From Rhizobium sp. ICMP 5592 (GTDB lineage: Bacteria; Pseudomonadota; Alphaproteobacteria; Rhizobiales; Rhizobiaceae): a stretch of DNA of 64,000 bases. The position numbers were made by a program, and so were the translations under genes. The notes below the pieces were generated by a model. That model made no database searches, was not told the DNA's origin, and saw only the letters and a list, made by a program, of their open reading frames with translations. Numbering within the stretch: the first letter of the stretch is position 1; the number at the start of each line of letters is the position of its first letter. The DNA is taken from assembly GCF_009498525.1 (NCBI RefSeq), contig NZ_QSNT01000003.1:125893-189892 (forward strand). The letters are read 5' to 3'. This document shows positions 1 to 64,000 of the stretch, piece by piece.

Positions 1-17
1 GACTGAGCTACACCCGC
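1..17 (-). tRNA. tRNA 5' end, cut by window edge (probably second tRNA-Asp)
   Basis: The complement of these 17 bases is the acceptor and D-arm start of a tRNA. Its first 16 bases match the 5' end of the complete tRNA-Asp at 69-145 exactly and base 17 differs. It lies 51 bases downstream of that gene in the same direction, so the two look like a tandem co-transcribed pair. The anticodon lies outside the window, so the identity is inferred. Confidence 0.7.
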
Positions 18-68
18 GCATTGTTTGACCTTGCGGTCCGGCAAAAGCCCGGAATTCATTCTTTGAAA

Positions 69-145
69 TGGCGCGAGTGACGGGGCTCGAACCCGCGACC
101 TCCGGCGTGACAGGCCGGCACTCTAACCAACTGAGCTACACCCGC
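69..145 (-). tRNA. tRNA-Asp(GTC)
   Basis: Read on the complement, this is a 77-base cloverleaf with a 7-bp acceptor stem (one G-T pair), a D-arm AGCTCAGTTGG, an anticodon stem CCGGC/GCCGG holding loop CTGTCAC with anticodon GTC, a T-arm with GGTTCGAGCCC and an encoded 3' CCA. All arms pair. It decodes aspartate. A second tRNA of the same start follows downstream at the window edge. Confidence 0.97.
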
Positions 146-212
146 ATTCATTTCAAAGCGTTCCGGATGCTTTCGCACCCATCAAAGCGGCCTTGGCCGT
201 TCGATGAGCGGC

Positions 213-241
213 TAACTACGGGGTTCGTGTTTGGGTGTCAA
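213..241 (-). promoter_or_regulatory. sigma-70-type promoter of the tRNA-Asp genes
   Basis: On the complement a perfect -35 box TTGACA (236-241) is followed after exactly 17 bases by TAGTTA (213-218). The predicted start is about 60 bases before the mature tRNA-Asp 5' end. The -35 match is strong and the -10 is only fair. Confidence 0.55.
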
Positions 242-466
242 GCAGGTTTGAATACAAATCCGTGACAGATCGCGAATTGTTTTCAGAGACAGCGGCGACG
301 CGGTTCGGTTCCATCGATTTAGCATGGCAGGTTCGCGTGCCACGCATTTCAAAAACATCCCATACGCCCCGCCCTCGCCCGGCCTGCTTTCGAGAAAGCA
401 CATATTGTTGATAACTTGCGCCGACACCGCGCGAACAAAAAAATCAAAAAATCTTCACAAACACTC

Positions 467-495
467 TTGCGGTTTTTCGTCGTTCCGCATAGATC
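467..495 (+). promoter_or_regulatory. possible tRNA-Val promoter
   Basis: TTGCGG (467-472) and TAGATC (490-495) are separated by 17 bases and lie about 45 bases upstream of tRNA-Val. The match to a housekeeping promoter is moderate. Confidence 0.4.
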
Positions 496-538
496 ACGGC
501 CACCGAAACGCGGCGGGCAATTGCACCGCTTCGCTGAA

Positions 539-614
539 GGGCGATTAGCTCAGTTGGTAGAGCGCCTCGTTTACACCGAGGATGTCGGGAGTTCGAGTCT
601 CTCATCGCCCACCA
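539..614 (+). tRNA. tRNA-Val(TAC)
   Basis: A 76-base cloverleaf begins GGGCGAT and ends ATCGCCC plus discriminator A and CCA. The anticodon stem CCTCG/CGAGG holds loop TTTACAC with anticodon TAC, which reads valine GTA/GTG codons. The D-arm AGCTCAGTTGGTAGAGC and the T-arm GTTCGAGTC are canonical. The accessory mosaic begins just downstream, so this gene may be an insertion boundary. Confidence 0.97.
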
Positions 615-742
615 TTTTTCCAGAAGTAAATATGGTTGGACAAAGCGGTTGTTATGCCGATTTCGTTAGGCGATCACTCACTTCAACGAGAGTATGCCAG
701 CTGTCATCTTGAGCACGAATCGAGGGCAGCCAAACGTGTCGC

Positions 743-811
743 TCAGTAGTTGCCCGTGATGACGATCATCAAAAGCACCGAAGAAACGCCGACGAGAGCT
801 GCGATGGCCAT
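743..811 (-). CDS. possible 22-residue single-span membrane peptide
   Basis: On the complement an ATG at 811 is preceded by AGGA and opens a 22-codon frame ending in TGA. The peptide reads MAIAALVGVSSVLLMIVITG then NY, that is, almost one hydrophobic helix. It lies between tRNA-Val and the acyltransferase fragment in otherwise non-coding DNA. Such short frames can arise by chance. The ribosome-binding site and the unbroken hydrophobicity are the only support. Confidence 0.3.
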   Translation of the reverse strand: MAIAALVGVSSVLLMIVITGNY

Positions 812-887
812 ATTCCTATGGCCAGTGATTCGCCATGGATGCGATAGAGACCAAATCTTTGGTGCAGCGTCATTGAACCAAGCTCAT

Positions 888-1949
888 TTAAGCTAGCGCG
901 CCGTGAGCAATAGCTCGTGCGAAGGACTGCGAGACCGGATCACGGCCCGGGAGTGGCACCTCACGCAGCAAGGTAGGGACCGCGACCGCCTGGATGGATG
1001 CCTCCTTGGCGATTTCCGTCACGTAATTCGACAGAATCGGGCGCGGCGCGATCTCGATAAATAAGTTGCATCCCATCGCCATCGCCGCCTGGCAGGCAAC
1101 TTTGAAAAGCACAGGGGCACGAACATTGCGCCACCAATATTCAGTGTCCAGCAGACGCCCATCATGGAGCTCACCTGTCACCGTCGAAATGAAAGAGGCC
1201 GTGCCCGCGTCTGGTGCGACATTTAGCAGATCCGCGAGAAAGGCATCCTTCGCCCGGTCAATGATCGGATGATGAAAGGGATAGTTGATGTCGAGTATGT
1301 GCACGACGATGTGTGCGTTGCGGGCAGCATTCTTGAATGCCTCGACCTGGTGGACGGGACCGGAAATCGTAACCGAATTCGGTGCGTTGATCGCAGCGAT
1401 GCAAATATCGTCTAGGCCGTGTGACTTGGCAAAGGCGAGTGCGCCATCCTCATCGAGAACAACGGCTGCCATCTTGCCTTCCCCGGCAAGAAGATCCTGA
1501 TGCAGCGAGCGTTTAGCGACGATGGCGACCGCCTCCGCAGCCGTCAATGCTTTGGCCACATACGCGGCTGCGATTTCACCAACCGAGTGGCCGAGGACAA
1601 CATCAGGCTTTACACCAAGTGCCGAGAGGCAATCCGAGAGGGAAACTTGAACGGCAAAAAGCAGGGGCTGCGCAACCTTCGTATCGGCAAGCCGCGAAGA
1701 CAGATCAGCGGACACTAGGATATCCGTCAGCTTCTCGCCAAGATAGTATTCGAAGAGAGCGCTGAACGACTGGAAACATTGCCGGAAATGGCGGTTCTCC
1801 TGATATGCCTCGACTCCCATTCCCGCCCATTGCGAACCGTTACCAGAGAAGACGAAGGCAATTTTGATCGGTTGGGCCGGCAATTCACTAGTGAAATATT
1901 TAACCGGCGCCTTCGGCAGCGGACTTAATCCATTAGGCTTGATCTCCAA
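888..1949 (-). CDS. Stand-alone polyketide-synthase-type acyltransferase domain fused to a cupin gene start
   Basis: From about residue 28 the 353-residue product is one acyltransferase domain of a type I polyketide/fatty-acid synthase. It has the N-terminal FVFSGNGSQWAGMG signature, the nucleophile motif GHSVGE (Ser122) and YPFHHP with catalytic His226. Such domains load malonyl-type extender units onto acyl carriers. The frame stops right after the domain, with no ketosynthase, reductase or carrier, so it looks cut from a larger RkpA/PKS-like protein. Residues 1-22 instead match the start of the cupin at 3623-4018 (LEIKPNG...APVKYFT against LEIKPNG...APVEYFT). The TTG start at 1949 and its GGAG sequence correspond to those of the cupin. 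GTG at 1955 is an alternative start. The frame stays open upstream to 2183, antisense to the glycosyltransferase remnant. Whether it is expressed is unknown. Confidence 0.6.
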   Translation of the reverse strand: MEIKPNGLSPLPKAPVKYFTSELPAQPIKIAFVFSGNGSQWAGMGVEAYQENRHFRQCFQSFSALFEYYLGEKLTDILVSADLSSRLADTKVAQPLLFAVQVSLSDCLSALGVKPDVVLGHSVGEIAAAYVAKALTAAEAVAIVAKRSLHQDLLAGEGKMAAVVLDEDGALAFAKSHGLDDICIAAINAPNSVTISGPVHQVEAFKNAARNAHIVVHILDINYPFHHPIIDRAKDAFLADLLNVAPDAGTASFISTVTGELHDGRLLDTEYWWRNVRAPVLFKVACQAAMAMGCNLFIEIAPRPILSNYVTEIAKEASIQAVAVPTLLREVPLPGRDPVSQSFARAIAHGALA

Positions 1950-2026
1950 GGCCACGCTCCAGCTTCGACGGCGCTCGCCACGCTTCGCCCCTCTCCAACT
2001 TATGCCATTCAATGACGTCATCCAAG
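1891..2026 (-). repeat. Diverged copy of the cupin 5' region (left copy)
   Basis: This stretch is roughly three-quarters identical by eye to 3960-4098 and lies in the same orientation. It carries the cupin ribosome-binding region, the TTG start and about 20 codons, plus about 75 bases upstream. Its left side runs in frame into the acyltransferase domain and its right side abuts the truncated glycosyltransferase, so both ends look like recombination joints. Confidence 0.75.
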
Positions 2027-3582
2027 TTGTCCACCCGCAAAATGAGCAGGGCACCGAACTCATTCTCAGCGACGACGGATCCACCTCGTCGGAAACAAAG
2101 CACTGGTATGAGGCGCAGAAGCCGAAGGACAATATCCGCTTCGTTCTGAACGGCAGGAATGGCGGCATAGCGGCTGCCACCAATGCCGGGCTTTCTCAGG
2201 CCCGCGGCCTATGGGTCGCCTTTCTGGACCACGACGACATGGTCGCGCCGCATGCGTTCAAGGTCGTGCGGAACGCCTTCGAGCAGAACCCGAGTGCGAA
2301 TTTTCTCTATACCGACGAATTGGTGGTCGACGACACGCTGAGGCCCACGGGGCTCATGCTGAAGCCGGCCTACGATCCCGTTCTCCTGACGGGCGTCAAC
2401 TACATCAATCATTTCTCCATCTATCGCCGCAGCCGGCTCCAGGAGATCGGCTTTCTGCGAACCGGATATGACGGCTCGCAGAATTATGACCTGCTGCTGC
2501 GCTATCTGGAAGGTTTGCCAGACGATACCATCCTGCATCTGCCCTACCCGGCCTATTGGTGGCGGCGTAATGGCCGCACCTATTCCCGCAAGTTCATGGA
2601 TGCGGCGACCACCAATGCCCGCAAGGCGCTTTCCGAACGATTCGCGCACCGGCACCAACCAATTCGCGTGGAAGAGGCGCTGACGGACACCCTCCATCGC
2701 GTCATATTCGAGCGGCCGGAGGCTGCCTGGCCCAGGATTTCGATCATCATCCCCAGCAAGGACAGCCTCGACCTGATCTCCAGGGTTTTAAAGGATATCT
2801 TCGAACGCACGGATTACCCCAATTTCGAAGTGCTGGTCGTCGACAACGGCTCCTCGGATCAGGCCGTGCTCGATCTCTACGACCATTACCGCCGGACCTA
2901 CCCGCAGTTCTCCGCGTCGATCACGCCGGAACCCTTCAACTTCTCGCGCTCGGTCAATCGCGGCCTCGGCACTGCTACGGGTGAGCACTATCTGATCCTT
3001 AACAACGATGTCGAAATCATCGAGCCGGGCTGGCTGCAAGAGATGGTCACCTGCCTCGCCTATGAGGGAACCGGCATTGTCGGCGCCAAGCTGCTCTATG
3101 GCAACAACAAGCTCCAGCATGCCGGTGTCATCGTCGGCTTCGGCGGGCTGGCGGGTCATTGGTACATGAGCAAACCCAGGGAGTTCGGCGGCCCGATGAA
3201 TAGGCTGCACGTCCGCAATTCCATGACCTGCGTGACGGGTGCGGTCATGCTGATTTCGGGCGACTGCACCCGCGCCATCGGCACATTCGACGAAGAGAAT
3301 TTCGCCGTCGCCTATAATGACGTCGACTATTGCGTGCGCGCTCACAAGGCCGGATTCCGCATCATATGGAAGCCGTTCGCCTGCCTCTACCACCATGAAT
3401 CATTGTCGCGGGGATCCGACAAGTCGGGAGAGAGGAAGAAGCGCTTCGAACGGGAGAAGGATAATTTGCGCAGGCTGCACGACACGCGGACCTTCTCGGA
3501 CCGCGCCCTCAATCCTGCCTATAGCCGGGACAAATCAGACCCGAAGATCCTGATCCCGACGAAATTGCACACGCCACAGTGA
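2002..3582 (+). pseudogene. 5'-truncated two-domain family 2 glycosyltransferase
   Basis: From about 2050 the frame encodes a rhamnosyltransferase-like GT2 protein that would add sugars to a cell-surface polysaccharide. The first GT-A domain begins only at ELILSDDGST, so the usual first strand (a VSIIxPxYN-type sequence) is missing. LDHDD is present. The second GT-A domain is complete, with ISIIIPSKD, VVDNGSS, LNNDVEI and a C-terminal basic tail. The sequence before the join belongs to the duplicated cupin upstream region read on the opposite strand. The best in-frame ATG (2002) has no ribosome-binding site, and the open frame extends further back to 1864 only by chance. I call it a 5'-deleted remnant, although the rest of the frame is intact, so the event may be recent or the product may retain a use. 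Confidence 0.7.
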
Positions 3583-3622
3583 GTTCACGGCGATCCGGTC
3601 GGATCGATCTCTTGTCGTGTCA

Positions 3623-4018
3623 TCAGGCGTGATACTGCTCCTCACTCACATATTCCATCCAATCCGCGGCCTTGCCATCCTGCGTCTCCTGAATGGCGAT
3701 ATGCGTGAGCGCGGTCTCCGGCCCGGCGCCATGCCAATGCTTTTCGCCGGGCGCGAACCAGAGAACATCGCCGGCATTGATCTCTCGAATGTCGCCGCCC
3801 CAGCTCTGCGCCAACCCCTTGCCTGCGGTCACCACCAGGGTCTGGCCGAAGGGATGCGTGTGCCAGGCGGTACGGGCGCCGGGCTCGAAACTAACGTTGA
3901 CGACCTGGACGCGGGCTGGCGCCTGAGCCTGTATCAACGGCTCCTGGCGCACGTCGCCGGTGAAATACTCGACCGGCGCCTTGAACACCGGTCGCGATCC
4001 ATTGGGCTTGATTTCCAA
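3623..4018 (-). CDS. Small Mn-type cupin, (R)-hydroxynitrile-lyase-like
   Basis: This 131-residue single-domain cupin has the metal-site motif HTHPFGQTL in cupin box 1 and PGEKHWHGA in box 2. It closely resembles, from memory, the manganese cupin hydroxynitrile lyases of Granulicella and Acidobacterium, which have the same length, the same [12 protein letters not shown] segment and the same DWMEYV-E-QY ending. Those enzymes cleave or form cyanohydrins in vitro, but their natural role is not clear, and related cupins are simply listed as carboxymuconolactone-decarboxylase-associated. The start is TTG at 4018 with AGGAG eight bases upstream. The 5' end is duplicated at 1891-2026. It lies 106 bases downstream of the SMC-like ATPase, on the same strand. 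Confidence 0.8.
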
Positions 4019-4098
4019 GGCTTATCTCCTGCTTCGAACGGCGCTCACCGCGCTTCGTTCCCACAGCCAGCCTATGCCATTCGAAGACGGCATCCAAG
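3960..4098 (-). repeat. Cupin 5' region, right copy of direct repeat
   Basis: This is the native counterpart of 1891-2026: first codons, TTG start, AGGAG and upstream leader of the intact cupin. With the left copy it forms a direct repeat that brackets the glycosyltransferase remnant and the cupin body. Confidence 0.75.
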
Positions 4099-4124
4099 CG
4101 GGAAGGCCGACACTCTACCGGCGC

Positions 4125-7100
4125 TCAAAGCCGGATCAGATCCAGATCCTTGCCGATCTCGCGTTTGGCAATCTCGACGACGCTCATTTCATGGGTGAAG
4201 AGGATGGTCTGGAAGCGCGCCGCCGTGCCGGCAAGTGCCTTTAGCCCGGCGCTGGCGCGCTCGTCGTCGAAGGTTTGGAAGATATCGTCGACGATCAGTG
4301 GAGCCGGCTCGTTGCGGGCGGAATAGTCTTCGAGGAAGGCAAGCCGCAGGGCGAGGTAGAGCTGATCGCCGGTGCCCTCGCTCAAGCCTGCGAGCGGGAC
4401 GCGCTCGCCGCCGGAGCGTTCGGCCAGCAATTGCAGCGTATCGGCGTCGTCGTGTTCCTCGACCAGCCGCGTAAAGCCGTGGCCGGTCAATAGCGAGAAC
4501 AGCTCGCCTGCCCGTGTGATCACCGGATCGGCCTGCTGCTCGCGATAGGCCTCCATCGAGCTTGCCAGCATCTGCCCGGCAAGCTTCAGCACCACCCATT
4601 GCCGGGCCAGATCCTTGGCTTCCTGCTCGGCGGAGAGCTTTTCGAAGACCGCGTATTCGGCGCTGACGCCGGTTTCGAGGGCGCTTCGCTGTCGCTGGTT
4701 TTCCGCCAGGCGGGCCGCGAGCGCACCATTCGCTGTGAACTGCCTCTGATCCTCGGCGGAGAGCCGCTCGATCTCCAGCCCAGCGGCAACGCGTTCGAAG
4801 CCGTTAAGCTCGGCGCGGATCGCCTCCTCGCCATCGCCTTCCGCTTGCTGGCGCAAACGGTCGCGGCTTTCCGCCAGTCGCGCATGCAACCGGGCGCGAT
4901 CACGCAGGCGAGACAACAGAGCAAACAGATCAGCGTCCCCCGGCAAATCAGCCGTCAGATCGGCGAGAACGGCAGTGACCGTCGCAAGCGCCTCACCGCA
5001 ATGGGCAGCCTGCGCCTCGGCGCGCTGGCGCTCCTCCTCGAGCCGGTCATATTTCTTCTGTTCGTCGCGCACGGCGCTAACGCGGACGTGCAACGCCTCG
5101 GCAGCCGCGTCCGGTGGCAGATGATCGAGCTCCAGGCTGGCGGTTGCGGCCAATGTTGCGAGCCTCCGCTCGAAATCGGCCATGTCGCGGCGCATGCCGC
5201 TGACGCGGCGCTGGCGATTGTCGTGCTCGGCCAAAACATCCGGCAACTCTGTCCATGCCTTCAAGGCGATGGAGGCCATCTCCAGCGTCGCATCGGCGGA
5301 AAGGCCGAGCGACAGGACGGCCTTTCCGAACGCATCGCGCCAAGTCGCCTGACGTCGCTCGATATCCTGCTGCTGCTCGCCAAGCCGGGTCAGCCGATCC
5401 CGCGCAGCACCGATCTCGCCTTCGCGCGTGCGGCTTTCATTCCAGCGCTCCGAAAGCAGGCGGAGATGTTTGCGCAAGCCTTCGGCCATCGCGCCCGGCG
5501 GCAGGCGGCCGCTCTTGTAGCCGGTGGCCTCGGCAATATCCCTCAGCGCCGGCGAGACACGCGTCTCTGCCAAGGCAGCCTCATTTCGTTGATCCAGCAG
5601 ATCGCGAAGAGCCCGGCGCTCCCGGAAGAGAGTTTCGACTCCGCGCCGCCATTCCAGCATGGCTGCCGGATCGACGGCGGAAACGCCGGATGCATCGAAG
5701 AGTGCCGCGAAGGCGGCCAACGCCTTTGCTGAGGTCTCTTCGCGCTCCTGCAATCGCTTTGCGGCAGCCTCGCGTTCCAGCAATAGCCGCGCCTGACGCA
5801 GGCGATTATCGGCATGGCGCGAAACGCGATCCGCGTCGCTCAACGCCGCATCGGCCAGTTGGTCGGCTTCCGCGAGGCTTGCTGTAAAGGTGGCAATCAT
5901 TTTGCTATCGGGAGCTGGGCCAGCATCCGTCAACCGCTCGCGGATCGATTGCCATCGGCCATCGCGAGCCTCACGCGCGCCGACGATCTGTTCACGGGTG
6001 ACGATCGGACCGGTGCGCTCCGCATCCGCCAGCGCCTGTTCGATCTCGGCCAACTGCTCATCGTAGGTGCGCAGCTTGTCGGATGCTTCGCGTAGGCCGG
6101 CACGGGCCGCATCGATGGTTTCGCGATGCGCGACAATCTCGGCGCTGTCCGGCAGCGGGGTTGCAAAGAGCGCGTCGATATCGGCGACCGGCGGGCGCAA
6201 GCGAGCGGCGGCCTCGCGAAGATCCGTCTCGGTACGGCTGATCTGCGTCTCCAGCCCATCAAGGCGGGTAAGGCTGGCGAGATCACCGGCCAATGCTTCG
6301 AGCTGATCAATATAGGGCCTGGGATCAATCAGGCGGCCCGCAGAGCCGTCCTTCTCCAGTGCCACGAGCTGGCGGCGCTCGCTATCCACTTGCTCGGCAT
6401 TTCCCTGGCTTTGCAGCAACAGCCACCTGCCCTCTTCGACCAGCTCGGAGAGGCGGACGCGATCGGCATCGCTGGGCTGCTGCTTTTCCAGCTGTGTAGC
6501 ATCGGTGAAACCAAGACGGCGGGCGAGCTGAACAAGCGTCGCGTCATAACCGGCCAGCTCCTGATCGACGCGCGGCAGATCCTGGCGCTGGCTGCGATAA
6601 TTGCCGGTATCGGCAAAGAGCTGGGTGATATCGTCTGATATTTGCAGCACGGTGTCGTCGATGCGGATCAGCGACAGTTCTTCGCCGGTGCGCGCGGCAA
6701 GCTGCTGGGCGCGGCGCAGTTCGTCTTCGGCGGCGCGCTTATCGTTCAAGCCCTGCTCCAGCTGATCTGCAAAACTGTCCGATATCGCCGAGAGATCGGC
6801 AAGGTCTTCGAGAGCAGTCCTCTCGCTGTCGATTTCAGCCAGGAGCGGCTGTAGCGTCTTCAGCTTTTGCAGACGGTCGAGCGCTTGGCGCGTCTGGCGG
6901 CGCTGGTCCTGCAGACGCTCCAGCTCGGCTTCGAGTTCAGCGGCTTCAGCCAGCAGCTTCTTCCAGTCGCCGGATTTGAGCTCATTGTCGCGCTCGGCCT
7001 TGCGGGCCTCATCATGGCGGTCCAGCGCCTGATAGAAACTGCGATCCTTGGAGCGGCGCTGCGCATAGATGCCATCGGCTTCGCCTTCCAGCGACTGGCG

Positions 7101-7586
7101 CAGGCGAGAGAGACCGATAAGGCCGGAAGCGGCAGAAAATAGCAGGCTGCCGATTTCGCCGCCGCTGCGCAGCATCGCCGTCGCCCCCTGCCGCAACCGC
7201 AGGGAATCGAGGCCAAAGGCGCGCTCGAAGACGTCGCGGCTCAGATTGCCGAGAAATGGCGCCAGGGCGTCTTCGGCAAGCGGCGTTTCCTTGTCGTCTG
7301 GCGCAAGAAGCGTGTTCTTGCGCCCGCGACGGCGACGGAAGTCGAGTATTGCGCCATCGCGCGTGGCGATCGATGCGCCGACGCGCAGTGTCGTCGGCTC
7401 GTGCAAAAAGCTTTGCTCGGCAGCAGAGGGAAAACCAAATAACAGGTCGGAAATCGCGCTGAGCGCCGAGGACTTGCCCGCCTCATTCGGCCCATAAATG
7501 ACATGCAGCCTGGCGCCGGGGCGAAAATCGAGCGTGCGGTCGGTCAGCGCGCCGTAGCGGAGAATGTCGAGCCGGTTAAAGCGCAT
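4125..7586 (-). CDS. YhaN-like SMC/Rad50-type ATPase (SbcC analogue)
   Basis: The 1153-residue protein has an N-terminal ABC-type head with Walker A GPNEAGKSS (about residues 32-40). A very long stretch rich in Glu, Arg, Leu and Gln follows, as expected for antiparallel coiled coils. The C-terminal half-head carries the signature LSEGTGDQ and Walker B PLIVDDIF. This is the AAA_27/YhaN arrangement, related to Rad50 and SbcC, in which the ATPase gates a nuclease at DNA ends. Its ATG follows the stop of the upstream phosphoesterase by three bases, so the pair is translationally coupled and probably forms one complex. The role is inferred as DNA end processing or repair. No zinc-hook CxxC is obvious in the middle, unlike Rad50. 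Confidence 0.88.
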   Translation of the reverse strand: MRFNRLDILRYGALTDRTLDFRPGARLHVIYGPNEAGKSSALSAISDLLFGFPSAAEQSFLHEPTTLRVGASIATRDGAILDFRRRRGRKNTLLAPDDKETPLAEDALAPFLGNLSRDVFERAFGLDSLRLRQGATAMLRSGGEIGSLLFSAASGLIGLSRLRQSLEGEADGIYAQRRSKDRSFYQALDRHDEARKAERDNELKSGDWKKLLAEAAELEAELERLQDQRRQTRQALDRLQKLKTLQPLLAEIDSERTALEDLADLSAISDSFADQLEQGLNDKRAAEDELRRAQQLAARTGEELSLIRIDDTVLQISDDITQLFADTGNYRSQRQDLPRVDQELAGYDATLVQLARRLGFTDATQLEKQQPSDADRVRLSELVEEGRWLLLQSQGNAEQVDSERRQLVALEKDGSAGRLIDPRPYIDQLEALAGDLASLTRLDGLETQISRTETDLREAAARLRPPVADIDALFATPLPDSAEIVAHRETIDAARAGLREASDKLRTYDEQLAEIEQALADAERTGPIVTREQIVGAREARDGRWQSIRERLTDAGPAPDSKMIATFTASLAEADQLADAALSDADRVSRHADNRLRQARLLLEREAAAKRLQEREETSAKALAAFAALFDASGVSAVDPAAMLEWRRGVETLFRERRALRDLLDQRNEAALAETRVSPALRDIAEATGYKSGRLPPGAMAEGLRKHLRLLSERWNESRTREGEIGAARDRLTRLGEQQQDIERRQATWRDAFGKAVLSLGLSADATLEMASIALKAWTELPDVLAEHDNRQRRVSGMRRDMADFERRLATLAATASLELDHLPPDAAAEALHVRVSAVRDEQKKYDRLEEERQRAEAQAAHCGEALATVTAVLADLTADLPGDADLFALLSRLRDRARLHARLAESRDRLRQQAEGDGEEAIRAELNGFERVAAGLEIERLSAEDQRQFTANGALAARLAENQRQRSALETGVSAEYAVFEKLSAEQEAKDLARQWVVLKLAGQMLASSMEAYREQQADPVITRAGELFSLLTGHGFTRLVEEHDDADTLQLLAERSGGERVPLAGLSEGTGDQLYLALRLAFLEDYSARNEPAPLIVDDIFQTFDDERASAGLKALAGTAARFQTILFTHEMSVVEIAKREIGKDLDLIRL

Positions 7587-7589
7587 GGG

Positions 7590-8825
7590 TCAGCCCGCCC
7601 CCTGCCCGCGCGCCAGTAGCAATTGCCGCGCCTCTTCGATCAAGGTCTCCAGAGTATCCTCCAGCGGCAATTCCGCAGCGCCCAGCCCACCCGGCAGGCG
7701 GACCGCAATCTCGCCAACGAGCCGACCGGCTTCGGCCACGATGTCCGCATCGCCGGCATGCTCGGAGAGCAACTGCCCGAGATCGAGCGTGCCGTTGGCC
7801 TCGACAGCGGCCGCTACGGGTGCTTCCAGCCGCAGTTCCAGTTTTTCCAGCCAGATATCCTCATGGACACGATGGCAGGCCGCCTCGACTTCATCACGCC
7901 ATTGCTGGCGATTCGCGGCAATGGCGCCCTGCAGCGGTGTGATGCCGGACAGCCGGACCCGCAGCGCCGTCATCCGCCCCGCTATGTCATCGGCGAGCGG
8001 CTGCACTGCCTGCTCGACGCGGCGCAGGATCGCGGCTTGATCGTCCTCGGGGTCGACTGTGATATCGATCTGCGCAAACCGCGCTTCGTCGACGATCAGC
8101 CGCTCATGGCTGATGCGACCATCCTCGACGGTGACGAGCACGGCCCCCTTGGCGCCACGCTCGCGAATGTTGCGGCCCTGCAGATTGCCGGGAAAGATCA
8201 TCAGCGGATCGGTTGCCACCACTTCATAATCATGGACATGGCCTAGCGCCCAATAGTCGTAGCCACGCGAACGCAGATCATCGACCGAGCACGGCGCATA
8301 GGGCGCATGCGGCTCGCGGCCGGTGAGCGAGGTGTGGAGAATACCGATATTGAACCAGCCGGACACGGGTGCCGGATAGTTTACCGCGAGATTGTCATTG
8401 GCAGAGCGCTCGGCAAAGCCCTGCCCGTGCAGCGCTACCCGCAAAGCCTCCAGCCGGACGGAACCGGGCTTGCCGGTCGGGAATTCATGGACATTTGCCG
8501 GCAGCGTGATGGTCTTGGTGATCACGCTCGCCGCGTCGTGATTGCCGCGCAGCAGATAGACGGGAATGCCAGCCCGCTCCAGCCGCGCCATTTCGCGATT
8601 GAAGAACAGGCCGATCTTGTTGTCCTTCCAATCGCCATCATAGACATCGCCGGCAATCAGGAAGAAATCGACCTGCCGTTCGATCGCCTGCCCTACAAGC
8701 GTCGAAAAAGCCTTGCGGCTGGCCTCCACGAAAATCGAGGCGACAGCCGCATCCTTCAGAGCCAGCCCCTGGAAAGGGCTGCCGAGATGCAGGTCGGCGG
8801 CGTGGATGAAGCTGAAAGAGGCCAT
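7590..8825 (-). CDS. YhaO/SbcD-like DNA repair metallophosphoesterase
   Basis: This 411-residue calcineurin-type phosphoesterase has the motifs in order: DLHLG near the N-terminus, AGDVYDG, RGNHD, and later GHVHDYE. These bind two metal ions, as in the Mre11/SbcD nucleases. The C-terminal third is variable and probably contacts the ATPase encoded immediately downstream. ATG 8825 has GGAG just upstream. As in Bacillus yhaO-yhaN and sbcDC pairs, nuclease precedes ATPase. The DNA substrate is not known from sequence. Confidence 0.9.
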   Translation of the reverse strand: MASFSFIHAADLHLGSPFQGLALKDAAVASIFVEASRKAFSTLVGQAIERQVDFFLIAGDVYDGDWKDNKIGLFFNREMARLERAGIPVYLLRGNHDAASVITKTITLPANVHEFPTGKPGSVRLEALRVALHGQGFAERSANDNLAVNYPAPVSGWFNIGILHTSLTGREPHAPYAPCSVDDLRSRGYDYWALGHVHDYEVVATDPLMIFPGNLQGRNIRERGAKGAVLVTVEDGRISHERLIVDEARFAQIDITVDPEDDQAAILRRVEQAVQPLADDIAGRMTALRVRLSGITPLQGAIAANRQQWRDEVEAACHRVHEDIWLEKLELRLEAPVAAAVEANGTLDLGQLLSEHAGDADIVAEAGRLVGEIAVRLPGGLGAAELPLEDTLETLIEEARQLLLARGQGAG

Positions 8826-9042
8826 AGGCTCCGGTCGATGTCAGATATCTGGCATCCCTTTTAGGCAAATACGGCGGCATTGAATACCTGCCGCCGGCGG
8901 TCATCCCATGCTTTCGTGGATTGCCGAACGCTGTCATATTCCTATGTCACACGATTGCGATGCTGTACCACCCTCACGCGCTTGCCGCTGCTTCAGACGG
9001 CTGCTACTGCGCTCAACTTTCAGCACGAACGGAGAGATTTTC

Positions 9043-10029
9043 ATGAGACACCATGCTTTCGGCCGCACGCCCTTCACCGTCACGGATGTCGGCTTCGGCG
9101 CCTGGCAAATCGGCGGCGCCTGGGGCGATGTCAGCGAGGCCGATGGCCGCGCGGCGCTCAACGCAGCACTCGACGCCGGCATGACCTTCATCGACACAGC
9201 CGACGTCTATGGCGACGGCCGTTCCGAGAAGATCATCGCCGATGTGCTGAAGGAGCGTGGCGGCGAGCGCCCGATGGTCGCGAGCAAGGCCGGTCGCCGG
9301 CTTTCCCCGCATGTGGCCGATGGTTACACCAAGGCCAATCTCGAAGGCTTCATCGACCGCAGCCTGAAGAACCTCGGCGTCGACAGCCTCGACCTGGTAC
9401 AGCTGCATTGCCCTCCCACGGAAGTGCTCTATCGTCCTGAGGTCTTCGCTGGTCTCGACGAGTTGCAGAAGGCTGGCAAGATCAAGGGATACGGCGTCAG
9501 CGTCGAGAAGGTCGAGGAAGCGCTGAAGGCGATCGAGTATCCGGGCGTTGTCAGCATCCAGATCATCTACAATATCTTCCGCCAGCGTCCTGATCATCTG
9601 TTCTTCAAGGAAGCCAAGCGGAAGCAAGTCGCGGTCATTGCCCGCGTACCGCTGGCCTCCGGCCTGCTCTCCGGCAAGATCACCCGCGACACCCACTTCG
9701 CCAGCGACGATCACCGCAACTTCAACCGCAACGGCGAAGCCTTCGATGTCGGCGAGACCTTTGCCGGCGTGCCCTTCGAGATTGGCCTTCAGGCGGTGGA
9801 AGAAGTACGCAAGCTGGTCCCGGCCGGCGCCAGCATGGCGGCCTTTGCGCTGCGCTGGATCCTGATGCACGACGCGGTCACCGTCGTCATCCCCGGCGCT
9901 CGCAATGCCGAACAGGCCAAGGCCAATGCGGCCGCCGCTGACCTGGCGCCGCTATCGGCAGATGTCATGGCCGCAACGCGCGAGCTCTACGAGCGCCTGA
10001 TCGCCCCGCACGTCCATCATCGCTGGTAA
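9043..10029 (+). CDS. Aldo/keto reductase
   Basis: This 328-residue NADPH-dependent oxidoreductase has the AKR TIM-barrel pattern. GFGAWQIGG is near the start, the catalytic Asp54 and Tyr56 lie in DTADVYGDG, Lys is in ASKAGR, His is in QLHCPP, and the cofactor-binding IPGARN segment is near residue 290. The ATG at 9043 with GGAGAG eight bases upstream is preferred over the in-frame codon at 8908, which would add 45 residues unlike the family. It is monocistronic or co-transcribed with the SDR gene 74 bases downstream. The substrate is unknown. Confidence 0.9.
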   Translation: MRHHAFGRTPFTVTDVGFGAWQIGGAWGDVSEADGRAALNAALDAGMTFIDTADVYGDGRSEKIIADVLKERGGERPMVASKAGRRLSPHVADGYTKANLEGFIDRSLKNLGVDSLDLVQLHCPPTEVLYRPEVFAGLDELQKAGKIKGYGVSVEKVEEALKAIEYPGVVSIQIIYNIFRQRPDHLFFKEAKRKQVAVIARVPLASGLLSGKITRDTHFASDDHRNFNRNGEAFDVGETFAGVPFEIGLQAVEEVRKLVPAGASMAAFALRWILMHDAVTVVIPGARNAEQAKANAAAADLAPLSADVMAATRELYERLIAPHVHHRW

Positions 10030-10103
10030 GAGCAATGACCTTTTAGAGAATAGGTGGCCGGGTGCAAATCCGGCCACGAGCGGAGACACAGGAGGAGAAT
10101 TCA

Positions 10104-10841
10104 ATGAAAGTAGCGCTTGTAACCGGCGCATCTCGTGGGCTTGGCGCAGTCATCGCGCGTGAACTGGCCGAAGCGGGTTGGGCTGTCGCAGTCAATTATG
10201 CGAACGATACCGCTGGAGCGGACGCAGTGGTTGACGCGATCCGGCAACGGGGCGGCCAAGCCTATGCGGCGAAATTCAGCGTGATCGACAAGGCCCAGCT
10301 GACCCAGGGTCTGGATGCTATCAGGAACGCGCTCGGTCCCGTCGACCTGATCGTCAACAATGCAACGGGTCCGCAACCGAGCATGCCATTGATGGAGCAA
10401 TCCTGGCAAACCTATCTCGATCAGCTTGAGTTCTTCGTCAAAGCGCCCCTCGAACTGCTTCAGGCGGTATTGCCGGATTGGCGGACCCGCAAATCGGGAC
10501 GCATTATCAATATCGGTTCGGAAATAGCGGAACTTGGTAACCCTGAAGTCGGACACTATGCGTCGGCAAAGGGTGCCATGCTGTCCATGACCCGCTCCTG
10601 GGCCAGGGAACTGGCACCCGAAGGGATTACGGTCAATCTGGTCGCTCCCGGCTGGATTCCCGTCGAACGCCATGCCGGGGCGTCTCAACAGTCGATCGAT
10701 GGATATCTCTCTCAAACCCCGCTCGGCCATTTCGGAACGCCGGAGGACATCGCCCATATGGTGGTATTCCTCGCCTCGAACAGGGCAGACTTCCTGACGG
10801 GCCAGAAATTCGCGGTCAACGGCGGGCGGACGCTTCTCTGA
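10104..10841 (+). CDS. Short-chain dehydrogenase/reductase (classical SDR)
   Basis: The 245-residue protein has a Rossmann glycine motif TGASRGLG (residues 7-14), NNAT (85-88), catalytic Ser139, and Tyr152/Lys156 in YASAK. The C-terminal TGQKFAVNGG is typical of the FabG-like group. It reduces or oxidises a carbonyl with NAD(P)(H); the substrate cannot be told. ATG 10104 follows a strong GGAGGAG; the frame upstream to 10062 has no such site. It lies just behind the aldo/keto reductase and converges on hupB across a terminator. Confidence 0.9.
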   Translation: MKVALVTGASRGLGAVIARELAEAGWAVAVNYANDTAGADAVVDAIRQRGGQAYAAKFSVIDKAQLTQGLDAIRNALGPVDLIVNNATGPQPSMPLMEQSWQTYLDQLEFFVKAPLELLQAVLPDWRTRKSGRIINIGSEIAELGNPEVGHYASAKGAMLSMTRSWARELAPEGITVNLVAPGWIPVERHAGASQQSIDGYLSQTPLGHFGTPEDIAHMVVFLASNRADFLTGQKFAVNGGRTLL

Positions 10842-10854
10842 GCAGGAAGCGCAA

Positions 10855-10885
10855 ATAAAAAGGGGGCCCGAAAAATCGGACCCCC
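10855..10885 (-). terminator. Intrinsic terminator of hupB
   Basis: A GC-rich hairpin (10862-10885; GGGGG and CCGA arms around an A-rich loop) is followed on the complement by a T-run (10855-10861). It lies 47 bases past the hupB stop and may also stop the convergent SDR transcript. Confidence 0.8.
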
Positions 10886-10931
10886 AATATCCTCCGCCAC
10901 CCGGAAAACTCCTGGCGGCAGGTGAAAACAA

Positions 10932-11207
10932 TCAGCTGTTAACAGCGTCCTTCAGGCCCTTGCCGGGCGTAAACTTCGGCACGTTACGAGCTGCGATGTC
11001 AACTTCAGCGCCGGTGGACGGGTTACGGCCCTTCGTGGCTGCACGGTGAGAAACGGTGAAGCTGCCGAAACCTGCGAGACGAATGTCGCCGCCCTTCTTC
11101 AGTTCAGCCTGGACGGCGTCGAAAACAGCGTCAACAGCGGAAGCAGCGTCGGCCTTCGTAATACCGGCCTTCTCGGCCACTGCGGACACGAGCTCATTCT
11201 TATTCAT
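10932..11207 (-). CDS. hupB: DNA-binding protein HU
   Basis: This 91-residue histone-like protein has the whole HU fold: MNKNELVSAVAEKAGIT, GFGSFTVSHRAATKGRNPSTG (DNA-bending arm with the intercalating Pro in RNPSTG), and FTPGKGLKDAVN at the end. It compacts and bends DNA as a dimer. It stands directly downstream of lon in the same orientation, an order widely conserved in alphaproteobacteria, but a terminator at 11347-11370 separates them, so it probably has its own promoter. Confidence 0.97.
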   Translation of the reverse strand: MNKNELVSAVAEKAGITKADAASAVDAVFDAVQAELKKGGDIRLAGFGSFTVSHRAATKGRNPSTGAEVDIAARNVPKFTPGKGLKDAVNS

Positions 11208-11258
11208 GTTTCCACCCCTTTCTACTGGTATGAAACGACTAGTCTGTTAGCGGGGCGC

Positions 11259-11286
11259 AGAATACGTATGCTCCGGCCCGCCGCAA
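11259..11286 (-). promoter_or_regulatory. Possible hupB promoter
   Basis: On the complement, TTGCGG (11281-11286) and TATTCT (11259-11264) are 16 bases apart, about 52 bases before the HU start codon. The fit is moderate. Confidence 0.35.
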
Positions 11287-11339
11287 CCCCAAAAGCCCTG
11301 CAAATCAAGGAAAAGCAAGCGTTGCCAAAAGCTTTTCAC

Positions 11340-11370
11340 AAAAAAAGACCGGCAAAAACGCCGGTCTTTT
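11340..11370 (-). terminator. Intrinsic terminator of lon
   Basis: The stem GACCGGC/GCCGGTC (11347-11353 and 11360-11366) has a six-base loop. A run of A on its left gives a U-tract on the complement, and TTTT on the right makes it potentially bidirectional. It is 42 bases beyond the lon stop. Confidence 0.85.
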
Positions 11371-11412
11371 CTCGTTTTGTGTCAATTTGTCATAAATCAG
11401 GCAAAACCGCAC

Positions 11413-13833
11413 TTAATGCGCGATCGTCGCCCCGACATCGTCCACACCTTCGACCGTTGCGATCACCGGTGTTTCGACGGTGCCGTCCCATTCGATCGGC
11501 TCTGGCCGGCGAACCAGCGCGTGCTTGATCACCTCGCCCATGCGGGATACCGGGATGATCTCCATGTTGTTCTTCACGTTGTCCGGAATCTCCGCCAGAT
11601 CCTTGGCGTTTTCCTCCGGAATCAGCACCTTCTTGATGCCGCCGCGAAGCGCTGCAAGCAGCTTTTCCTTCAGGCCGCCGATCGGCAGCACGCGGCCACG
11701 CAGCGTGATTTCGCCGGTCATGGCCACATCCTTGGAAACCGGGATGCCGGTCATGATCGAGACCATGGCGGTTGCCATCGCGACACCGGCCGACGGACCA
11801 TCCTTCGGCGTTGCCGCTTCCGGTACGTGGACGTGGATGTCACTCTTGTCGAAGCGCGGCGGCTCGATGCCGAAGTCGACGGCGCGCGAGCGGACGTAGG
11901 AGGCCGCGGCGGAAATCGATTCCTTCATCACTTCCTTCAGGTTGCCGGTAACGGTCATGCGACCCTTGCCCGGCATCAACACGCCTTCGATCGTCAGCAG
12001 CTCACCACCGACTTCCGTCCAGGCGAGACCGGTGACGACACCGACCTGGTCCTCACGCTCGGCTTCGCCATGGCGGAAGCGCGGAACGCCGAGATACTGG
12101 TCGATATTCGCAGCGGTGACCGCAACGGACTTGGTCTTGCCCTTGATGATCTCGGTGACCGCCTTGCGGGCGAGCTTCATCAATTCGCGTTCGAAGCTGC
12201 GAACACCGGCTTCGCGGGTGTAGTGCTGGCTGATGGCCATCAGGGCATCGTCGCTGACCGAGAATTCGCTCGGCTGCAACGCGTGTTCCTTGATGGCCTT
12301 CGGCAGCAGGTGCCGCTTGGCGATTTCGCGCTTCTCGTCTTCGGTGTAGCCGGCGATACGGATGACTTCCATGCGATCCATCAGCGGCGCCGGGATGTTC
12401 AGCGTGTTCGCCGTCGTGATGAACATCACGTCCGACAGGTCGTATTCGACTTCCAGGTAGTGATCCATGAAGGTCGAGTTCTGCGCCGGATCCAGCACTT
12501 CGAGCAGAGCCGAAGACGGATCGCCGCGATAGTCCTGGCCGAGCTTGTCGATCTCATCGAGCAGGAACAGCGGGTTGGACTTCTTGGCCTTCTTCATCGA
12601 CTGGATGACCTTGCCGGGCATCGAACCGATATAGGTGCGGCGGTGACCGCGGATTTCGGCTTCGTCGCGAACGCCGCCAAGCGCCATGCGGACATACTCG
12701 CGGCCGGTCGCCTTGGCGATCGACTGGGCGAGCGAGGTCTTGCCGACGCCCGGAGGGCCGACGAGGCACAGGATCGGACCCTTGATCTTGGTCGCGCGTG
12801 CCTGGACGGCCAGATATTCGACGATGCGCTCCTTGACCTTTTCCAGGCCGAAATGATCGGCTTCGAGAATCTTCTCGGCATTGCTCAGATCGGTCTTGAT
12901 CTTCGACTTCTTGTGCCAGGGGATGCCCAGCAGCCAGTCGAGATAGTTGCGCACGACGGTGGCTTCCGCGGACATCGGGCTCATCTGGCGCAGCTTCTTC
13001 AGCTCCGCGTCGGCCTTTTCCTTGGCTTCCTTGGAGAGCTTCGTCTTGGAGATGCGCTCCTCCAGTTCGGCCATCTCGTCACGGCCTTCCTCGCCGTCGC
13101 CGAGCTCCTTCTGGATCGCCTTCATCTGCTCATTCAGGTAGTATTCGCGCTGGGTCTTCTCCATCTGGCGCTTGACGCGCGAACGGATACGCTTTTCGAC
13201 CTGCAGGACCGAAATCTCGCCTTCCATGAAGCCGAGCGCCTTTTCGAGGCGGCCCTTGACGCTGGTGGTTTCCAGCATCTCCTGCTTCTCGGTGATCTTG
13301 ATCGACAAATGCGAGGCAACCGTATCGGCGAGTTTGGAATAGTCTTCGATCTGGCTGGCCGCGCCGACCACTTCCGGTGAAATCTTCTTGTTGAGCTTCA
13401 CATAGCTCTCGAATTCCGAAACGACCGAGCGGCTCAGCGCCTCCAGTTCTACCGGATCTTCCTGCGGCTCAGGCAAGACGTGGCCCAAGGCCTCGTAAAA
13501 ATCCTCGCGCGCCGTATAGGTGTCGACCTCCGCGCGTGCCTTGCCTTCGACCAGCACCTTGACGGTACCGTCGGGAAGCTTCAGGAGCTGCAGTACGTTC
13601 GCCACGGTGCCGACCTTGTGGATCGCATCCGGGGCCGGATCGTCATCGCTGGCATTGATCTGGGTGAGCAGCATGATCTGCTTGTCAGACCCCATGACCT
13701 CTTCCAGCGCGCGGATGGATTTTTCCCGTCCGACGAACAGCGGCACGATCATGTGGGGGAAAACCACGATGTCGCGCAACGGCAATACCGGATAGGCAAT
13801 GCTCTCATTTGCCGCAGACGTTTTCTTAGTCAT
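11413..13833 (-). CDS. lon: ATP-dependent protease Lon
   Basis: The 806-residue protein has three parts. The N-terminal substrate-binding domain starts near PVLPLRDIVVFP, the AAA+ module has Walker A GPPGVGKTS and Walker B LFLLDEIDK, and the serine/lysine protease domain has Ser681 in PKDGPSAG and Lys724 in GGLKEKLL. It degrades misfolded and regulatory proteins in the cytoplasm. Length matches the family. The ATG at 13833 with AAGGAA is chosen because the 23 residues upstream are unlike Lon. A sigma-32-like promoter lies about 80-110 bases upstream. Confidence 0.98.
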   Translation of the reverse strand: MTKKTSAANESIAYPVLPLRDIVVFPHMIVPLFVGREKSIRALEEVMGSDKQIMLLTQINASDDDPAPDAIHKVGTVANVLQLLKLPDGTVKVLVEGKARAEVDTYTAREDFYEALGHVLPEPQEDPVELEALSRSVVSEFESYVKLNKKISPEVVGAASQIEDYSKLADTVASHLSIKITEKQEMLETTSVKGRLEKALGFMEGEISVLQVEKRIRSRVKRQMEKTQREYYLNEQMKAIQKELGDGEEGRDEMAELEERISKTKLSKEAKEKADAELKKLRQMSPMSAEATVVRNYLDWLLGIPWHKKSKIKTDLSNAEKILEADHFGLEKVKERIVEYLAVQARATKIKGPILCLVGPPGVGKTSLAQSIAKATGREYVRMALGGVRDEAEIRGHRRTYIGSMPGKVIQSMKKAKKSNPLFLLDEIDKLGQDYRGDPSSALLEVLDPAQNSTFMDHYLEVEYDLSDVMFITTANTLNIPAPLMDRMEVIRIAGYTEDEKREIAKRHLLPKAIKEHALQPSEFSVSDDALMAISQHYTREAGVRSFERELMKLARKAVTEIIKGKTKSVAVTAANIDQYLGVPRFRHGEAEREDQVGVVTGLAWTEVGGELLTIEGVLMPGKGRMTVTGNLKEVMKESISAAASYVRSRAVDFGIEPPRFDKSDIHVHVPEAATPKDGPSAGVAMATAMVSIMTGIPVSKDVAMTGEITLRGRVLPIGGLKEKLLAALRGGIKKVLIPEENAKDLAEIPDNVKNNMEIIPVSRMGEVIKHALVRRPEPIEWDGTVETPVIATVEGVDDVGATIAH

Positions 13834-13910
13834 GTCATTTCCTTTCCGTCGTCCCGTTCCCGGGCTCTCTACCGGCTTTAGGGGATTAGCCGGCTCTCTC
13901 ACTTGGCTTA

Positions 13911-13940
13911 GAAGTGGAGCTTCACATTATCTATTTCAAG
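13911..13940 (-). promoter_or_regulatory. Heat-shock (sigma-32-type) promoter of lon
   Basis: On the complement CTTGAA (13935-13940), 17 bases, then CCACTTC (13911-13917). The -35 element is the RpoH consensus and the spacing is right. The -10 is a partial match. Heat induction of lon is established in other proteobacteria. Confidence 0.5.
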
Positions 13941-14194
13941 TCGTGCGGGACGCGCGCGCCGTGAGGCAGCGAAACACGTATTCACGAGGAGGAACGCAAC
14001 AACAAACACCGGACCCCGGCTACTCGAACACTGCCGGCAACGCGGCCCCGGAGGACCAAAGCCGGACAAAAACCCGATCCACCGACGATTCCGGAATCAT
14101 GCCATCATGGCTGCGGCGGGCGCTCTTCACAACCGGTTTGGACGGCGTTCCCATAAGCTTATCCCGGACTTTATCAGGAAACTGTACGATTTTT

Positions 14195-14228
14195 CAAATA
14201 GAAAGGGGCCCGTCAACGACGAGCCCCT
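14195..14228 (-). terminator. Intrinsic terminator of clpX
   Basis: The arms GGGGCCCGTC and GACGAGCCCC (14205-14227) pair with one mismatch around AAC. On the complement they are followed by TTTCTATTT. It lies about 25 bases beyond the clpX stop. Confidence 0.75.
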
Positions 14229-14252
14229 GGATTTAAGCCGCAAATCTGTCGA

Positions 14253-15530
14253 TCAAGCGGTGGCGTTGGCCTTTTCATCCTGCCGATCGGCGTAGATGTA
14301 GAGCGGACGGGCGGAACCGCGAACCACTTCCTCGGAAATGACCACTTCCCGAACGCCTTCCAGCGCCGGCAGGTCGAACATGGTGTCGAGCAGGATCTTT
14401 TCCATGATCGAACGCAGGCCGCGAGCACCAGTCTTGCGGATGATGGCCCGGCGAGCGATCTCGCGCAACGCATCCTCGTGGAAGGTCAGTTCGACATCTT
14501 CCATCTCGAACAGGCGCTGGTACTGCTTGACAAGTGCGTTCTTCGGCTCCGACAGGATCTGGATCAGCGCATCCTCATCGAGGTCCTCCAGCGTCGCCAG
14601 GACCGGCAGACGGCCGATGAATTCCGGGATCAGGCCGAACTTGACCAGATCTTCCGGCTCCAGCTCGCGCAGCACTTCGCCGACGCGACGGTCATCCGGA
14701 CCCTTGACGGCCGCACCGAAGCCGATCGAGGTCTTTTCGCCACGGGCGGAGATGATCTTGTCGAGACCGGCAAAAGCGCCGCCGCAGATGAACAGGATGT
14801 TCGTCGTGTCGACCTGCAGGAATTCCTGCTGCGGATGCTTGCGGCCACCCTGGGGAGGAACGGAAGCGACCGTGCCTTCCATGATCTTCAGAAGCGCCTG
14901 CTGCACACCCTCGCCCGAGACATCGCGAGTGATCGACGGATTGTCCGACTTGCGGGAAATCTTGTCGACTTCGTCGATGTAGACGATGCCGCGCTGGGCG
15001 CGCTCGACATTGTAGTCGGCAGCCTGCAGCAGCTTCAGGATGATGTTTTCGACGTCTTCACCGACGTACCCGGCTTCGGTCAACGTCGTGGCGTCAGCCA
15101 TGGTGAAGGGCACGTCGATAATGCGGGCCAGCGTCTGCGCGAGATAGGTCTTGCCGCAGCCGGTCGGTCCGACGAGCATGATGTTCGACTTCGCCAGCTC
15201 GACATCGCCGTTCTTGGAGGCGTGAGCGAGACGCTTGTAATGGTTATGCACCGCCACCGACAGGATCTTCTTCGCCTGCCTCTGGCCGATGACGTATTCG
15301 TCGAGAACCTTGATGATGTCCTGCGGCGTCGGCACGCCGTCGCGGGACTTGACCATCGAGGATTTGTTTTCCTCGCGGATGATGTCCATGCACAATTCGA
15401 CGCATTCATCGCAGATGAAGACGGTCGGTCCGGCAATCAGCTTCCGGACTTCATGCTGGCTCTTGCCGCAGAATGAACAATACAGAGTATTCTTGGAGTC
15501 GCCGCCGTTGCTGCCGCTGACTTTGCTCAT
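14253..15530 (-). CDS. clpX: ClpXP protease ATP-binding subunit ClpX
   Basis: The 425-residue unfoldase opens with a C4 zinc-binding domain (CSFC at the start and CDEC about 25 residues later) that recruits substrates and adaptors. The AAA+ core follows with Walker A GPTGCGKT, Walker [10 protein letters not shown], a GYVGEDVE pore loop and a sensor region ending in the RGLRSIME motif. It feeds substrates to ClpP, encoded 303 bases upstream on the same strand. ATG 15530 has AAAGGA upstream; the longer frame to 15683 lacks family similarity. A perfect inverted repeat lies about 180 bases before the start codon. Confidence 0.98.
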
Positions 15531-15833
15531 ATCCTTTTCCTTCCAGCACGCCGCGGATTTTCCAATCGAAACCGCGGTCCACTCAATGCGCCCGCCGGAC
15601 CTGCCCCTCGTTTCATCAGCAGATCGCGGCGCTCTTCGGGGTACTGAACGCAGCCCAGCAATCATACCGGGCCGCGGTGGCAACGAATCCCCCTTCGAAT
15701 GCCGAATGCTATGTCATAAAAACGCTACATAGCATGAATGCGTACTATTACCGTGTTCCGCTCCACATTAAACCCCTATTCGATCACAAATGGGATAGAA
15801 CTGTGGCGTAGAAGTCACCGCTGCGTGGATAAC
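15531..15833. other. clpX-clpP intergenic region
   Basis: About 300 bases without a convincing gene. Its main feature is the perfect dyad at 15706-15735. Its presence and the gap suggest clpX has its own promoter in addition to any clpP read-through. Confidence 0.6.
15706..15735. promoter_or_regulatory. Perfect 9-bp inverted repeat upstream of clpX
   Basis: ATGCTATGT (15706-15714) and ACATAGCAT (15727-15735) are exact reverse complements separated by 12 bases. The half-sites are centred 21 bp apart, about two helical turns, which suits a dimeric regulator. It could equally fold as an RNA hairpin, but no U-tract follows the stem. Confidence 0.55.
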
Positions 15834-16466
15834 TCACGTAGCGGCTTCACCTTCCATTTCGGTACGCGATGTCAGCACCTTGTCGATCAGACCCCAATCC
15901 TTGGCCTCGTCGGAGGACATGAAATGGTCACGATCCAGCGTCTGCTCGACCTCTTCATAAGTCCGGCCGCAATGCTTGACGTAAATTTCGTTCAAACGGC
16001 GCTTCATCTTGATGATGTCGCGGGCATGGCGCTCGATGTCCGAAGCCTGCCCCTGGAAACCGCCGGAGGGCTGGTGAACCATGATGCGGGAATTCGGCGT
16101 TGCGAAACGCATGTCCTTATCACCGGCGGCAAGCAACAGCGAGCCCATGGACGCAGCCTGGCCGATGCAAAGCGTCGAAATGGCCGGCTTGATGAACTGC
16201 ATGGTATCGTAGATCGCCATGCCGGCGGTCACGACGCCACCCGGCGAATTGATATAGAGCGCGATTTCCTTCTTCGGGTTTTCCGCCTCGAGGAAGAGAA
16301 GCTGGGCGCAGACCAGCGTCGCCATGTGATCTTCGACCGGGCCGGTCAGGAAGATGATGCGTTCCTTCAGCAGGCGGGAATAGATGTCGTAGGACCGTTC
16401 CCCGCGGTTAGTCTGCTCAACAACCATCGGCACCAGAGCCATAGCTGTATCGACTGGATTTCTCAT
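15834..16466 (-). CDS. clpP: ATP-dependent Clp protease proteolytic subunit
   Basis: The 210-residue serine peptidase has the complete triad: Ser106 in GQAASMGS, His131 in IMVHQPSGG and Asp180 in LDRDHFM. It forms the double heptameric chamber used by ClpX and ClpA. The ATG at 16466 has AAAGGA at ideal spacing; another in-frame ATG lies two codons earlier. It heads the block clpP-clpX-lon-hupB, all transcribed leftward but with internal terminators after clpX and lon. Confidence 0.98.
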
Positions 16467-16870
16467 GTGCATCCTTTACCAAGCTTGCCCCGACGGCGAT
16501 AACGCCGGGAATCGAATAAAATCCTTTATCCCTACATAGAGTGTCCCTGCCCTGCACTTCAAGACGCCCGAAGGGATAACGTCAAAAAGGCCTAATGGCT
16601 GAATAGATGTTGAAGAAGCGTTTTCAACCGCCGATGCCAATAGATCCGATGACGCGACACGCGTACTCCACCGCATTTCCCAACCAAAAGGTGAAGGAAG
16701 GATGAAATCCGGGCGATGTTGGCACAACCGTCGTGACAAGCGCAGCTAAAATTTACCAAGCGGCTTAAGAAACTCACCATCTTATTCGGCGACGATACAC
16801 AGATTGCAAGCGTTGCCGTGTTCCCTTACGCCGACGCCATCCGCGCCGCGGAAAGGGAGAAACGCCGACC
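16467..16870. other. clpP / GGDEF divergent intergenic region
   Basis: This 404-base gap carries the clpP heat-shock promoter on its left. The remainder has no supported gene and no clear promoter for the rightward GGDEF gene. Confidence 0.55.
16534..16563 (-). promoter_or_regulatory. Heat-shock (sigma-32-type) promoter of clpP
   Basis: On the complement CTTGAA (16558-16563), 16 bases, then CTCTATGT (16534-16541). Both boxes fit the alphaproteobacterial RpoH pattern well. It lies about 70 bases before the clpP start. Confidence 0.65.
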
Positions 16871-18124
16871 GTGCTCAATATCACCACGGGACTGACCATC
16901 TGGTGCTCGGAGGCGATCACGCTCGCCGCCGTGCTTTTTCTCGTCTGGCGGCATGATCGCCGCATGACGGCCTATCTGATGTGGGCGCTGGGCTTTGCTT
17001 TCAGCGCTGTCGGATTCGGTCTCGTGGCGGCGCGTGGCCTCATTCCGGATCTACTGTCGATCGAGTTCGGCAATGGCATCGCTCTTCTCGGCGAAAGCGC
17101 CTGGATCGCCGGCTTCCACCGGATGGACAAACGAAGGCTCCAATGGTCGGCACTGCTGCCGCCCGCGATCTGGATCGCCGGCATCGGGCTGCCATGGATC
17201 CATGAGAGCTTTGTCAATCGTGTCTTCCTGTATGACCTCGCGGGCGCTGTCGGTGCGACGCTGATGGCCCGCGCAGTGCGCCCGGCCGAAGGCCGGCATG
17301 AGGCAGCGCGCGGGCCGCTTGGTTTCGTGTTGATGGCGCTCGCCTGCGTCTGCCTCATCTCCTCCATGTCGATGATCCTTCTGAGGCCGAGCCTCGAAGA
17401 GGCGTTGATCTATCGCGGCTATTCCGCCCTCGGCTGCGCACTGCTGATCATCACGGCCATTGCGCTCAGCGGCCAGCTGCTGATGGAACGCGCGGAGCGA
17501 CGCTGGCGGACGATTTCGATCACGGACATGCTGACGGGTGTCCTGAACCGACGCGGCCTGCAGGATTACTTCCCGCTTGTCGTCGAAAAGACAGCAAGGG
17601 GCTCGCAAAAGATTGCCGCGCTGCTGTTCGATCTCGATCACTTCAAGGCGATCAACGACCGCTATGGCCATCAGACCGGCGATATCGTACTTGCCGAATT
17701 TGCCCGTATCGGCCGGCAATTCGTACCCGGAAGCGGCGCGTTCGGCCGTATGGGCGGCGAAGAATTCATCGCCTTCGTCCCCGTCAACGATCAGGCCGAA
17801 GCCGAGGCGATCGCAGAGACGGTCCGCGCCGATTTCTGCCGCACGCCACTGCTCGCCGGCCAATCGCTCGTTTCGGCGACGGTCAGCGTCGGGCTGGCGA
17901 TCATGCCCTGCGACATCGCCAATTGGGATCGGCTCGTTTCAGCCGCCGACCGGGCGCTTTATGCCGCCAAACGCGCCGGCCGCAACTGCACCGTCGTCTT
18001 CGGCGAGGCGGAGGCGACGATGGCAACCGACACGCCGCCGGATCCGAACGGCGGAGAACTGGTGCCAACGCTCGACGACCAGATCCATGCACTCCGTCGT
18101 CTCGGTACGCTCGCCCAGATGTAA
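16871..18124 (+). CDS. Membrane-anchored diguanylate cyclase (GGDEF)
   Basis: The 417-residue protein has an N-terminal half with about six hydrophobic segments (residues 5-200) and no recognisable sensor fold. A GGDEF domain follows (about 215-375) with DxLTGVLNRR, FDLDHFK-IND and the active-site GGEEF at 295-299. It should make cyclic di-GMP from two GTP at the inner membrane, controlling biofilm, motility or polysaccharide output. The residues five to nine before GGEEF are not RxxD, so the usual product-inhibition site is absent. The start is GTG with GGGAG upstream, somewhat distant. The gene ends 41 bases before the P450 gene and may be co-transcribed. Confidence 0.9.
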   Translation: MLNITTGLTIWCSEAITLAAVLFLVWRHDRRMTAYLMWALGFAFSAVGFGLVAARGLIPDLLSIEFGNGIALLGESAWIAGFHRMDKRRLQWSALLPPAIWIAGIGLPWIHESFVNRVFLYDLAGAVGATLMARAVRPAEGRHEAARGPLGFVLMALACVCLISSMSMILLRPSLEEALIYRGYSALGCALLIITAIALSGQLLMERAERRWRTISITDMLTGVLNRRGLQDYFPLVVEKTARGSQKIAALLFDLDHFKAINDRYGHQTGDIVLAEFARIGRQFVPGSGAFGRMGGEEFIAFVPVNDQAEAEAIAETVRADFCRTPLLAGQSLVSATVSVGLAIMPCDIANWDRLVSAADRALYAAKRAGRNCTVVFGEAEATMATDTPPDPNGGELVPTLDDQIHALRRLGTLAQM

Positions 18125-18165
18125 CGGTCTTTTCCCATCCGAATTATTCCGATAATCCTCTCATC

Positions 18166-19410
18166 ATGACCATATCCTCCGTTTTTTCCATCGACCCCGT
18201 CGCGCACCGCCTCTCCCTCAACGGCCGCGATCCCGCTTTCTACAGCAACCCGAATGCGGTCTACGCCGCCTTGCATGCCGAATGTCCCACCTTCTATTGG
18301 GAAGAGCAGAAGCAATGGTATTTCATCGGCTACGACCATGTGAACGGGCTGCTGCGCGACCGGCGCTTCGGCCGGCAGATCCTGCACATCGCCAGCCGCG
18401 ACGAGCTCGGCATGCCCGCGCCACTGCCGCATCTGAAAAACTTCGATCTGGCCGAGCAGCATTCCCTGCTCGAAATCGAGCCGCCGGAACACACGCGGCT
18501 CAGAACCCTCGTCAACCGCGCCTTCGTCTCCCGCCATGTCGAGAAAATGAAGCCGGAGCTGGCTGATCTCGCCAACCGGCTGATCGACAAATTCGAGAAG
18601 GATGGCGAAGTGGAGCTGCTATCGGCCTTTGCCGATATCATCCCGGTCACCATGATCGCGCGGATGATCGGCATCCCGGAGGAGATGGGGCCGCAGCTTC
18701 TGAAATGGTCGCATGCCTATGTTCGCATGTACATGTTCGGCCGCACACGCGAAGACGAGGACGCGGCGGATCAGGCGGCGAAGGAATTCTCCGACTATGT
18801 GAAAACCGTCATCCGCGAGCGCCGCGCCAATCCGCGCGACGACCTCCTGACGCATATGATCACCACCGAGCACAAAGGCCAGTATCTGACCGAGGATGAG
18901 CTGGTCTCGACGACGATCGTGCTGCTGAATGCCGGGCACGAGGCAACCGTGCATCAGATCGGCAATTCCGTCCGCGTCATCCTCGAAAGCGGCTATGCGC
19001 CATCGGAGCTTTTCAAGGACGAGGCGACGACCGAGCGCACCGTGGAAGAGACGCTGCGCATCTGCGCACCGGTGCATATCTTCGACCGCTGGTGCCTGGA
19101 GCCGACGGAAATAGACGGGGTCTCCTTCCAGCGCGGCGACAAGGTGGCGATGATTCTCGCCGCCGCCAATCTGGACCCCAAGAAATTCTCCGATCCCCTC
19201 ACCTTCAAGCCCGACCGCAACGAGGCGCCGAACCTCTCCTTCGGCGCCGGCATCCATTTCTGCATCGGCGCGCCGCTGGCACGGCTGGAGCTGAACGTGG
19301 TGCTGCCGATCCTGTTCGAACGCCTGCCCGGCCTGAAGCTCAAGAAGGCGCCCGAGGTCAAGGACGTCTATCACTTCCACGGCCTCGACAAGCTCGAACT
19401 GAGCTGGTGA
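18166..19410 (+). CDS. Cytochrome P450
   Basis: This 414-residue soluble bacterial P450 carries all main landmarks: EIEPPEHTRLR in the C-helix region, ExxR (Glu295-Arg298) and the haem loop FGAGIHFCIG with Cys366 as axial thiolate. The I-helix reads AGHEAT (256-261), so the conserved acid-alcohol threonine is replaced by Ala260 and a Thr sits one place later. It would hydroxylate or otherwise oxidise a small organic substrate, with redox partners encoded elsewhere. The substrate is unknown. ATG 18166 is chosen because the 81 residues before it in frame overlap the GGDEF gene. It lacks a good ribosome-binding site. Confidence 0.92.
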   Translation: MTISSVFSIDPVAHRLSLNGRDPAFYSNPNAVYAALHAECPTFYWEEQKQWYFIGYDHVNGLLRDRRFGRQILHIASRDELGMPAPLPHLKNFDLAEQHSLLEIEPPEHTRLRTLVNRAFVSRHVEKMKPELADLANRLIDKFEKDGEVELLSAFADIIPVTMIARMIGIPEEMGPQLLKWSHAYVRMYMFGRTREDEDAADQAAKEFSDYVKTVIRERRANPRDDLLTHMITTEHKGQYLTEDELVSTTIVLLNAGHEATVHQIGNSVRVILESGYAPSELFKDEATTERTVEETLRICAPVHIFDRWCLEPTEIDGVSFQRGDKVAMILAAANLDPKKFSDPLTFKPDRNEAPNLSFGAGIHFCIGAPLARLELNVVLPILFERLPGLKLKKAPEVKDVYHFHGLDKLELSW

Positions 19411-19459
19411 GCTGAGTTTAGCGGGGGCGAGCCTTTCTCTTCGCTCGATCATGCCCCAA

Positions 19460-19492
19460 AATGAAAAATGGCGCGCCAAACAGGCGCGCCAT
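19460..19492 (-). terminator. Intrinsic terminator of the pst operon
   Basis: A perfect 10-bp stem (ATGGCGCGCC, loop AAACA, GGCGCGCCAT; 19468-19492) is followed on the complement by TTTTT. It lies 41 bases past pstB and shows that the operon ends here, without phoU-phoB. Confidence 0.85.
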
Positions 19493-19533
19493 CGTAAAAT
19501 TGCCAGCTGCGGGCGATACCCGCTTTTGCCATA

Positions 19534-20370
19534 TCAGCCGTAACGGCCGGTGATGTAGTCTTCCGTGCGCTTGACCTTCGGCGCCTGGAAAATCTGTTCG
19601 GTCGGGCCGTATTCGATCAGATCGCCCAGATACATGAAGGCGGTGCTGTCGGAGATACGGCTTGCCTGCTGCATGTTGTGCGTCACGATGACGATCGTGA
19701 ACTCGCCCTTCAGCTGAGATACCAGCTCCTCGATCTTGGCGGTGGAGATCGGGTCGAGAGCCGAGGTCGGCTCGTCGAGAAGCAGGACTTCCGGACGCAG
19801 GGCGATGGCGCGGGCGATGCAGAGGCGCTGCTGCTGACCGCCGGAAAGGCCAAGGCCGCTCTGATGCAGCTTTTCCTTCACTTCGCTCCACAACGCTGTT
19901 TCCGTCAGCGCCGCTTCAACGCGAGCATCCATTTCCGCCTTGGAAATCTTCTCATAGAGCCGGATGCCGAAAGCGACGTTTTCATAGATCGACATCGGGA
20001 ACGGCGTGGGTTTCTGGAACACCATGCCAACCTTGGCGCGCAAATCGTTCAGATCGACGTCCTTGGCAAGAATATTGCGGCCGTCCAGCAGGATCTCGCC
20101 GGCAACCGTCTGGCCCGGATAAAGATCATACATCCGGTTGAAGGTACGCAACAGCGTGGACTTTCCGCAACCCGAAGGGCCGATGAAGGCTGTGACCGCA
20201 TTTTTGCGGATGCTCATATTCACGCCCTTCAGAACGCGATGGCCGTTCTGATAGGTGAAATCGAGGTTCTTCACGTCAAGTTTCGCGATCATGCCGAGAT
20301 CCGACTGAGAAACGGCGTCCTTCCCCGGCTGTGCGTTGACACTCTGGAAATTGTTGTCGCTCATGTTCAT
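19534..20370 (-). CDS. pstB: Phosphate ABC transporter ATP-binding protein PstB
   Basis: The 278-residue ABC ATPase has Walker [10 protein letters not shown], the Q-loop FQKPTPFP typical of PstB, signature LSGGQQQR, Walker [14 protein letters not shown] and the H-loop VTHN. It energises phosphate uptake through PstA/PstC. ATG 20370 has AGGAA at good spacing. The frame stays open far upstream through pstA, but that part is shadow coding. It is the last gene of the operon. Confidence 0.97.
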
Positions 20371-20399
20371 GGTTTCATTCCTATCGTTCGGCGGCTGCG

Positions 20400-21251
20400 T
20401 CATTGGCGACGCCCACTCAAGACACGGGCAAGGATATTGAGAGCAAGGATGGCAACGGTGATGATCAGCGCGCCGGCCCAGGCAAGTTGTTTGAGATCTT
20501 CGCCTGCATCGGCGGCGAGCGTGTTGATGGCAACCGGCAGCGTGGCGATTGGACCGGTCAGGCCCGCATTCATGAATTTGCTGTAGCCGGCCGTGAAGAG
20601 AAGCGGCGCGGTTTCGCCGCTGATACGGGCAACGGCCAGCAGGATGCCGGTGAGGATGCCCGTCCAGGCGGACCGGTAGATCACCATTACCATGGACTTC
20701 CAGCGCGGCGCGCCGAGGGCGGCGGTCGCCTCGCGAAGCGCATTTGGCACCAGCAACAGCATGTCCTGCGTCGTACGATTGACGACCGGAAGGGCGATCA
20801 GCGCCAGCGCGAGGATGCCGGCGACGGCAGAGTTGCCGCGCATCGGCACGACCACGGCGCCGTAGACGAACACGCCGATGATGATCGAAGGTGCGGACAG
20901 CAAGATGTCGTTGAGGAACTTGGCAGCCTCGGCAAGCTTGCTGCCGTTGGCATATTCCACCAGATAGGTGCCGGCGAGAATGCCGATCGGCGCGGCGATC
21001 AGGATGGCGCATCCCGTGACCAGCACGGTGCCGTAGATTGCGTTGATCAGGCCGCCGCGCGAGCCCTGGGCCGGGATCGACATGGTGAACACGTCGAGGC
21101 TGAGTGCCGATACACCGCGATAAACCAGGCTCACAAGGATCACGCTGAGAAAGAATATGCCGAGGATGGCCGCGATGAAGCACAAGGCCATCATCACACG
21201 GTTCTTCCCATAACGCCTCGACACGAGGTTCTGACGAATTGCATTGTCCAT
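20400..21251 (-). CDS. pstA: Phosphate ABC transporter permease PstA
   Basis: This 283-residue inner-membrane protein has about six transmembrane helices and the permease EAA-type loop around [23 protein letters not shown] is the conserved PstA segment. With PstC it forms the channel for phosphate. Its length resembles E. coli PstA rather than the much longer PstA I recall from rhizobial pstSCAB-phoUB operons. It is spaced 29 bases from pstB and 10 bases from pstC. Confidence 0.95.
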
Positions 21252-21261
21252 GGTTTTTTCC

Positions 21262-22233
21262 TTAAAGCGCGTCGCCGCGGCCGATCAACCACCTTGCCAC
21301 CGCAAGCACGCAGAAGGAAAGGACGAACAGGAGCAGGCCGAGCGCGATCAGGCTCGACAATTGCAGACCGTCGGCATCGCCGAAGTTGTTCGCGATCTGG
21401 GCGGAAATCGTGGTGGACGGCGAAATGATCGACGATTGCAGACGGCTCACCGAGCCAATGACGAACGTAACAGCCATGGTTTCACCAAGCGCGCGGCCGA
21501 GGCCGAGCATGATACCGCCAACGAGGCCGCGACGCGTATAGGGGATCAGGATATGGCGAGCCACTTCCCATGTCGTCATGCCCATGCCGTAAGCGGATTC
21601 ACGCAGCATCGGCGGCACGGTGCCGAACACGTCGCGCGCGATCGCGGTGATAAACGGCAGGATCATGACGGCCAGCACGAGGCTTGCGGTCAGCAGACCG
21701 ACGCCCGGGGCCGGCGGCTGGAACAGCAGGCCGATCACCGGCACCTGGCCGATCGTCATCATAAGAAAGGGCAGGATATAGGTCTGCATCAGCGGCACGA
21801 GGATGAACAGACCGACGATGCCGTAGATAATGGAGGGAACACCGGCCAGAAGCTCGATGGCCGTACTGATCGGACGGCGCAGGCTGCCGGGGCAAAGTTC
21901 TGTAAGGAAGATGGCGATGCCGATGCCCATGGGAACGGCAATCAGCATGGCGATGAGCGAACTCACCAGCGTACCGACCACGGCAGGCACGGCACCATAG
22001 ATATCGGCGGGAGCACTCCACTTTGTGCCCCAGAGGAACGAAAACCCGAAGGCCTGGAAAGTTGGCAAGGCATCGATGATGAGAACCACAATGATTGCCA
22101 GCAGCAGAAGCACGACGAGAGCAGCCGAGCCAAGCGTCATAAAGTAGAAAATCCGGTCTTGTATTCGGAACTTTCTGGTGCTGGCGCTGGTATCCAATCC
22201 CTGGAAGCCAGCCGTCTGAGTCGCGTCAGCCAT
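21262..22233 (-). CDS. pstC: Phosphate ABC transporter permease PstC
   Basis: The 323-residue permease has about six membrane helices, the motif VPSIIYGIVGLF and the EAA-like loop ESAYGMGMTTWEVA, followed by GLGRALGETMAV, which is diagnostic of PstC. It pairs with PstA. The start ATG 22233 has AGGGGAAAT upstream. A stable hairpin separates it from pstS. Confidence 0.96.
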   Translation of the reverse strand: MADATQTAGFQGLDTSASTRKFRIQDRIFYFMTLGSAALVVLLLLAIIVVLIIDALPTFQAFGFSFLWGTKWSAPADIYGAVPAVVGTLVSSLIAMLIAVPMGIGIAIFLTELCPGSLRRPISTAIELLAGVPSIIYGIVGLFILVPLMQTYILPFLMMTIGQVPVIGLLFQPPAPGVGLLTASLVLAVMILPFITAIARDVFGTVPPMLRESAYGMGMTTWEVARHILIPYTRRGLVGGIMLGLGRALGETMAVTFVIGSVSRLQSSIISPSTTISAQIANNFGDADGLQLSSLIALGLLLFVLSFCVLAVARWLIGRGDAL

Positions 22234-22259
22234 CGATTTCCCCTTGTCCTGTCAGGAAA

Positions 22260-22287
22260 GGCGGACAGGGCTATTGCCCTGCCCGCC
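22260..22287 (-). promoter_or_regulatory. Hairpin between pstS and pstC
   Basis: GGCGGACAGGGC and GCCCTGCCCGCC pair (one mismatch) around TATT. There is no U-tract, so it is not a strong terminator. Such structures after binding-protein genes commonly protect the upstream message and lower permease expression. Confidence 0.6.
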
Positions 22288-22309
22288 GCAACTTCTCAGC
22301 TAGCACAAA

Positions 22310-23335
22310 TTACTTCGTGCCAAAGTCCTTCGTCCAGGACTTCTCGACAACCGCGGCAACATTGTCCGGGATCGCAAGGTAAGACAGGGCGGTCGCGTCC
22401 TTCTGACCATGCTCATAGGACCACTTGAAGAACTTCAGCGCTTCTTCGTTGAGCGCAGGATCGGCCGGCTTCTTATAGAGAAGAACCCAGGTCGAAGCTG
22501 CAATCGGCCAGCTCTTTTCGCCCGGCTGATTGGTGATGATCAGGTTGAAGTTCTTGGCATTGGCCCAATCGGCGTTCGAAGCAGCAGCCTTGAACGTGTC
22601 GAGGCTCGGCTCGATAACCTTGCCGGCAGCATTCTTCATCTTCGCGAAACCGATGTGGTTGGCGATGACGTAGGAATATTCAACGTAGGAGATCGAACCA
22701 GCCGTCTGGTTGACAGTGGTGGAAACGCCTTCGGAACCCTTGGCGCCGAAGCCGACCGGCCATTCAACCGCCGTGTTCGAACCAACCTTTTCCTTCCACT
22801 CCGGCGAAACCTTCGCCAGGTAGTCGGTGAAGTTGAAGGTCGTGCCCGAGCTGTCGGCGCGATAAACGACCGAGATCGGCGTGGAAGGCAGCTTGACGTC
22901 AGGGTTGAGGGCCTTGATGGCCGCATCGTCCCACTTGGCGATCTTGCCGAGGAAGATGTCGGACAGCGTCTTGCCGTCGAGAATGAGTTCGCCCGGCTTT
23001 ACGCCTTCAACGTTATAGGAAACGACGATACCGCCGGAGATCATCGGGAACTGGGCAATGCCGTTCTTCTCGAGGTCAGCGTCGCTCATCGGCTTGTCCG
23101 AAGCGCCGAATACGATGGTCTTGTCGAGGAGCTGCTTGATGCCGGCGCCCGAACCGACCGACTGGTAGTTGACGACATTGTTCGTCGCAGCCTTATAGCC
23201 TTCAGCCCACTTGGACAGAACCGGCGCGATGAAGCTCGAGCCGGCGCCCGTGATGTCGGCGGCCGAGGCCGAAACGGACATAGCCGCGATAAAGCCTGCC
23301 GTCAGGCAAAGCGAACGAAATTTCTGGTTCAGCAT
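22310..23335 (-). CDS. pstS: Periplasmic phosphate-binding protein PstS
   Basis: The 341-residue precursor has a signal peptide cut near [13 protein letters not shown]. The phosphate-binding segments GAGSSF, SGAGIKQ and [12 protein letters not shown] are all present. It captures phosphate in the periplasm for PstCAB. It is the first gene of the operon and stands behind a Pho box, so it should be induced under phosphate starvation by PhoB. Confidence 0.97.
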
Positions 23336-23455
23336 GTTAGACTCACTTCCTCAAGTGATGAAAGGATGGCGAGCAGGAGTCCGGCGCGGGTGTCCCATCG
23401 GTTGGTAGCGCCCACCTGAATCTCCTGGCGACAGAGATGCGTCTAAAGGCGCAGT

Positions 23456-23484
23456 GTTTCAGTTTGATGACAGTTTGGTGAAAG
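23456..23484 (-). promoter_or_regulatory. Pho box (PhoB binding site) of pstS
   Basis: On the complement three 11-bp-spaced units are seen: CTTTCACCAAA, CTGTCATCAAA, CTGAAAC. The central unit matches the CTGTCAT PhoB half-site exactly. The array ends about 120 bases before the pstS start codon. Confidence 0.8.
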
Positions 23485-23538
23485 CCCGGTGACACAACCT
23501 CTGGCAATGGAAACGGCCATCGCGCGGACGGCACGACA

Positions 23539-23572
23539 AAGACCGGCGCGCAATGGACACGACACCGGTCTT
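23539..23572 (-). terminator. Possible terminator of the cupin gene
   Basis: AAGACCGG (23539-23546) and CCGGTCTT (23565-23572) form a perfect 8-bp stem with an 18-base loop. On the complement only TTTG follows, so termination may be weak. Confidence 0.4.
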
Positions 23573-23616
23573 CATGTTTTGATTCAACTGGCTTTGCGGC
23601 GAAATCCAGGGCGCCG

Positions 23617-23961
23617 TCAGAGGCGGATCACATAGTCCTTGCGAGTCGTTTCAATGACTTCCCAGGTCCCCTTGAAGCCAGGCCTTAGGATCATCCGGTC
23701 ACCGGCACGCAGGTGAAAAGTCTCGCCATTCTCGGCGGTTACCACCGAATGACCGGAGAGAATGTGGAAATATTCCCACTCGTCATAGACGATTTTCCAT
23801 TTGCCGGGCGTCGCCTCCCAGATGCCCGCATAGAGCCCGCCATCGGCCTCCTCGGCATTCCAGGTGCGGAATTCCGGCGCTCCGGAAATGACGCGATCTT
23901 CAGCCGGTGCGCCTATTTCTGGCTCGATGCCGGCGGTATCCAATCGTAAATATGTTGTCAT
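23617..23961 (-). CDS. Cupin_3 (DUF861) domain protein
   Basis: The 114-residue protein is one small cupin barrel of the ureidoglycine-aminohydrolase-like group. The core is YDEWEYFHILSGHSVV, then a second box around LRAGDRMILRPGFKGTWEV. Many members bind a metal, but the first-box histidines here are sparse. The role is unknown. ATG 23961 has GAGGGG upstream; the longer frame to 24003 has no site. It lies between pstS and ddl, all on the minus strand with separate signals. Confidence 0.8.
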   Translation of the reverse strand: MTTYLRLDTAGIEPEIGAPAEDRVISGAPEFRTWNAEEADGGLYAGIWEATPGKWKIVYDEWEYFHILSGHSVVTAENGETFHLRAGDRMILRPGFKGTWEVIETTRKDYVIRL

Positions 23962-24045
23962 AAACCCCTCATGACGATCCGGAAACACTCGGTCGTAGCG
24001 CACGGCATTGGGTCAGCTTCGCGACGTTCAAGAACGACAATCCGG

Positions 24046-25113
24046 TTATCGTCCGCCTCTTGCAAGCCCGTGTTCGATCAGCCGGTCGACGAGCGCCGGA
24101 TAGGAGATCCCGGTCGCCTCCATGGCCTTCGGATACATGCTGATATTGGTGAAACCAGGCATCGTATTGACCTCGTTCACCACCATGCTCATGTCCGGCC
24201 TCACGAAGAAATCGACGCGCGCGAGACCTTCGCAGCCCAATGCGCGAAATGCATCCAGCGAGAACTCGCGGAGATGCTGGGTGAGATCGGCAGGCAATTG
24301 TGCGGGAACGCTGGTGACCGCGCCATCCTCATCGACGTATTTTGCGTCATAGGTATAGAAGCTGTGGTCCTGGCCGGTGACGATCTCGCCGGGCAGGGAA
24401 ACGAACAGCGTGCCATCGGTCTGCTCCAGGACGGCGCATTCGATTTCGCGCGCCTTGACGAACTCTTCTATGAGAACCTTGTCGTCATGCTTGAACGCCT
24501 CGACGAGCGCCGCACGAAATTCGCCGGCGTTCGCCGCCTTGCTGACGCCGACGGAAGAGCCCTGTCGCACCGGCTTGACGAAGACCGGCGAGCCCAAGAC
24601 GCTTGCTGCTTCCTCAAACGATAGAGTATCGCCAGGTCTCATGGTGATCGAGCGGGCGACCGGCAGGCCGGCGTCGCGCAGCAGGCGCTTGGCAATATCC
24701 TTGTCAATGGCTGTTGCCGACCCGAGAATGCCGCAGCCGACCAGGGGCACTCCAACCATTCGGGCGAGGCCCTGGATGGAGCCATCCTCGCCATAGAGAC
24801 CGTGCAGGACCGGAAACAGGATATCTATCGCCCGCAGTTCTTGCGCTCCGGCGGGATCGTCGACGGCGACAATCCGGCCCTTGCCGCCCGGCAGCAAGCA
24901 GACTTCACGACCGGCATAAGGGATCGGGTCAGGCAGAGATCCGCCTTCCAGATCGATCAGCAGCCACCGTCCGTCACGGCTTATGACGATCGGTACGATC
25001 TCGTATTTCTCGGCATCGATTGCTTTTATGACGTTGCGGGCGGACAGGAGGGAAACATCGTGTTCGGAGGACTGTCCGCCAAAGAGGACCGCTACGCGCA
25101 ATCTTGAGATCAT
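24046..25113 (-). CDS. ddl: D-alanine--D-alanine ligase
   Basis: The 355-residue ATP-grasp enzyme joins two D-alanines for the peptidoglycan stem. Visible motifs are LFGGQSSEHDVS, HGLYGEDGSIQG, the ATP-binding VKPVRQGSSVGV, YTYDAKY (the tyrosine-bearing omega loop of D-Ala-D-Ala rather than D-Ala-D-Lac ligases), and NEVNTMPGFT at the metal site. It is not in a division/cell-wall cluster here, so a second copy in the mur-fts cluster is likely. Upstream of the ATG no strong promoter is apparent. Confidence 0.93.
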   Translation of the reverse strand: MISRLRVAVLFGGQSSEHDVSLLSARNVIKAIDAEKYEIVPIVISRDGRWLLIDLEGGSLPDPIPYAGREVCLLPGGKGRIVAVDDPAGAQELRAIDILFPVLHGLYGEDGSIQGLARMVGVPLVGCGILGSATAIDKDIAKRLLRDAGLPVARSITMRPGDTLSFEEAASVLGSPVFVKPVRQGSSVGVSKAANAGEFRAALVEAFKHDDKVLIEEFVKAREIECAVLEQTDGTLFVSLPGEIVTGQDHSFYTYDAKYVDEDGAVTSVPAQLPADLTQHLREFSLDAFRALGCEGLARVDFFVRPDMSMVVNEVNTMPGFTNISMYPKAMEATGISYPALVDRLIEHGLARGGR

Positions 25114-25222
25114 GGTTTTCTGGAGCTCACCGTTTCAATTCGTCGCTAAAGTTGTAGCGGACCAATTGTAACGAAATTGAGATCGCCACGAAGCCGTGAA
25201 CCGAGAAAGTAGTTGGTGCCCG

Positions 25223-26506
25223 TCAAACCTTCGCCAGGGCCTGCTCCAGATCGGCGATGATGTCCTTCGCGTCCTCTATGCCGATCGACAGGCGCACGAC
25301 GTCGGGACCGGCGCCTGCGCCGATCCTCTGCTCGTCGGTGAGCTGCTTATGCGTCGTCGAAGCGGGATGGATCACCAGCGAGCGCGTATCGCCGATATTG
25401 GCGAGATGGGAGAACAGTTCCAGGGCCTCCACGAAGCCCTTGCCCGCCTCGTAACCGCCCTTCAGGCCGAAGGTGAAAACGGAGCCCGCTCCCTTCGGCG
25501 AATAGCGCTGCTGCAATGCATGGTTCGGATGATCTTCAAGCCCGGCATAGTTAACCCAGGCGACCTTGTCCTGCCCCTTCAGCCAGCGGGCGACCGCGAT
25601 TGCGTTGTCGGAATGGCGCTGCATGCGCAGCGGCAGCGTCTCGATGCCGGTCAGGATCAGGAAAGCATTGAAGGGGGAAATGGCAGGACCGAGATCGCGC
25701 AGGCCAAGGACACGGCAGGCGATGGCGAAAGCGAAATTGCCGAAGGTGGCGTGCAGCACGATGTCGTTATATTCCGGCCGTGGCGTCGACAGCGTCGGAT
25801 AGTTGCCTGATGCGGACCAGTCGAAAGTGCCGCCATCGATGATGATGCCGCCCATGGAATTGCCGTGGCCGCCGATGAATTTGGTCAGCGAATGCACGAC
25901 GATATCGGCGCCATGTTCCAACGGACGGATGAGATAGGGGCTGGCCAGGGTATTGTCGACGATCAACGGCAGGCCATGTTTGCGGGCAATGGCGGCGATG
26001 GCCGCGATATCGACGAAGGTGCCACCGGGATTGGCAAGGCTCTCGATGAAGATGGCGCGGGTGCGTCCGTCGATCTGCGCCTCGAAGGTGGCGGGATCAT
26101 CGGAATCGGCCCAGCGCACATGCCAGTCGAAATTCTGGAAGGAATGGCCGAACTGATTGATCGAGCCGCCATAAAGGCGCTTGGCCGCGACGAAATTATC
26201 GCCCGGCTTCAGGATGGTGTGGAAGATGAGCAACTGGGCGGCATGGCCGGAGGCAACCGCAAGCCCCGCGGTGCCACCTTCGAGAGCCGCCACCCTCTCC
26301 TCCAGCACCGCCTGGGTCGGGTTCATGATGCGGGTATAGATATTGCCGAACTGTTGCAGCCCGAAGAGTGCGGCGGCGTGATCAGCATCCTGAAAGACGA
26401 AGGAAGTCGTCTGGTAGATCGGCGTCGCGCGGGCACCCGTCGTCGGGTCCGGCTGCGCACCCGCATGGATCGCCAGTGTGTCGAAACCTGGATTGTTCGT
26501 CGCCAT
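25223..26506 (-). CDS. metY: O-acetylhomoserine sulfhydrylase-type enzyme (Cys/Met PLP family)
   Basis: The 427-residue PLP enzyme has the family markers [27 protein letters not shown] and the PLP lysine Lys209 in [11 protein letters not shown]. The length and the SLIGDTRS-type region ([16 protein letters not shown]) point to O-acetylhomoserine aminocarboxypropyltransferase, which makes homocysteine from O-acetylhomoserine and sulfide. Cystathionine-type enzymes are usually shorter. GGGAGGAAAG precedes the ATG. A hairpin sits in the leader (26586-26616). Confidence 0.9.
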
Positions 26507-26585
26507 GCTCTTTCCTCCCGTCGAGATTGTTATTGCAGCAACGGGATCATAACGCCCGGGTTCTGAAAGGTAACAGCGAAGTTTT

Positions 26586-26616
26586 CCAAGCTCTTCCCCT
26601 TACAGGAAAAACTTGG
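26586..26616 (-). promoter_or_regulatory. Hairpin in the metY leader
   Basis: CCAAG/CTTGG outer and TTCC/GGAA inner stems pair with a symmetric three-base internal loop, 80 bases before metY. No U-tract follows. Its function is unknown. Confidence 0.4.
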
Positions 26617-26676
26617 CTCTCTTTCGACGATACGGCGCGACAAATGGCCAGGGCTGGTTGGCGAGCGCTGGCCGTC

Positions 26677-27105
26677 TCAGGCGACCAGACGCGGATATTC
26701 GATTGCCGGGCAGCGATCCATGACGACCTTAACGCCGGCTGCTTCCGCTCTTGCGGCGGCCGCATCGTCACGCACGCCGAGCTGCCCCCAGATGACTGGC
26801 GGGCGCGGCTCGATCATGATCGTCTCTTCGACCACCGTTCTCAGATATTCCGGCGCGCGAAAGACGTCGACCATGTCGACCGGCTCCGGGATATCGGCCA
26901 GATGACCGAAGACCCATTGGCCCATGATCTCCTTGCCGGCCTGTCCGGGATTGACGGGAATAACGCGATAGCCCCGCGCCAACAGATAGGCCATGACGCC
27001 GTTGCTCGGGCGCGCGGGATTGGGTGATGCGCCGACGAGCGCGATGGTCCGCACGGATAGAAGAATATCGGCGATATAGGAATCGTCATAACGGTCGTGG
27101 TTCAT
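26677..27105 (-). CDS. CoA-binding domain protein
   Basis: The 142-residue Rossmann-like CoA_binding_2 protein shows ALVGASPNPARPS (nucleotide loop), GYRVIPVNPG, VDMVDVFR and WGQLGV. Proteins of this family bind CoA or a related nucleotide as a stand-alone domain, and their physiological role is not known. ATG 27105 is preferred over GTG 27108 because GGGAGG is seven bases from it. It is upstream of metY on the same strand with a 170-base gap. Confidence 0.88.
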   Translation of the reverse strand: MNHDRYDDSYIADILLSVRTIALVGASPNPARPSNGVMAYLLARGYRVIPVNPGQAGKEIMGQWVFGHLADIPEPVDMVDVFRAPEYLRTVVEETIMIEPRPPVIWGQLGVRDDAAAARAEAAGVKVVMDRCPAIEYPRLVA

Positions 27106-27218
27106 CACGGAGCCTCCCTATTCGATCACACTTGTGTTTTGTCACAAATCCAGAAGCCACAGCTTCGCTTTTGGATGTATATATAAGAATTATAACAGTT
27201 TCAGGGAGGATTGCCTCG

Positions 27219-27545
27219 ATGAAAAAAATCATCCTGCTGGGCCTGCTGATCACCTCAGTCACCACGCCGGCCCTGGCGATATCGCGCTACAACGCCTTAT
27301 CTTTCACCTGTGCGGAGGCCAGGGCGGTCATCGACCGCGAGCGAGCCGTCATCATGCGCTATCCGTCCACGAGAGTGCGCAACATGACGCTCTACGATCG
27401 CTACGTCTCGGACAGCAATGCCTGCAATGCCGGCTACTATGCCTATCAGGACTATATGCCAACCAAAGACCGGGCCAATTGCCCCGTCTATACTTGCCGG
27501 CCGTCAAGCGACTTCGACGACGACGATATTCTCTTTCGGCGCTGA
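27219..27545 (+). CDS. Small secreted cysteine-containing protein
   Basis: The 108-residue product has a clear Sec signal peptide (KKIILLGLLITSVTTPALA). The mature part of about 88 residues has four cysteines (SFTCAEA, NACNAGYY, ANCPVYTC) and an acidic DDDD stretch near the end. A C-A-E-A...Y pattern of this kind is seen in small rhizobial periplasmic proteins of unknown role. The strong ribosome-binding site AGGGAGGA fixes the start. No domain is recognised. Confidence 0.75.
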   Translation: MKKIILLGLLITSVTTPALAISRYNALSFTCAEARAVIDRERAVIMRYPSTRVRNMTLYDRYVSDSNACNAGYYAYQDYMPTKDRANCPVYTCRPSSDFDDDDILFRR

Positions 27546-28446
27546 TCGGATTTTCATCGTCACCGGATCAATCACGACCCGACAAGCGTCTGATCGCTCC
27601 GGGCCTCTCTCCATTTTCAATTGAGCCCGCCCGGATTCGAATCGGAGCGGCCGCTATCGTCAGGTCGTCGTTTGCTGCCGTTGCAATGCAAAATAGTTTC
27701 TGGCGCATAGGTTTTCAGGGAAAGCGCCCAAAGCGCTTTCAATCACGTTCCCCGCAGATGGTGGGTTGCGTTCTTATGAAATGCAACTTTTGTTCACCGT
27801 TCATTCAGAGGATAATTAGCAATAACTCATGATACATGAGGAAATGAGAACCGATTGCGAACGACCGATATATGCCACGACATGAAATTTCGAGAGGAAA
27901 AGACCGTGATTAAAAATCACTTATTTCCGTAATAAATATTACTTATTATTGTCTCTATTGGGAATACTAGTTGATTTTTCCATAAAAAGCTAGATTTGCG
28001 CCGATTAGGTATTGTTCTTGAAGTTTGCGACCCCCGCTTTCACTGGCCACCCTTCATGTTGCGCTATACTTGTTCCGCTCCGTCTGATGGATGACCGAAC
28101 GGAGCGGGATGGCCCAATTGGTTAACCTACTCCTCTCCCATATTTTCACAGCGCTTTGGGAGTTTATCGGCAAAAGCTGCCATAATGCGTTCACTCGACA
28201 TCCGATTTTTGTTCTCGCTTCATACTCATATGCATTAGAAACGCCTTATAGTTGTAAGCCGGAAATAGAACAGACAGGAAACGAGAAGGCCCATATATTT
28301 CCGCGGGTCTGAAATACGGTGATATGGCCGCAACGTCCCACAAACAGCTCGTCTGTTGCTTTTTGATGCATTGAGGATCAAATGGCGGCGAGATAACCAC
28401 AAATTATCAAGTTTTTGCCCGCCATAGCCGTTTTTCCGAGGTTTCC
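27546..28446. other. 900-base gene-poor gap with AT-rich island
   Basis: No convincing gene is seen. The stretch 27780-28020 is much more AT-rich than its surroundings and holds several palindromes. A GTG at 27906 behind GAGGAAAA opens an 8-codon frame that could be a leader peptide. The 73-codon frame at 28091-28312 lacks a ribosome-binding site and gene-like composition. Confidence 0.5.
27720..27942. repeat. Cluster of four perfect palindromes
   Basis: Within 223 bases there are GAAAGCGC-n5-GCGCTTTC (27720-27740), CTCATG-ATA-CATGAG (27826-27840), GTGATT-AAA-AATCAC (27906-27920) and GTAATA-AA-TATTAC (27929-27942). They could be operator sites or RNA hairpins. Confidence 0.55.
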
Positions 28447-29283
28447 GTGTCTCTCGACGTCATCGCTCTCGTCCTTCTCGGTGCCCTGCTGCACGCGACC
28501 TGGAACGCGATCATCAAGGCCGGCACGGACAAGTCGCTGGATGCGGCATTGGTTTCGGCCGGCGGCGCGGTCACCGCCCTGCCCTTCCTGGCATTTCTGC
28601 CGCTGCCAGCCCCGGCTGCATGGCTCTTTATCGGCGCGTCGGCAATCCTGCAGTTTGCCTATTTCCAACTGGTGGCCGCCGCCTATCGCGCCGGTGATAT
28701 CGGCCTCGTCTACCCCCTGATGCGTGGCGTTGCACCGATGATCATCGCGTCGACCAGCGGCTTCATCCTCAAGGAGAGCCTGTCGGGCGGGGTCGTGCTC
28801 GGCATCATGACCATCTGCGCAGGCATCATGACACTGGCCTTCGAAGCGCGGAAGGGTGGCCGGACAGCTATCAAACTGGCACTTTCCAACTCCGTGGTGA
28901 TTGCCACCTATACTTATGTTGATGGCATCGGCGCGCGGCTGTCGGGTAATTCCATATCCTATACGCTTTGGATGTCGCTGCTGCCGCCAGTGCTGTTGTT
29001 CACCTGGGCAATCTCGCAGCGCGGCGTGAATGCCGTTGCCGCCCATGTCCGCTACAACTGGTGGCGCGGCCTGATAGGCGGCGCCGGGTCCATCGCCTCC
29101 TATGGCCTTGCGCTGTGGGCCATGACAAAGGCGCCCGTCGCCACCGTCGCTGCATTGCGCGAAACTTCGATCCTGTTCGCGCTGGTGATTTCCGTGGTCA
29201 TTCTGAAGGAGCGATCGAGCATCTGGCGCTACATTGCCGGCGCGATCATTGCCGCGGGCGTTCTGATCCTGAAGCTGGCTTGA
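28447..29283 (+). CDS. EamA/DMT-family transporter
   Basis: The 278-residue protein is built from two five-helix EamA repeats, about ten membrane spans in all. Conserved points are ALLHATWNAIIK at the N-terminus and ALRETSILFALVISVVILKE at the end of the second repeat, where the ExSxLFAxLxSxxxLKE pattern is typical. These carriers export metabolites or amino acids. The substrate is unknown. The start is GTG with GAGG six bases upstream. Confidence 0.88.
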   Translation: MSLDVIALVLLGALLHATWNAIIKAGTDKSLDAALVSAGGAVTALPFLAFLPLPAPAAWLFIGASAILQFAYFQLVAAAYRAGDIGLVYPLMRGVAPMIIASTSGFILKESLSGGVVLGIMTICAGIMTLAFEARKGGRTAIKLALSNSVVIATYTYVDGIGARLSGNSISYTLWMSLLPPVLLFTWAISQRGVNAVAAHVRYNWWRGLIGGAGSIASYGLALWAMTKAPVATVAALRETSILFALVISVVILKERSSIWRYIAGAIIAAGVLILKLA

Positions 29284-29369
29284 GGCGAAAAGTATGTGGT
29301 ATATAAATACCGCATAATCAACATGCTGATTTTGCTTGATAATTTTTGCAGCCGCCAAAATCCGTCATA

Positions 29370-29398
29370 TTGACCTTCTCAGCCATTCCCTCTATAAG
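29370..29398 (+). promoter_or_regulatory. Strong sigma-70-type promoter of rplM-rpsI
   Basis: TTGACC (29370-29375), 17 bases, TATAAG (29393-29398). The start would fall near 29405, giving a leader of about 115 bases to rplM. Confidence 0.75.
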
Positions 29399-29410
29399 CC
29401 GCTCCAGATC

Positions 29411-29437
29411 GCAGCCTTTCCGGGCTGCTTTCTTTTT
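29411..29437 (+). terminator. Terminator-like hairpin in the rplM leader
   Basis: GCAGCC and GGCTGC pair around a six-base loop and are followed by TTTCTTTTT. It begins only a few bases after the predicted rplM transcription start. It may terminate the upstream EamA transcript or act as an attenuator of the ribosomal operon. The short stem makes it moderate. Confidence 0.55.
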
Positions 29438-29520
29438 GGCGCGTGTTTCGCTCGCCAAACCAAGCAACAAGAAACGCCCTGATGCCTTCGGGTCCGGGGT
29501 CCTAAAAGAGAGTATACAAC

Positions 29521-29985
29521 ATGGCAACCTTCTCCCAGAAGCCTGCAGAGGTGGAGAAGAAGTGGATTCTCATCGACGCCGAAGGGCTTGTCGTTGGTCG
29601 TCTCGCTTCTATCATCGCTATGCGTCTGCGTGGCAAGCATAAGGCTACCTTCACGCCGCACGTCGACGACGGCGACAACGTCATCGTCATCAATGCCGAC
29701 AAGATCGTTCTGACCGGCAAGAAGTACGAAGACAAGGTTTACTACTGGCACACCGGTTATGCCGGCGGCATCAAGGAACGTACCGCTCGTCAGATCATCG
29801 AAGGCCGCTTCCCGGAGCGCGTCGTCGAGAAGGCTGTCGAACGCATGGTTCCCCGCGGCCCGCTCGGCCGTCGCCAGATGAAGAACCTGCGCGTCTACGC
29901 CGGCTCCAACCATCCCCACGAAGCCCAGCAGCCGGTCGTTCTCGACGTGGCCAAGCTGAACAAGAAGAACGTAAGGAGCGCCTGA
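29521..29985 (+). CDS. rplM: 50S ribosomal protein L13
   Basis: The 154-residue protein has the L13 landmarks [44 protein letters not shown] and [14 protein letters not shown]. It binds 23S rRNA early in large-subunit assembly. It is cotranscribed with rpsI, whose ATG follows two bases after its stop. Confidence 0.99.
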
Positions 29986-29987
29986 TA

Positions 29988-30455
29988 ATGGCTGATCTCT
30001 CTTCCCTGAAGGATCTCGGCACGGTATCGGAAGCAGCTGCTCCCGTTCACGTCCGCAAGGTTGACTCGCTCGGTCGCTCCTACGCGACCGGCAAGCGCAA
30101 GGACGCTGTTGCCCGCGTATGGCTCAAGGCCGGCTCTGGCAAGATCATCGTCAACGGCAAGGACTACACGGCATACTTCGCTCGTCCGGTTCTGCAGATG
30201 ATCCTGCGCCAGCCGATCGTGGCTGCTGCCCGTGACGGCCAGTTCGACATCATTGCTACCGTTGCCGGTGGCGGTCTCTCCGGCCAGGCCGGTGCCGTTC
30301 GTCACGGCCTGTCCAAGGCTCTGACCTACTTCGAACCGGGCCTGCGCTCGGTCCTGAAGAAGGGTGGCTTCCTGACCCGCGACAGCCGCGTCGTCGAACG
30401 CAAGAAGTACGGCCGTGCGAAGGCACGTCGTTCGTTCCAGTTCTCCAAGCGTTAA
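29988..30455 (+). CDS. rpsI: 30S ribosomal protein S9
   Basis: The 155-residue protein has the S9 core [34 protein letters not shown] and the universal C-terminus [17 protein letters not shown], whose tail reaches the P-site tRNA. It carries the N-terminal extension seen in alphaproteobacteria. GGAG precedes the ATG within the end of rplM. Confidence 0.99.
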
Positions 30456-30481
30456 TCGCTTATCCGAGATCGGACTTTGGA

Positions 30482-30513
30482 AAGGCCGGGTGCAAACCCG
30501 GCCTTTTTCTTTT
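30482..30513 (+). terminator. Terminator of rplM-rpsI
   Basis: A perfect 10-bp stem AAGGCCGGGT/ACCCGGCCTT with loop GCAA is followed by TTTCTTTT. Confidence 0.92.
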
Positions 30514-30613
30514 GCGCATTGTCGCATCGGGGTGATGCTGATAGACAGTCGCAACGCCTCCGAAACAATCGAGGCCTAGACAGGACCTTATAATGGGAAG
30601 CACTCCGTCAGCA

Positions 30614-30657
30614 GACAGATAGGCCGCAGCAGCTTTTTTGTTGTTGCGGCGTCTGTC
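30614..30657 (+). promoter_or_regulatory. Long stem-loop in the leader of the CmlA-like gene
   Basis: GACAGA/TCTGTC forms the base. After a small internal loop, GCCGCAGCAGC pairs with GTTGTTGCGGC (two G-T pairs) around a TTTTTT loop. It ends 69 bases before the exporter start and has no trailing U-tract. Confidence 0.55.
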
Positions 30658-30726
30658 CCAGCCAATCTGATCGTGATGAAAAGACAGGCCGCCGCCAAAT
30701 CCAGTTATTTGAGCGGGTGTTTACTC

Positions 30727-31914
30727 ATGCTTTCAAGAATTCCAACGTGGAACTATCGCCTACCGGCAGCGCTGCTGTTGATGGCGCCTTTCGATATCCT
30801 CACCTCCCTCGCAATGGACATCTATCTTCCGGTCGTCCCGATCATGCCTCGTGCACTCGATACGTCGCCGGCCGTTATCCAGCTGACCCTCAGCCTCTAT
30901 ATGCTCATACTTGGCGCGGGCCAGATCGTCTTCGGCCCACTTTCCGATGTCGCCGGCCGTCGCCCTGTGCTGCTCGGTGGTGCGGCGCTGTTTGCGGTCA
31001 CATCCTTCCTGCTGGCCGGCACCTCCTCCGCCAGCCTCTTCATCGCGCTGCGCCTGCTGCAGGCGGTCGGCGCTTCGGCAGCGCTCGTTGCAACCTTTGC
31101 AACGGTTCGCGATGTCTATGCCGAACGTCCGGAGGGTGCGGTGATCTATAGCCTGCTGGGCTCGATGCTCTCATTCGTGCCGGCATTCGGTCCGATTACC
31201 GGCGCCTTGATTGCGAACCACTTCGGATGGCGCGCCATATTTCTGGTTCTCGGCATACTGACACTTGCCGCGATCCTGAATGCGGCTCTGCGGTGGCACG
31301 AAACCCGACCGGCAACCGTTTCGACACCGAAGACAGCCTTTGGATCGATCCTGAAGGACTTTTCCTTCTGGACCTATACGATCGGCTTCAGCGCAGCGAT
31401 GGGCGCCTTCTTCATCTTCTTCTCGACCGCTCCGCGCGTGCTGATCGATCGGGCCGGCTTCTCCAGCCTCGCCTTCAGCCTTGCCTTCGCAACGGCGGCC
31501 GTGGTGATGATCACGACAGCGCGTTTCGCTGGACGCTTCGTCAAGCGATGGGGTTCGGCCGGCAGCCTTGCCCGGGGGATGATTATGCTGCTCATCGGCG
31601 CATTGCTGTTCGCCGTCGGGGAGCTGTTTCTGTCCCCCTCTTTCGTCAGCTTCGTCCTGCCGATGTGGATCATTGCAATCGGCATCGTTTTCACCACAGC
31701 CGTCACCGCAAATGGCGCGCTTCAAGCCTTTGGCGATACGGCAGGAACGGCGGTCGCACTCTATTTCTGCGTCGAAAGCCTGATCGTCGGCTTGATCGGC
31801 ACCCTGTTCGTCGTCTTCCTCGGGGGCGATACGGCATGGCCGCTCGCCGGCTATTGCACCGTCATGGCGCTTGTCACGCTGTTGTCTTTGTGGCGCCTGC
31901 AGAAGAGAAGCTGA
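30727..31914 (+). CDS. CmlA/FloR-like MFS drug exporter
   Basis: The 395-residue protein has twelve membrane helices of the drug:H+ antiporter (DHA1, Bcr/CmlA) group. It follows the CmlA/FloR proteins almost segment by segment from memory: PFDILTSLAMDIYLPVVP, IQLTLSLYMLILGAGQIVFGPLSD, GRRPVLLGG, LQAVGASAALVATFATVRD and TANGALQAFGDTAGT. Those export chloramphenicol and florfenicol; whether this chromosomal homologue confers resistance is unknown. ATG 30727 aligns with the CmlA start, though the ribosome-binding site (GAGCGGG) is weak. ATG 30676 would add 17 residues. A stable leader hairpin lies upstream. It sits between rpsI and speB, an unusual place. Confidence 0.85.
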   Translation: MLSRIPTWNYRLPAALLLMAPFDILTSLAMDIYLPVVPIMPRALDTSPAVIQLTLSLYMLILGAGQIVFGPLSDVAGRRPVLLGGAALFAVTSFLLAGTSSASLFIALRLLQAVGASAALVATFATVRDVYAERPEGAVIYSLLGSMLSFVPAFGPITGALIANHFGWRAIFLVLGILTLAAILNAALRWHETRPATVSTPKTAFGSILKDFSFWTYTIGFSAAMGAFFIFFSTAPRVLIDRAGFSSLAFSLAFATAAVVMITTARFAGRFVKRWGSAGSLARGMIMLLIGALLFAVGELFLSPSFVSFVLPMWIIAIGIVFTTAVTANGALQAFGDTAGTAVALYFCVESLIVGLIGTLFVVFLGGDTAWPLAGYCTVMALVTLLSLWRLQKRS

Positions 31915-31926
31915 AACGTCGCCGAA

Positions 31927-31959
31927 AGGCCGGGCCTTGCCCGGCCTTTTTTGTTTTTC
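31927..31959 (+). terminator. Terminator of the CmlA-like gene
   Basis: AGGCCGGGC/GCCCGGCCT with loop CTT is followed by a T-rich tract of 12 bases. It is about 12 bases beyond the stop codon. Confidence 0.92.
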
Positions 31960-32049
31960 CTGATGTTTTTTTACGAATGCCACATCGCCATGCAGGCAAA
32001 GCGTGCATTTTATGGCAAACTCCCGCATCACCCATGGAGGAGCTCTAGG

Positions 32050-32322
32050 ATGACACGGACGATAGCTGGATTGATCCTGCCATTTCTGCTCGCAATATCG
32101 GGCATCTCGCCTGCCCTTTCGGCGGACACTCCGCAGCCGACGACGCAAGACCAAGCGCAGATGGAGAGCATGAAGGAATTCATACAGGCCAATCCGGATT
32201 GCAAGGAGTTCACCGATCAATGCTCGATCTGCACCCTCACCAACGGAAAAGCCGAATGCTCTACGCCGCAAATCGCTTGCATCAAGCAGGCCTATCAATG
32301 CTCGGCTCCAGCCAGTAAATAG
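32050..32322 (+). CDS. Small secreted six-cysteine protein
   Basis: The 90-residue precursor has a signal peptide ending near SPALSA. The mature part holds six cysteines in PDCKEF, DQCSICT, AECST, IACIKQ and YQCSAP, enough for three disulfides. No family is recognised. The ATG at 32050 has GGAGGAG about 12 bases upstream. It sits alone between the exporter terminator and speB. Confidence 0.7.
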   Translation: MTRTIAGLILPFLLAISGISPALSADTPQPTTQDQAQMESMKEFIQANPDCKEFTDQCSICTLTNGKAECSTPQIACIKQAYQCSAPASK

Positions 32323-32419
32323 CAAAGACGGGAAAACCCTCCATTTGAAGCCTCACAGGCATGGACGTTTGCCCGCGTCGAGCCAGCCTGTGCTTTCAGC
32401 CTAACCGAAGGAGAACTCC

Positions 32420-33373
32420 GTGCCGAGCACGTCGATCGATCATGCCTTTACAGCGACCAACCTGACATCCGCGGCCAGCGACCCGACTTTTGCCGGCGCG
32501 CTCTCCTTCATGCGCCGCCGCTTCACCAAATCGCTCGATGGCGTCGATGCGGTCGTCTGGGGCATTCCCTTCGACGCGGCCACATCCAACCGGCCGGGCA
32601 CCCGCTTCGGGCCGCAGGCAATCCGCCGCGCCTCGGCGATCTTCGACAACGACCCGCAATACCCCTTCAACCGCGATCTCTTTGCCGAGATGTCCGTCAT
32701 CGACTATGGCGACTGTTTGCTCGACTACGGCAATCACCAGGAGACGCCGGCGGCGATCGAGAGCCAGGCGAACACCATTCTCGGCAGCGGCGCCTTCCTG
32801 CTGACGCTCGGCGGCGATCACTTCGTCACCTGGCCGCTGCTCAAGGCGCACGTCGCCAAGCACGGCCCCCTGGCGCTGGTGCAGTTCGACGCCCATCAGG
32901 ACACCTGGTTCGACGACGGCAGACGCATCGACCACGGCTCCTTCGTCGCCCGCGCCGCCCGCGAAGGGCTGATCGATCCCGACCGCTCCATCCAGATCGG
33001 CATCCGTACGCATGCGCCGGAGGACTACGGGATCCGGGTTCTCTACGGTCACGAGGTCGAGGATATGAGCGCTGCCGATATCGCATCGACCATCATCACC
33101 CATACCAGAGGCGGCCCCACCTACCTCACCTTCGATATCGACTGCCTCGACCCGGCCTATGCACCAGGCACGGGAACGCCGGTGGCGGGCGGGCCGTCCA
33201 GCGCAAAGATCCTGTCGACGCTGCAACGCCTGCATCAGCTCGATATCAGAGGCGCCGATGTCGTCGAGGTATCGCCGGCCTACGACCATGCCGACATCAC
33301 CGCCATTGCAGGGGCGACGGTGGCGATGTATATGCTCGGTCTTCACGCTGAAAAGCGTGCGGCTGGACGTTAG
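32420..33373 (+). CDS. speB: Agmatinase (ureohydrolase family)
   Basis: The 317-residue enzyme hydrolyses agmatine to putrescine and urea with two Mn ions. Metal ligands are visible in GGDHF (131-135, His134), FDAHQDTW (Asp157, His159, Asp161) and FDIDCLDP (Asp239, Asp241). The pattern SNRPGTRFGP is typical of agmatinases. The start is GTG with GAAGGAG upstream. It lies ahead of argC, linking polyamine and arginine metabolism in position, although a palindromic repeat and 137 bases separate them. Confidence 0.9.
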   Translation: MPSTSIDHAFTATNLTSAASDPTFAGALSFMRRRFTKSLDGVDAVVWGIPFDAATSNRPGTRFGPQAIRRASAIFDNDPQYPFNRDLFAEMSVIDYGDCLLDYGNHQETPAAIESQANTILGSGAFLLTLGGDHFVTWPLLKAHVAKHGPLALVQFDAHQDTWFDDGRRIDHGSFVARAAREGLIDPDRSIQIGIRTHAPEDYGIRVLYGHEVEDMSAADIASTIITHTRGGPTYLTFDIDCLDPAYAPGTGTPVAGGPSSAKILSTLQRLHQLDIRGADVVEVSPAYDHADITAIAGATVAMYMLGLHAEKRAAGR

Positions 33374-33375
33374 GG

Positions 33376-33414
33376 CATGATCCCGAAAAGTGCGAAGCGG
33401 TTTTCGGGATCATG
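33376..33414. repeat. Rhizobial intergenic palindrome
   Basis: Perfect 14-bp arms CATGATCCCGAAAA and TTTTCGGGATCATG flank an 11-base loop. The sequence is of the small palindromic element type scattered through Rhizobium genomes. It lies three bases after speB and could act as an mRNA 3' hairpin. Confidence 0.8.
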
Positions 33415-33510
33415 GCTAGACTAAACCAGCTGTTATCATTTTGAATCAACTTCATGGCAAACTGAGTCCGGAAACATTCTGAACCTATTGAAAGAACAGG
33501 AATAAAGAAC

Positions 33511-34443
33511 ATGGCACCGAAGATCTTCATCGATGGCGAACACGGAACCACGGGCTTGCAGATTCGCACGCGCATGGCCGACCGCCGCGACGTCGAGCTT
33601 CTGTCCATTCCGGAAGCTGAACGGCGCAATGCCGCCATGCGCGAAGACATGCTGAACAGCGCCGACATCGCCATTCTCTGCCTGCCCGACGATGCGTCGA
33701 AGGAAGCGGTGAAGATGGTCTCGGCCAACAACAATGTCCGCGTCATCGACACCTCGACCGCCTTCCGCGTGCATCCGGACTGGGCCTATGGCTTTGCCGA
33801 GATGGACAAGGAACAGGGTGGCAAGATCACGAGTGCGCGTTTCGTCGCCAATCCCGGCTGCTATCCGACCGGCGCCGTCGCCCTCATCCGGCCGTTGCGT
33901 GCCGCCGGCATCCTGCCGGACGGCTATCCGGTGACCGTCAATGCTGTTTCCGGCTATACCGGCGGCGGCAAGCAGATGATCGCGCAGATGGAAAATGCCG
34001 ATCATCCGGATGCGATCACCGCGCCGCATTTCCTCTACGGCTTGCCGCTGACCCATAAGCATGTGCCGGAAATGACGACGCACGGGCTGCTCGACCGCGC
34101 GCCGATCTTCTCCCCGTCGGTCGGCAAGTTCCCGCAGGGCATGATCGTGCAGATGCCGTTGCATCTCGATAAGCTTGCGGAAGGCGCGACGCTGGAAAGC
34201 ATCCATGCCGCGCTTGCCGCCCACTTTGCCGGTCAGGACATCGTACAGGTCGTCCCGCTTGCCGAGAGCCGCGCCCTGCCGCGCGTCAATGCGGTCGAAC
34301 TGGCCGGCAAGGACACGATGAAGCTGTTCGTCTTCGGCACACCAGGCACCACCCAGGTCAACCTCGTCGCCCTGCTCGACAATCTCGGCAAGGGCGCATC
34401 TGGCGCTGCCGTCCAGAACATGGACTTGATGCTCTCCGCTTAA
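33511..34443 (+). CDS. argC: N-acetyl-gamma-glutamyl-phosphate reductase (short type)
   Basis: The 310-residue enzyme performs the third step of arginine synthesis, the NADPH reduction of N-acetylglutamyl phosphate. It has the short-form features [21 protein letters not shown], the nucleophile Cys117 in NPGCYPTG, and SGYTGGGK. This shorter class is normal in Rhizobium and some gammaproteobacteria. AGGA lies about ten bases before the ATG. Confidence 0.96.
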
Positions 34444-34820
34444 GACTTCTCAGCGGCACTTCCAATCTTCGGCGGTCGGGATTTCATTCCGGCCGCCGAA
34501 TGCGTTTGACGATTGCCTTGCGGACGGGTGCGCTGTCCTGCCATATGCAAACCCACCACTACAACAAAAAAAGTTGCCTGTGATAATTACGCCACATTCG
34601 CTCCCTACGGCCTGCATCAGCCGCTCCGGGGACGCAGCGGTTATGAGCATTGCTCGTCAGGCAATTTTCAAGATCGCGCCAGCGTAAAGGAATTGGTTAC
34701 CATAATTCGGCATGCTTTCCGACAACCGGCAAAGTGACGTCCGGACGCTGATTTTGCGTCGCGGCATGGGTCCTTTTTGTGAGCCGGTGTGGTGCGTATT
34801 TAGTTTGGATCAAGAGTATC
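34444..34820. other. argC / DUF2778 intergenic region
   Basis: These 377 bases have no convincing gene. There is an A-rich spot near 34560-34580 and a weak dyad CCGCT/AGCGG near 34620-34640. Confidence 0.5.
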
Positions 34821-36197
34821 ATGGCGTTTGCGACCGAGACGACGTTCGGTAACATCAATCCCCGTTCCGGGTCTGCTCTGCGCCGGAAAAAACCCTCCGG
34901 GATCAGTCCCGGCACAGTCGTCACCGGCATCTCGGTGGTGGTTTTCGCCTGGGTGGCAGCGACGCTGATCACCACGCAATCGATGGTTCTGTCCCTGCCC
35001 GGCGCGAATATGTCGGCGATAGATTCGTTCACGCCGAGAGCGTCTGCTTTCATCGTGCCGCAGAGCCATCTGACACGCCCTGCCCGCCTGGCGAGCCAGA
35101 CTTTGCCCATGAACCAGCAAAGTCGCACCAGCAGCGTGCCGGCCGACGCGCCGATCGGTGGGGCCGGATACACGGCGACAAGAGACGTCGTCGTTCAGCC
35201 CAAGGCAACCGCTGCCGATGCGATGCGGGCGCAGCTTGCAAGTGCCCTTGCTCAGCAAGCCTCCGAGTTTCGACAGGCGCAGGCTTCAGCATCGAGCATG
35301 AAAGGCAGCCGTCCGGTCATAGAGGCCTCTCCGGCCGCGATCGATCACCTGCGCAAGGTGATCGCCCTCAACTTCGCCAACACCGTGCTGCCGCTGATGC
35401 AGGCCAGATATGCCGCTGCATCCATGCCAACAGTCGCCTCGGTGAACGCCGCTCCGCAGCCGGTTGAAATTGCCTCCGCTGCTCCCGTTGCCAGCATGCC
35501 GGCCGTGGTTGATGCCGTGCCGCTGCCTGCAAAGGACACTGACCTGCCTGTCGCGGAGACGTTGCCGGTCGCCGCGAACCTTCCGAGCGTGATACCACTC
35601 GCTCGCCCGGAGCATGTGGTGGAAAAGACGCCCGTTGTCGCCTCTGCCGTGCCTGCCAGGTCCCGCAGCGAAGACACGGTTGCCGTGGCGCCGCCCGCGC
35701 ATTTGACGGCCTATGCCAAGACGGACGACGATGAAACCAGGCCGCAGCGGTTCCTTAACCCCTTTGCCGCGATCAGCCCGCGCGGCGGCAACGGCACCGC
35801 CATCTACGATATCTCGGCCGGAACGGTCTATCTGCCGAGCGGCGAACGCCTCGAAGCGCATTCCGGCCTCGGCCACATGCGTGACAATCCCCACTATGTC
35901 GACCGCAAGAACACCGGCCCGACGCCGCCTGAAACCTATAATCTGACATACAGGGAAAGCCTGTTCCATGGCGTGCAGGCACTACGCCTGACACCCGCGA
36001 ATGGCGCCCGCGTCTATGGCCGCGACGGCTTGCTCACGCACTCATACATGCTCAGAGGAGGCCGCGGCGAATCGAACGGCTGCGTGGTCTTTAAGGATTA
36101 CGCCCGCTTCCTGGCTGCCTTTAAGCGCGGCGAATTCAAACGTCTGCAGGTGGTGGCGCGTCTGTCGTCGGCGCCCAGCAATATTGCGTCGCGCTGA
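34821..36197 (+). CDS. Membrane-anchored DUF2778 (Tlde1-like L,D-transpeptidase) protein
   Basis: The 458-residue protein has one N-terminal membrane helix (about residues 27-50). A long Ala/Pro/Val-rich periplasmic linker follows to about 310, then a C-terminal DUF2778 domain beginning AIYDISAGTVYLPSGE. The domain keeps GxxRDNPxYV, ETYNL and the catalytic-type HSYMLRGGRGESNGCVVF with Cys in NGCV, as in L,D-transpeptidase folds. Tlde1 proteins attack peptidoglycan stem peptides and are T6SS toxins in Salmonella. Here no secretion genes or immunity gene lie nearby, so a housekeeping cell-wall role is more likely. The start at 34821 is chosen over 34779 by content. Confidence 0.75.
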   Translation: MAFATETTFGNINPRSGSALRRKKPSGISPGTVVTGISVVVFAWVAATLITTQSMVLSLPGANMSAIDSFTPRASAFIVPQSHLTRPARLASQTLPMNQQSRTSSVPADAPIGGAGYTATRDVVVQPKATAADAMRAQLASALAQQASEFRQAQASASSMKGSRPVIEASPAAIDHLRKVIALNFANTVLPLMQARYAAASMPTVASVNAAPQPVEIASAAPVASMPAVVDAVPLPAKDTDLPVAETLPVAANLPSVIPLARPEHVVEKTPVVASAVPARSRSEDTVAVAPPAHLTAYAKTDDDETRPQRFLNPFAAISPRGGNGTAIYDISAGTVYLPSGERLEAHSGLGHMRDNPHYVDRKNTGPTPPETYNLTYRESLFHGVQALRLTPANGARVYGRDGLLTHSYMLRGGRGESNGCVVFKDYARFLAAFKRGEFKRLQVVARLSSAPSNIASR

Positions 36198-36232
36198 AGC
36201 TTTGCAAAACAAGAGGGCGAGGCGAACCCGCC

Positions 36233-37336
36233 TCAGTCCCTCACGGCAATGACCGTCTGGCGCGGATATTCTCCATAAAAGCCGCGCCAGTTGGCGATGG
36301 CGAAGCCGAAGACGATCAGCGCGCCGGCCTGGTGGGTCAACGCCAGATGCAGCGGTACCTGCAGCAGCAGCGTCGTAATCCCCAGGATCGCCTGGATCAA
36401 CACCAGCACGAATAGCACGACCGAACGGCGGGCATGGGTGGTCTCTGCCGCCGCGCGCAGCGAGATGATCATATTGATCGCGACGACGGCAAAGAGCGCG
36501 TAAGCGCCGAGCCGATGGACATATTGCACCATCTTCGGGTTCTCGAAGAAATTGATCCAGCCCGGCGACTGCACGAACAGCCCGCCCGGCACCACCGCAC
36601 CGTCCATCAACGGCCAGGTATTGTAGGACATGCCGGCGTCGAGGCCGGCAACGAGCGCGCCGAGATAGATCTGGAACAGCGACATGAAGGCGATAAGGCC
36701 GGCGAGTTTCGCCGAATAGAGCGTCGGCGCCGGCTCATTCGAATGCGGCGACAGGGCACGCATGAACCACATGCAGGCGGCAAAGATTAGACAGGCCATG
36801 ACGAGATGGGTGGCGAGGCGATACTGGCTAACGTCGGTACGCGCCTGCAGTCCCGACGAGACCATCCACCAGCCGATCGCTCCTTGCAGTCCGCCAAGCA
36901 GGAAAATACCGCCAAGCGGCAACCATAGCTTACGCTCGACGCGGCCGGTCAGCACGAAGAAAAGCAGTGGCACACCAAAGATGACACCCATGGCGCGGGC
37001 CAGGAAGCGATGCACCCACTCCCACCAGAAGATGCTTTTGAATTCGTCGACCGTCATATCCTTGTTCAACAGCTGGAACTGCGGAATACGCTTGTAGAGG
37101 TCGAATTCCTCCTGCCATTCCTGTGCATTGAGCGGCGGGATGACACCATGGATCGGCTTCCATTCGGTGATCGACAGGCCGGATTCAGTTAGGCGCGTCG
37201 CGCCGCCCACCAACACGAGGGCAAAAAGCGCCAGAAGGACGCAACCGAGCCAGATACGGATAGCACGGCGATTGCGGTCCTGGCGGGCCACTTCGTTCAA
37301 AACAGCCTGTTCCGACGTCAAATTAGCGACAGCCAT
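36233..37336 (-). CDS. ctaA: Heme A synthase
   Basis: The 367-residue, eight-helix inner-membrane protein converts haem O to haem A for cytochrome aa3 oxidase. It has GGATRLTESGLSITEWKP, the histidine-containing WEWVHRFLAR, ATHLVMA, YVHRLGAY and THQAGA segments that hold the haem ligands. ATG 37336 has GGGAGA upstream; the frame to 37390 is not family-like. It is divergent from the small DUF2842 gene, a common rhizobial pairing. Confidence 0.96.
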   Translation of the reverse strand: MAVANLTSEQAVLNEVARQDRNRRAIRIWLGCVLLALFALVLVGGATRLTESGLSITEWKPIHGVIPPLNAQEWQEEFDLYKRIPQFQLLNKDMTVDEFKSIFWWEWVHRFLARAMGVIFGVPLLFFVLTGRVERKLWLPLGGIFLLGGLQGAIGWWMVSSGLQARTDVSQYRLATHLVMACLIFAACMWFMRALSPHSNEPAPTLYSAKLAGLIAFMSLFQIYLGALVAGLDAGMSYNTWPLMDGAVVPGGLFVQSPGWINFFENPKMVQYVHRLGAYALFAVVAINMIISLRAAAETTHARRSVVLFVLVLIQAILGITTLLLQVPLHLALTHQAGALIVFGFAIANWRGFYGEYPRQTVIAVRD

Positions 37337-37449
37337 AATGTCTCCCTTCAATCCGCCTGTTGATTTGCCTGATGGGGGCGTGCAAAACAAGTCCCGGGAG
37401 TTTGCGGCATGCCGTCGCGGTATGCCGTCGTAAGAGGAGAGACCAACCC

Positions 37450-37659
37450 GTGCCCCTTCGCCTGCGCAAATTTGTCGGCATGATCCTGCTTGTCTTGCTG
37501 GTGGTGATCTATGCGATCGTGGCGATGATCGTGGCGGTACGCACGCTGGCTGACCAACCCGGTTGGGTTCATTTCCTCTATTTCTTCGTCAGCGGCATCA
37601 TCTGGGTGCTGCCGGCGATGGGAATCATCAAGTGGATGGCTGGGCCTCGCGCCCGATAG
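37450..37659 (+). CDS. DUF2842 small membrane protein
   Basis: The 69-residue protein has two hydrophobic helices (about 8-32 and 42-62) and the family features LRKFVG near the start and GIIWVLPAM in the second helix. Start GTG 37450 lies behind GAGGAG. Alphaproteobacterial DUF2842 genes often neighbour ctaA, suggesting but not proving a link with cytochrome oxidase assembly. Confidence 0.85.
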   Translation: MPLRLRKFVGMILLVLLVVIYAIVAMIVAVRTLADQPGWVHFLYFFVSGIIWVLPAMGIIKWMAGPRAR

Positions 37660-37828
37660 ACGCGCACCCAAACGGTCGCGGATTAACGTGGAGATAACCG
37701 TGATGAGCGGGAAATCCTTCGCATGACCTCGCCTTAAATCAAAAATAAGCCGCCTGAGCGAAGACTGCACCCGAATGCCGTCCGATCGGAGACATCAGGT
37801 GCAGAGGCAGAAACTCGATATCGCCAAC

Positions 37829-39061
37829 ATGCCCGCTGCGAACGCGGCACGCGAGGATATTGCGTCCGCTGCCGTGCCATCGACAGCGAATGGTGGCATC
37901 CACATCGAAGTCTTCGACAGCATGGCGCCGCTGGAGGCCGAGTGGCGGGCGCTGGAGCGGGACGATCTCGCCTCGCTTCACCAAAGCTATAACTGGTGCG
38001 CGGCCTGGGCCGAAACCTCCGGCCATCAACTGGCAATCGTGCACGGCTCTTTCAACGGGCGTACCGCCTTCATCCTGCCGCTGGAGATCATTCGTTCCAA
38101 GGGCGTGCGCCGCGCCGAATTCATCGGCGCGCATCACAGCAACATCAATACCGGTCTGTTCTCCGCGGAATTTCTGGAAACCACAGCCGATCGCATGACA
38201 GCCTCGCTACAGGCGGAGATCGTGCAGGCATTGCGTGGCAAGGCCGACTTGATGCTGCTGCGCAATGTGCCGGTCACCTGGCGAGGCCGCACAAGCCCCC
38301 TCGCCTCGCTGCCCGCCGTCCAGAACCAGAACCACGCCTTTCAGCTGCCCTTCCTTGGCTCGTTCGAGGCAACACTGAAGCAGGTGAATGCAAAGCGGCG
38401 GCGCAAGAAATTCAAGCATCAAAGCCGCATTCTCGATGACAAGGGCGGTTATGAACATCTGATCGCGGGACCGGATCAACGGGATGCGCTGCTCGACCTG
38501 TTCTTCCGGCAGAAGGCGGTGCGCTTCAAAGCTGCGGGCCTGCCGGACGTGTTCCGGGATACATCGACCCAATCCGCCTTGCACCGGCTGTTGGCGCACC
38601 GGGACGCGGGAGGATCCAATACCGCGCTGGAGATGCACGCGCTGCGGCTGAAGGGCGAGCATGAAGGGCATATCCCGGCAATCGCCGCGCTGTCGCGCAA
38701 GGGCGATCATGTCATCTGCCAGTTCGCCTCGATCGACGAGACGCTGGTTCCCGAAGCAAGCCCCGGCGAATTGCTGTTCTGGCTCATGATCGAGCGGCTG
38801 CACCGCGAGGATGTTGCCCTCTTCGACTTCGGCATCGGCGACCAGGGCTACAAGCGCTCCTGGTGTCCGACGGAGACCGTGCAGCACGACCTGATCCTAC
38901 CGATCTCGACGGTCGGCCATGTCGCGGCCTTGGCGCAAAAAGGCATGACCCGCGCCAAGGCGGCCATCAAGGCCAATCCGTGGCTCTATAGCCTCATCCA
39001 GCGGCGGCGCGCGCGGCAAGACATCAACGCCCCCTCGACGGAAGAAACCGACAAGGATTGA
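37829..39061 (+). CDS. GNAT/BioF2-like (CelD-type) protein of polysaccharide locus
   Basis: The roughly 410-residue protein has the CelD/BioF2-like acetyltransferase pattern: a first GNAT-like half (IEVFDSMAPLEAEWRALE...FILPLEI) and a second with FKHQSRILDDKGG, VICQFASIDE and DFGIGDQGYKRSWCP. This family is common in exopolysaccharide and capsule loci and may acylate the polysaccharide. ATG 37829 and ATG 37775 are both possible; neither has a good ribosome-binding site. The gene ends one base before the 3' end of the convergent co-polymerase gene. Confidence 0.75.
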   Translation: MPAANAAREDIASAAVPSTANGGIHIEVFDSMAPLEAEWRALERDDLASLHQSYNWCAAWAETSGHQLAIVHGSFNGRTAFILPLEIIRSKGVRRAEFIGAHHSNINTGLFSAEFLETTADRMTASLQAEIVQALRGKADLMLLRNVPVTWRGRTSPLASLPAVQNQNHAFQLPFLGSFEATLKQVNAKRRRKKFKHQSRILDDKGGYEHLIAGPDQRDALLDLFFRQKAVRFKAAGLPDVFRDTSTQSALHRLLAHRDAGGSNTALEMHALRLKGEHEGHIPAIAALSRKGDHVICQFASIDETLVPEASPGELLFWLMIERLHREDVALFDFGIGDQGYKRSWCPTETVQHDLILPISTVGHVAALAQKGMTRAKAAIKANPWLYSLIQRRRARQDINAPSTEETDKD

Positions 39062-41254
39062 TCAGGCTGCATATTGGCGGGCGTCGGAGCCACGCTCAGC
39101 GCGCCAGCCGGACATCAGGATGATGTGCTCATAGCCTGCCTTCTGAAATTCCGTCATCGCCGTCATGAACTGATTTTCCTCGGGCTCCGGCATGGAGAGC
39201 AGGATTTCCGTATCCTTGCTACGCGTCAGCTTAGCAACGCCGGAGACGTCGGCGGCACCGCATTCGACCAAAACGATATCGTAGGCAGAACCCAACGCAT
39301 CGAGGATGAGCGACAGCCGGTCGGCGCCGCGCATGGCGCGGTTGACATCGCTGGTGCCCTGCGGCACGAGATGCGCGTCGGACAGGCGATCCGGGTGAAT
39401 GGTATCAGCAAATGCAGCCTCGCCGCAGAGCAGGTCTGTCACGCCTGAGAGATCGTCGGATTCGGCCATCAGCCGCGACGGGCAGCCGGTTCCCGTCATA
39501 TCGACCAGCACGATACGGCATCCGGCATCGGCGACGGTGCGGGCCAGCATTACGGTCGCCGTGGAACCATTGTCACCGGTCGGCGATATAGCAATAGCGA
39601 GGCGGGAACCGCGGTCGATCAGATAATCGGCGACCGACTGGATGGAGAAATCCTCCTCGTCTTCCGGCTCTTCGGCAGCCTCGTTGGGCAAGTGTCCGAA
39701 ATCGACCGCCGCTTCCATATCCCGCGCCAATGCCTGATCGGCAGCGACGGAGAGCATGCTTGCCGGCACGGTATTCTGTTGTGCGTTGGCAGCGGTCGGC
39801 GGACGAGCAGCGCTTTCTTTGCGGACCAAGGCGTCACGCTCGGCCGGGCCGACTGGACGCAGGGCGCGGCCGCTGAAAAGCTCCATCAGCATGATGACGA
39901 TGCAGGTCAGGATAAAGGATGCGAGCGCGGCCACAACGACGATCGGTCCGACCTTGGGGAAATAGGGATCGACCGGCTCGACGGCCTGAGAGACGACGCG
40001 GGCATCCGCCGGGCTCGAATTCTTGTTGACGCGGGACGCCGCCTCGCGATAGCGGGCGAGATAGGTTTCCAGCAATTGCCGTTGCGCGGTCGCTTCACGC
40101 ACCAGAGCGTTAAGGCCGACTTCATCCTGCCCTGCCCGGGCGCTATCGGCCTTCAGCGTGTTCGACTGCGCCACGAGCTGCTGCTCGCGCAACTGCGCGA
40201 CCTTGGCTTCACTCTCGATGCTGGCCAGGATCTTCTGGGTCTCGCGGTCGATCTGCTGGCGGATGTCGGTCAGCTGGGCGCGCAGGCTCTTCAGCCGGGG
40301 ATGCCCCTCCATCAGGCTGGTGGACAGATCCGAGATCTGCGACTCCAGACTGGATTCCGTTGCCTTCAGCCGCTGGATGGTCTGCGAGCCCGAGACGTCG
40401 GTCAGCGCATCGGTGGAGCGGCCGGAGGCTAATGCTCCGCGCACGGCCTGCGCGCGTGCCTCGGCATTGGCCCTTTCGCCGCGCACCTGCGCCAGTTGAC
40501 CTGAGATATCGGCAAGCTGCTGCGTCGCAAACGTATTGGTGTCGCTGGTCTGCAGAAGGCCATTGGCGGAGCGGTAGTCGGCGACCCTCTTTTCGGCCTC
40601 GCTGACCTTCTCGCGCAGATTGGCGATTTCCGGCTCCAGCCAGCGCGTTGCCTCGCTATTGGAATCGAGCTTGGCGCCGCTCTGCATCGACAGGTAGACC
40701 TGCGCCATGGCGTTCGGAACGCTGGCCGCCAGATCCGGATCGCGGGAGGTGAAGCTGACCCCGATGACGCGGGAACTGTTGATCTGGTAGACCTGCAGCC
40801 GGTTGGTGAAGGCATCGAGCATCCGCTCTTCCGGCGCCTTATCGAGCGGGCTCTTCTTCAGGTGCAGCATAACCAGAATGTCGGCAAAGGCCGAACTTCT
40901 GGTCGCCGCGTCGAATTCCGGATGCTCGTAGAGCTTCAGATTGGTGATCACCTGCTTGACGAGATCGGCCGATTGCAGGATCTGCACCTGGCTGGCGATA
41001 TTGAGTTCGTCCAGCACAGGAGCCGAGCCGGCGTCATTATTCTGCGTCGTCGTTGCGAATGCCGGCGCGCGCTGCTCGATCAGAATGCGGGTTTCGCTGC
41101 GATATTCCGGGGAGACGACCTTGGCAACGGCAAACGCCAGGCAGGCGCCGGCGAGCGTGATGGCGATGACCCGCAGCCGTCGCTGCCATACGGCGCGAAA
41201 GAGCAGCGCCAGATCAATATCAACATCCTGCTGGCTGTTATTGACGCCGGGCAT
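39062..41254 (-). CDS. Wzz/Wzc-type polysaccharide co-polymerase with degenerate kinase domain
   Basis: The 730-residue inner-membrane protein begins with a Wzz chain-length domain (first helix about 28-48). A long periplasmic coiled coil is rich in Gln/Arg/Ala, and a second helix follows near the PxxP-like VDPYFPKVGPIVV segment. The C-terminal cytoplasmic part aligns in position with BY-kinases. Walker A is GDNGST (560-565) without the lysine, A' is VLVDMTGTG without the DxDxR pattern, and the B motif reads VLVECG. No tyrosine cluster is at the C-terminus. It probably controls export and chain length without autophosphorylation. ATG 41254 has GGAG at nine bases; ATG 41269 has none. Confidence 0.85.
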   Translation of the reverse strand: MPGVNNSQQDVDIDLALLFRAVWQRRLRVIAITLAGACLAFAVAKVVSPEYRSETRILIEQRAPAFATTTQNNDAGSAPVLDELNIASQVQILQSADLVKQVITNLKLYEHPEFDAATRSSAFADILVMLHLKKSPLDKAPEERMLDAFTNRLQVYQINSSRVIGVSFTSRDPDLAASVPNAMAQVYLSMQSGAKLDSNSEATRWLEPEIANLREKVSEAEKRVADYRSANGLLQTSDTNTFATQQLADISGQLAQVRGERANAEARAQAVRGALASGRSTDALTDVSGSQTIQRLKATESSLESQISDLSTSLMEGHPRLKSLRAQLTDIRQQIDRETQKILASIESEAKVAQLREQQLVAQSNTLKADSARAGQDEVGLNALVREATAQRQLLETYLARYREAASRVNKNSSPADARVVSQAVEPVDPYFPKVGPIVVVAALASFILTCIVIMLMELFSGRALRPVGPAERDALVRKESAARPPTAANAQQNTVPASMLSVAADQALARDMEAAVDFGHLPNEAAEEPEDEEDFSIQSVADYLIDRGSRLAIAISPTGDNGSTATVMLARTVADAGCRIVLVDMTGTGCPSRLMAESDDLSGVTDLLCGEAAFADTIHPDRLSDAHLVPQGTSDVNRAMRGADRLSLILDALGSAYDIVLVECGAADVSGVAKLTRSKDTEILLSMPEPEENQFMTAMTEFQKAGYEHIILMSGWRAERGSDARQYAA

Positions 41255-41446
41255 ATACAAGAACTCCATAATATAAAGCCAAGATTAAATGTAAACGACT
41301 ATAGTAACCCAAGCGTTAATAGTATTTTTGAGTATTATTTTCGAGATCACTAATGAATGACATGAATTTTTCTTCGTTCTTTACCGGCCGTTAACCCTAA
41401 CGGACCGATAACGACGATAGTAATTTTCCTCACCCGTGAGCGCGAA
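41255..41446. promoter_or_regulatory. AT-rich divergent promoter region of the polysaccharide locus
   Basis: This 192-base region separates the co-polymerase gene from the Wza-led operon. It has many TA steps and a perfect dyad CCGTTA-ACCC-TAACGG (41388-41403). Rhizobial regulators such as MucR prefer AT-rich sites of this sort, but no specific site can be assigned. Confidence 0.5.
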
Positions 41447-42022
41447 ATGTCCTTCGCAAAGCCAAAGATTGTCCTGGCACTCGGCATGGCCGCCGTGAGC
41501 GCCGCGCTCAGCGGCTGCAACACCTATCAGCCTGCGCCGAAGGCCTTCAGTGAAGCGACGATCCAGCCCTATATGCTGGATAGCGGCGATCGCCTGCGCG
41601 TGACCGTCTTCGACCAGGAAGGCCTGACCAACACCTATACGGTCGACCAGGCCGGCTACATTTCCTTCCCGCTGATCGGCCAGGTCCCTGCCCGCGGCCG
41701 TACGCTGCAGCAGCTCTCCGGCCAGATCGCGCAGAAACTTCGCCAGGGCTACATCCGCGATCCCGATGTCACTATCGACATCGATCGCTACCGCTCTGTC
41801 TACATCATGGGCGAAGTCGGCCAGCCCGGCCAGTACTCCTACGTGCCCGGCATGACGATCCAGAACGCCATTGCCGTTGCCGGCGGCTTCAGCAGCCGTG
41901 CCAACCAGTCCAATGCCGACGTGACCCGCAAGATCAACGGTCACGTCATGACCGGTCGGGTCGGCATCTCGGACCCGGTGCTGGCCGGCGATACGATCTA
42001 TGTCCGCGAACGGCTGTTCTGA
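41447..42022 (+). CDS. Wza/ExoF-type polysaccharide export lipoprotein
   Basis: The 191-residue precursor has a lipobox LSGC near residue 23. A Poly_export domain follows (YMLDSGDRLRVTVFDQEGLTNTYTVDQAGYIS split across its strands), with a SLBB domain from about residue 110 (VYIMGEVGQPGQY, AVAGGF). It would build the outer-membrane export channel. It is shorter than E. coli Wza, as is usual for rhizobial forms. It opens the rightward operon. Confidence 0.9.
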   Translation: MSFAKPKIVLALGMAAVSAALSGCNTYQPAPKAFSEATIQPYMLDSGDRLRVTVFDQEGLTNTYTVDQAGYISFPLIGQVPARGRTLQQLSGQIAQKLRQGYIRDPDVTIDIDRYRSVYIMGEVGQPGQYSYVPGMTIQNAIAVAGGFSSRANQSNADVTRKINGHVMTGRVGISDPVLAGDTIYVRERLF

Positions 42023-42034
42023 CCGTTCACGATC

Positions 42035-43180
42035 ATGACAAAACCGCTCCGCATCCTCCATTGCTTCAGGTCACCGGTCGGCGGGGTCTTCCGCCATATC
42101 CGCGATCTGGCGGAAGAGCAGAGCAAGGCGGGTCATGAGGTCGGCATTCTCTGCGACAGCCTGACCGGCGGGGCGCATGAGGACCGGTTATTCGACGATG
42201 TCATACCTTTCCTCGCGCTCGGCGTGACACGCCTGCCGATCCGACGGCATATCAGCCTGTCCGATATGACGACGCTCTGGAAAAGCTATAAGACAATCAA
42301 AAATTTGCGGCCGGATGTGCTGCATGGGCACGGCGCCAAGGGCGGCCTGCTTGCACGCATCATCGGCTCAGTCCTGCGGGTGAAGAAGTATCGCGTAGCC
42401 CGCCTCTACACAGCGCATGGCGGCAGCCTGCATTTCTCGCGTACCTCGCCGCAAGGCATCCTGGTCCATAGCCTGGAGCGGCTGCTGGAATTCCTGACCG
42501 ACGGGCTGATCTTCATCTGCGATTTCGAACGTCGAAGTTACGAGCACAAGATCGGCAAGCCACGGACGCGTACCGCTCTGATCTACAACGGCGTCAGCGA
42601 TCGCGATTTCGGGAATATCCCGACACGATCGGATGCTGTCCATTTCGTCTATATCGGCATGCTGCGGGACCTCAAAGGTCCCGATCTGTTTGTGGAGGCC
42701 TTCGCCAAGACCGAACGGCGGATCGGCCATCCCCTCTCCGCGCTGATGATCGGTGACGGGCCGGACAGGGACAAATATCGGACGATGATGATCGAGCGCG
42801 GCCTCGGCCAGCGCATCGGCCTGTTGCCCGCCATGCGCGTGCAGGACGCCTTTGCCCTGTCACAAACCGTAGTCGTTCCCTCGCGCGCCGAGGCCATGCC
42901 CTATATCGTGCTGGAGGCGCTGGCGGCGGAGAAAGCAGTGATCGCCTCGCGCGTCGGCGGCATTCCTGAAGCGCTTGGCGAGACGAGTACAGCGCTTGTG
43001 GTTCCCGACGATACAGACGATCTTTCGCGCGTGATGGCCGAGGCCATCACCGAGCCGGATTGGGCTCACCGCATCATGCCCGATATTGGCACAATCCGCT
43101 CGGCGTTTTCGGCCTCGATCATGGCGAGGGATACTGTCGACCTATATTACAATATACTTGAGCCAGGTGCCGAACGTTAG
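42035..43180 (+). CDS. Family 4 glycosyltransferase
   Basis: The 381-residue GT-B enzyme has an N-terminal GPVGGVxxH-like loop (SPVGGVFRHI), HGHGAKGG, and a C-terminal nucleotide-sugar domain with IGDGPDRDKY and the EX7E-type segment (SRAEAMPYIVLEALAAEKAVIAS). It should add one sugar to the lipid-linked repeat on the cytoplasmic face. It starts 12 bases after the export gene, so it is in the same operon. The donor sugar is unknown. Confidence 0.9.
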   Translation: MTKPLRILHCFRSPVGGVFRHIRDLAEEQSKAGHEVGILCDSLTGGAHEDRLFDDVIPFLALGVTRLPIRRHISLSDMTTLWKSYKTIKNLRPDVLHGHGAKGGLLARIIGSVLRVKKYRVARLYTAHGGSLHFSRTSPQGILVHSLERLLEFLTDGLIFICDFERRSYEHKIGKPRTRTALIYNGVSDRDFGNIPTRSDAVHFVYIGMLRDLKGPDLFVEAFAKTERRIGHPLSALMIGDGPDRDKYRTMMIERGLGQRIGLLPAMRVQDAFALSQTVVVPSRAEAMPYIVLEALAAEKAVIASRVGGIPEALGETSTALVVPDDTDDLSRVMAEAITEPDWAHRIMPDIGTIRSAFSASIMARDTVDLYYNILEPGAER

Positions 43181-43256
43181 AATACAAGCGAGTGTTGTAA
43201 GCGTTTCTTAGCTCATCCCTGCTAGGCGATATCCGGTAACGATCGGATGAATTGCC

Positions 43257-44819
43257 ATGAACCCCATCGAGAAGTCCAAGCAATTCGACTTGGACCATAT
43301 TCGCAAGCAGGTTTCGGAAATCCGCGCCCGTAGCGCCGAGGAAAACGGTGGCGAGACTCTGTCCGGCGACATCAATGCCTATGCCCGCCAGATCGCCGAG
43401 CAGTTTCGCGACGGCAACCAGACACCAGCGATCATCATCGGCCAATACCGGCTCTTCGAGTTCCTCTGGCTGCTCGTCGTCGGACTTGCAATTTTCTTCT
43501 TCCTGACAGCGCCGGGCGATCATTCCTTTCTGGCGAAGGCAACGGTAACGATCTCGCTCAGCACGCTCGCCATCATCTTTCTGCAGGTGGCCGACGCCTA
43601 TCAAATCCCAATGCTGCGCATGCCGCACCGCTTCCTGCAGCGCATCCTGCTGCCATGGGTGGCGGCATTCGCTGTGGTCGCCATTGCACTCCTGCCGTTC
43701 CACGTCGATGGCGTCTATTCCGTTCGCCTTCTCACCACCTGGTTTGTCACCGGCGCGGTTTTCCTTGTCGGCGCGCGCCTGATGTTCGCCTATGGCATCC
43801 GCCACTGGGCTCGCAACGGCATCATGGAGCGGCGCGCAGTCATCGTCGGCGGCGGCGAGCCGGCCAAGGAGCTGATCCGTGCGCTCGAGCATCAGCCCGA
43901 TAACGATATCCGTATCTGCGGCATTTTCGACGACCGCGGCGAGAAGCGGTCGCCGGTCATGGTGGCTGGCTATCCGAAACTCGGCACCGTCCCCGAGCTG
44001 GTCGAATTCGCCCGGCTGACCCGGGTCGATATGCTGATTATTGCACTACCGATGAGTGCCGAAGACCGTATTCTGCAACTCCTGAAGATGCTCTGGGTGC
44101 TCCCCGCCGATATCCGCCTGGCGGCGCATGCCAACAAGCTGCGCTTCCGCCCGCGCGCCTATTCGCATGTCGGCGCGGTGCCGATGCTCGACATCTTCAA
44201 CAAGCCGATCCGCGATTGGGATGGCGTCGCCAAGCGCATCTTCGATGTCTTCTTCAGCCTGCTCGCGCTGTCCCTGCTCTGGCCGGTCATGCTTGCCGCC
44301 GCAATCGCGGTGAAGACGACCTCGAAGGGGCCGATCTTCTTCATGCAGAAGCGTCACGGCTTCAACAACGAGATCATCAAGGTCCTCAAGTTCCGCTCGA
44401 TGTACACGCATATGAGCGACCCGACGGCCCGCAACGCCGTCACCAAGAACGACCCCCGCGTCACGCCTGTCGGCCGCTTCATCCGCAAGACCTCGGTCGA
44501 TGAGCTGCCGCAGCTCTTCAACGTGCTGCTCGGCAACCTGTCGCTCGTCGGCCCACGCCCGCATGCCGTGCTGGCGGCGAGCCATAACCGCACCTATGCC
44601 GATGTGGTCGAGGGTTACTTCGCCCGCCATCGCGTCAAGCCCGGCGTCACCGGCTGGGCGCAGATCAACGGCTGGCGCGGCGAGATCGACAGCGACGACA
44701 AGATCAAGTTCCGTACGGCCTATGACCTCTATTACATCGAGAACTGGTCGCTGCTCTTCGATCTGAAGATCCTGTTCCTGACGCCCTTCCGTCTTCTGAA
44801 CACGGAAAACGCCTATTGA
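43257..44819 (+). CDS. Undecaprenyl-phosphate sugar phosphotransferase
   Basis: The 520-residue initiating enzyme has four to five N-terminal helices (about 70-185), a Rossmann-like cytosolic part ([17 protein letters not shown]), one more helix, and the C-terminal bacterial sugar-transferase domain. That domain shows [44 protein letters not shown] and [10 protein letters not shown]. It loads the first sugar-phosphate, often glucose-1-P, onto undecaprenyl phosphate and so starts each repeat unit. Its stop overlaps the TTG start of the polymerase gene. Confidence 0.92.
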
Positions 44820-46078
44820 CCGCGATCGACCTCCCATACCAGCGCGTCGACCGGCCGCAGCTTGCCACGCTTCGGCTGATCGGCACAGCTTGCGTCGCCT
44901 TCGGGGTGTTCCTGTCGGGCTTCGTCATCGCCGAGCCCGCGCCCTATGAGCTGTGGCTCGCCTTTCTCATCGGTGCCTGGTTCATCCTCGGGCTGAAGAT
45001 CTCCCGCAACACGGCACCGCTGCTGGCTCTGTTCCTGGCCTTCAATGTCGGCGGCATGCTGTCGCTGACGCAGATGCGTGATCTCGGTGCCAGCGATCAT
45101 CTCGACGGACCGGTCTATATCGCCGTCTCCACTTTTCTGGCGCTCAGTGCCGTCTTCTACGCCGCGATCATCGAGGATAGCGAAAAGCGGCTGAAACTGA
45201 TCTTCAACACCTGGGTCGTTGCCGCGCTGATCACGGCAAGCCTCGGTATCCTCGGCTACTTCCATGCTGTCCCCGGCTTCGGGATTTTCACGCGCTACGA
45301 CCGCGCCATGGGCGCCTTCCAGGACCCGAATGTCTTCGGTCCCTATCTGGTGACACCGAGCATCTTCCTCATGCACGGTATATTGATCGGCGACCTCAAG
45401 AAAGCACCGATCAAGGCACTCTGCCTGGTTGTCCTGGCCTTCGGCATCTTTCTTTCCTTCTCACGTGCGGCCTGGGCGCTGTTCGCCTTCGCCTCGGTGA
45501 TGCTGATCTTCTGCATGCTGCTGAAGCACCGCAGCAATGCCTTTCGGCTGCGCATCCTCGTGATGTCGCTGACGGCGATCGTTCTCATGGTCGCCGTGCT
45601 GATTGTCGCGCTGCAATTCCATCAGGTCAGCGATCTGTTCTCAACGCGCACACAGCTCGTGCAGGATTACGACGGCGGCCATCTCGGCCGTTTCGAGCGC
45701 CATCGCCTCGGCTTCATGATGTCGATGGAAAGGCCGCTCGGCATCGGGCCGCTGGTGTTCTCCACCCTCTTTCGCGAGGACGAGCACAATATCTGGCTGA
45801 AGACGCTGACCACCTATGGCTGGCTCGGCTTCTTCTGCTGGGTCAGCATGATCTGCTGGACGATCTATATCGGCTTTCGCAACCTTTTGAGGGAGCGGCC
45901 CTGGCAGCCCTACGTGATGATCGCCTGGATCGTCATTCTCGGCCATGTCGGCATCGGCAATGTCATCGATACCGACCATTGGCGCCATCTTTACATGCTG
46001 ATCGGTATCGTCTGGGGCTGCGGGGCGCTGGAGCAACATTATCAGCGTGGTCTGACCCGGAGGGGGGCTGCACCATGA
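44816..46078 (+). CDS. Wzy-type O-antigen/exopolysaccharide polymerase
   Basis: The 420-residue protein is almost wholly hydrophobic, with about eleven predicted helices and one large periplasmic loop around DQDYDGGHLGRFERH-like residues 285-320. It contains AMGAFQDPNVFGPYL, SFSRAAW and EHNIWLKTL, typical of Wzy_C/RfaL polymerases. It polymerises repeat units in the periplasm. The TTG start lies inside the TATTGA stop of the preceding gene, indicating translational coupling. Confidence 0.85.
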   Translation: MTAIDLPYQRVDRPQLATLRLIGTACVAFGVFLSGFVIAEPAPYELWLAFLIGAWFILGLKISRNTAPLLALFLAFNVGGMLSLTQMRDLGASDHLDGPVYIAVSTFLALSAVFYAAIIEDSEKRLKLIFNTWVVAALITASLGILGYFHAVPGFGIFTRYDRAMGAFQDPNVFGPYLVTPSIFLMHGILIGDLKKAPIKALCLVVLAFGIFLSFSRAAWALFAFASVMLIFCMLLKHRSNAFRLRILVMSLTAIVLMVAVLIVALQFHQVSDLFSTRTQLVQDYDGGHLGRFERHRLGFMMSMERPLGIGPLVFSTLFREDEHNIWLKTLTTYGWLGFFCWVSMICWTIYIGFRNLLRERPWQPYVMIAWIVILGHVGIGNVIDTDHWRHLYMLIGIVWGCGALEQHYQRGLTRRGAAP

Positions 46079-47280
46079 CCATCAATGTCGGCATTAAACG
46101 CCTGTCGCTGCTGCAAGTTCTCGAACCCAGCGGTGGCGGCTCCGGGCGGCACTTCCTCGACCTCTGCCGCGCCATGCAGCACCGGGGCCATTCGGTGACG
46201 GCGGTCTATTCGCCGCTGCGCGCCGAAGCCGCCTTCGTCGCGGAGCTTGAAGGCATGGGCCTCGACAGCGTCATTCCGCTCGCCATGCGGCGCGCGCCGG
46301 GGCCATGGGATCTGACCGCATGGTGGAACATCCGCCGGATTATTGCGCAGCATGGGCCGTTTCATCTGATCCACGGCCACAGCTCCAAGGCGGGTGCGCT
46401 GACACGTCTGCGGCTGCCGGGGCCGCATGTCCCGGTCATCTACACGCCGCATGCCTTCCGCACCATGGACCCGACGCTCGACTCCAGGGGCCGGACGATC
46501 TATGGCGGCATCGAGCGGCTGCTCGGCAGCCGGCTGTCCGACCGTCTGATCTGCGTGTCCCGCGATGAATATGATCACGCGCGGTCGCTGGGCATTCCAG
46601 AGGCCCGCCTGCGCATCGTCGTCAATGGCGTCAGCGCGCCGCCGGCTGGGCAACGTGCCGCCATCCGCGCCCGCTACGGCATACCGCAGGATGCCCTGCT
46701 CTTTGGTTTCGTCGGCCGGCTGACCCGGCAGAAGGCGCCGGAGCGGCTCGTCCAGGCTTTCGCCCGCATTGCCAGAGAGTTGCCGCGAGCCCATCTGCTG
46801 ATGATCGGGGTCGGCGAACTCTCCGACACAGTCAGGGGCATGATCAAGGCTGCCGGCCTTGAGGATCGCGCCCATCTCGACGATGCGATCCCGGGTGCTG
46901 CTGCCATCGATGCCTTCGATGTCGTCGTCATGCCCAGCCGCTATGAGGCCATGTCCTATGTCATGCTGGAGGCCGCGGCCGGCGGCAAGCCGCTGCTTCT
47001 GACCGATGTCGGCGGCGCGCGCACTGTGATCGAGCCCGGACGCAACGGCTATATCGTCGCCAATAGCGACGATCCCTCGGAACTGGCGATGACGATGCGG
47101 CGCTTTGCCGATCCGAAATTGCTGCGGAACTTCACCACCGAGGCCCGCCAGCGCAAGGATGGCTATACGCTTGCCGGCATGGCTGACGCGACAGAAGAAA
47201 TCTATTTCGAACTGCTCGGCTATCGCGCGCCGATGCCGCTGCGAAGACAGGAAAAACTCCTGCTGCGCAGCGCCTCCTGA
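46075..47280 (+). CDS. Second family 4 glycosyltransferase
   Basis: The 401-residue GT-B protein has LEPSGGGSGRHFLDL at the donor-side N-terminal loop, IHGHSSKAGAL, VGRLTRQKAPE and a C-terminal SRYEAMSYVMLEAAAGGKPLLLTD signature split over two strands. Its ATG overlaps the polymerase stop (ATGA) behind GGAGGGG. It completes an operon with only two transferases after the initiating enzyme, suggesting a short repeat unit or further transferases elsewhere. Confidence 0.9.
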   Translation: MTINVGIKRLSLLQVLEPSGGGSGRHFLDLCRAMQHRGHSVTAVYSPLRAEAAFVAELEGMGLDSVIPLAMRRAPGPWDLTAWWNIRRIIAQHGPFHLIHGHSSKAGALTRLRLPGPHVPVIYTPHAFRTMDPTLDSRGRTIYGGIERLLGSRLSDRLICVSRDEYDHARSLGIPEARLRIVVNGVSAPPAGQRAAIRARYGIPQDALLFGFVGRLTRQKAPERLVQAFARIARELPRAHLLMIGVGELSDTVRGMIKAAGLEDRAHLDDAIPGAAAIDAFDVVVMPSRYEAMSYVMLEAAAGGKPLLLTDVGGARTVIEPGRNGYIVANSDDPSELAMTMRRFADPKLLRNFTTEARQRKDGYTLAGMADATEEIYFELLGYRAPMPLRRQEKLLLRSAS

Positions 47281-47374
47281 GAGACGCGCGAAAAAGGTGG
47301 CATTCTTTAAATTTGCAGATGAACCCCGTTGGAAATCAGTTCCGATTTTCGGGTTTTTGCGCTAAATTTCAACC

Positions 47375-47665
47375 ATGATTACATCAGCGCAACTCCGCGG
47401 CGCACGCGCCATGCTCGGCCTCACACCGGAGGCGCTTGCCGCCGAAAGCAAGCTGCCCCTGGCAACGATCAAAATGCTGGAAACGGATGTCAGTTCGGCG
47501 GACGCCAAGTCGCTTGTCGCCGTGCGCTCCGTCCTTGAAGCCCACGGCGTCCTGTTTCTCGCCAACGGCAGCGACGGAAACGGCGGCGCCGGCATCCGCT
47601 TCAAACATTGGGCGGAAGATGGCGGCACCCGGCCTGAAAATTTGAATGCCACCAACGACGACTGA
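47375..47665 (+). CDS. Small XRE-like helix-turn-helix protein
   Basis: The 96-residue protein carries an N-terminal HTH (QLRGARAMLGLTPEALAAES then LATIKMLE) like the XRE/Cro family and a short acidic tail. It may regulate the neighbouring polysaccharide genes, which is an inference from position only. No good ribosome-binding site is visible; the 94-base gap to the glycosyltransferase gene is AT-richer. Confidence 0.7.
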   Translation: MITSAQLRGARAMLGLTPEALAAESKLPLATIKMLETDVSSADAKSLVAVRSVLEAHGVLFLANGSDGNGGAGIRFKHWAEDGGTRPENLNATNDD

Positions 47666-47668
47666 CCC

Positions 47669-48685
47669 TTAAGCCAGCTTCCAGCTCTGAACCAATTGCT
47701 CCGGCGCGGAAATGGCGGCGGACAGGATGAAGCGTTCGGTATCGTTGGCCGGCTCCCTGCCCGCGACAGTGGAGCGAACCGGTAAGCCGTGGCCGAAATC
47801 GTTAAGCGTTACCAGCTCCACCACCACGTCGCCATGGTCGCCGCGCCATTCGCGCCGCTCGCCGCCTTCGAACAGGCGCAGCCGGCCCTTTGTTTGCGGG
47901 CGCTCGTGCACTGCCAGCCACTGCGCCACCGACGCCTCGGCATTGACGTATGAGACAGTGCTGTCGTCAGATCCATGCCAGATGGAAACCGAAGGAAAGC
48001 GCTCTGCATCCGGAGAGACTTCGCGGACGAGCTCGGCCCATTTCTCGGCCGGGCGCGCAGCACCCCTTCTCATGACATCCAGCGCCGACATGGCATCGCG
48101 GGCGGCACCAAAGGGCAGGCCACCGATGATGGCACCGGCGGCAAACAGGTCCGGATAGGTCGCAAGCAGCGCCGACGCCATGGCGCCACCGGCCGAGAGG
48201 CCCATGACGAAAATCCTGTTGTCGTCGATCTTGTGCAGCCGGCGGCTGAAATCAATCATCTCGCGGATCGAACCCAGTTCGCCGCGATCGCGCGTCACCG
48301 AGCTCGGGCGGAACCAGTTGAAACAGAGATTGGGATTGTTGAAGGCCTTCTGCTCGGCATAGAGCACGGCGAAACCATGCTTGCGCGCCAGAGCCGTCCA
48401 GCCGCTGGCGCGATCGAAATCCTCGGCATTCTGCTGACAGCCATGCAGGACGACGACGAGCGGCATCGGCCCCTCGACGCCCGGCGGCACATATTCCAGC
48501 ATGCGCAAGTCACCCGGATTGCGCCCGAACCACAAGACCTCCGTCAGGCTCTGCGGCACGAACTGCGTGGATACGCGCTGACGTGCCGGCTGCGACCGCG
48601 GCCGCGTTACGGGAAACTTGAGCTGTGGCAACTCGACGGAATCGACGAGCAGACGGCGGAGCCGGCTCGGAACCTTGAAATTCAT
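47669..48685 (-). CDS. PHB depolymerase-family (Esterase_PHB) hydrolase
   Basis: The 338-residue alpha/beta hydrolase has PLVVVLHGCQQNAEDFD (oxyanion region), the nucleophile motif GLSAGGAM, an Asp in WHGSDDSTV and a His in DFGHGLPV. This is the LpqC/poly(3-hydroxybutyrate) depolymerase-like family. No convincing signal peptide is seen, so it may be intracellular or act on a different ester. It converges with the HTH gene with a gap of only three bases. Confidence 0.85.
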   Translation of the reverse strand: MNFKVPSRLRRLLVDSVELPQLKFPVTRPRSQPARQRVSTQFVPQSLTEVLWFGRNPGDLRMLEYVPPGVEGPMPLVVVLHGCQQNAEDFDRASGWTALARKHGFAVLYAEQKAFNNPNLCFNWFRPSSVTRDRGELGSIREMIDFSRRLHKIDDNRIFVMGLSAGGAMASALLATYPDLFAAGAIIGGLPFGAARDAMSALDVMRRGAARPAEKWAELVREVSPDAERFPSVSIWHGSDDSTVSYVNAEASVAQWLAVHERPQTKGRLRLFEGGERREWRGDHGDVVVELVTLNDFGHGLPVRSTVAGREPANDTERFILSAAISAPEQLVQSWKLA

Positions 48686-48810
48686 CCTAGACCTTTCAAA
48701 TTATCCGCGCCCACCGTTGTTGATCTTGTTTGGCGGGCGGCGACCGCACTCCGTCCCCATGGGGTCGGCATCGAGCAATGCGACTCTATTTGTGCGATGC
48801 AGCAAATATA

Positions 48811-48832
48811 GGGCGGAGAACGGGATTCGAAC
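48811..48832 (-). repeat. Possible tRNA 3'-end remnant
   Basis: The complement reads GTTCGAATCCCGTTCTCCGC then CC, like the T-loop and acceptor 3' strand of a tRNA. The 5' part of the T-stem does not pair and the rest of a tRNA is missing. Integrases leave such fragments as attachment sites, but no integrase is in this window. Confidence 0.4.
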
Positions 48833-48908
48833 AGTCACAATGCATCATTGCAGCTATGTGAAATCAGCTTAAATCGATTAGATTATCGTCAACAGATGAG
48901 CCTAGATG

Positions 48909-49121
48909 TCAGAGATAGGCCCGAGCCAGCGCAATGAGCTTCGCGTCTTCCTTCACGCCCTGGCGATAGAGCTGGATGATCAGCGCGCCGAGACGCTCGG
49001 CCTCCGGACCGCGATGATCGATGCCGCGATCCTTGCAGACAGTATCCAGCACCTTTTCCAGGCGATCCAGATCGTCCGAAAACAGGGGTAAATCCTGGGG
49101 ATGGATGGAGGTTTCCAACAT
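48909..49121 (-). CDS. Small conserved-type hypothetical protein
   Basis: The 70-residue protein is acidic and helical in look, with DDLDRLEKVLDTVC, AERLGALIIQLY and a C-terminal LIALARAYL. I recognise no named family, though similar short proteins are frequent in Rhizobiaceae. ATG 49121 has GAGG eight bases upstream; the open frame continues to 49229. Confidence 0.65.
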   Translation of the reverse strand: MLETSIHPQDLPLFSDDLDRLEKVLDTVCKDRGIDHRGPEAERLGALIIQLYRQGVKEDAKLIALARAYL

Positions 49122-49360
49122 CTGCGCTGCCTCGTCCGTCGGGCGGAAGCACGCTAGTACACTCGCCGGAGCCCGCTTTATAACCGGCATATCGCGGCTA
49201 ACTATGCGCCCTGTCCTGGGGCTTGGCAAGGAAGGTTTTGTAAGCCAGACGTGCCGGCCGCCGCCAATACAACCTTTGCAATATTACAATTTTAAGCGGC
49301 ACAATCATCAAGCCTTGACGGACGCATGACATAAGGAGGCAACGAAACGGAGGCTTCCTG

Positions 49361-49753
49361 ATGAACAAGTGCATGATCCCGGCAACATTCTGCATGCTGT
49401 TGCTTGGCGCGATCGAACCAGCCCTTGCCCAGTCGCTGTCGGCATTGCCGCTGCGAAATCCGCGCCAAATTCCCGACGGCTATATTTCCGTGCAGTCCGG
49501 CATATCGCTTTCAGTTCCAGTCGCAGACGGGGACAATGAAGCGCGGCAGCGGGATGCTCTCAAATCCTTCTATCGCATTGCTACCAGTAATTGTGCCGTG
49601 CTGCTCGACACCATCGCCGACGATTGCCAGATCAACAGCCTTTCCAGCAACACCGATGTTACCAACATCGATGGCCGCGGGCCGAAGCTGACGGTGCGTG
49701 GCCAGGTCGGCATGACTGTCAAATTGAAGCCGGCCACCCCGACCGCGAAGTGA
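49361..49753 (+). CDS. Secreted hypothetical protein
   Basis: The 130-residue precursor has a signal peptide ending near EPALAQ. The mature part has two cysteines (SNCAVL, DDCQINSL) and a central YRIATSNCAVLLDTIADDC stretch, then a strand-like TVRGQVGMTVKLKP end. No family is recognised. GGAGGC precedes the ATG. Confidence 0.7.
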   Translation: MNKCMIPATFCMLLLGAIEPALAQSLSALPLRNPRQIPDGYISVQSGISLSVPVADGDNEARQRDALKSFYRIATSNCAVLLDTIADDCQINSLSSNTDVTNIDGRGPKLTVRGQVGMTVKLKPATPTAK

Positions 49754-49845
49754 AGAAAGCTGGCGCCGAACGCCGACAATCAAAAAAGCCAACGGATCGG
49801 TAAGAAATCGCGGCGATAATCCCCCCGCAATTGAGGGATGACACC

Positions 49846-50550
49846 ATGGCAAAAGCGAAACGGCGCACGCGGCGCAAGCCACAGTCCAAAGCGGGCAATT
49901 CGATGTGGCTATGGGGCACGGTCGGCCTCGCCGCCGTAGCCGGCATCTTCGCCTATGAACACCGCCGGGAAATGCCGGCATTGCTGGCCAATGCCGGCGC
50001 TACTGGCGCCCGGCATGTATCGCAGGTGACAGAGGCAGTACAGCCGGCGCCGACGCCGGCGGCGAAACCGAAGGTCAAGATGGCGGTCGTCGTGCCCGAG
50101 CGCCCCAACTCTACTATGCCTGTCCCACCCGCTGCCATTCCGGTCTCCTTGCCGGCGGAGCGCACAGCGCCGGTTCTGGCCACCGCCCCTGCCCGCGAAA
50201 GCAGCGGTCGATTCGGCCTCTGTGGTGGTTCGACCGGAGTCAATTGCGTCGTCGACGGCAGTACCTTCTGGCAAAATGGGGTCAAAATCCGCCTGGCCGA
50301 CATCGATGTGCCCGACATCGCCCCCTCACACTGCGCCGGCGAACAGCAAAAGGGCGCCGCCGCAAAGCTGCGCCTGCAGGCGCTTCTGAACGACGGCACG
50401 TTCGCACTGTCCGGCAGTGCCCGCGGCGAGGATCAAAATGGCGGCAAATTCCGCATCGCCATGCGCGCCGGCCGCTCCATCGGCGATCAACTGGTGTCCG
50501 AAGGGCTGGCACGCCACTGGACAGGGCGGGCAGCAGCCTGGTGCAGTTAA
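49846..50550 (+). CDS. Membrane-anchored thermonuclease-like protein
   Basis: The 234-residue protein has a basic N-terminus (KAKRRTRRKPQ), one helix (about 20-38), a Pro/Ala-rich linker, and a C-terminal SNase-like barrel. The barrel has the nuclease-like VKIRLADIDVPDI, GEQQKGAAAKLRLQALL and RIAMRAGRSIGDQLVSEGLARHW. The Arg and Glu of the thermonuclease site seem present, while the usual YGR segment is altered to GGKFR, so activity is uncertain. The product is probably periplasmic. ATG 49846 follows GAGG. Confidence 0.75.
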   Translation: MAKAKRRTRRKPQSKAGNSMWLWGTVGLAAVAGIFAYEHRREMPALLANAGATGARHVSQVTEAVQPAPTPAAKPKVKMAVVVPERPNSTMPVPPAAIPVSLPAERTAPVLATAPARESSGRFGLCGGSTGVNCVVDGSTFWQNGVKIRLADIDVPDIAPSHCAGEQQKGAAAKLRLQALLNDGTFALSGSARGEDQNGGKFRIAMRAGRSIGDQLVSEGLARHWTGRAAAWCS

Positions 50551-50586
50551 TCAGTGAGATTTGACTAGGGATATCAAGGATCTAAT

Positions 50587-50663
<77 letters not shown>

Positions 50664-50777
50664 ACCTGCCGAAACGGCTTGATTGCATTAGTCTGTCAGC
50701 CATGTCAGCGCAAGAGGTAAAATCGTGGCCTGGGTGAAAAATGGCGTGCAGAGCGAGAAAAATCCCCGCTCTCTTAC

Positions 50778-51176
50778 TCACCTGCATTGCCGGCGTAGCC
50801 CATGGTTCGGCTGGTAAGTGTTGTCCGACGCCCGGTAGGATTGATAGCGGCTGGCGCAGGCCCGTGCGTGACCGTCGTAGTAGCGTTCCGCATGCTGCCT
50901 GTAGAACAGCGTCCCGGTCACGAAGGACTTGAACAGCACGCCGCTATCCGAATCGTCGTCGTAATAGCTGTCGGAACCGTGGCGCTTGTGGCCGCCGCGC
51001 CAATTGTTGTGGTTGTGCCAATGGCCGTGCCCGTGGTCGCGAACCTGGATGATGTCGGACTGCTGTTCCGGCGCCGAAAGCGCGGGCATGGTGATGGCGC
51101 TGGCGGGCACGACCGCGCTTGCGGCCAGCAATAGACCGAAACCGGCGGCAACCATCGATCTGGTGATCATTCGCAT
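50778..51176 (-). CDS. BA14K-family envelope protein
   Basis: The 132-residue precursor has a signal peptide (helix to about ASAVVPASA) and a His/Asp-rich middle (HGHGHWHNHNNW, DSYYDDDSDS). The BA14K hallmark C-terminus is RACASRYQSYRASDNTYQPN followed by HG and R-C. The Brucella member is an immunoreactive, lectin-like surface protein needed for normal LPS. ATG 51176 has AAGGAG at seven bases. Confidence 0.85.
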   Translation of the reverse strand: MRMITRSMVAAGFGLLLAASAVVPASAITMPALSAPEQQSDIIQVRDHGHGHWHNHNNWRGGHKRHGSDSYYDDDSDSGVLFKSFVTGTLFYRQHAERYYDGHARACASRYQSYRASDNTYQPNHGLRRQCR

Positions 51177-51353
51177 CTGCAGCTCCTTCCAAGTCCGACA
51201 GCGGCTTATCCAAGCACTTCTGCGTGAAAACCTTGCCGCCGGCCACTCCGACATTACCTATATATAGTGGGTTCAAGCCACGCTCACAGGTGTCTTTCCG
51301 TCTTTCTTCCCGACGGATTGTCATTGATAATGAGGTCATTGGAAAGTTACACA

Positions 51354-51614
51354 ATGAAGCCGCTGATTGCCCTTCTGCTATGCGCGCCACTGCTTGCCGC
51401 ATGCACGACGACCGAACAATCTCTGCAACCGATCCCCGGCAGCATCACCTATCGCGGCCAGCCGGAAATGAAGCTGACGCAATCGCCTCCCGGCACGCGG
51501 CTGCCGCATCATTTCACCAATCAATGGGGTGAGGATGTCTATGAGACCTACATCATCCAGCCGGATCACAGCCTGAAGCTGGTCAGCCGCCAGGTGATGA
51601 CGCGGCCGCTATAG
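51354..51614 (+). CDS. Small putative lipoprotein
   Basis: The 86-residue precursor has a typical lipobox LLAAC at residue 17, followed by TTTEQS. The mature part of about 70 residues has no known fold and contains TYIIQPDHSLKLVSRQV. GGAAAG lies seven bases before the ATG. It converges on the glycine-zipper lipoprotein across a shared terminator. Confidence 0.7.
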   Translation: MKPLIALLLCAPLLAACTTTEQSLQPIPGSITYRGQPEMKLTQSPPGTRLPHHFTNQWGEDVYETYIIQPDHSLKLVSRQVMTRPL

Positions 51615-51637
51615 GCTTGGAATAAGTTTACAAACAG

Positions 51638-51668
51638 AAACTCCGCCGACGCTATGCCGGCGGAGTTT
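51638..51668. terminator. Bidirectional terminator
   Basis: AAACTCCGCCG and CGGCGGAGTTT form a perfect 11-bp stem with a nine-base loop between two converging genes. A/T runs at the stem bases suit both directions. Confidence 0.85.
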
Positions 51669-51689
51669 CTATATTCTGTCGTTTCCGGC

Positions 51690-52016
51690 TTACCAGCAGC
51701 GATAGCAGCGGCGGTAATAGGGACGGCCATAATAGCCACGGTGATGATTGTCGCTGACCGCCGCGCCGACGAGGACGCCGCCGATGACACCGGCGGCGAT
51801 GCCTGCAGCAGCCTGGTTTTCAGCCTGCTGCGCCTGGGCGCGATTGGCCTGATAGGTGGCGCCGACACAGCGGCTATAGCGCTGCGTGCCCGGACGCAAG
51901 CCCTGGGATTGGCAAGTCATTTCGGCGCTTGTGGCGGATTGTTCAGGTGTCTGGCAGCTTGTCAAAATGGTCGAAATGGCAAAAAGACCAAGCGCCATGG
52001 CAGCACGTACGCGCAT
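51690..52016 (-). CDS. Glycine-zipper lipoprotein
   Basis: The 108-residue precursor has lipobox LTSC near residue 21 and a glycine-zipper hydrophobic stretch AAAGIAAGVIGGVLVGAAVSD (residues about 70-90, split by small residues). The C-terminus is Tyr/Arg/Cys-rich: GYYGRPYYRRCYRCW. Such proteins sit in the outer membrane and are poorly understood. GGAGAGGA precedes ATG 52016. Confidence 0.75.
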   Translation of the reverse strand: MRVRAAMALGLFAISTILTSCQTPEQSATSAEMTCQSQGLRPGTQRYSRCVGATYQANRAQAQQAENQAAAGIAAGVIGGVLVGAAVSDNHHRGYYGRPYYRRCYRCW

Positions 52017-52164
52017 ATTCCTCTCCAGCAATCTAAAGTGTTGTCCCGGGATTGAGGAATACAGCCAAAGGTAATCAAGCGCAAGCCGTTCATTACCAAT
52101 TAGTTAACAAGAAGACACCATGGACAGGCGCTTTTCGCCCGGACGCATACCCGCGAGACGACGT

Positions 52165-52198
52165 CAAACAAAAGGGGCGAGCACAACCGCCCGCCCCT
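52165..52198 (-). terminator. Terminator of the porin gene
   Basis: AGGGGCG (52173-52179) pairs with CGCCCCT (52192-52198). On the complement TTTTGTTT follows. It is 56 bases beyond the porin stop. Confidence 0.75.
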
Positions 52199-52253
52199 CT
52201 TTCATTTTCTTACCCTGACCCTGCCGTACGAAGGTCACCGAGATCATGTCCGA

Positions 52254-53354
52254 TCAGAAATTCCGCTCGAAACGCAGAATGCCGGCAACGGTGTCATCAT
52301 TGATGAAGTCATAGTGCATGTAGGTCAGTTCCGGCTCGATGAGCAGGTTCTTCACCGGGTTGAACTTCAGGTTCGTCGTTGCCTCGAAGATCTTCGAGTC
52401 GGTATAGGCAAGCTGCAGGTTCCACTTCAGCTTATCGTTGACCGGCACACCAACGCCGCCCCAAACGGCCCAGTCACCCCAGCCGCACTTTGCCCCATGA
52501 ACGACGCCATCGGAGGTCGTGCAGGCCGATTCATCCTGATAGGAGCCGGCATACTGGTTGAGCTTTTTGCCGTCCGTGTTCCAACCGCCCATCAGGAAAG
52601 CTTCCACGCCGCCGAACTTGGCGTCGAGGCGAGCCTTGATGGCGCCTTCCTCGACGATGGAGTCATAACCGCCGACCACCTTGAAGCCGAGCGTGTCGGT
52701 CGTATAGCCCAGACCGGCAACGACGTTGGGCGCATATTGATCGGCCTTCGAGGTAACCCAGGCGCCGCCATAGCTGTCGGAATCCGATCCGGAATTGCTG
52801 TCTTCCAGCGAGATGACGGCGGAGAAACCGGAGCCGGTATCATATTTGTACGTCAGCTGGTTGAGTTCGTACGGGCCGTCATAGATCGCGTCGTCGTTGA
52901 TGACGTCGCCGGCGTAGCCGGCATAGAGATTATACTGCGAGTCAAGCTTGCCGACGGTGAAACCGGCCAGGCTGATGTTCGCAAAGAGCAGCTTCTCGGC
53001 GGTGGCACCTCCGTCATTCCACTCCCAGCGCAGGATCATGTTGGTCTTCAGGGGACCATATTCCGTGTCCGTCGCCGTATCGACATTGAGCTCGACGCGT
53101 TCGTGCCAGAGCGTACCGACCTTGTTGGTCGGATTGTAGGCGTCGTACCATTCGCCCTCGGTGCGAACTTTGCCACCGATCTTCAGGCAGGTTTCGGTGC
53201 CCGGAATGAAGAAATAGCCGGTGCCGTATGCATCGCAGATGCGGACGTATTCCAAAGGCTCGGGCTCGGCCGCAACGATGGCATCGGCCGCATGGGCGCC
53301 GCTCACCGTTGCCAGCGCGGCAGCGGAGCCGAGAAGAAGGCTCTTGATGTTCAT
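52254..53354 (-). CDS. RopA-type outer-membrane porin
   Basis: The 366-residue precursor has a signal peptide ending GAHAADA and the alphaproteobacterial porin_2 opening EPEPLEYVRICDAYGTGYFFIPGTETCLKIGG (given here in parts: YVRICDAYG, GYFFIPGTETC, LKIGG). Alternating strands follow, ending in the terminal phenylalanine of FERNF needed for insertion by the BAM complex. It should form trimeric diffusion channels. Start ATG 53354 has GGAGA. The 357-base upstream region suggests a regulated leader. Confidence 0.92.
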   Translation of the reverse strand: MNIKSLLLGSAAALATVSGAHAADAIVAAEPEPLEYVRICDAYGTGYFFIPGTETCLKIGGKVRTEGEWYDAYNPTNKVGTLWHERVELNVDTATDTEYGPLKTNMILRWEWNDGGATAEKLLFANISLAGFTVGKLDSQYNLYAGYAGDVINDDAIYDGPYELNQLTYKYDTGSGFSAVISLEDSNSGSDSDSYGGAWVTSKADQYAPNVVAGLGYTTDTLGFKVVGGYDSIVEEGAIKARLDAKFGGVEAFLMGGWNTDGKKLNQYAGSYQDESACTTSDGVVHGAKCGWGDWAVWGGVGVPVNDKLKWNLQLAYTDSKIFEATTNLKFNPVKNLLIEPELTYMHYDFINDDTVAGILRFERNF

Positions 53355-53711
53355 GGTGTCTCCATTCGAATATCCATCAGGGGATGGAGCTCCGCGGTAG
53401 ACAAATCCATACCGCCCCATAGCCTGATTTGGCATCTCCCCACGACGGGGCGAAGCAATAACGCTTCATTAACAAAATTGAACCCGGCGCAGAAAGCTTG
53501 CAAGCCAATAAGCATAGCAAGCTAATTGTCACGTTGGCATGGATTACCGTTCGTGACAAAAATATCACTGCCCTTAATCCGGCCAGGGCGGCGCTCACCC
53601 TGCGCCAGCTGTATTGAAGAGCGGCGATAAATAAATACAATCGCCTGCCGGGTTCAGGAGGCGGTCGTGATCAAACGCGATGCCAGCGAGGTATATTTCG
53701 GAGGAAAAGCT
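53355..53711. other. Porin / small secreted protein divergent region
   Basis: This 357-base gap has no supported gene. Its centre holds an inverted repeat (53495-53523), and promoters of the divergent porin and small-protein genes must lie here. Confidence 0.5.
53495..53523. promoter_or_regulatory. Inverted repeat upstream of porin
   Basis: AGCTTGC and GCAAGCT are exact reverse complements with 15 bases between, about 145 bases before the porin start. CTTGCAAG at 53498-53505 is itself a palindrome. This may be an operator or a stem in the porin leader. Confidence 0.4.
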
Positions 53712-53996
53712 ATGCCTTTCAAAATTCTAAGCGTATTTCTGCTCACCCTCGGCATGGGTACGGCGGCAATGGCCGCCTCCAGTGGCCACAGCGGCGGCGA
53801 TCGAGGCGGCTGGGGAGATAGCCCCGGCGCCGAAGACAACAACAACTATCGCAGCACCATCATCGACAGAAGCGACACGGCCGGTACGGACGAAAAAGAT
53901 CCGAATGCCTGCTGGACGCTGCCACGCTCCGCCGACGGCAAATCCATTGTCGCGCCGAGCCAGGCTAAGCCCGTCGTTCCACGCAAGTGCAATTGA
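53712..53996 (+). CDS. Small secreted Gly/Asp-rich protein
   Basis: The 94-residue precursor has a signal peptide ending near AAMAA. The mature part begins with a Gly/Ser-rich run (SSGHSGGDRGGWGDSPG) and ends CWTLP...PVVPRKCN with two cysteines. No family is recognised. GGAGGAAAA lies eight bases before ATG 53712; the frame upstream to 53667 is not signal-like. Confidence 0.7.
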   Translation: MPFKILSVFLLTLGMGTAAMAASSGHSGGDRGGWGDSPGAEDNNNYRSTIIDRSDTAGTDEKDPNACWTLPRSADGKSIVAPSQAKPVVPRKCN

Positions 53997-54025
53997 CCAG
54001 ACTGTTTTGAAGCAGAAGGCTTCGC

Positions 54026-54568
54026 CTAGCGCACCTGATCGAGCAATCGCTTGCATTCCAGGAGGTCATAGAGCGTTTCCTGAAGCAGCGCCCTGTCTTC
54101 CTTGCCGACGCTCGATTTACCGAGGGAAACATCAGGCACGTCGTCTTCGCCGCTGACGAAGTTGAAGAAGCGGCGGCTGATCGGCGCTTTGGCGCGACCG
54201 ACGATCTGATCCTCATCGGGATGGCCGGATCCGACGCGCGGCTCGGCAGGCGCCGGTTCCTGCGCGGCGGCGGCAAGCGCTTCGACACTGGCGAGATCGC
54301 CATGGCCGACGGCGATGACGAATTTGTTGCCGTTGGTTTTCAGGAGTTTCTGGACACCCTTGATCGTATAGCCGTGATCATAGAGCAGATGGCGGATGCC
54401 GTTCAGCAGATCGACGTCCTCGGGCCGATAATAGCGCCGGCCACCGCCCCGCTTCATCGGCTTGATCTGCGGAAAACGGGTTTCCCAGAAACGCAGGACA
54501 TGCTGCGGCAGATCAAGGTCTTCCGCGACTTCGCTGATCGTGCGAAATGCATCCGGGCTCTTGTCCAT
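54026..54568 (-). CDS. MerR-family regulator
   Basis: The 180-residue protein has an N-terminal winged HTH of MerR type ([21 protein letters not shown], then [16 protein letters not shown]) without the long effector domain of metal sensors. The remainder looks like a dimerisation and variable tail. The gene lies downstream of ihfA in an order common in alphaproteobacteria, so it is part of the fabH-plsX-ihfA-merR set. The target is unknown. ATG 54568 has GGGAG at seven bases. Confidence 0.88.
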
Positions 54569-54801
54569 CGTCATACTCCCACAGCATGTTTCCGACGCCA
54601 CGCGGGCCAGACCATGCAAAACCGGATATCCGCACCGCGGCTCGTCGCGATACGACTCACCATATTTCAACGGTTTGCCGGGAGAAATTCAAGTCATCTC
54701 TTCGGCTGTTTCACAAGCAAGACGAAAAACAACCAAGAAAGGCCGGGAAAACGGCGCGACCGCACCGGTGGCAAGTCACACCGACAGCAATTTCCAATGG
54801 A

Positions 54802-55140
54802 TCAGGAAGCGGGATTTGCCGGCCGCGCCTTCGCCTTGCGGCTGGCATGGGCCTTCAGGATACGCGTCTTCAGCACGTTGGACGCCTTGAAGGTCATGAC
54901 GCGACGCGGAGAGATCGGCACCTCTTCGCCGGTCTTCGGATTTCGACCGATGCGCTCATTCTTGTCGCGCACCTGAAATGTCGCGAAGGAAGAGAGTTTC
55001 ACAGTTTCGCCACGCACGATGGCGTTGCAAATCTCATCGATCACCGTCTCGACGAGTTCCGCAGATTCGGTTCGGGAGAGGCCAACTTTCCGGAATACCG
55101 ACTCCGCCAGGTCTGCGCGCGTCACTGTCTTGCCCGTCAT
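54802..55140 (-). CDS. ihfA: Integration host factor subunit alpha
   Basis: The 112-residue HU/IHF-family protein has [50 protein letters not shown] (split at the bend-inducing RNPKTG) and RRVMTFKAS. The extended basic tail ([12 protein letters not shown]) is longer than in E. coli and common in alphaproteobacteria. As a heterodimer with IhfB it bends DNA sharply at specific sites. ATG 55140 is used; the frame to 55203 is not conserved. Confidence 0.95.
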
Positions 55141-55245
55141 GGTTCCCCGCCCAAATTGCTGCGTATTATTATCCAAGTCGCGAGAGTATTGCCCTTGCGC
55201 CAAACGGTCAAGCTCTTGTTCGGAATCGGGTTTTAGAGACTTGGC

Positions 55246-56217
55246 CTACCAGCGCAGCAGAACCGCGCCCCAGGTGAAACCGCCGCCCATGGCCTCCAGC
55301 ATCACCAGATCGCCCCGCTTGATTCGGCCGTCGCCGGCAGCAACAGCCAGCGCCAACGGGATCGACGCGGCAGATGTATTGCCGTGAAGATCCACCGTCA
55401 CCACAACCTTTTCGGGAGCAATGCCAAGTTTCTTGGCCGAGCCGTCGATGATGCGGCGATTGGCCTGGTGCGGCACCAGCCAGTCGAGATCGTCGGCCGT
55501 CACCTCAGCCGCCTTGAACGTCGCTTCGATGACATCGGTGATCATGCCGACGGCATGCTTGAACACTTCGCGGCCCGCCATATGCAGTACGCCGACCGTC
55601 CCCGTCGAGGACGGTCCGCCGTCGACATAAAGCTTGTCCTTGTGCGCGCCGTCCGAGCGCAGGCTCGCCGTCAGCACGCCGCGATCGGTATTCGCGCCGG
55701 TCCCCTCACCCGCTTCGAGGATCAGCGCACCGGCGCCGTCGCCAAAGAGAACGCAGGTCGTGCGGTCCGTCCAGTCGAGAATGCGGGAGAAGGTTTCAGC
55801 GCCGATGACGAGCACCCGCTTGGCAACGCCGCCGCGAATATAAGCGTCGGCGGTGGTCACGGCATAGACGAACCCCGAACACACGGCCTGAACATCGAAG
55901 GCAAAGCCATGATGCATGCCGAGGCGGTTCTGGATGTTCACCGCCGTGGCGGGAAAGGTATTGTCGGGCGTCGAAGTAGCGACGATGATCAGATCGAGAT
56001 CATCCGCCGTCAGCCCGGCATTGGCGAGTGCTGCCCGTGCCGCCTGCTCACCGAGCGAGGCCGTGGTTTCGCCTTCGCCGGCAATGTAACGCTGGCGAAT
56101 ACCGGTGCGCTGGACGATCCAGTCGTCACTGGTATCCACGACTTGCTCCATATCACGGTTCGTCATGACGCGCTGAGGCAGCGCCGACCCGAATCCGCGA
56201 ACAACTGAACGAATCAT
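55246..56217 (-). CDS. fabH: 3-oxoacyl-ACP synthase III
   Basis: The 323-residue thiolase-fold enzyme condenses acetyl-CoA with malonyl-ACP to start fatty acid synthesis. Catalytic residues are Cys113 in QAVCSGF, His250 in PHQANRRI and Asn280 in HGNTSAAS. It lies 19 bases downstream of plsX, so the two are cotranscribed and tie phospholipid and fatty acid synthesis. Confidence 0.98.
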
Positions 56218-56236
56218 TCCTGTTATACCCCGTCAC

Positions 56237-57283
56237 TCATGCCGCTTCAGGTCCGATCGGCGGCTGCCGCCTGGCATGGTATCTTTTCAGATCATTTTCG
56301 ATTTTTTGTGTCAGGCCATTCTTGGCCATGTCGTAGCCGACATCAATGGCCGCCGCAAAGGCCTCGGCGCTGGCGCCGCCATGGCTCTTGATGACAATGC
56401 CGTTAAGGCCGAGGAAGACACCGCCATTGACCTTGCTGGGATCGAGCTTCTCGCGCAGCAAGTCGAAGGCACCCTTGGCGAAGAGATAGCCGATGCGGGC
56501 AAGCAGGGTCCGCGTCATCGCCGCGCGCAGGTAAGCGCCGATCTGCTTTGCCGTGCCCTCGGCAGCCTTCAGTGCGATATTGCCGGAAAAGCCTTCCGTC
56601 ACCACCACGTCGACCGTGCCCTTGCCGATATCGTCGCCTTCGACGAAGCCGAAATATTCGAGCGATTCAAGATTGGCTTCGCGGATCAGGCGACCGGCTT
56701 CCTTGACGTCTTCCTGGCCCTTGATTTCCTCGACACCGACATTCAGCAGACCGATGGTCGGGCGTTCGATCTCGAAGAGGGCGCGGGCCATCGCTCCGCC
56801 CATCAATGCGAAATCGAGCAATTGCTGCGAATCGGCGCCGATGGTCGCGCCGACATCGAGCACGATGCTTTCGCCCCGGAGCGTCGGCCAGATGGCGGCG
56901 ATCGCCGGTCGTTCGATGTTAGCCATGGTGCGCAGGCAGAACTTGGCCATCGCCATCAGCGCGCCGGTGTTCCCCGCGGAGACGACGACGTCGGCCTCGC
57001 CGACTTTCACCGCCTCGATCGAGCGCCACATGCTGGAGACGTAACGGCCACGGCGCAGTGCCTGGCTCGGCTTCTCGTCCATGCTGATGGCGACATCGCA
57101 TTCGTGGAAGACGGATTTGTCGCGGAGTTTCGGATATTTGCCCAGGATTGCTTCGCAACGATCCTTCATGCCGTACATGATGAAGGTAATATCGGGATGC
57201 CTCTCCAGCGCCTTGGCCGCGCCAGGAATAACAACCTCAGGGCCGAAATCGCCACCCATTAGGTCAAGAGAAATTCTGATCAC
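56237..57283 (-). CDS. plsX: Phosphate acyltransferase PlsX
   Basis: The 348-residue enzyme makes acyl-phosphate from acyl-ACP for glycerophospholipid synthesis. It shows [51 protein letters not shown] and [17 protein letters not shown]. The start is GTG. It follows DUF177 (gap 102 bases) and precedes fabH. rpmF is not between them here, unlike in many bacteria. Confidence 0.97.
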
Positions 57284-57385
57284 GCGTCCCTAGTCCTTCT
57301 TGTCCGCCGGGCCTGGCGAAATTGGCGTCAAAATACCGGTTTCTCCCCGCGTTACAACTGAATTGTGTTCAATTGCCAGGGGTGT

Positions 57386-57943
57386 CTATTCCTTTTTCCA
57401 GTCTTTCAGGACAGCGAATGGCGACGGTTTCTTGTCATCTTCGCCTGTGTCTTCGATGTGATCTTCAAACTCGATACCGGGCTTGCGCGGGTAAGGATCG
57501 ATGGCAAGCGCGGCGAATTCCGCGACGGCCGCACCGGCGTCGATCGTATCCCCGGTGAAGGTTTCCGGAAGATCCGCACCATCCGGATCAAGCACCATTT
57601 CCCCGGCATCTACGGACGGCACCCGCGCCAGCTTCGACCCCTCGGGGACGAAGATCTGCTCGAATTCCTCGTCGATATCCGATTCGACCGGATCGAGCGT
57701 GACGACGCAAGCCTGGACAATCTTTGCGCGCACATTGCCCTTAAGGCGAACCCCGTCACGCTTCCATCGGGCGATCTTCAGATCCGCCTCGAGCTTCGGC
57801 ACGGAGAGCACATTCCAAAGCTTGGCGAGACCCTCAAGCTCCCGGTTGTCGGCTGCAAGACGAACCTCCACCGGATTGGCGGAGATATGGCCGACCTTCA
57901 CCGGATAGGAAAAGGGCGTTTCGTCGGAGTTCGGTTTCTTCAT
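57386..57943 (-). CDS. DUF177 (YceD-family) protein
   Basis: The 185-residue acidic protein has the YceD pattern RWKRDGVRLKGNVRAKIVQACVVTLDPVESDIDEEFEQIF (shown in parts: LKGNVRAK, QACVVTLDPV, FEQIFVPEG). The C-terminus is DKKPSPFAVL. Members are linked with 23S rRNA/L32 processing in plants and E. coli (YceD). Start ATG 57943 has GGAGA. It belongs to the leftward plsX-fabH block. Confidence 0.85.
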   Translation of the reverse strand: MKKPNSDETPFSYPVKVGHISANPVEVRLAADNRELEGLAKLWNVLSVPKLEADLKIARWKRDGVRLKGNVRAKIVQACVVTLDPVESDIDEEFEQIFVPEGSKLARVPSVDAGEMVLDPDGADLPETFTGDTIDAGAAVAEFAALAIDPYPRKPGIEFEDHIEDTGEDDKKPSPFAVLKDWKKE

Positions 57944-57953
57944 TTTTTGTCTC

Positions 57954-58511
57954 CTAGGCTACGTCTTTGTCAATCCCGCCAGGCTGCGGCAGGGTTGCCG
58001 AACCGGTGGCGACCTCGGCTTCCGTCACGCTCGCCAGATGTGCCTCTGCCATCATCATCCAATCCGCCAAGCCAAGCATCGAGGGAGTATCCTCTGCCGG
58101 CTTGGGATAGATATTGCGCTGAAGCGCCGTAGCCAGGGCATCGCGATCATTACCATTCATGGCGGCCGCATAGCTTTCGAGCCGCCCGTAGAACATGCCG
58201 GCCAGTTTCTTCATCCGCTTGGGCACGCTGTTGTCGCCGATTCCAAGTTCGCGGATGGAATAATCTATATCCTCGAAAAAGGCATCGATAATTTCCTGTG
58301 CAAGCTCCTGGCCGCTGGTCGCAGACGAACGCGTCCGGCGAAAAAACAGGATCATCACCGCCGACAGCAGTTCGAAACGCCCCATGACCGTATCCGGCAC
58401 GTCATAGTCGGTATAGAAAACCGGCTGGCGCGCCATTGCGGTCAGAACACCATATTGTCTGACGACGATGATCTGATTGTGATTTCTTTTGCGGAACAGC
58501 CCAAAAATCAT
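57954..58511 (-). CDS. Ubiquinol-cytochrome c chaperone family protein
   Basis: The 185-residue helical protein of the Cbp3/UQCC1 family reads FGLFRKRN at the start, then YTDYDVPDTVMGRFELLSAVMILFFRR, FFEDIDYSIRELGIGDNSVPKRMKK and ALATALQRNIY. In mitochondria this family helps assemble cytochrome bc1. Here a role in bc1 assembly is inferred. ATG 58511 has GGGAA upstream; the frame to 58568 is not conserved. It starts ten bases before DUF177 and is divergent from bamE. Confidence 0.88.
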   Translation of the reverse strand: MIFGLFRKRNHNQIIVVRQYGVLTAMARQPVFYTDYDVPDTVMGRFELLSAVMILFFRRTRSSATSGQELAQEIIDAFFEDIDYSIRELGIGDNSVPKRMKKLAGMFYGRLESYAAAMNGNDRDALATALQRNIYPKPAEDTPSMLGLADWMMMAEAHLASVTEAEVATGSATLPQPGGIDKDVA

Positions 58512-58791
58512 GAAAATTCCCGGAATTGGCTCATTCAGAGCGCCGCGTCGCGCTTGGCCTTGTTGCATCCACTTAAAAGCTGGTTTACCGAAGCAGGCGC
58601 GAATTGCAATGCCGTTTGTGCCCGCTTCAAGGCCCCGCCCCGACCCGTCGTCGCACTGTGCATGATTGGTGATGAAGAGTGCCGAACAACATCGCTAATG
58701 CCTTACCCAATCGCGGAAAGGCCACAATGATGTGCACAGCAAGATCTTATTGGCCGCCCGGCCATCGGTTTGATTCATTAGGGGAGATGGG

Positions 58792-59301
58792 ATGTCGTTG
58801 ACGAAACGGTATTTCAAGTCTGACAGAACTTTCATCAGCAGTGCCGCCATCGCCCTGGTGATCGGGACCGCGGGGCTTACGAGTTGCAAGACCACTGAGG
58901 TCATGAACAACGGCTACATCTTCGATCAGCAATCGCTCAATCTCGTGCCCGTCGGCTCGAGCCGCGAGCAAGTGCTGCTTTCGCTCGGTACGCCATCGAC
59001 GACGGCGACCTTCGACGGCGAAGTCTTCTATTACATATCCCAGAAGCGCACCCGCGCTGCGGCCTTCATGAAGCCGAAGCTGGTCGACCAGAACATTCTG
59101 GCGATCTACTTCGACAAGGATGGCATCGTAAAGCAGGAAGCCAACTACACGCTGAAGGACGGCAGGGTCTTCGACATGATCAGCCGTACGACGCCGACCG
59201 GCGGCCGCGACATCACCTTCCTGCAACAGATCCTGCAGGGCGGCGGCAACGGCATCAATGGCGCGAGGAACTTCCTCAACAACCTCAATCCGGGTCAATA
59301 G
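58792..59301 (+). CDS. bamE: Outer membrane assembly lipoprotein BamE/OmlA-like
   Basis: The 169-residue precursor has lipobox LTSC at residue 32 and a SmpA/OmlA core: LVPVGSSREQVLLSLGTPS, VFYYISQK and AIYFDKDGIVKQEANYTLKDG. It helps the BAM complex fold outer-membrane proteins such as the porin seen at 52254-53354. The C-terminus is longer than in E. coli BamE, with a Gly/Asn-rich tail. It converges on hppA across a terminator. Confidence 0.88.
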   Translation: MSLTKRYFKSDRTFISSAAIALVIGTAGLTSCKTTEVMNNGYIFDQQSLNLVPVGSSREQVLLSLGTPSTTATFDGEVFYYISQKRTRAAAFMKPKLVDQNILAIYFDKDGIVKQEANYTLKDGRVFDMISRTTPTGGRDITFLQQILQGGGNGINGARNFLNNLNPGQ

Positions 59302-59321
59302 ACCGGATAGACCGCATCAAA

Positions 59322-59353
59322 AAACCCGCGAGGCGCGAGCCCCGCGGGTTTTT
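59322..59353. terminator. Bidirectional terminator of bamE and hppA
   Basis: AAACCCGCG and CGCGGGTTT form a 9-bp stem with a 12-base loop; T runs on the right and A runs on the left serve both converging genes. Confidence 0.85.
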
Positions 59354-59373
59354 CATTGGTTTCGCCTTCGCCC

Positions 59374-61512
59374 TTATCCGGCGAGAACGGCAAGCAGCAG
59401 CAGCGCGACGATATTGGTGATCTTGATCGCCGGATTGACCGCGGGGCCAGCCGTATCCTTATAAGGATCGCCGACGGTATCGCCGGTCACGGACGCCTTG
59501 TGCGCCTCCGAGCCCTTCAGGTGGCGTGTGCCGTCCTTGTCGACAAAACCGTCTTCGAAGCTCTTCTTGGCATTGTCCCAGGCACCGCCACCCGACGTCA
59601 TTGAAATGGCGACGAACAGGCCGTTGATGATGACCCCGAGCAACGAAGCGCCGAGTGCCGCGAAGGCCGAGGCCTTGGAGCCGGAGATCAGCAGCACGCC
59701 GAAATAGACGACGATCGGCGCCAGCACTGGCAGCAGCGACGGGATGATCATCTCGCGGATGGCGGCCTTGGTCAGAAGATCGACAGCCCGGCCATAGTCG
59801 GGGCGCTCCGTACCCTGCATGATGCCCGGCTTTTCACGAAACTGCTTGCGCACCTCCTCGACGATCGCGCTTGCGGCGCGGCCGACGGCCGTCATGGCAA
59901 TGCCGCCGAAGAGATAAGGAATGAGCCCCCCGAACAGCAGCCCGGCGACGACATAAGGGTTGGAGAGATCGAAGGAGATCGTCCCCACATCGGCGAAATA
60001 GGGGAACTGATCGCCGTGCGACGCGAAATATTTCAAATCGTTCGAATAGGCGGCAAAGAGCACCAGGGCACCGAGACCGGCCGAGCCGATGGCGTAACCT
60101 TTCGTCACCGCCTTGGTGGTGTTGCCGACCGCATCCAGCGCATCGGTCGATTTGCGTACCTCCGGCGGCAGATGCGACATCTCAGCGATGCCGCCGGCAT
60201 TGTCGGTAACCGGACCGAAGGCATCCAGTGCCACGATCATCCCGGCGAGGCCGAGCATGGCGGTAACCGCGATACCCGTGCCGAACAGGCCGCCGAGCTG
60301 ATAGGTGGCGAGAATGCCGCCGACGATGACGATCGCCGGCAATGCCGTCGATTCAAGCGAGACAGCCAGACCCTGAATGACGTTGGTGCCATGGCCGGTG
60401 ACCGACGCTTGGGCGATGGAGTTGACCGGCCGCTTGTTGGTGCCGGTGTAGTATTCGGTGATCACGACGATCAGCGCCGTGACGATCAGCCCGACGATGC
60501 CGCAGAGGAAGAGGTTCGTTCCGGTAATATCGAAACCTGCGACAGTGCCGATCGAACCCCAGCCGATGGTCAGCGACGTGGCCGCGCCAAGACCGATGAT
60601 CGACAATAGACCGGTGGCGATCAGCCCCTTGTAGAGCGCCCCCATGATCGAACCATTGGCGCCGAGCTTGACGAAGAAGGTCCCGATGATCGAGGTGATG
60701 ATGCAAGCGCCGCAAATCGCCAGGGGATAGATCATGGCGGCGGCAAGGACCGGCGTGGCGGCAAAGAAGATCGCGGCGAGAACCATGGTGGCGACGACGG
60801 AGACCGCATAAGTTTCGAAGAGGTCGGCGGCCATGCCGGCGCAGTCGCCAACATTGTCGCCGACGTTGTCGGCAATGGTGGCGGGATTGCGCGGATCGTC
60901 CTCGGGAATGCCTGCTTCCACCTTGCCGACGAGATCGCCGCCGACATCGGCACCCTTGGTGAAGATACCGCCGCCGAGACGGGCGAAGATCGAGATCAGC
61001 GACGCACCGAAACCGAGCGACACCAGCGCATCGATGACATCGCGCGAGCCCGGCTCATGGCCGAGAATGCCGGTCAGCACGTAGAAATAGATGGAAACAC
61101 CCAGCAGCGCGAGGCCGGCGACCAGCATGCCGGTGATGGCGCCCGACTTGAAGGCGATATCGAGGCCGGCCGACAGGCTGTGCGACGAGGCCTGCGCGGT
61201 GCGGACATTGGCGCGCACGGAGACATGCATGCCGATGAAACCGGCAGCACCCGACAGGACCGCGCCGATCAGGAAACCGAAAGCGGCTTCGGCGGAAAGC
61301 AAAAGCCAGGCCGCGATGAAGACGATGACGCCGACAACGGCGATGGTTCTATACTGACGCGCCAGATAGGCTTGCGCGCCTTCTCGAATATAACCCGCAA
61401 TCTCCTGCATGCGTGCATTGCCCTGGTCGGCTGATAGCACCGACCGGGTTGTCCAGATGGCGTAAACCACCGAGAGCAATCCGCACGCGATAACACCAAA
61501 AAGAATCGACAT
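59374..61512 (-). CDS. hppA: Membrane-bound proton-pumping pyrophosphatase
   Basis: The 712-residue protein has about sixteen membrane helices and the H+-PPase motifs [33 protein letters not shown] and, near the C-terminus, [14 protein letters not shown]. It couples PPi hydrolysis to proton export. The segment [10 protein letters not shown] carries Lys where K+-dependent enzymes have Ala, so the pump is predicted to be K+-independent. ATG 61512 has GGAGGG about ten bases upstream. The frame to 61611 lacks helices. Confidence 0.97.
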
Positions 61513-61761
61513 TTCGCTTTTTCCCTCCAAAAAAGCCGGCGGTTCACTCCTCCTCCGGCCGCCTGCGACAACCGTGACCCCCCTCCTCCAAGGCAGTCGA
61601 CAGATGTGCATAGCGGAGATTGCGTTTGGGAAAACGTCGCGTCAAGACCGCCCGCGGGTAAATCACCCGATGGCGGTTCAAAAGAACATTCGTAGCTGAA
61701 ATCAGGCGCGAACGAAGCAAACGAAAGTAGACGGCGCCATCAGCGGCGCCGGCATCGCTGC

Positions 61762-62244
61762 TTATTTCTTGGCTTCGCCGCGAACTTGCTTGGCGATTCG
61801 ATCGAGCACGGCGTTGACGAGCTTGGGCTCATCATCATCAAAGAAGGCGTGGGCGATCTCGACATATTCAGTAACGATGACCGCGACCGGGACATCCTTG
61901 CGGTCGAGAATCTCGAACGTGCCGGCGCGCAGAATGGCACGCACAGTACTGTCGAGGCGCGACAGCGCCCAGTCGTCCTGAAGCGCGGAACCGATCAGCG
62001 GATCGAGGCGGGTCTGCTCGCGCACGACGCCCGAGACGATGGAGCGAAACCAGGATGCGTCGGCCTTCAGATAGGTGTCGCCATCCAGCTCCTGTCCGAG
62101 ACGGTGCGCCTCATATTCGGCCACCACCTCCAGCACGCCGGTTCCGCCGATATCCATCTGATAGAGCGCCTGAACGGCGGCAAGGCGGGCTGCCCCGCGC
62201 TGGTTCGCGGTCTTTGCCGGTCGCTCGTTATCCTGATTGCTCAT
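61762..62244 (-). CDS. nusB: Transcription antitermination factor NusB
   Basis: The 160-residue helical protein has the NusB features [45 protein letters not shown] and [30 protein letters not shown] (in parts). With NusE it binds boxA in rRNA leaders. Its ATG is four bases after the ribH stop, so the two form an operon. Confidence 0.97.
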
Positions 62245-62248
62245 GAAC

Positions 62249-62704
62249 TTATGCACCCAACTTTTGTTTTAGCGCGATCATCGTCAGCGCTGCGCGAGCG
62301 GCAAAGCCGCCCTTGTCCTTGTCCGAACGGCGTGCACGCGCCCAGGCCTGGTCGTCGTTCTCGACGGTCAGAATACCGTTGCCGATTGCCAGGGATTCGC
62401 TGACAGCCAGATCCATGAGAGCGCGCGAGGATTCGTTGGCGACGATATCGAAATGATAGGTCTCGCCGCGAATGACCATGCCGAGGGCGACATAGCCCTG
62501 ATATTCCGTGCCGCCATTGTCGGCGCCGTCGAGCGCCATGGCGATGGCAGCCGGAATTTCCAGCGCGCCCGGCACGGTGACGATGTCATAGGTCGCTCCG
62601 GCTTCTTCAAGCGCGGTCTTGGCGCCATCGAGAAGGGCGTCAGCCATATCATCGTAGAAGCGGGCTTCCACGATCAGGATGTGGGCATTGGTAGAGCTGG
62701 ACAT
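62249..62704 (-). CDS. ribH: 6,7-dimethyl-8-ribityllumazine synthase
   Basis: The 151-residue subunit makes lumazine, the penultimate riboflavin precursor. It shows [40 protein letters not shown] (catalytic His near YHF) and [13 protein letters not shown]. It is the first gene of ribH-nusB and is divergent from the cupin gene. Confidence 0.97.
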
Positions 62705-62903
62705 ACGTCACCTGCGGAATGAGAGGGCGGGCAGCACCGATAACGGCGGGTCAAACCACGGCGGGCCGCGCTTGGCAAGTGTTTTTCGGCTGTCCGCCCC
62801 GATTCTGATCCGGATTTGGGGAAGATCGGACCTTGCTGGAAATTGTATCTTCCGCCGCCGCACTCGCTTCGATAATAATTCGCGACCGGCAAGGGAGGCC
62901 CTC

Positions 62904-63401
62904 ATGACGAAGAAGACCAGACGCGCCGTCAATATTGGCGAGCTTCAGCTCGACCATTGGCAGCAGGGAGATTTTTTTGCCGGCAGTGACGCCTCGTTCG
63001 GCGCGCTGCTCGGCCTCAAGGATCTCGGCATAAGCTACAACGAAGTGCCGCCCGGAAAATCAGGCTGTCCCTTTCACAATCATCATGTCGAGGAAGAGCT
63101 TTTCGTCATCATCGACGGCGAAGGTGAATATCGTTTCGGGAACGAGCGCTTTGCCGTTGCAAAAGGCGATGTGTTGGGCGCTCCGGCCGGCGGCCAGGAG
63201 ACCGCTCACCAGCTGATCAACACCGGTCCGGGCGTGCTGACCTATCTTGGCATCTCGACCAAGGCGCAGACGGAAATCGTCGAATATCCCGATTCCGGCA
63301 AATTCCTGGCAAAGACCAACCGCGCCGATGAGACACGGTTCCGCTTTATCGGTCGCGATAGCGCGCCCATGGATTATTGGGATGGCGAACCGGGAGCATG
63401 A
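62904..63401 (+). CDS. Cupin domain protein
   Basis: The 165-residue protein has a cupin_2 barrel with metal-site sequence CPFHNHHVEEELFVIIDGEGEY (shown in parts: PFHNHHVEEE, LFVIIDGEG) and a second box around GDVLGAPAGGQETAHQL. The remaining C-terminus, GISTKAQTEIVEYPDSGK, is typical of a large unnamed cupin group in rhizobia. Function is unknown. GGGAGG precedes the ATG. It ends four bases before the acetyltransferase gene. Confidence 0.88.
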   Translation: MTKKTRRAVNIGELQLDHWQQGDFFAGSDASFGALLGLKDLGISYNEVPPGKSGCPFHNHHVEEELFVIIDGEGEYRFGNERFAVAKGDVLGAPAGGQETAHQLINTGPGVLTYLGISTKAQTEIVEYPDSGKFLAKTNRADETRFRFIGRDSAPMDYWDGEPGA

Positions 63402-63405
63402 GAAG

Positions 63406-63978
63406 ATGAGCATGAATTCTGCAATGCCTGAAAGGAAGGAAATCGCCCCCACCATGACTATCGCCCCCACCTTGACGACAGAACGGCTGATCCTGCGTGC
63501 CCACCGGCCCGAGGAATTCGAGGAATATGCGGACTTCTGGAACCAGGAAGAGCTGATGCGTTTCGGTGGAGGCGAACCGCCGTCACGCGAACAGACATGG
63601 GCGCGCTTCCTGCGCTATACCGGCATGTGGCATCATCTGGGCTTCGGCTTCTTCGCCATTGAGGAGCGTGGGAGCGGCCGCTTTGTCGGCGAGGCCGGCT
63701 TCCTGGATTCCCATCGCGATATGAATCCGACAACCGAGGGCACCCTGGAGACAGGCTGGGTCATCTCGCCGCCATTTCAAGGCAAAGGCTACGCAACGGA
63801 AGCCATCCGTGCGGCAATCGCATGGGCCGACAGGACCTTCGCCGATCGGCGCATGACCTGCATCATCGTCCCCGAAAATACACCATCGCTGCGGGTCGCC
63901 GAAAAGGTCGGTTTCCACCGGATCGGTGAAACCTACTACAAGGGTGGGATGAACGTCATGCTCGAGCGCTGGAAATAG
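63406..63978 (+). CDS. GNAT N-acetyltransferase (RimJ-like)
   Basis: The 190-residue protein has a RimJ/RimL-type acetyltransferase_3 fold: TERLILRAHRPEEFEEYADFWN (in parts: TERLILRAH, EEFEEYADF), GEAGFLDSHRD, GWVISPPFQGKGYATEAI with the Q-G-K-G-Y-A acetyl-CoA loop, and PENTPSLRVAEKVGF. The target could be a ribosomal or other N-terminus or a small amine. The ATG at 63406 sits near GGGAG inside the cupin stop region, so it is coupled to the cupin gene. Confidence 0.9.
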   Translation: MSMNSAMPERKEIAPTMTIAPTLTTERLILRAHRPEEFEEYADFWNQEELMRFGGGEPPSREQTWARFLRYTGMWHHLGFGFFAIEERGSGRFVGEAGFLDSHRDMNPTTEGTLETGWVISPPFQGKGYATEAIRAAIAWADRTFADRRMTCIIVPENTPSLRVAEKVGFHRIGETYYKGGMNVMLERWK

Positions 63979-64000
63979 AGCAGACCCGACCGTCGGAGGG

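Follow-up and report, generated by a model that had tools for sequence, protein, structure and literature searches.

A probable new gene for a stand-alone PKS acyltransferase behind a copied cupin gene start in Rhizobium sp. ICMP 5592

Near the left end of the window, by which we mean the whole analysed stretch of 64,000 nucleotides, lie a tRNA-Val gene, a chimeric gene for a PKS-type acyltransferase (AT), a truncated glycosyltransferase gene and a cupin gene. The chimeric gene starts with a copy of the 5' end of this same cupin gene. The features and the three junctions between them (J1 to J3) are as follows.

539..614, + strand: tRNA-Val, the left anchor of the capsule locus by synteny with relatives
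806..890: J3, where about 85 bp of filler separate the AT from the tRNA-Val side and supply the stop codon
888..1949, - strand: chimeric gene, 353 codons, TTG start (open frame with a PF00698 match, same frame in a second genome, G137)
888-890, - strand: stop codon TAA of the chimera
891-1886, - strand: PKS AT domain of the chimera, complete, codons 22-353
1881..1889: J2, where cupin codons pass into PKS codons; Gly-Glu-Val in both parents in genome G050
1887-1949, - strand: cupin-derived leader of the chimera, codons 1-21, fused to the AT
1887..2026, - strand: copied cupin 5' region with promoter-like block, GGAG, TTG start and leader codons, 77% identical to 3960-4098
1997-2026, - strand: promoter-like block within the copied piece, conserved in cupins of other genomes
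2002..3582, + strand: GT2 glycosyltransferase without its N-terminus; of its two domains the first is cut and the second complete (Pfam and a 727-aa relative); in-frame ATG at 2002
2027..2036: J1, the upstream edge of the cupin copy against the truncated glycosyltransferase, with a 10-bp length difference to G137
3623..4018, - strand: parent cupin gene, intact, 131 aa, TTG start and AGGAG site (PF07883)
4019..4098, - strand: parent promoter-like and untranslated region, the source of the copy by alignment to 1891-2026

A first-pass annotation of this DNA had claimed that the 5' end of the cupin recurs, diverged, at 1891-2026 and runs in frame into a complete AT domain, that the resulting gene captured another gene's initiation region, that the AT keeps Ser122 and His226, and that the adjacent glycosyltransferase lacks its N-terminus; all of these claims are borne out. 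Alignment of 1891-2026 with 3960-4098 gives 77% identity over 136 bases (E 3.6e-22), and the latter is the only other match of this sequence in the genome at E <= 0.001. A chance similarity of the cupin start was rejected on this E value and on the promoter-like block common to both copies. Since the parent cupin is intact, the 5' piece was copied and not moved. The AT is thus preceded in frame by a copy of the cupin's promoter-like block, Shine-Dalgarno site, TTG start and about 20 codons. Mechanically the frame extends further upstream, to 431 aa from another TTG at 2183; the TTG at 1949 is preferred because the cupins' own start site is there. In a profile search the AT domain occupies residues 32-332 and covers PF00698 nearly in full (positions 2-299 of 319, E 3.8e-68). 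Ser122 aligns with the Ser of GHSxGE and His226 with the His of YASH in DEBS AT3; these two residues and Arg147 are invariant among 36 aligned sequences, and the active-site motifs are the same as in the parent PKS AT. As to the glycosyltransferase, the intact protein of Rhizobium rhizogenes OV677 (G050) has 727 aa, and the homology in the window starts near its residue 213, at about 2036.

The captured signals were compared in an alignment of 13 cupin 5' regions, from the source genome (G000) and 12 others. The core of the promoter-like block, CTTGGATG, is present in 12 of the 13 cupins (it is absent from genome G002) and in both known copies of the chimera, the second being that of Rhizobium rhizogenes NBRC 13257 (G137, chimera L099). 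A second element, ATGRCATAGG, occurs in all 13 regions and is altered to GGCATAAGTT in both chimeras. All 13 cupins carry AGGAG, of which both chimeras have GGAG; the cupins start at one fixed place with TTG, GTG or ATG, and both chimeras keep TTG. Conservation and position suggest a putative promoter role for the block, which a simple sigma-70 promoter scan did not call on either copy.

The chimera is rare. In a search of 148 genomes of the genus (query 1500-2400, up to three candidates per genome scored) it was found with identical junctions in two, the source genome and NBRC 13257. The first-pass annotation had set conservation of the arrangement across many Rhizobium species against its own reading; with 2 of 148 genomes, an ordinary, widely conserved gene was rejected, as was an assembly artefact, the same junctions being present in the independent assembly of NBRC 13257. 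The two sequences align without gaps over 881-2032, and their differences postdate the fusion, because they lie between junctions common to both copies and because, along the AT in 250-bp steps, the source genome is nowhere nearer to genomes G128, G050 or G048 than to NBRC 13257.

These differences show that the chimeric protein has been under purifying selection since the fusion, as measured between two genomes by 64 substitutions. Forty-seven are synonymous and 17 non-synonymous (dN/dS 0.107), and by codon position they fall 11/6/47. For the AT part alone dN/dS is 0.092, and intact PKS ATs give 0.059-0.099 (ten pairs of five sequences); the 21 leader codons are unconstrained (0.445). Neutral simulation with the same number of substitutions yielded a mean of 43 residue changes and at least 30 in every one of 5,000 draws, against 16 observed. 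There is no indel in 1,137 bases of the chimera, whereas the non-coding DNA at 615-805 has 4 indels and 50 mismatches in 186 positions, and 806-887 has 2 indels and 9 mismatches in 80. The promoter-like block and untranslated region (1950-2027) show 3 differences in 78 positions and no indel. The second copy thereby takes the matter beyond what the first-pass annotation had claimed, since the gene was kept open and constrained after the fusion. Could the frame nonetheless have stayed open by chance after capsule loss, as a decaying remnant with no product of consequence? The locus is plainly degraded, with its glycosyltransferase cut, and 24% of the neutral simulated copies stayed free of stops, so that an open frame alone would prove little. 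However, the dN/dS and the codon-position pattern, the deficit of residue changes, the indels confined to the adjoining non-coding DNA and the kept catalytic residues all speak against decay, which we consider very unlikely; the substitution pattern already disfavours it.

The truncated glycosyltransferase was tried as a neutral control and failed as one, being constrained too; a low dN/dS is therefore not unique to the chimera at this locus. Between the two carriers the fragment as a whole has a dN/dS of 0.146, with relaxed constraint in the cut first domain (0.23-0.25 vs 0.04-0.10 in the G128-OV677 pair) and the second domain still constrained (0.06-0.11). In-frame ATG codons lie at the junction in both carriers, and no ribosome-binding site is evident at them. 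The truncated glycosyltransferase may be a working gene too.

The AT has a clear parent. Among 59 other genomes of the genus examined, 16 carry it inside a frame of 2,477-2,498 aa (about 2,490), and the chimera is 70-87% identical to the ATs of these 16 PKSs, from residue 11, 20 or 21 to residue 351 or 352. Surroundings were fetched for four of the 16, and all four are syntenic with the chimera locus, in accord with an earlier guess that the parent was an rkpA-like PKS. In a wider survey of the best 80 of 268 relatives in named genomes, 76 have their AT in a frame that measures 2,000 aa or more from stop to stop; the frames below 1,500 aa are the NBRC 13257 chimera (395 aa), L115 (996 aa) and L143, which runs off a contig end, and by subtraction one further relative falls between 1,500 and 2,000 aa. 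The parent PKS of OV677 has the order KS-AT-DH-ER-KR-ACP. On its 3' side follow a BioF/Kbl-type PLP acyltransferase, an SDR, a sulfatase-domain protein and a KpsS-like protein, the NCBIfam matches being below their cut-offs; the names RkpG and RkpH are those we assume for proteins of this capsule locus. In G128 the genes from the PKS to the glycosyltransferase include those for a polysaccharide export protein and an ABC ATPase, among others. According to PMC3908369, RkpA and WcbR PKSs are members of capsule clusters. The chimeric AT is the AT domain of such a mono-modular capsule PKS (64-89% identity to 13 PKS homologues); unlike that enzyme, the chimera has no KS, DH, ER, KR or ACP, and of the one-chain RkpA-type architecture the AT alone is left.

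Comparison with intact relatives delimits what was lost. In OV677, for example, about 22 kb of capsule genes separate tRNA-Val from the glycosyltransferase, and the remnants of the capsule locus here in the two carriers are the PKS AT domain and the cut glycosyltransferase only. OV677 matches the left flank on the tRNA side from -9999 to 806 and the right flank from 2037 to 30000, the end of the query, except for 16727-18112, which it lacks. In between, about 149 bp of the window (1888-2037) stand against 10.8 kb in OV677, and 90 bp (806-896) against 10.5 kb. The mosaic thus extends left to about 806, further than the first-pass annotation had placed it. The best matches in either carrier to the RkpG-like and KpsS-like proteins of OV677 are at 31-39%, against 95% and 89% in G128, and every KS match of the source genome is in a frame of 401-465 aa. 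Matches of 31-39% to these RkpG-like and KpsS-like proteins also occur in intact genomes. The cupin and the PKS stand apart in G050, G128, G048 and G018, and also in G002, where the cupin region is inside the matched block 3606-10030. The split parents are the ancestral state: the chimeric ATs are nested among PKS ATs, and the fused state occurs in 2 of 148 genomes of the genus. We conclude from these sequence comparisons that the chimera is probably a new gene that has been maintained and encodes an AT standing alone, a remnant of a lost rkp/kps-type capsule locus formed by a short duplication and deletions.

How it was assembled can be partly read from the junctions. At J2 the two OV677 parents have GGCGAGGTGC and GGTGAAGTGC, which both encode Gly-Glu-Val and agree at 8 of 10 nucleotides; the chimera has Gly-Glu-Leu in NBRC 13257 and Ser-Glu-Leu in the source genome. 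An identity of 8/10 is reached by 535 of 318,208 codon-aligned 10-mer pairs of the two OV677 genes (0.17%). In G128 the in-register pair reaches 7/10 and off-register pairs reach 8, so that the microhomology counts as modest support. Just past the end of the PKS homology comes the stop codon, inside the filler of about 85 bp; a search of the genome with 806-895 gave no further match at E <= 0.001. As in fusions born of deletion, the parents were separate, the DNA between them is missing and the ancestral state is split; deletion alone does not suffice, because the cupin that gave the 5' end remains whole at a distance of 2 kb, and a duplication or copying is needed besides. We infer a tandem duplication followed by deletions. 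A tandem duplication of about 2.1 kb, with the truncated glycosyltransferase and the cupin in the copied unit, would have run from inside the glycosyltransferase to a point just upstream of the cupin block. A single deletion of about 13 kb would then have fused the AT start to codon 21 in the left copy of the cupin, at the Gly-Glu-Val microhomology, and a second, of about 10.5 kb, would have removed DNA behind the AT. This route would yield the observed order and orientation of the pieces; an intermediate with the tandem duplication was not seen among the 148 genomes of the genus. Alternatively, a 140-bp patch of the cupin, 2 kb away, could have been copied into the junction during repair of the deletion, with no tandem duplication. 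The shortness of the copy and the filler that the second junction (806-890) also carries would suit such a templated insertion, but the order AT, cupin 5' end, truncated glycosyltransferase, cupin, with these orientations, follows from a duplication and one deletion and leaves the insertion unneeded, and the cupin-AT join lies at a microhomology in OV677; we think the insertion rather unlikely.

The proposed duplication and deletions, taken as a simple in-place history, do not predict all features of the AT segment. In a FastTree phylogeny of 87 distinct sequences out of 94 ATs, the chimeras nest inside an R. rhizogenes group of four (support 0.997), on a long common stem of 0.144 substitutions per site (dS about 0.46 and dN about 0.033 by distance arithmetic). 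The flanks have no comparable long stem. From the carriers to OV677 and G128, dS is 0.69-0.95 for the AT vs 0.40-0.43 for the glycosyltransferase, and third-position GC is 0.62-0.63 for the carriers' ATs vs 0.69-0.77. The stem and the dS excess are not what the in-place history predicts; the AT segment may have been exchanged between lineages, or codon selection on it may have changed, and either could explain the stem. One form of exchange would bear on the origin of the gene itself: the AT-cupin fusion could have arisen by one deletion in a third lineage and recombined into the ancestors of the two carriers, the flanking glycosyltransferase and cupin being the recipient's. Between the carriers dS is indeed lower for the AT (0.205) than for the glycosyltransferase (0.301), SbcD (0.407), YhaN (0.486) and cupin (0.628), and their ATs are farther from intact relatives than the flanks are. 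Moreover, the copied leader is 71% identical in aligned columns to its own cupin, whereas the cupins of G128 and OV677 give 89-90%, and both chimeras keep a palindrome, ATGACGTCAT, that is missing from the cupins of G000, G137, G128 and G050. Against this, Lon has a lower dS still (0.163), which indicates that rates vary along the region, and the nesting within the R. rhizogenes group means that no distant donor is needed. An origin in a third lineage is a serious possibility, if not the one we would expect.

In outcome the chimera is a deletion-born fusion, although one that needed a copied 5' end and for which evidence of purifying selection is unusual. Kaul et al. 2026 (PMC12803068), who surveyed deletion-born fusions, report none with a clear new and beneficial function, and for most candidates a dN/dS consistent with diversifying selection. 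The chimera resembles their fusions in that separate coding pieces were joined by deletion and relatives retain the split ancestor; unlike them it retains an entire catalytic domain, its promoter-like block and start were copied from another gene, and between two species it shows purifying selection. Whether deletion-born fusions become real genes was left open there (PMC12803068). In the present locus one can read the parents, the junctions and the captured start signals, the catalytic domain is kept and two species show constraint after the fusion, which makes the question testable. The locus also illustrates a route by which a domain of a megasynthase can become a free-standing enzyme. Our searches of the open-licence literature found no paper on a stand-alone AT of such origin, nor on gene fission or decay of AT domains; for the origin of trans-ATs they led to a single paper, which concerns dinoflagellate toxins.

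What the protein might do is suggested by its fold and motifs. The AlphaFold model of the chimera has a mean pLDDT of 85.4, with residues 1-20 below 50, and the cupin-derived leader would be a disordered tail serving translation only. The nearest solved folds are PKS AT domains, namely tylosin AT5 (8jpu), DEBS KS3-AT3 (2qo3) and the avermectin loading AT (4rl1), with TM scores of 0.82-0.85 on the query; those ATs were excised in the laboratory, whereas this one was freed by evolution, without the intervening KS-AT stretch. Where DEBS AT3 has YASH the chimera has YPFH, and by the HAFH rule a Phe at that motif position favours malonyl; the acyl group moved would thus probably be malonyl. As a discrete enzyme of the FabD kind, the protein would carry this group from CoA over to an acyl carrier protein on another chain; action in trans is likeliest because its own KS and ACP are gone. 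It shares with FabD malonyl-CoA:ACP transacylase and the discrete trans-ATs a PF00698 domain on a separate protein of comparable length and the Ser-His pair, and differs from them in its direct descent from a cis-AT domain and in that no AT-less PKS was found in either carrier. PksD-type acyltransferase homologues are acyl-CoA or acyl-ACP hydrolases, that is, editing enzymes, and such a hydrolase in place of a biosynthetic transferase would fit the occurrence of PksD (8avz) among the sequence matches and the failure to find, in either carrier, a synthase without an AT of its own. Yet the nearest sequence and fold matches are PKS AT domains and the active-site motifs are identical to the parent's, and we hold hydrolysis to be improbable.

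Tentatively, a transferase of this kind may have been kept because the AT of the capsule PKS had an earlier second job in trans on another carrier protein; selection would then have rescued the domain, and the cupin promoter and start would have given it independent expression. This is conjectural, but if true, a fusion born of deletion would here have a real function, and the loss of the capsule genes would have exposed a case of moonlighting. No AT-less PKS, type II partner or partner carrier protein was found in either carrier, with the surroundings of the KS at C3 and of the ACP at C21 inspected in the source genome; the two PKS frames with KS in NBRC 13257 (C48 and C38) each have their own AT. 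Of seven PP-binding matches in the source genome, one is next to FabF, one is next to a KS pair (presumably AcpXL-like, by position), one is a 95-aa ACP at C21 with acyl-CoA dehydrogenase-like and radical SAM proteins as neighbours, and four in frames of 1,366-1,379 aa; none is special to the carriers, since similar ones occur in intact genomes. The KS at C3 in the source genome is accompanied by an SDR, a FabA-like protein and a GNAT protein, and the only other AT there is a FabD-like frame of 332 aa, 31% identical to the chimera.

The acyltransferase (AT) domain of the chimeric gene (window 891-1886), which was compared with L067, L069 and L023, shows a synonymous divergence of 0.69-0.95 from Rhizobium rhizogenes OV677 (G050) and G128, two relatives that have an intact capsule PKS at the same locus. 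For the adjacent glycosyltransferase the value is lower in the same relatives, 0.40-0.43. The ATs of the two carriers, the genome of the window (G000) and R. rhizogenes NBRC 13257 (G137), share a long stem and have a lower GC3. At the second deletion junction (window 806-890), a filler of about 85 bp is also found in NBRC 13257.

In the N-terminally cut glycosyltransferase (window 2002-3582), the second GT2 domain is still constrained and the first, cut domain is relaxed. Both carriers have in-frame ATG codons at the junction, and these are kept despite a 10-bp length difference between the two genomes. The palindrome ATGACGTCAT (window 2012-2021), located within the promoter-like block, is present in both copies of the captured cupin 5' region. 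The same palindrome occurs upstream of six of the 13 aligned cupins, and it is absent from the cupin upstream regions of G000, G137, G128 and G050 in this set.

The same locus seems to have been reduced separately in other members of the genus, L070, L071 and L072 (genomes G013, G117 and G024, respectively). Two of them retain the glycosyltransferase, but with just 5.7-5.9 kb to the tRNA side, where no match to the AT was found; in the remaining one, all of the glycosyltransferase except its last part is missing. In Aliirhizobium terrae CC-CFT758 (L115), the stop-to-stop frame holding the AT is 996 aa long, and the PKS is possibly split or frameshifted.

Elsewhere in the window, approximately 1.4 kb (16727-18112) has no counterpart at the same place in R. 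rhizogenes OV677. Finally, the related genome G128 contains a large polyketide cluster (C4:2307857-2366766) that resembles a trans-AT system: it has more than 10 KS domains and ends with two discrete ATs.
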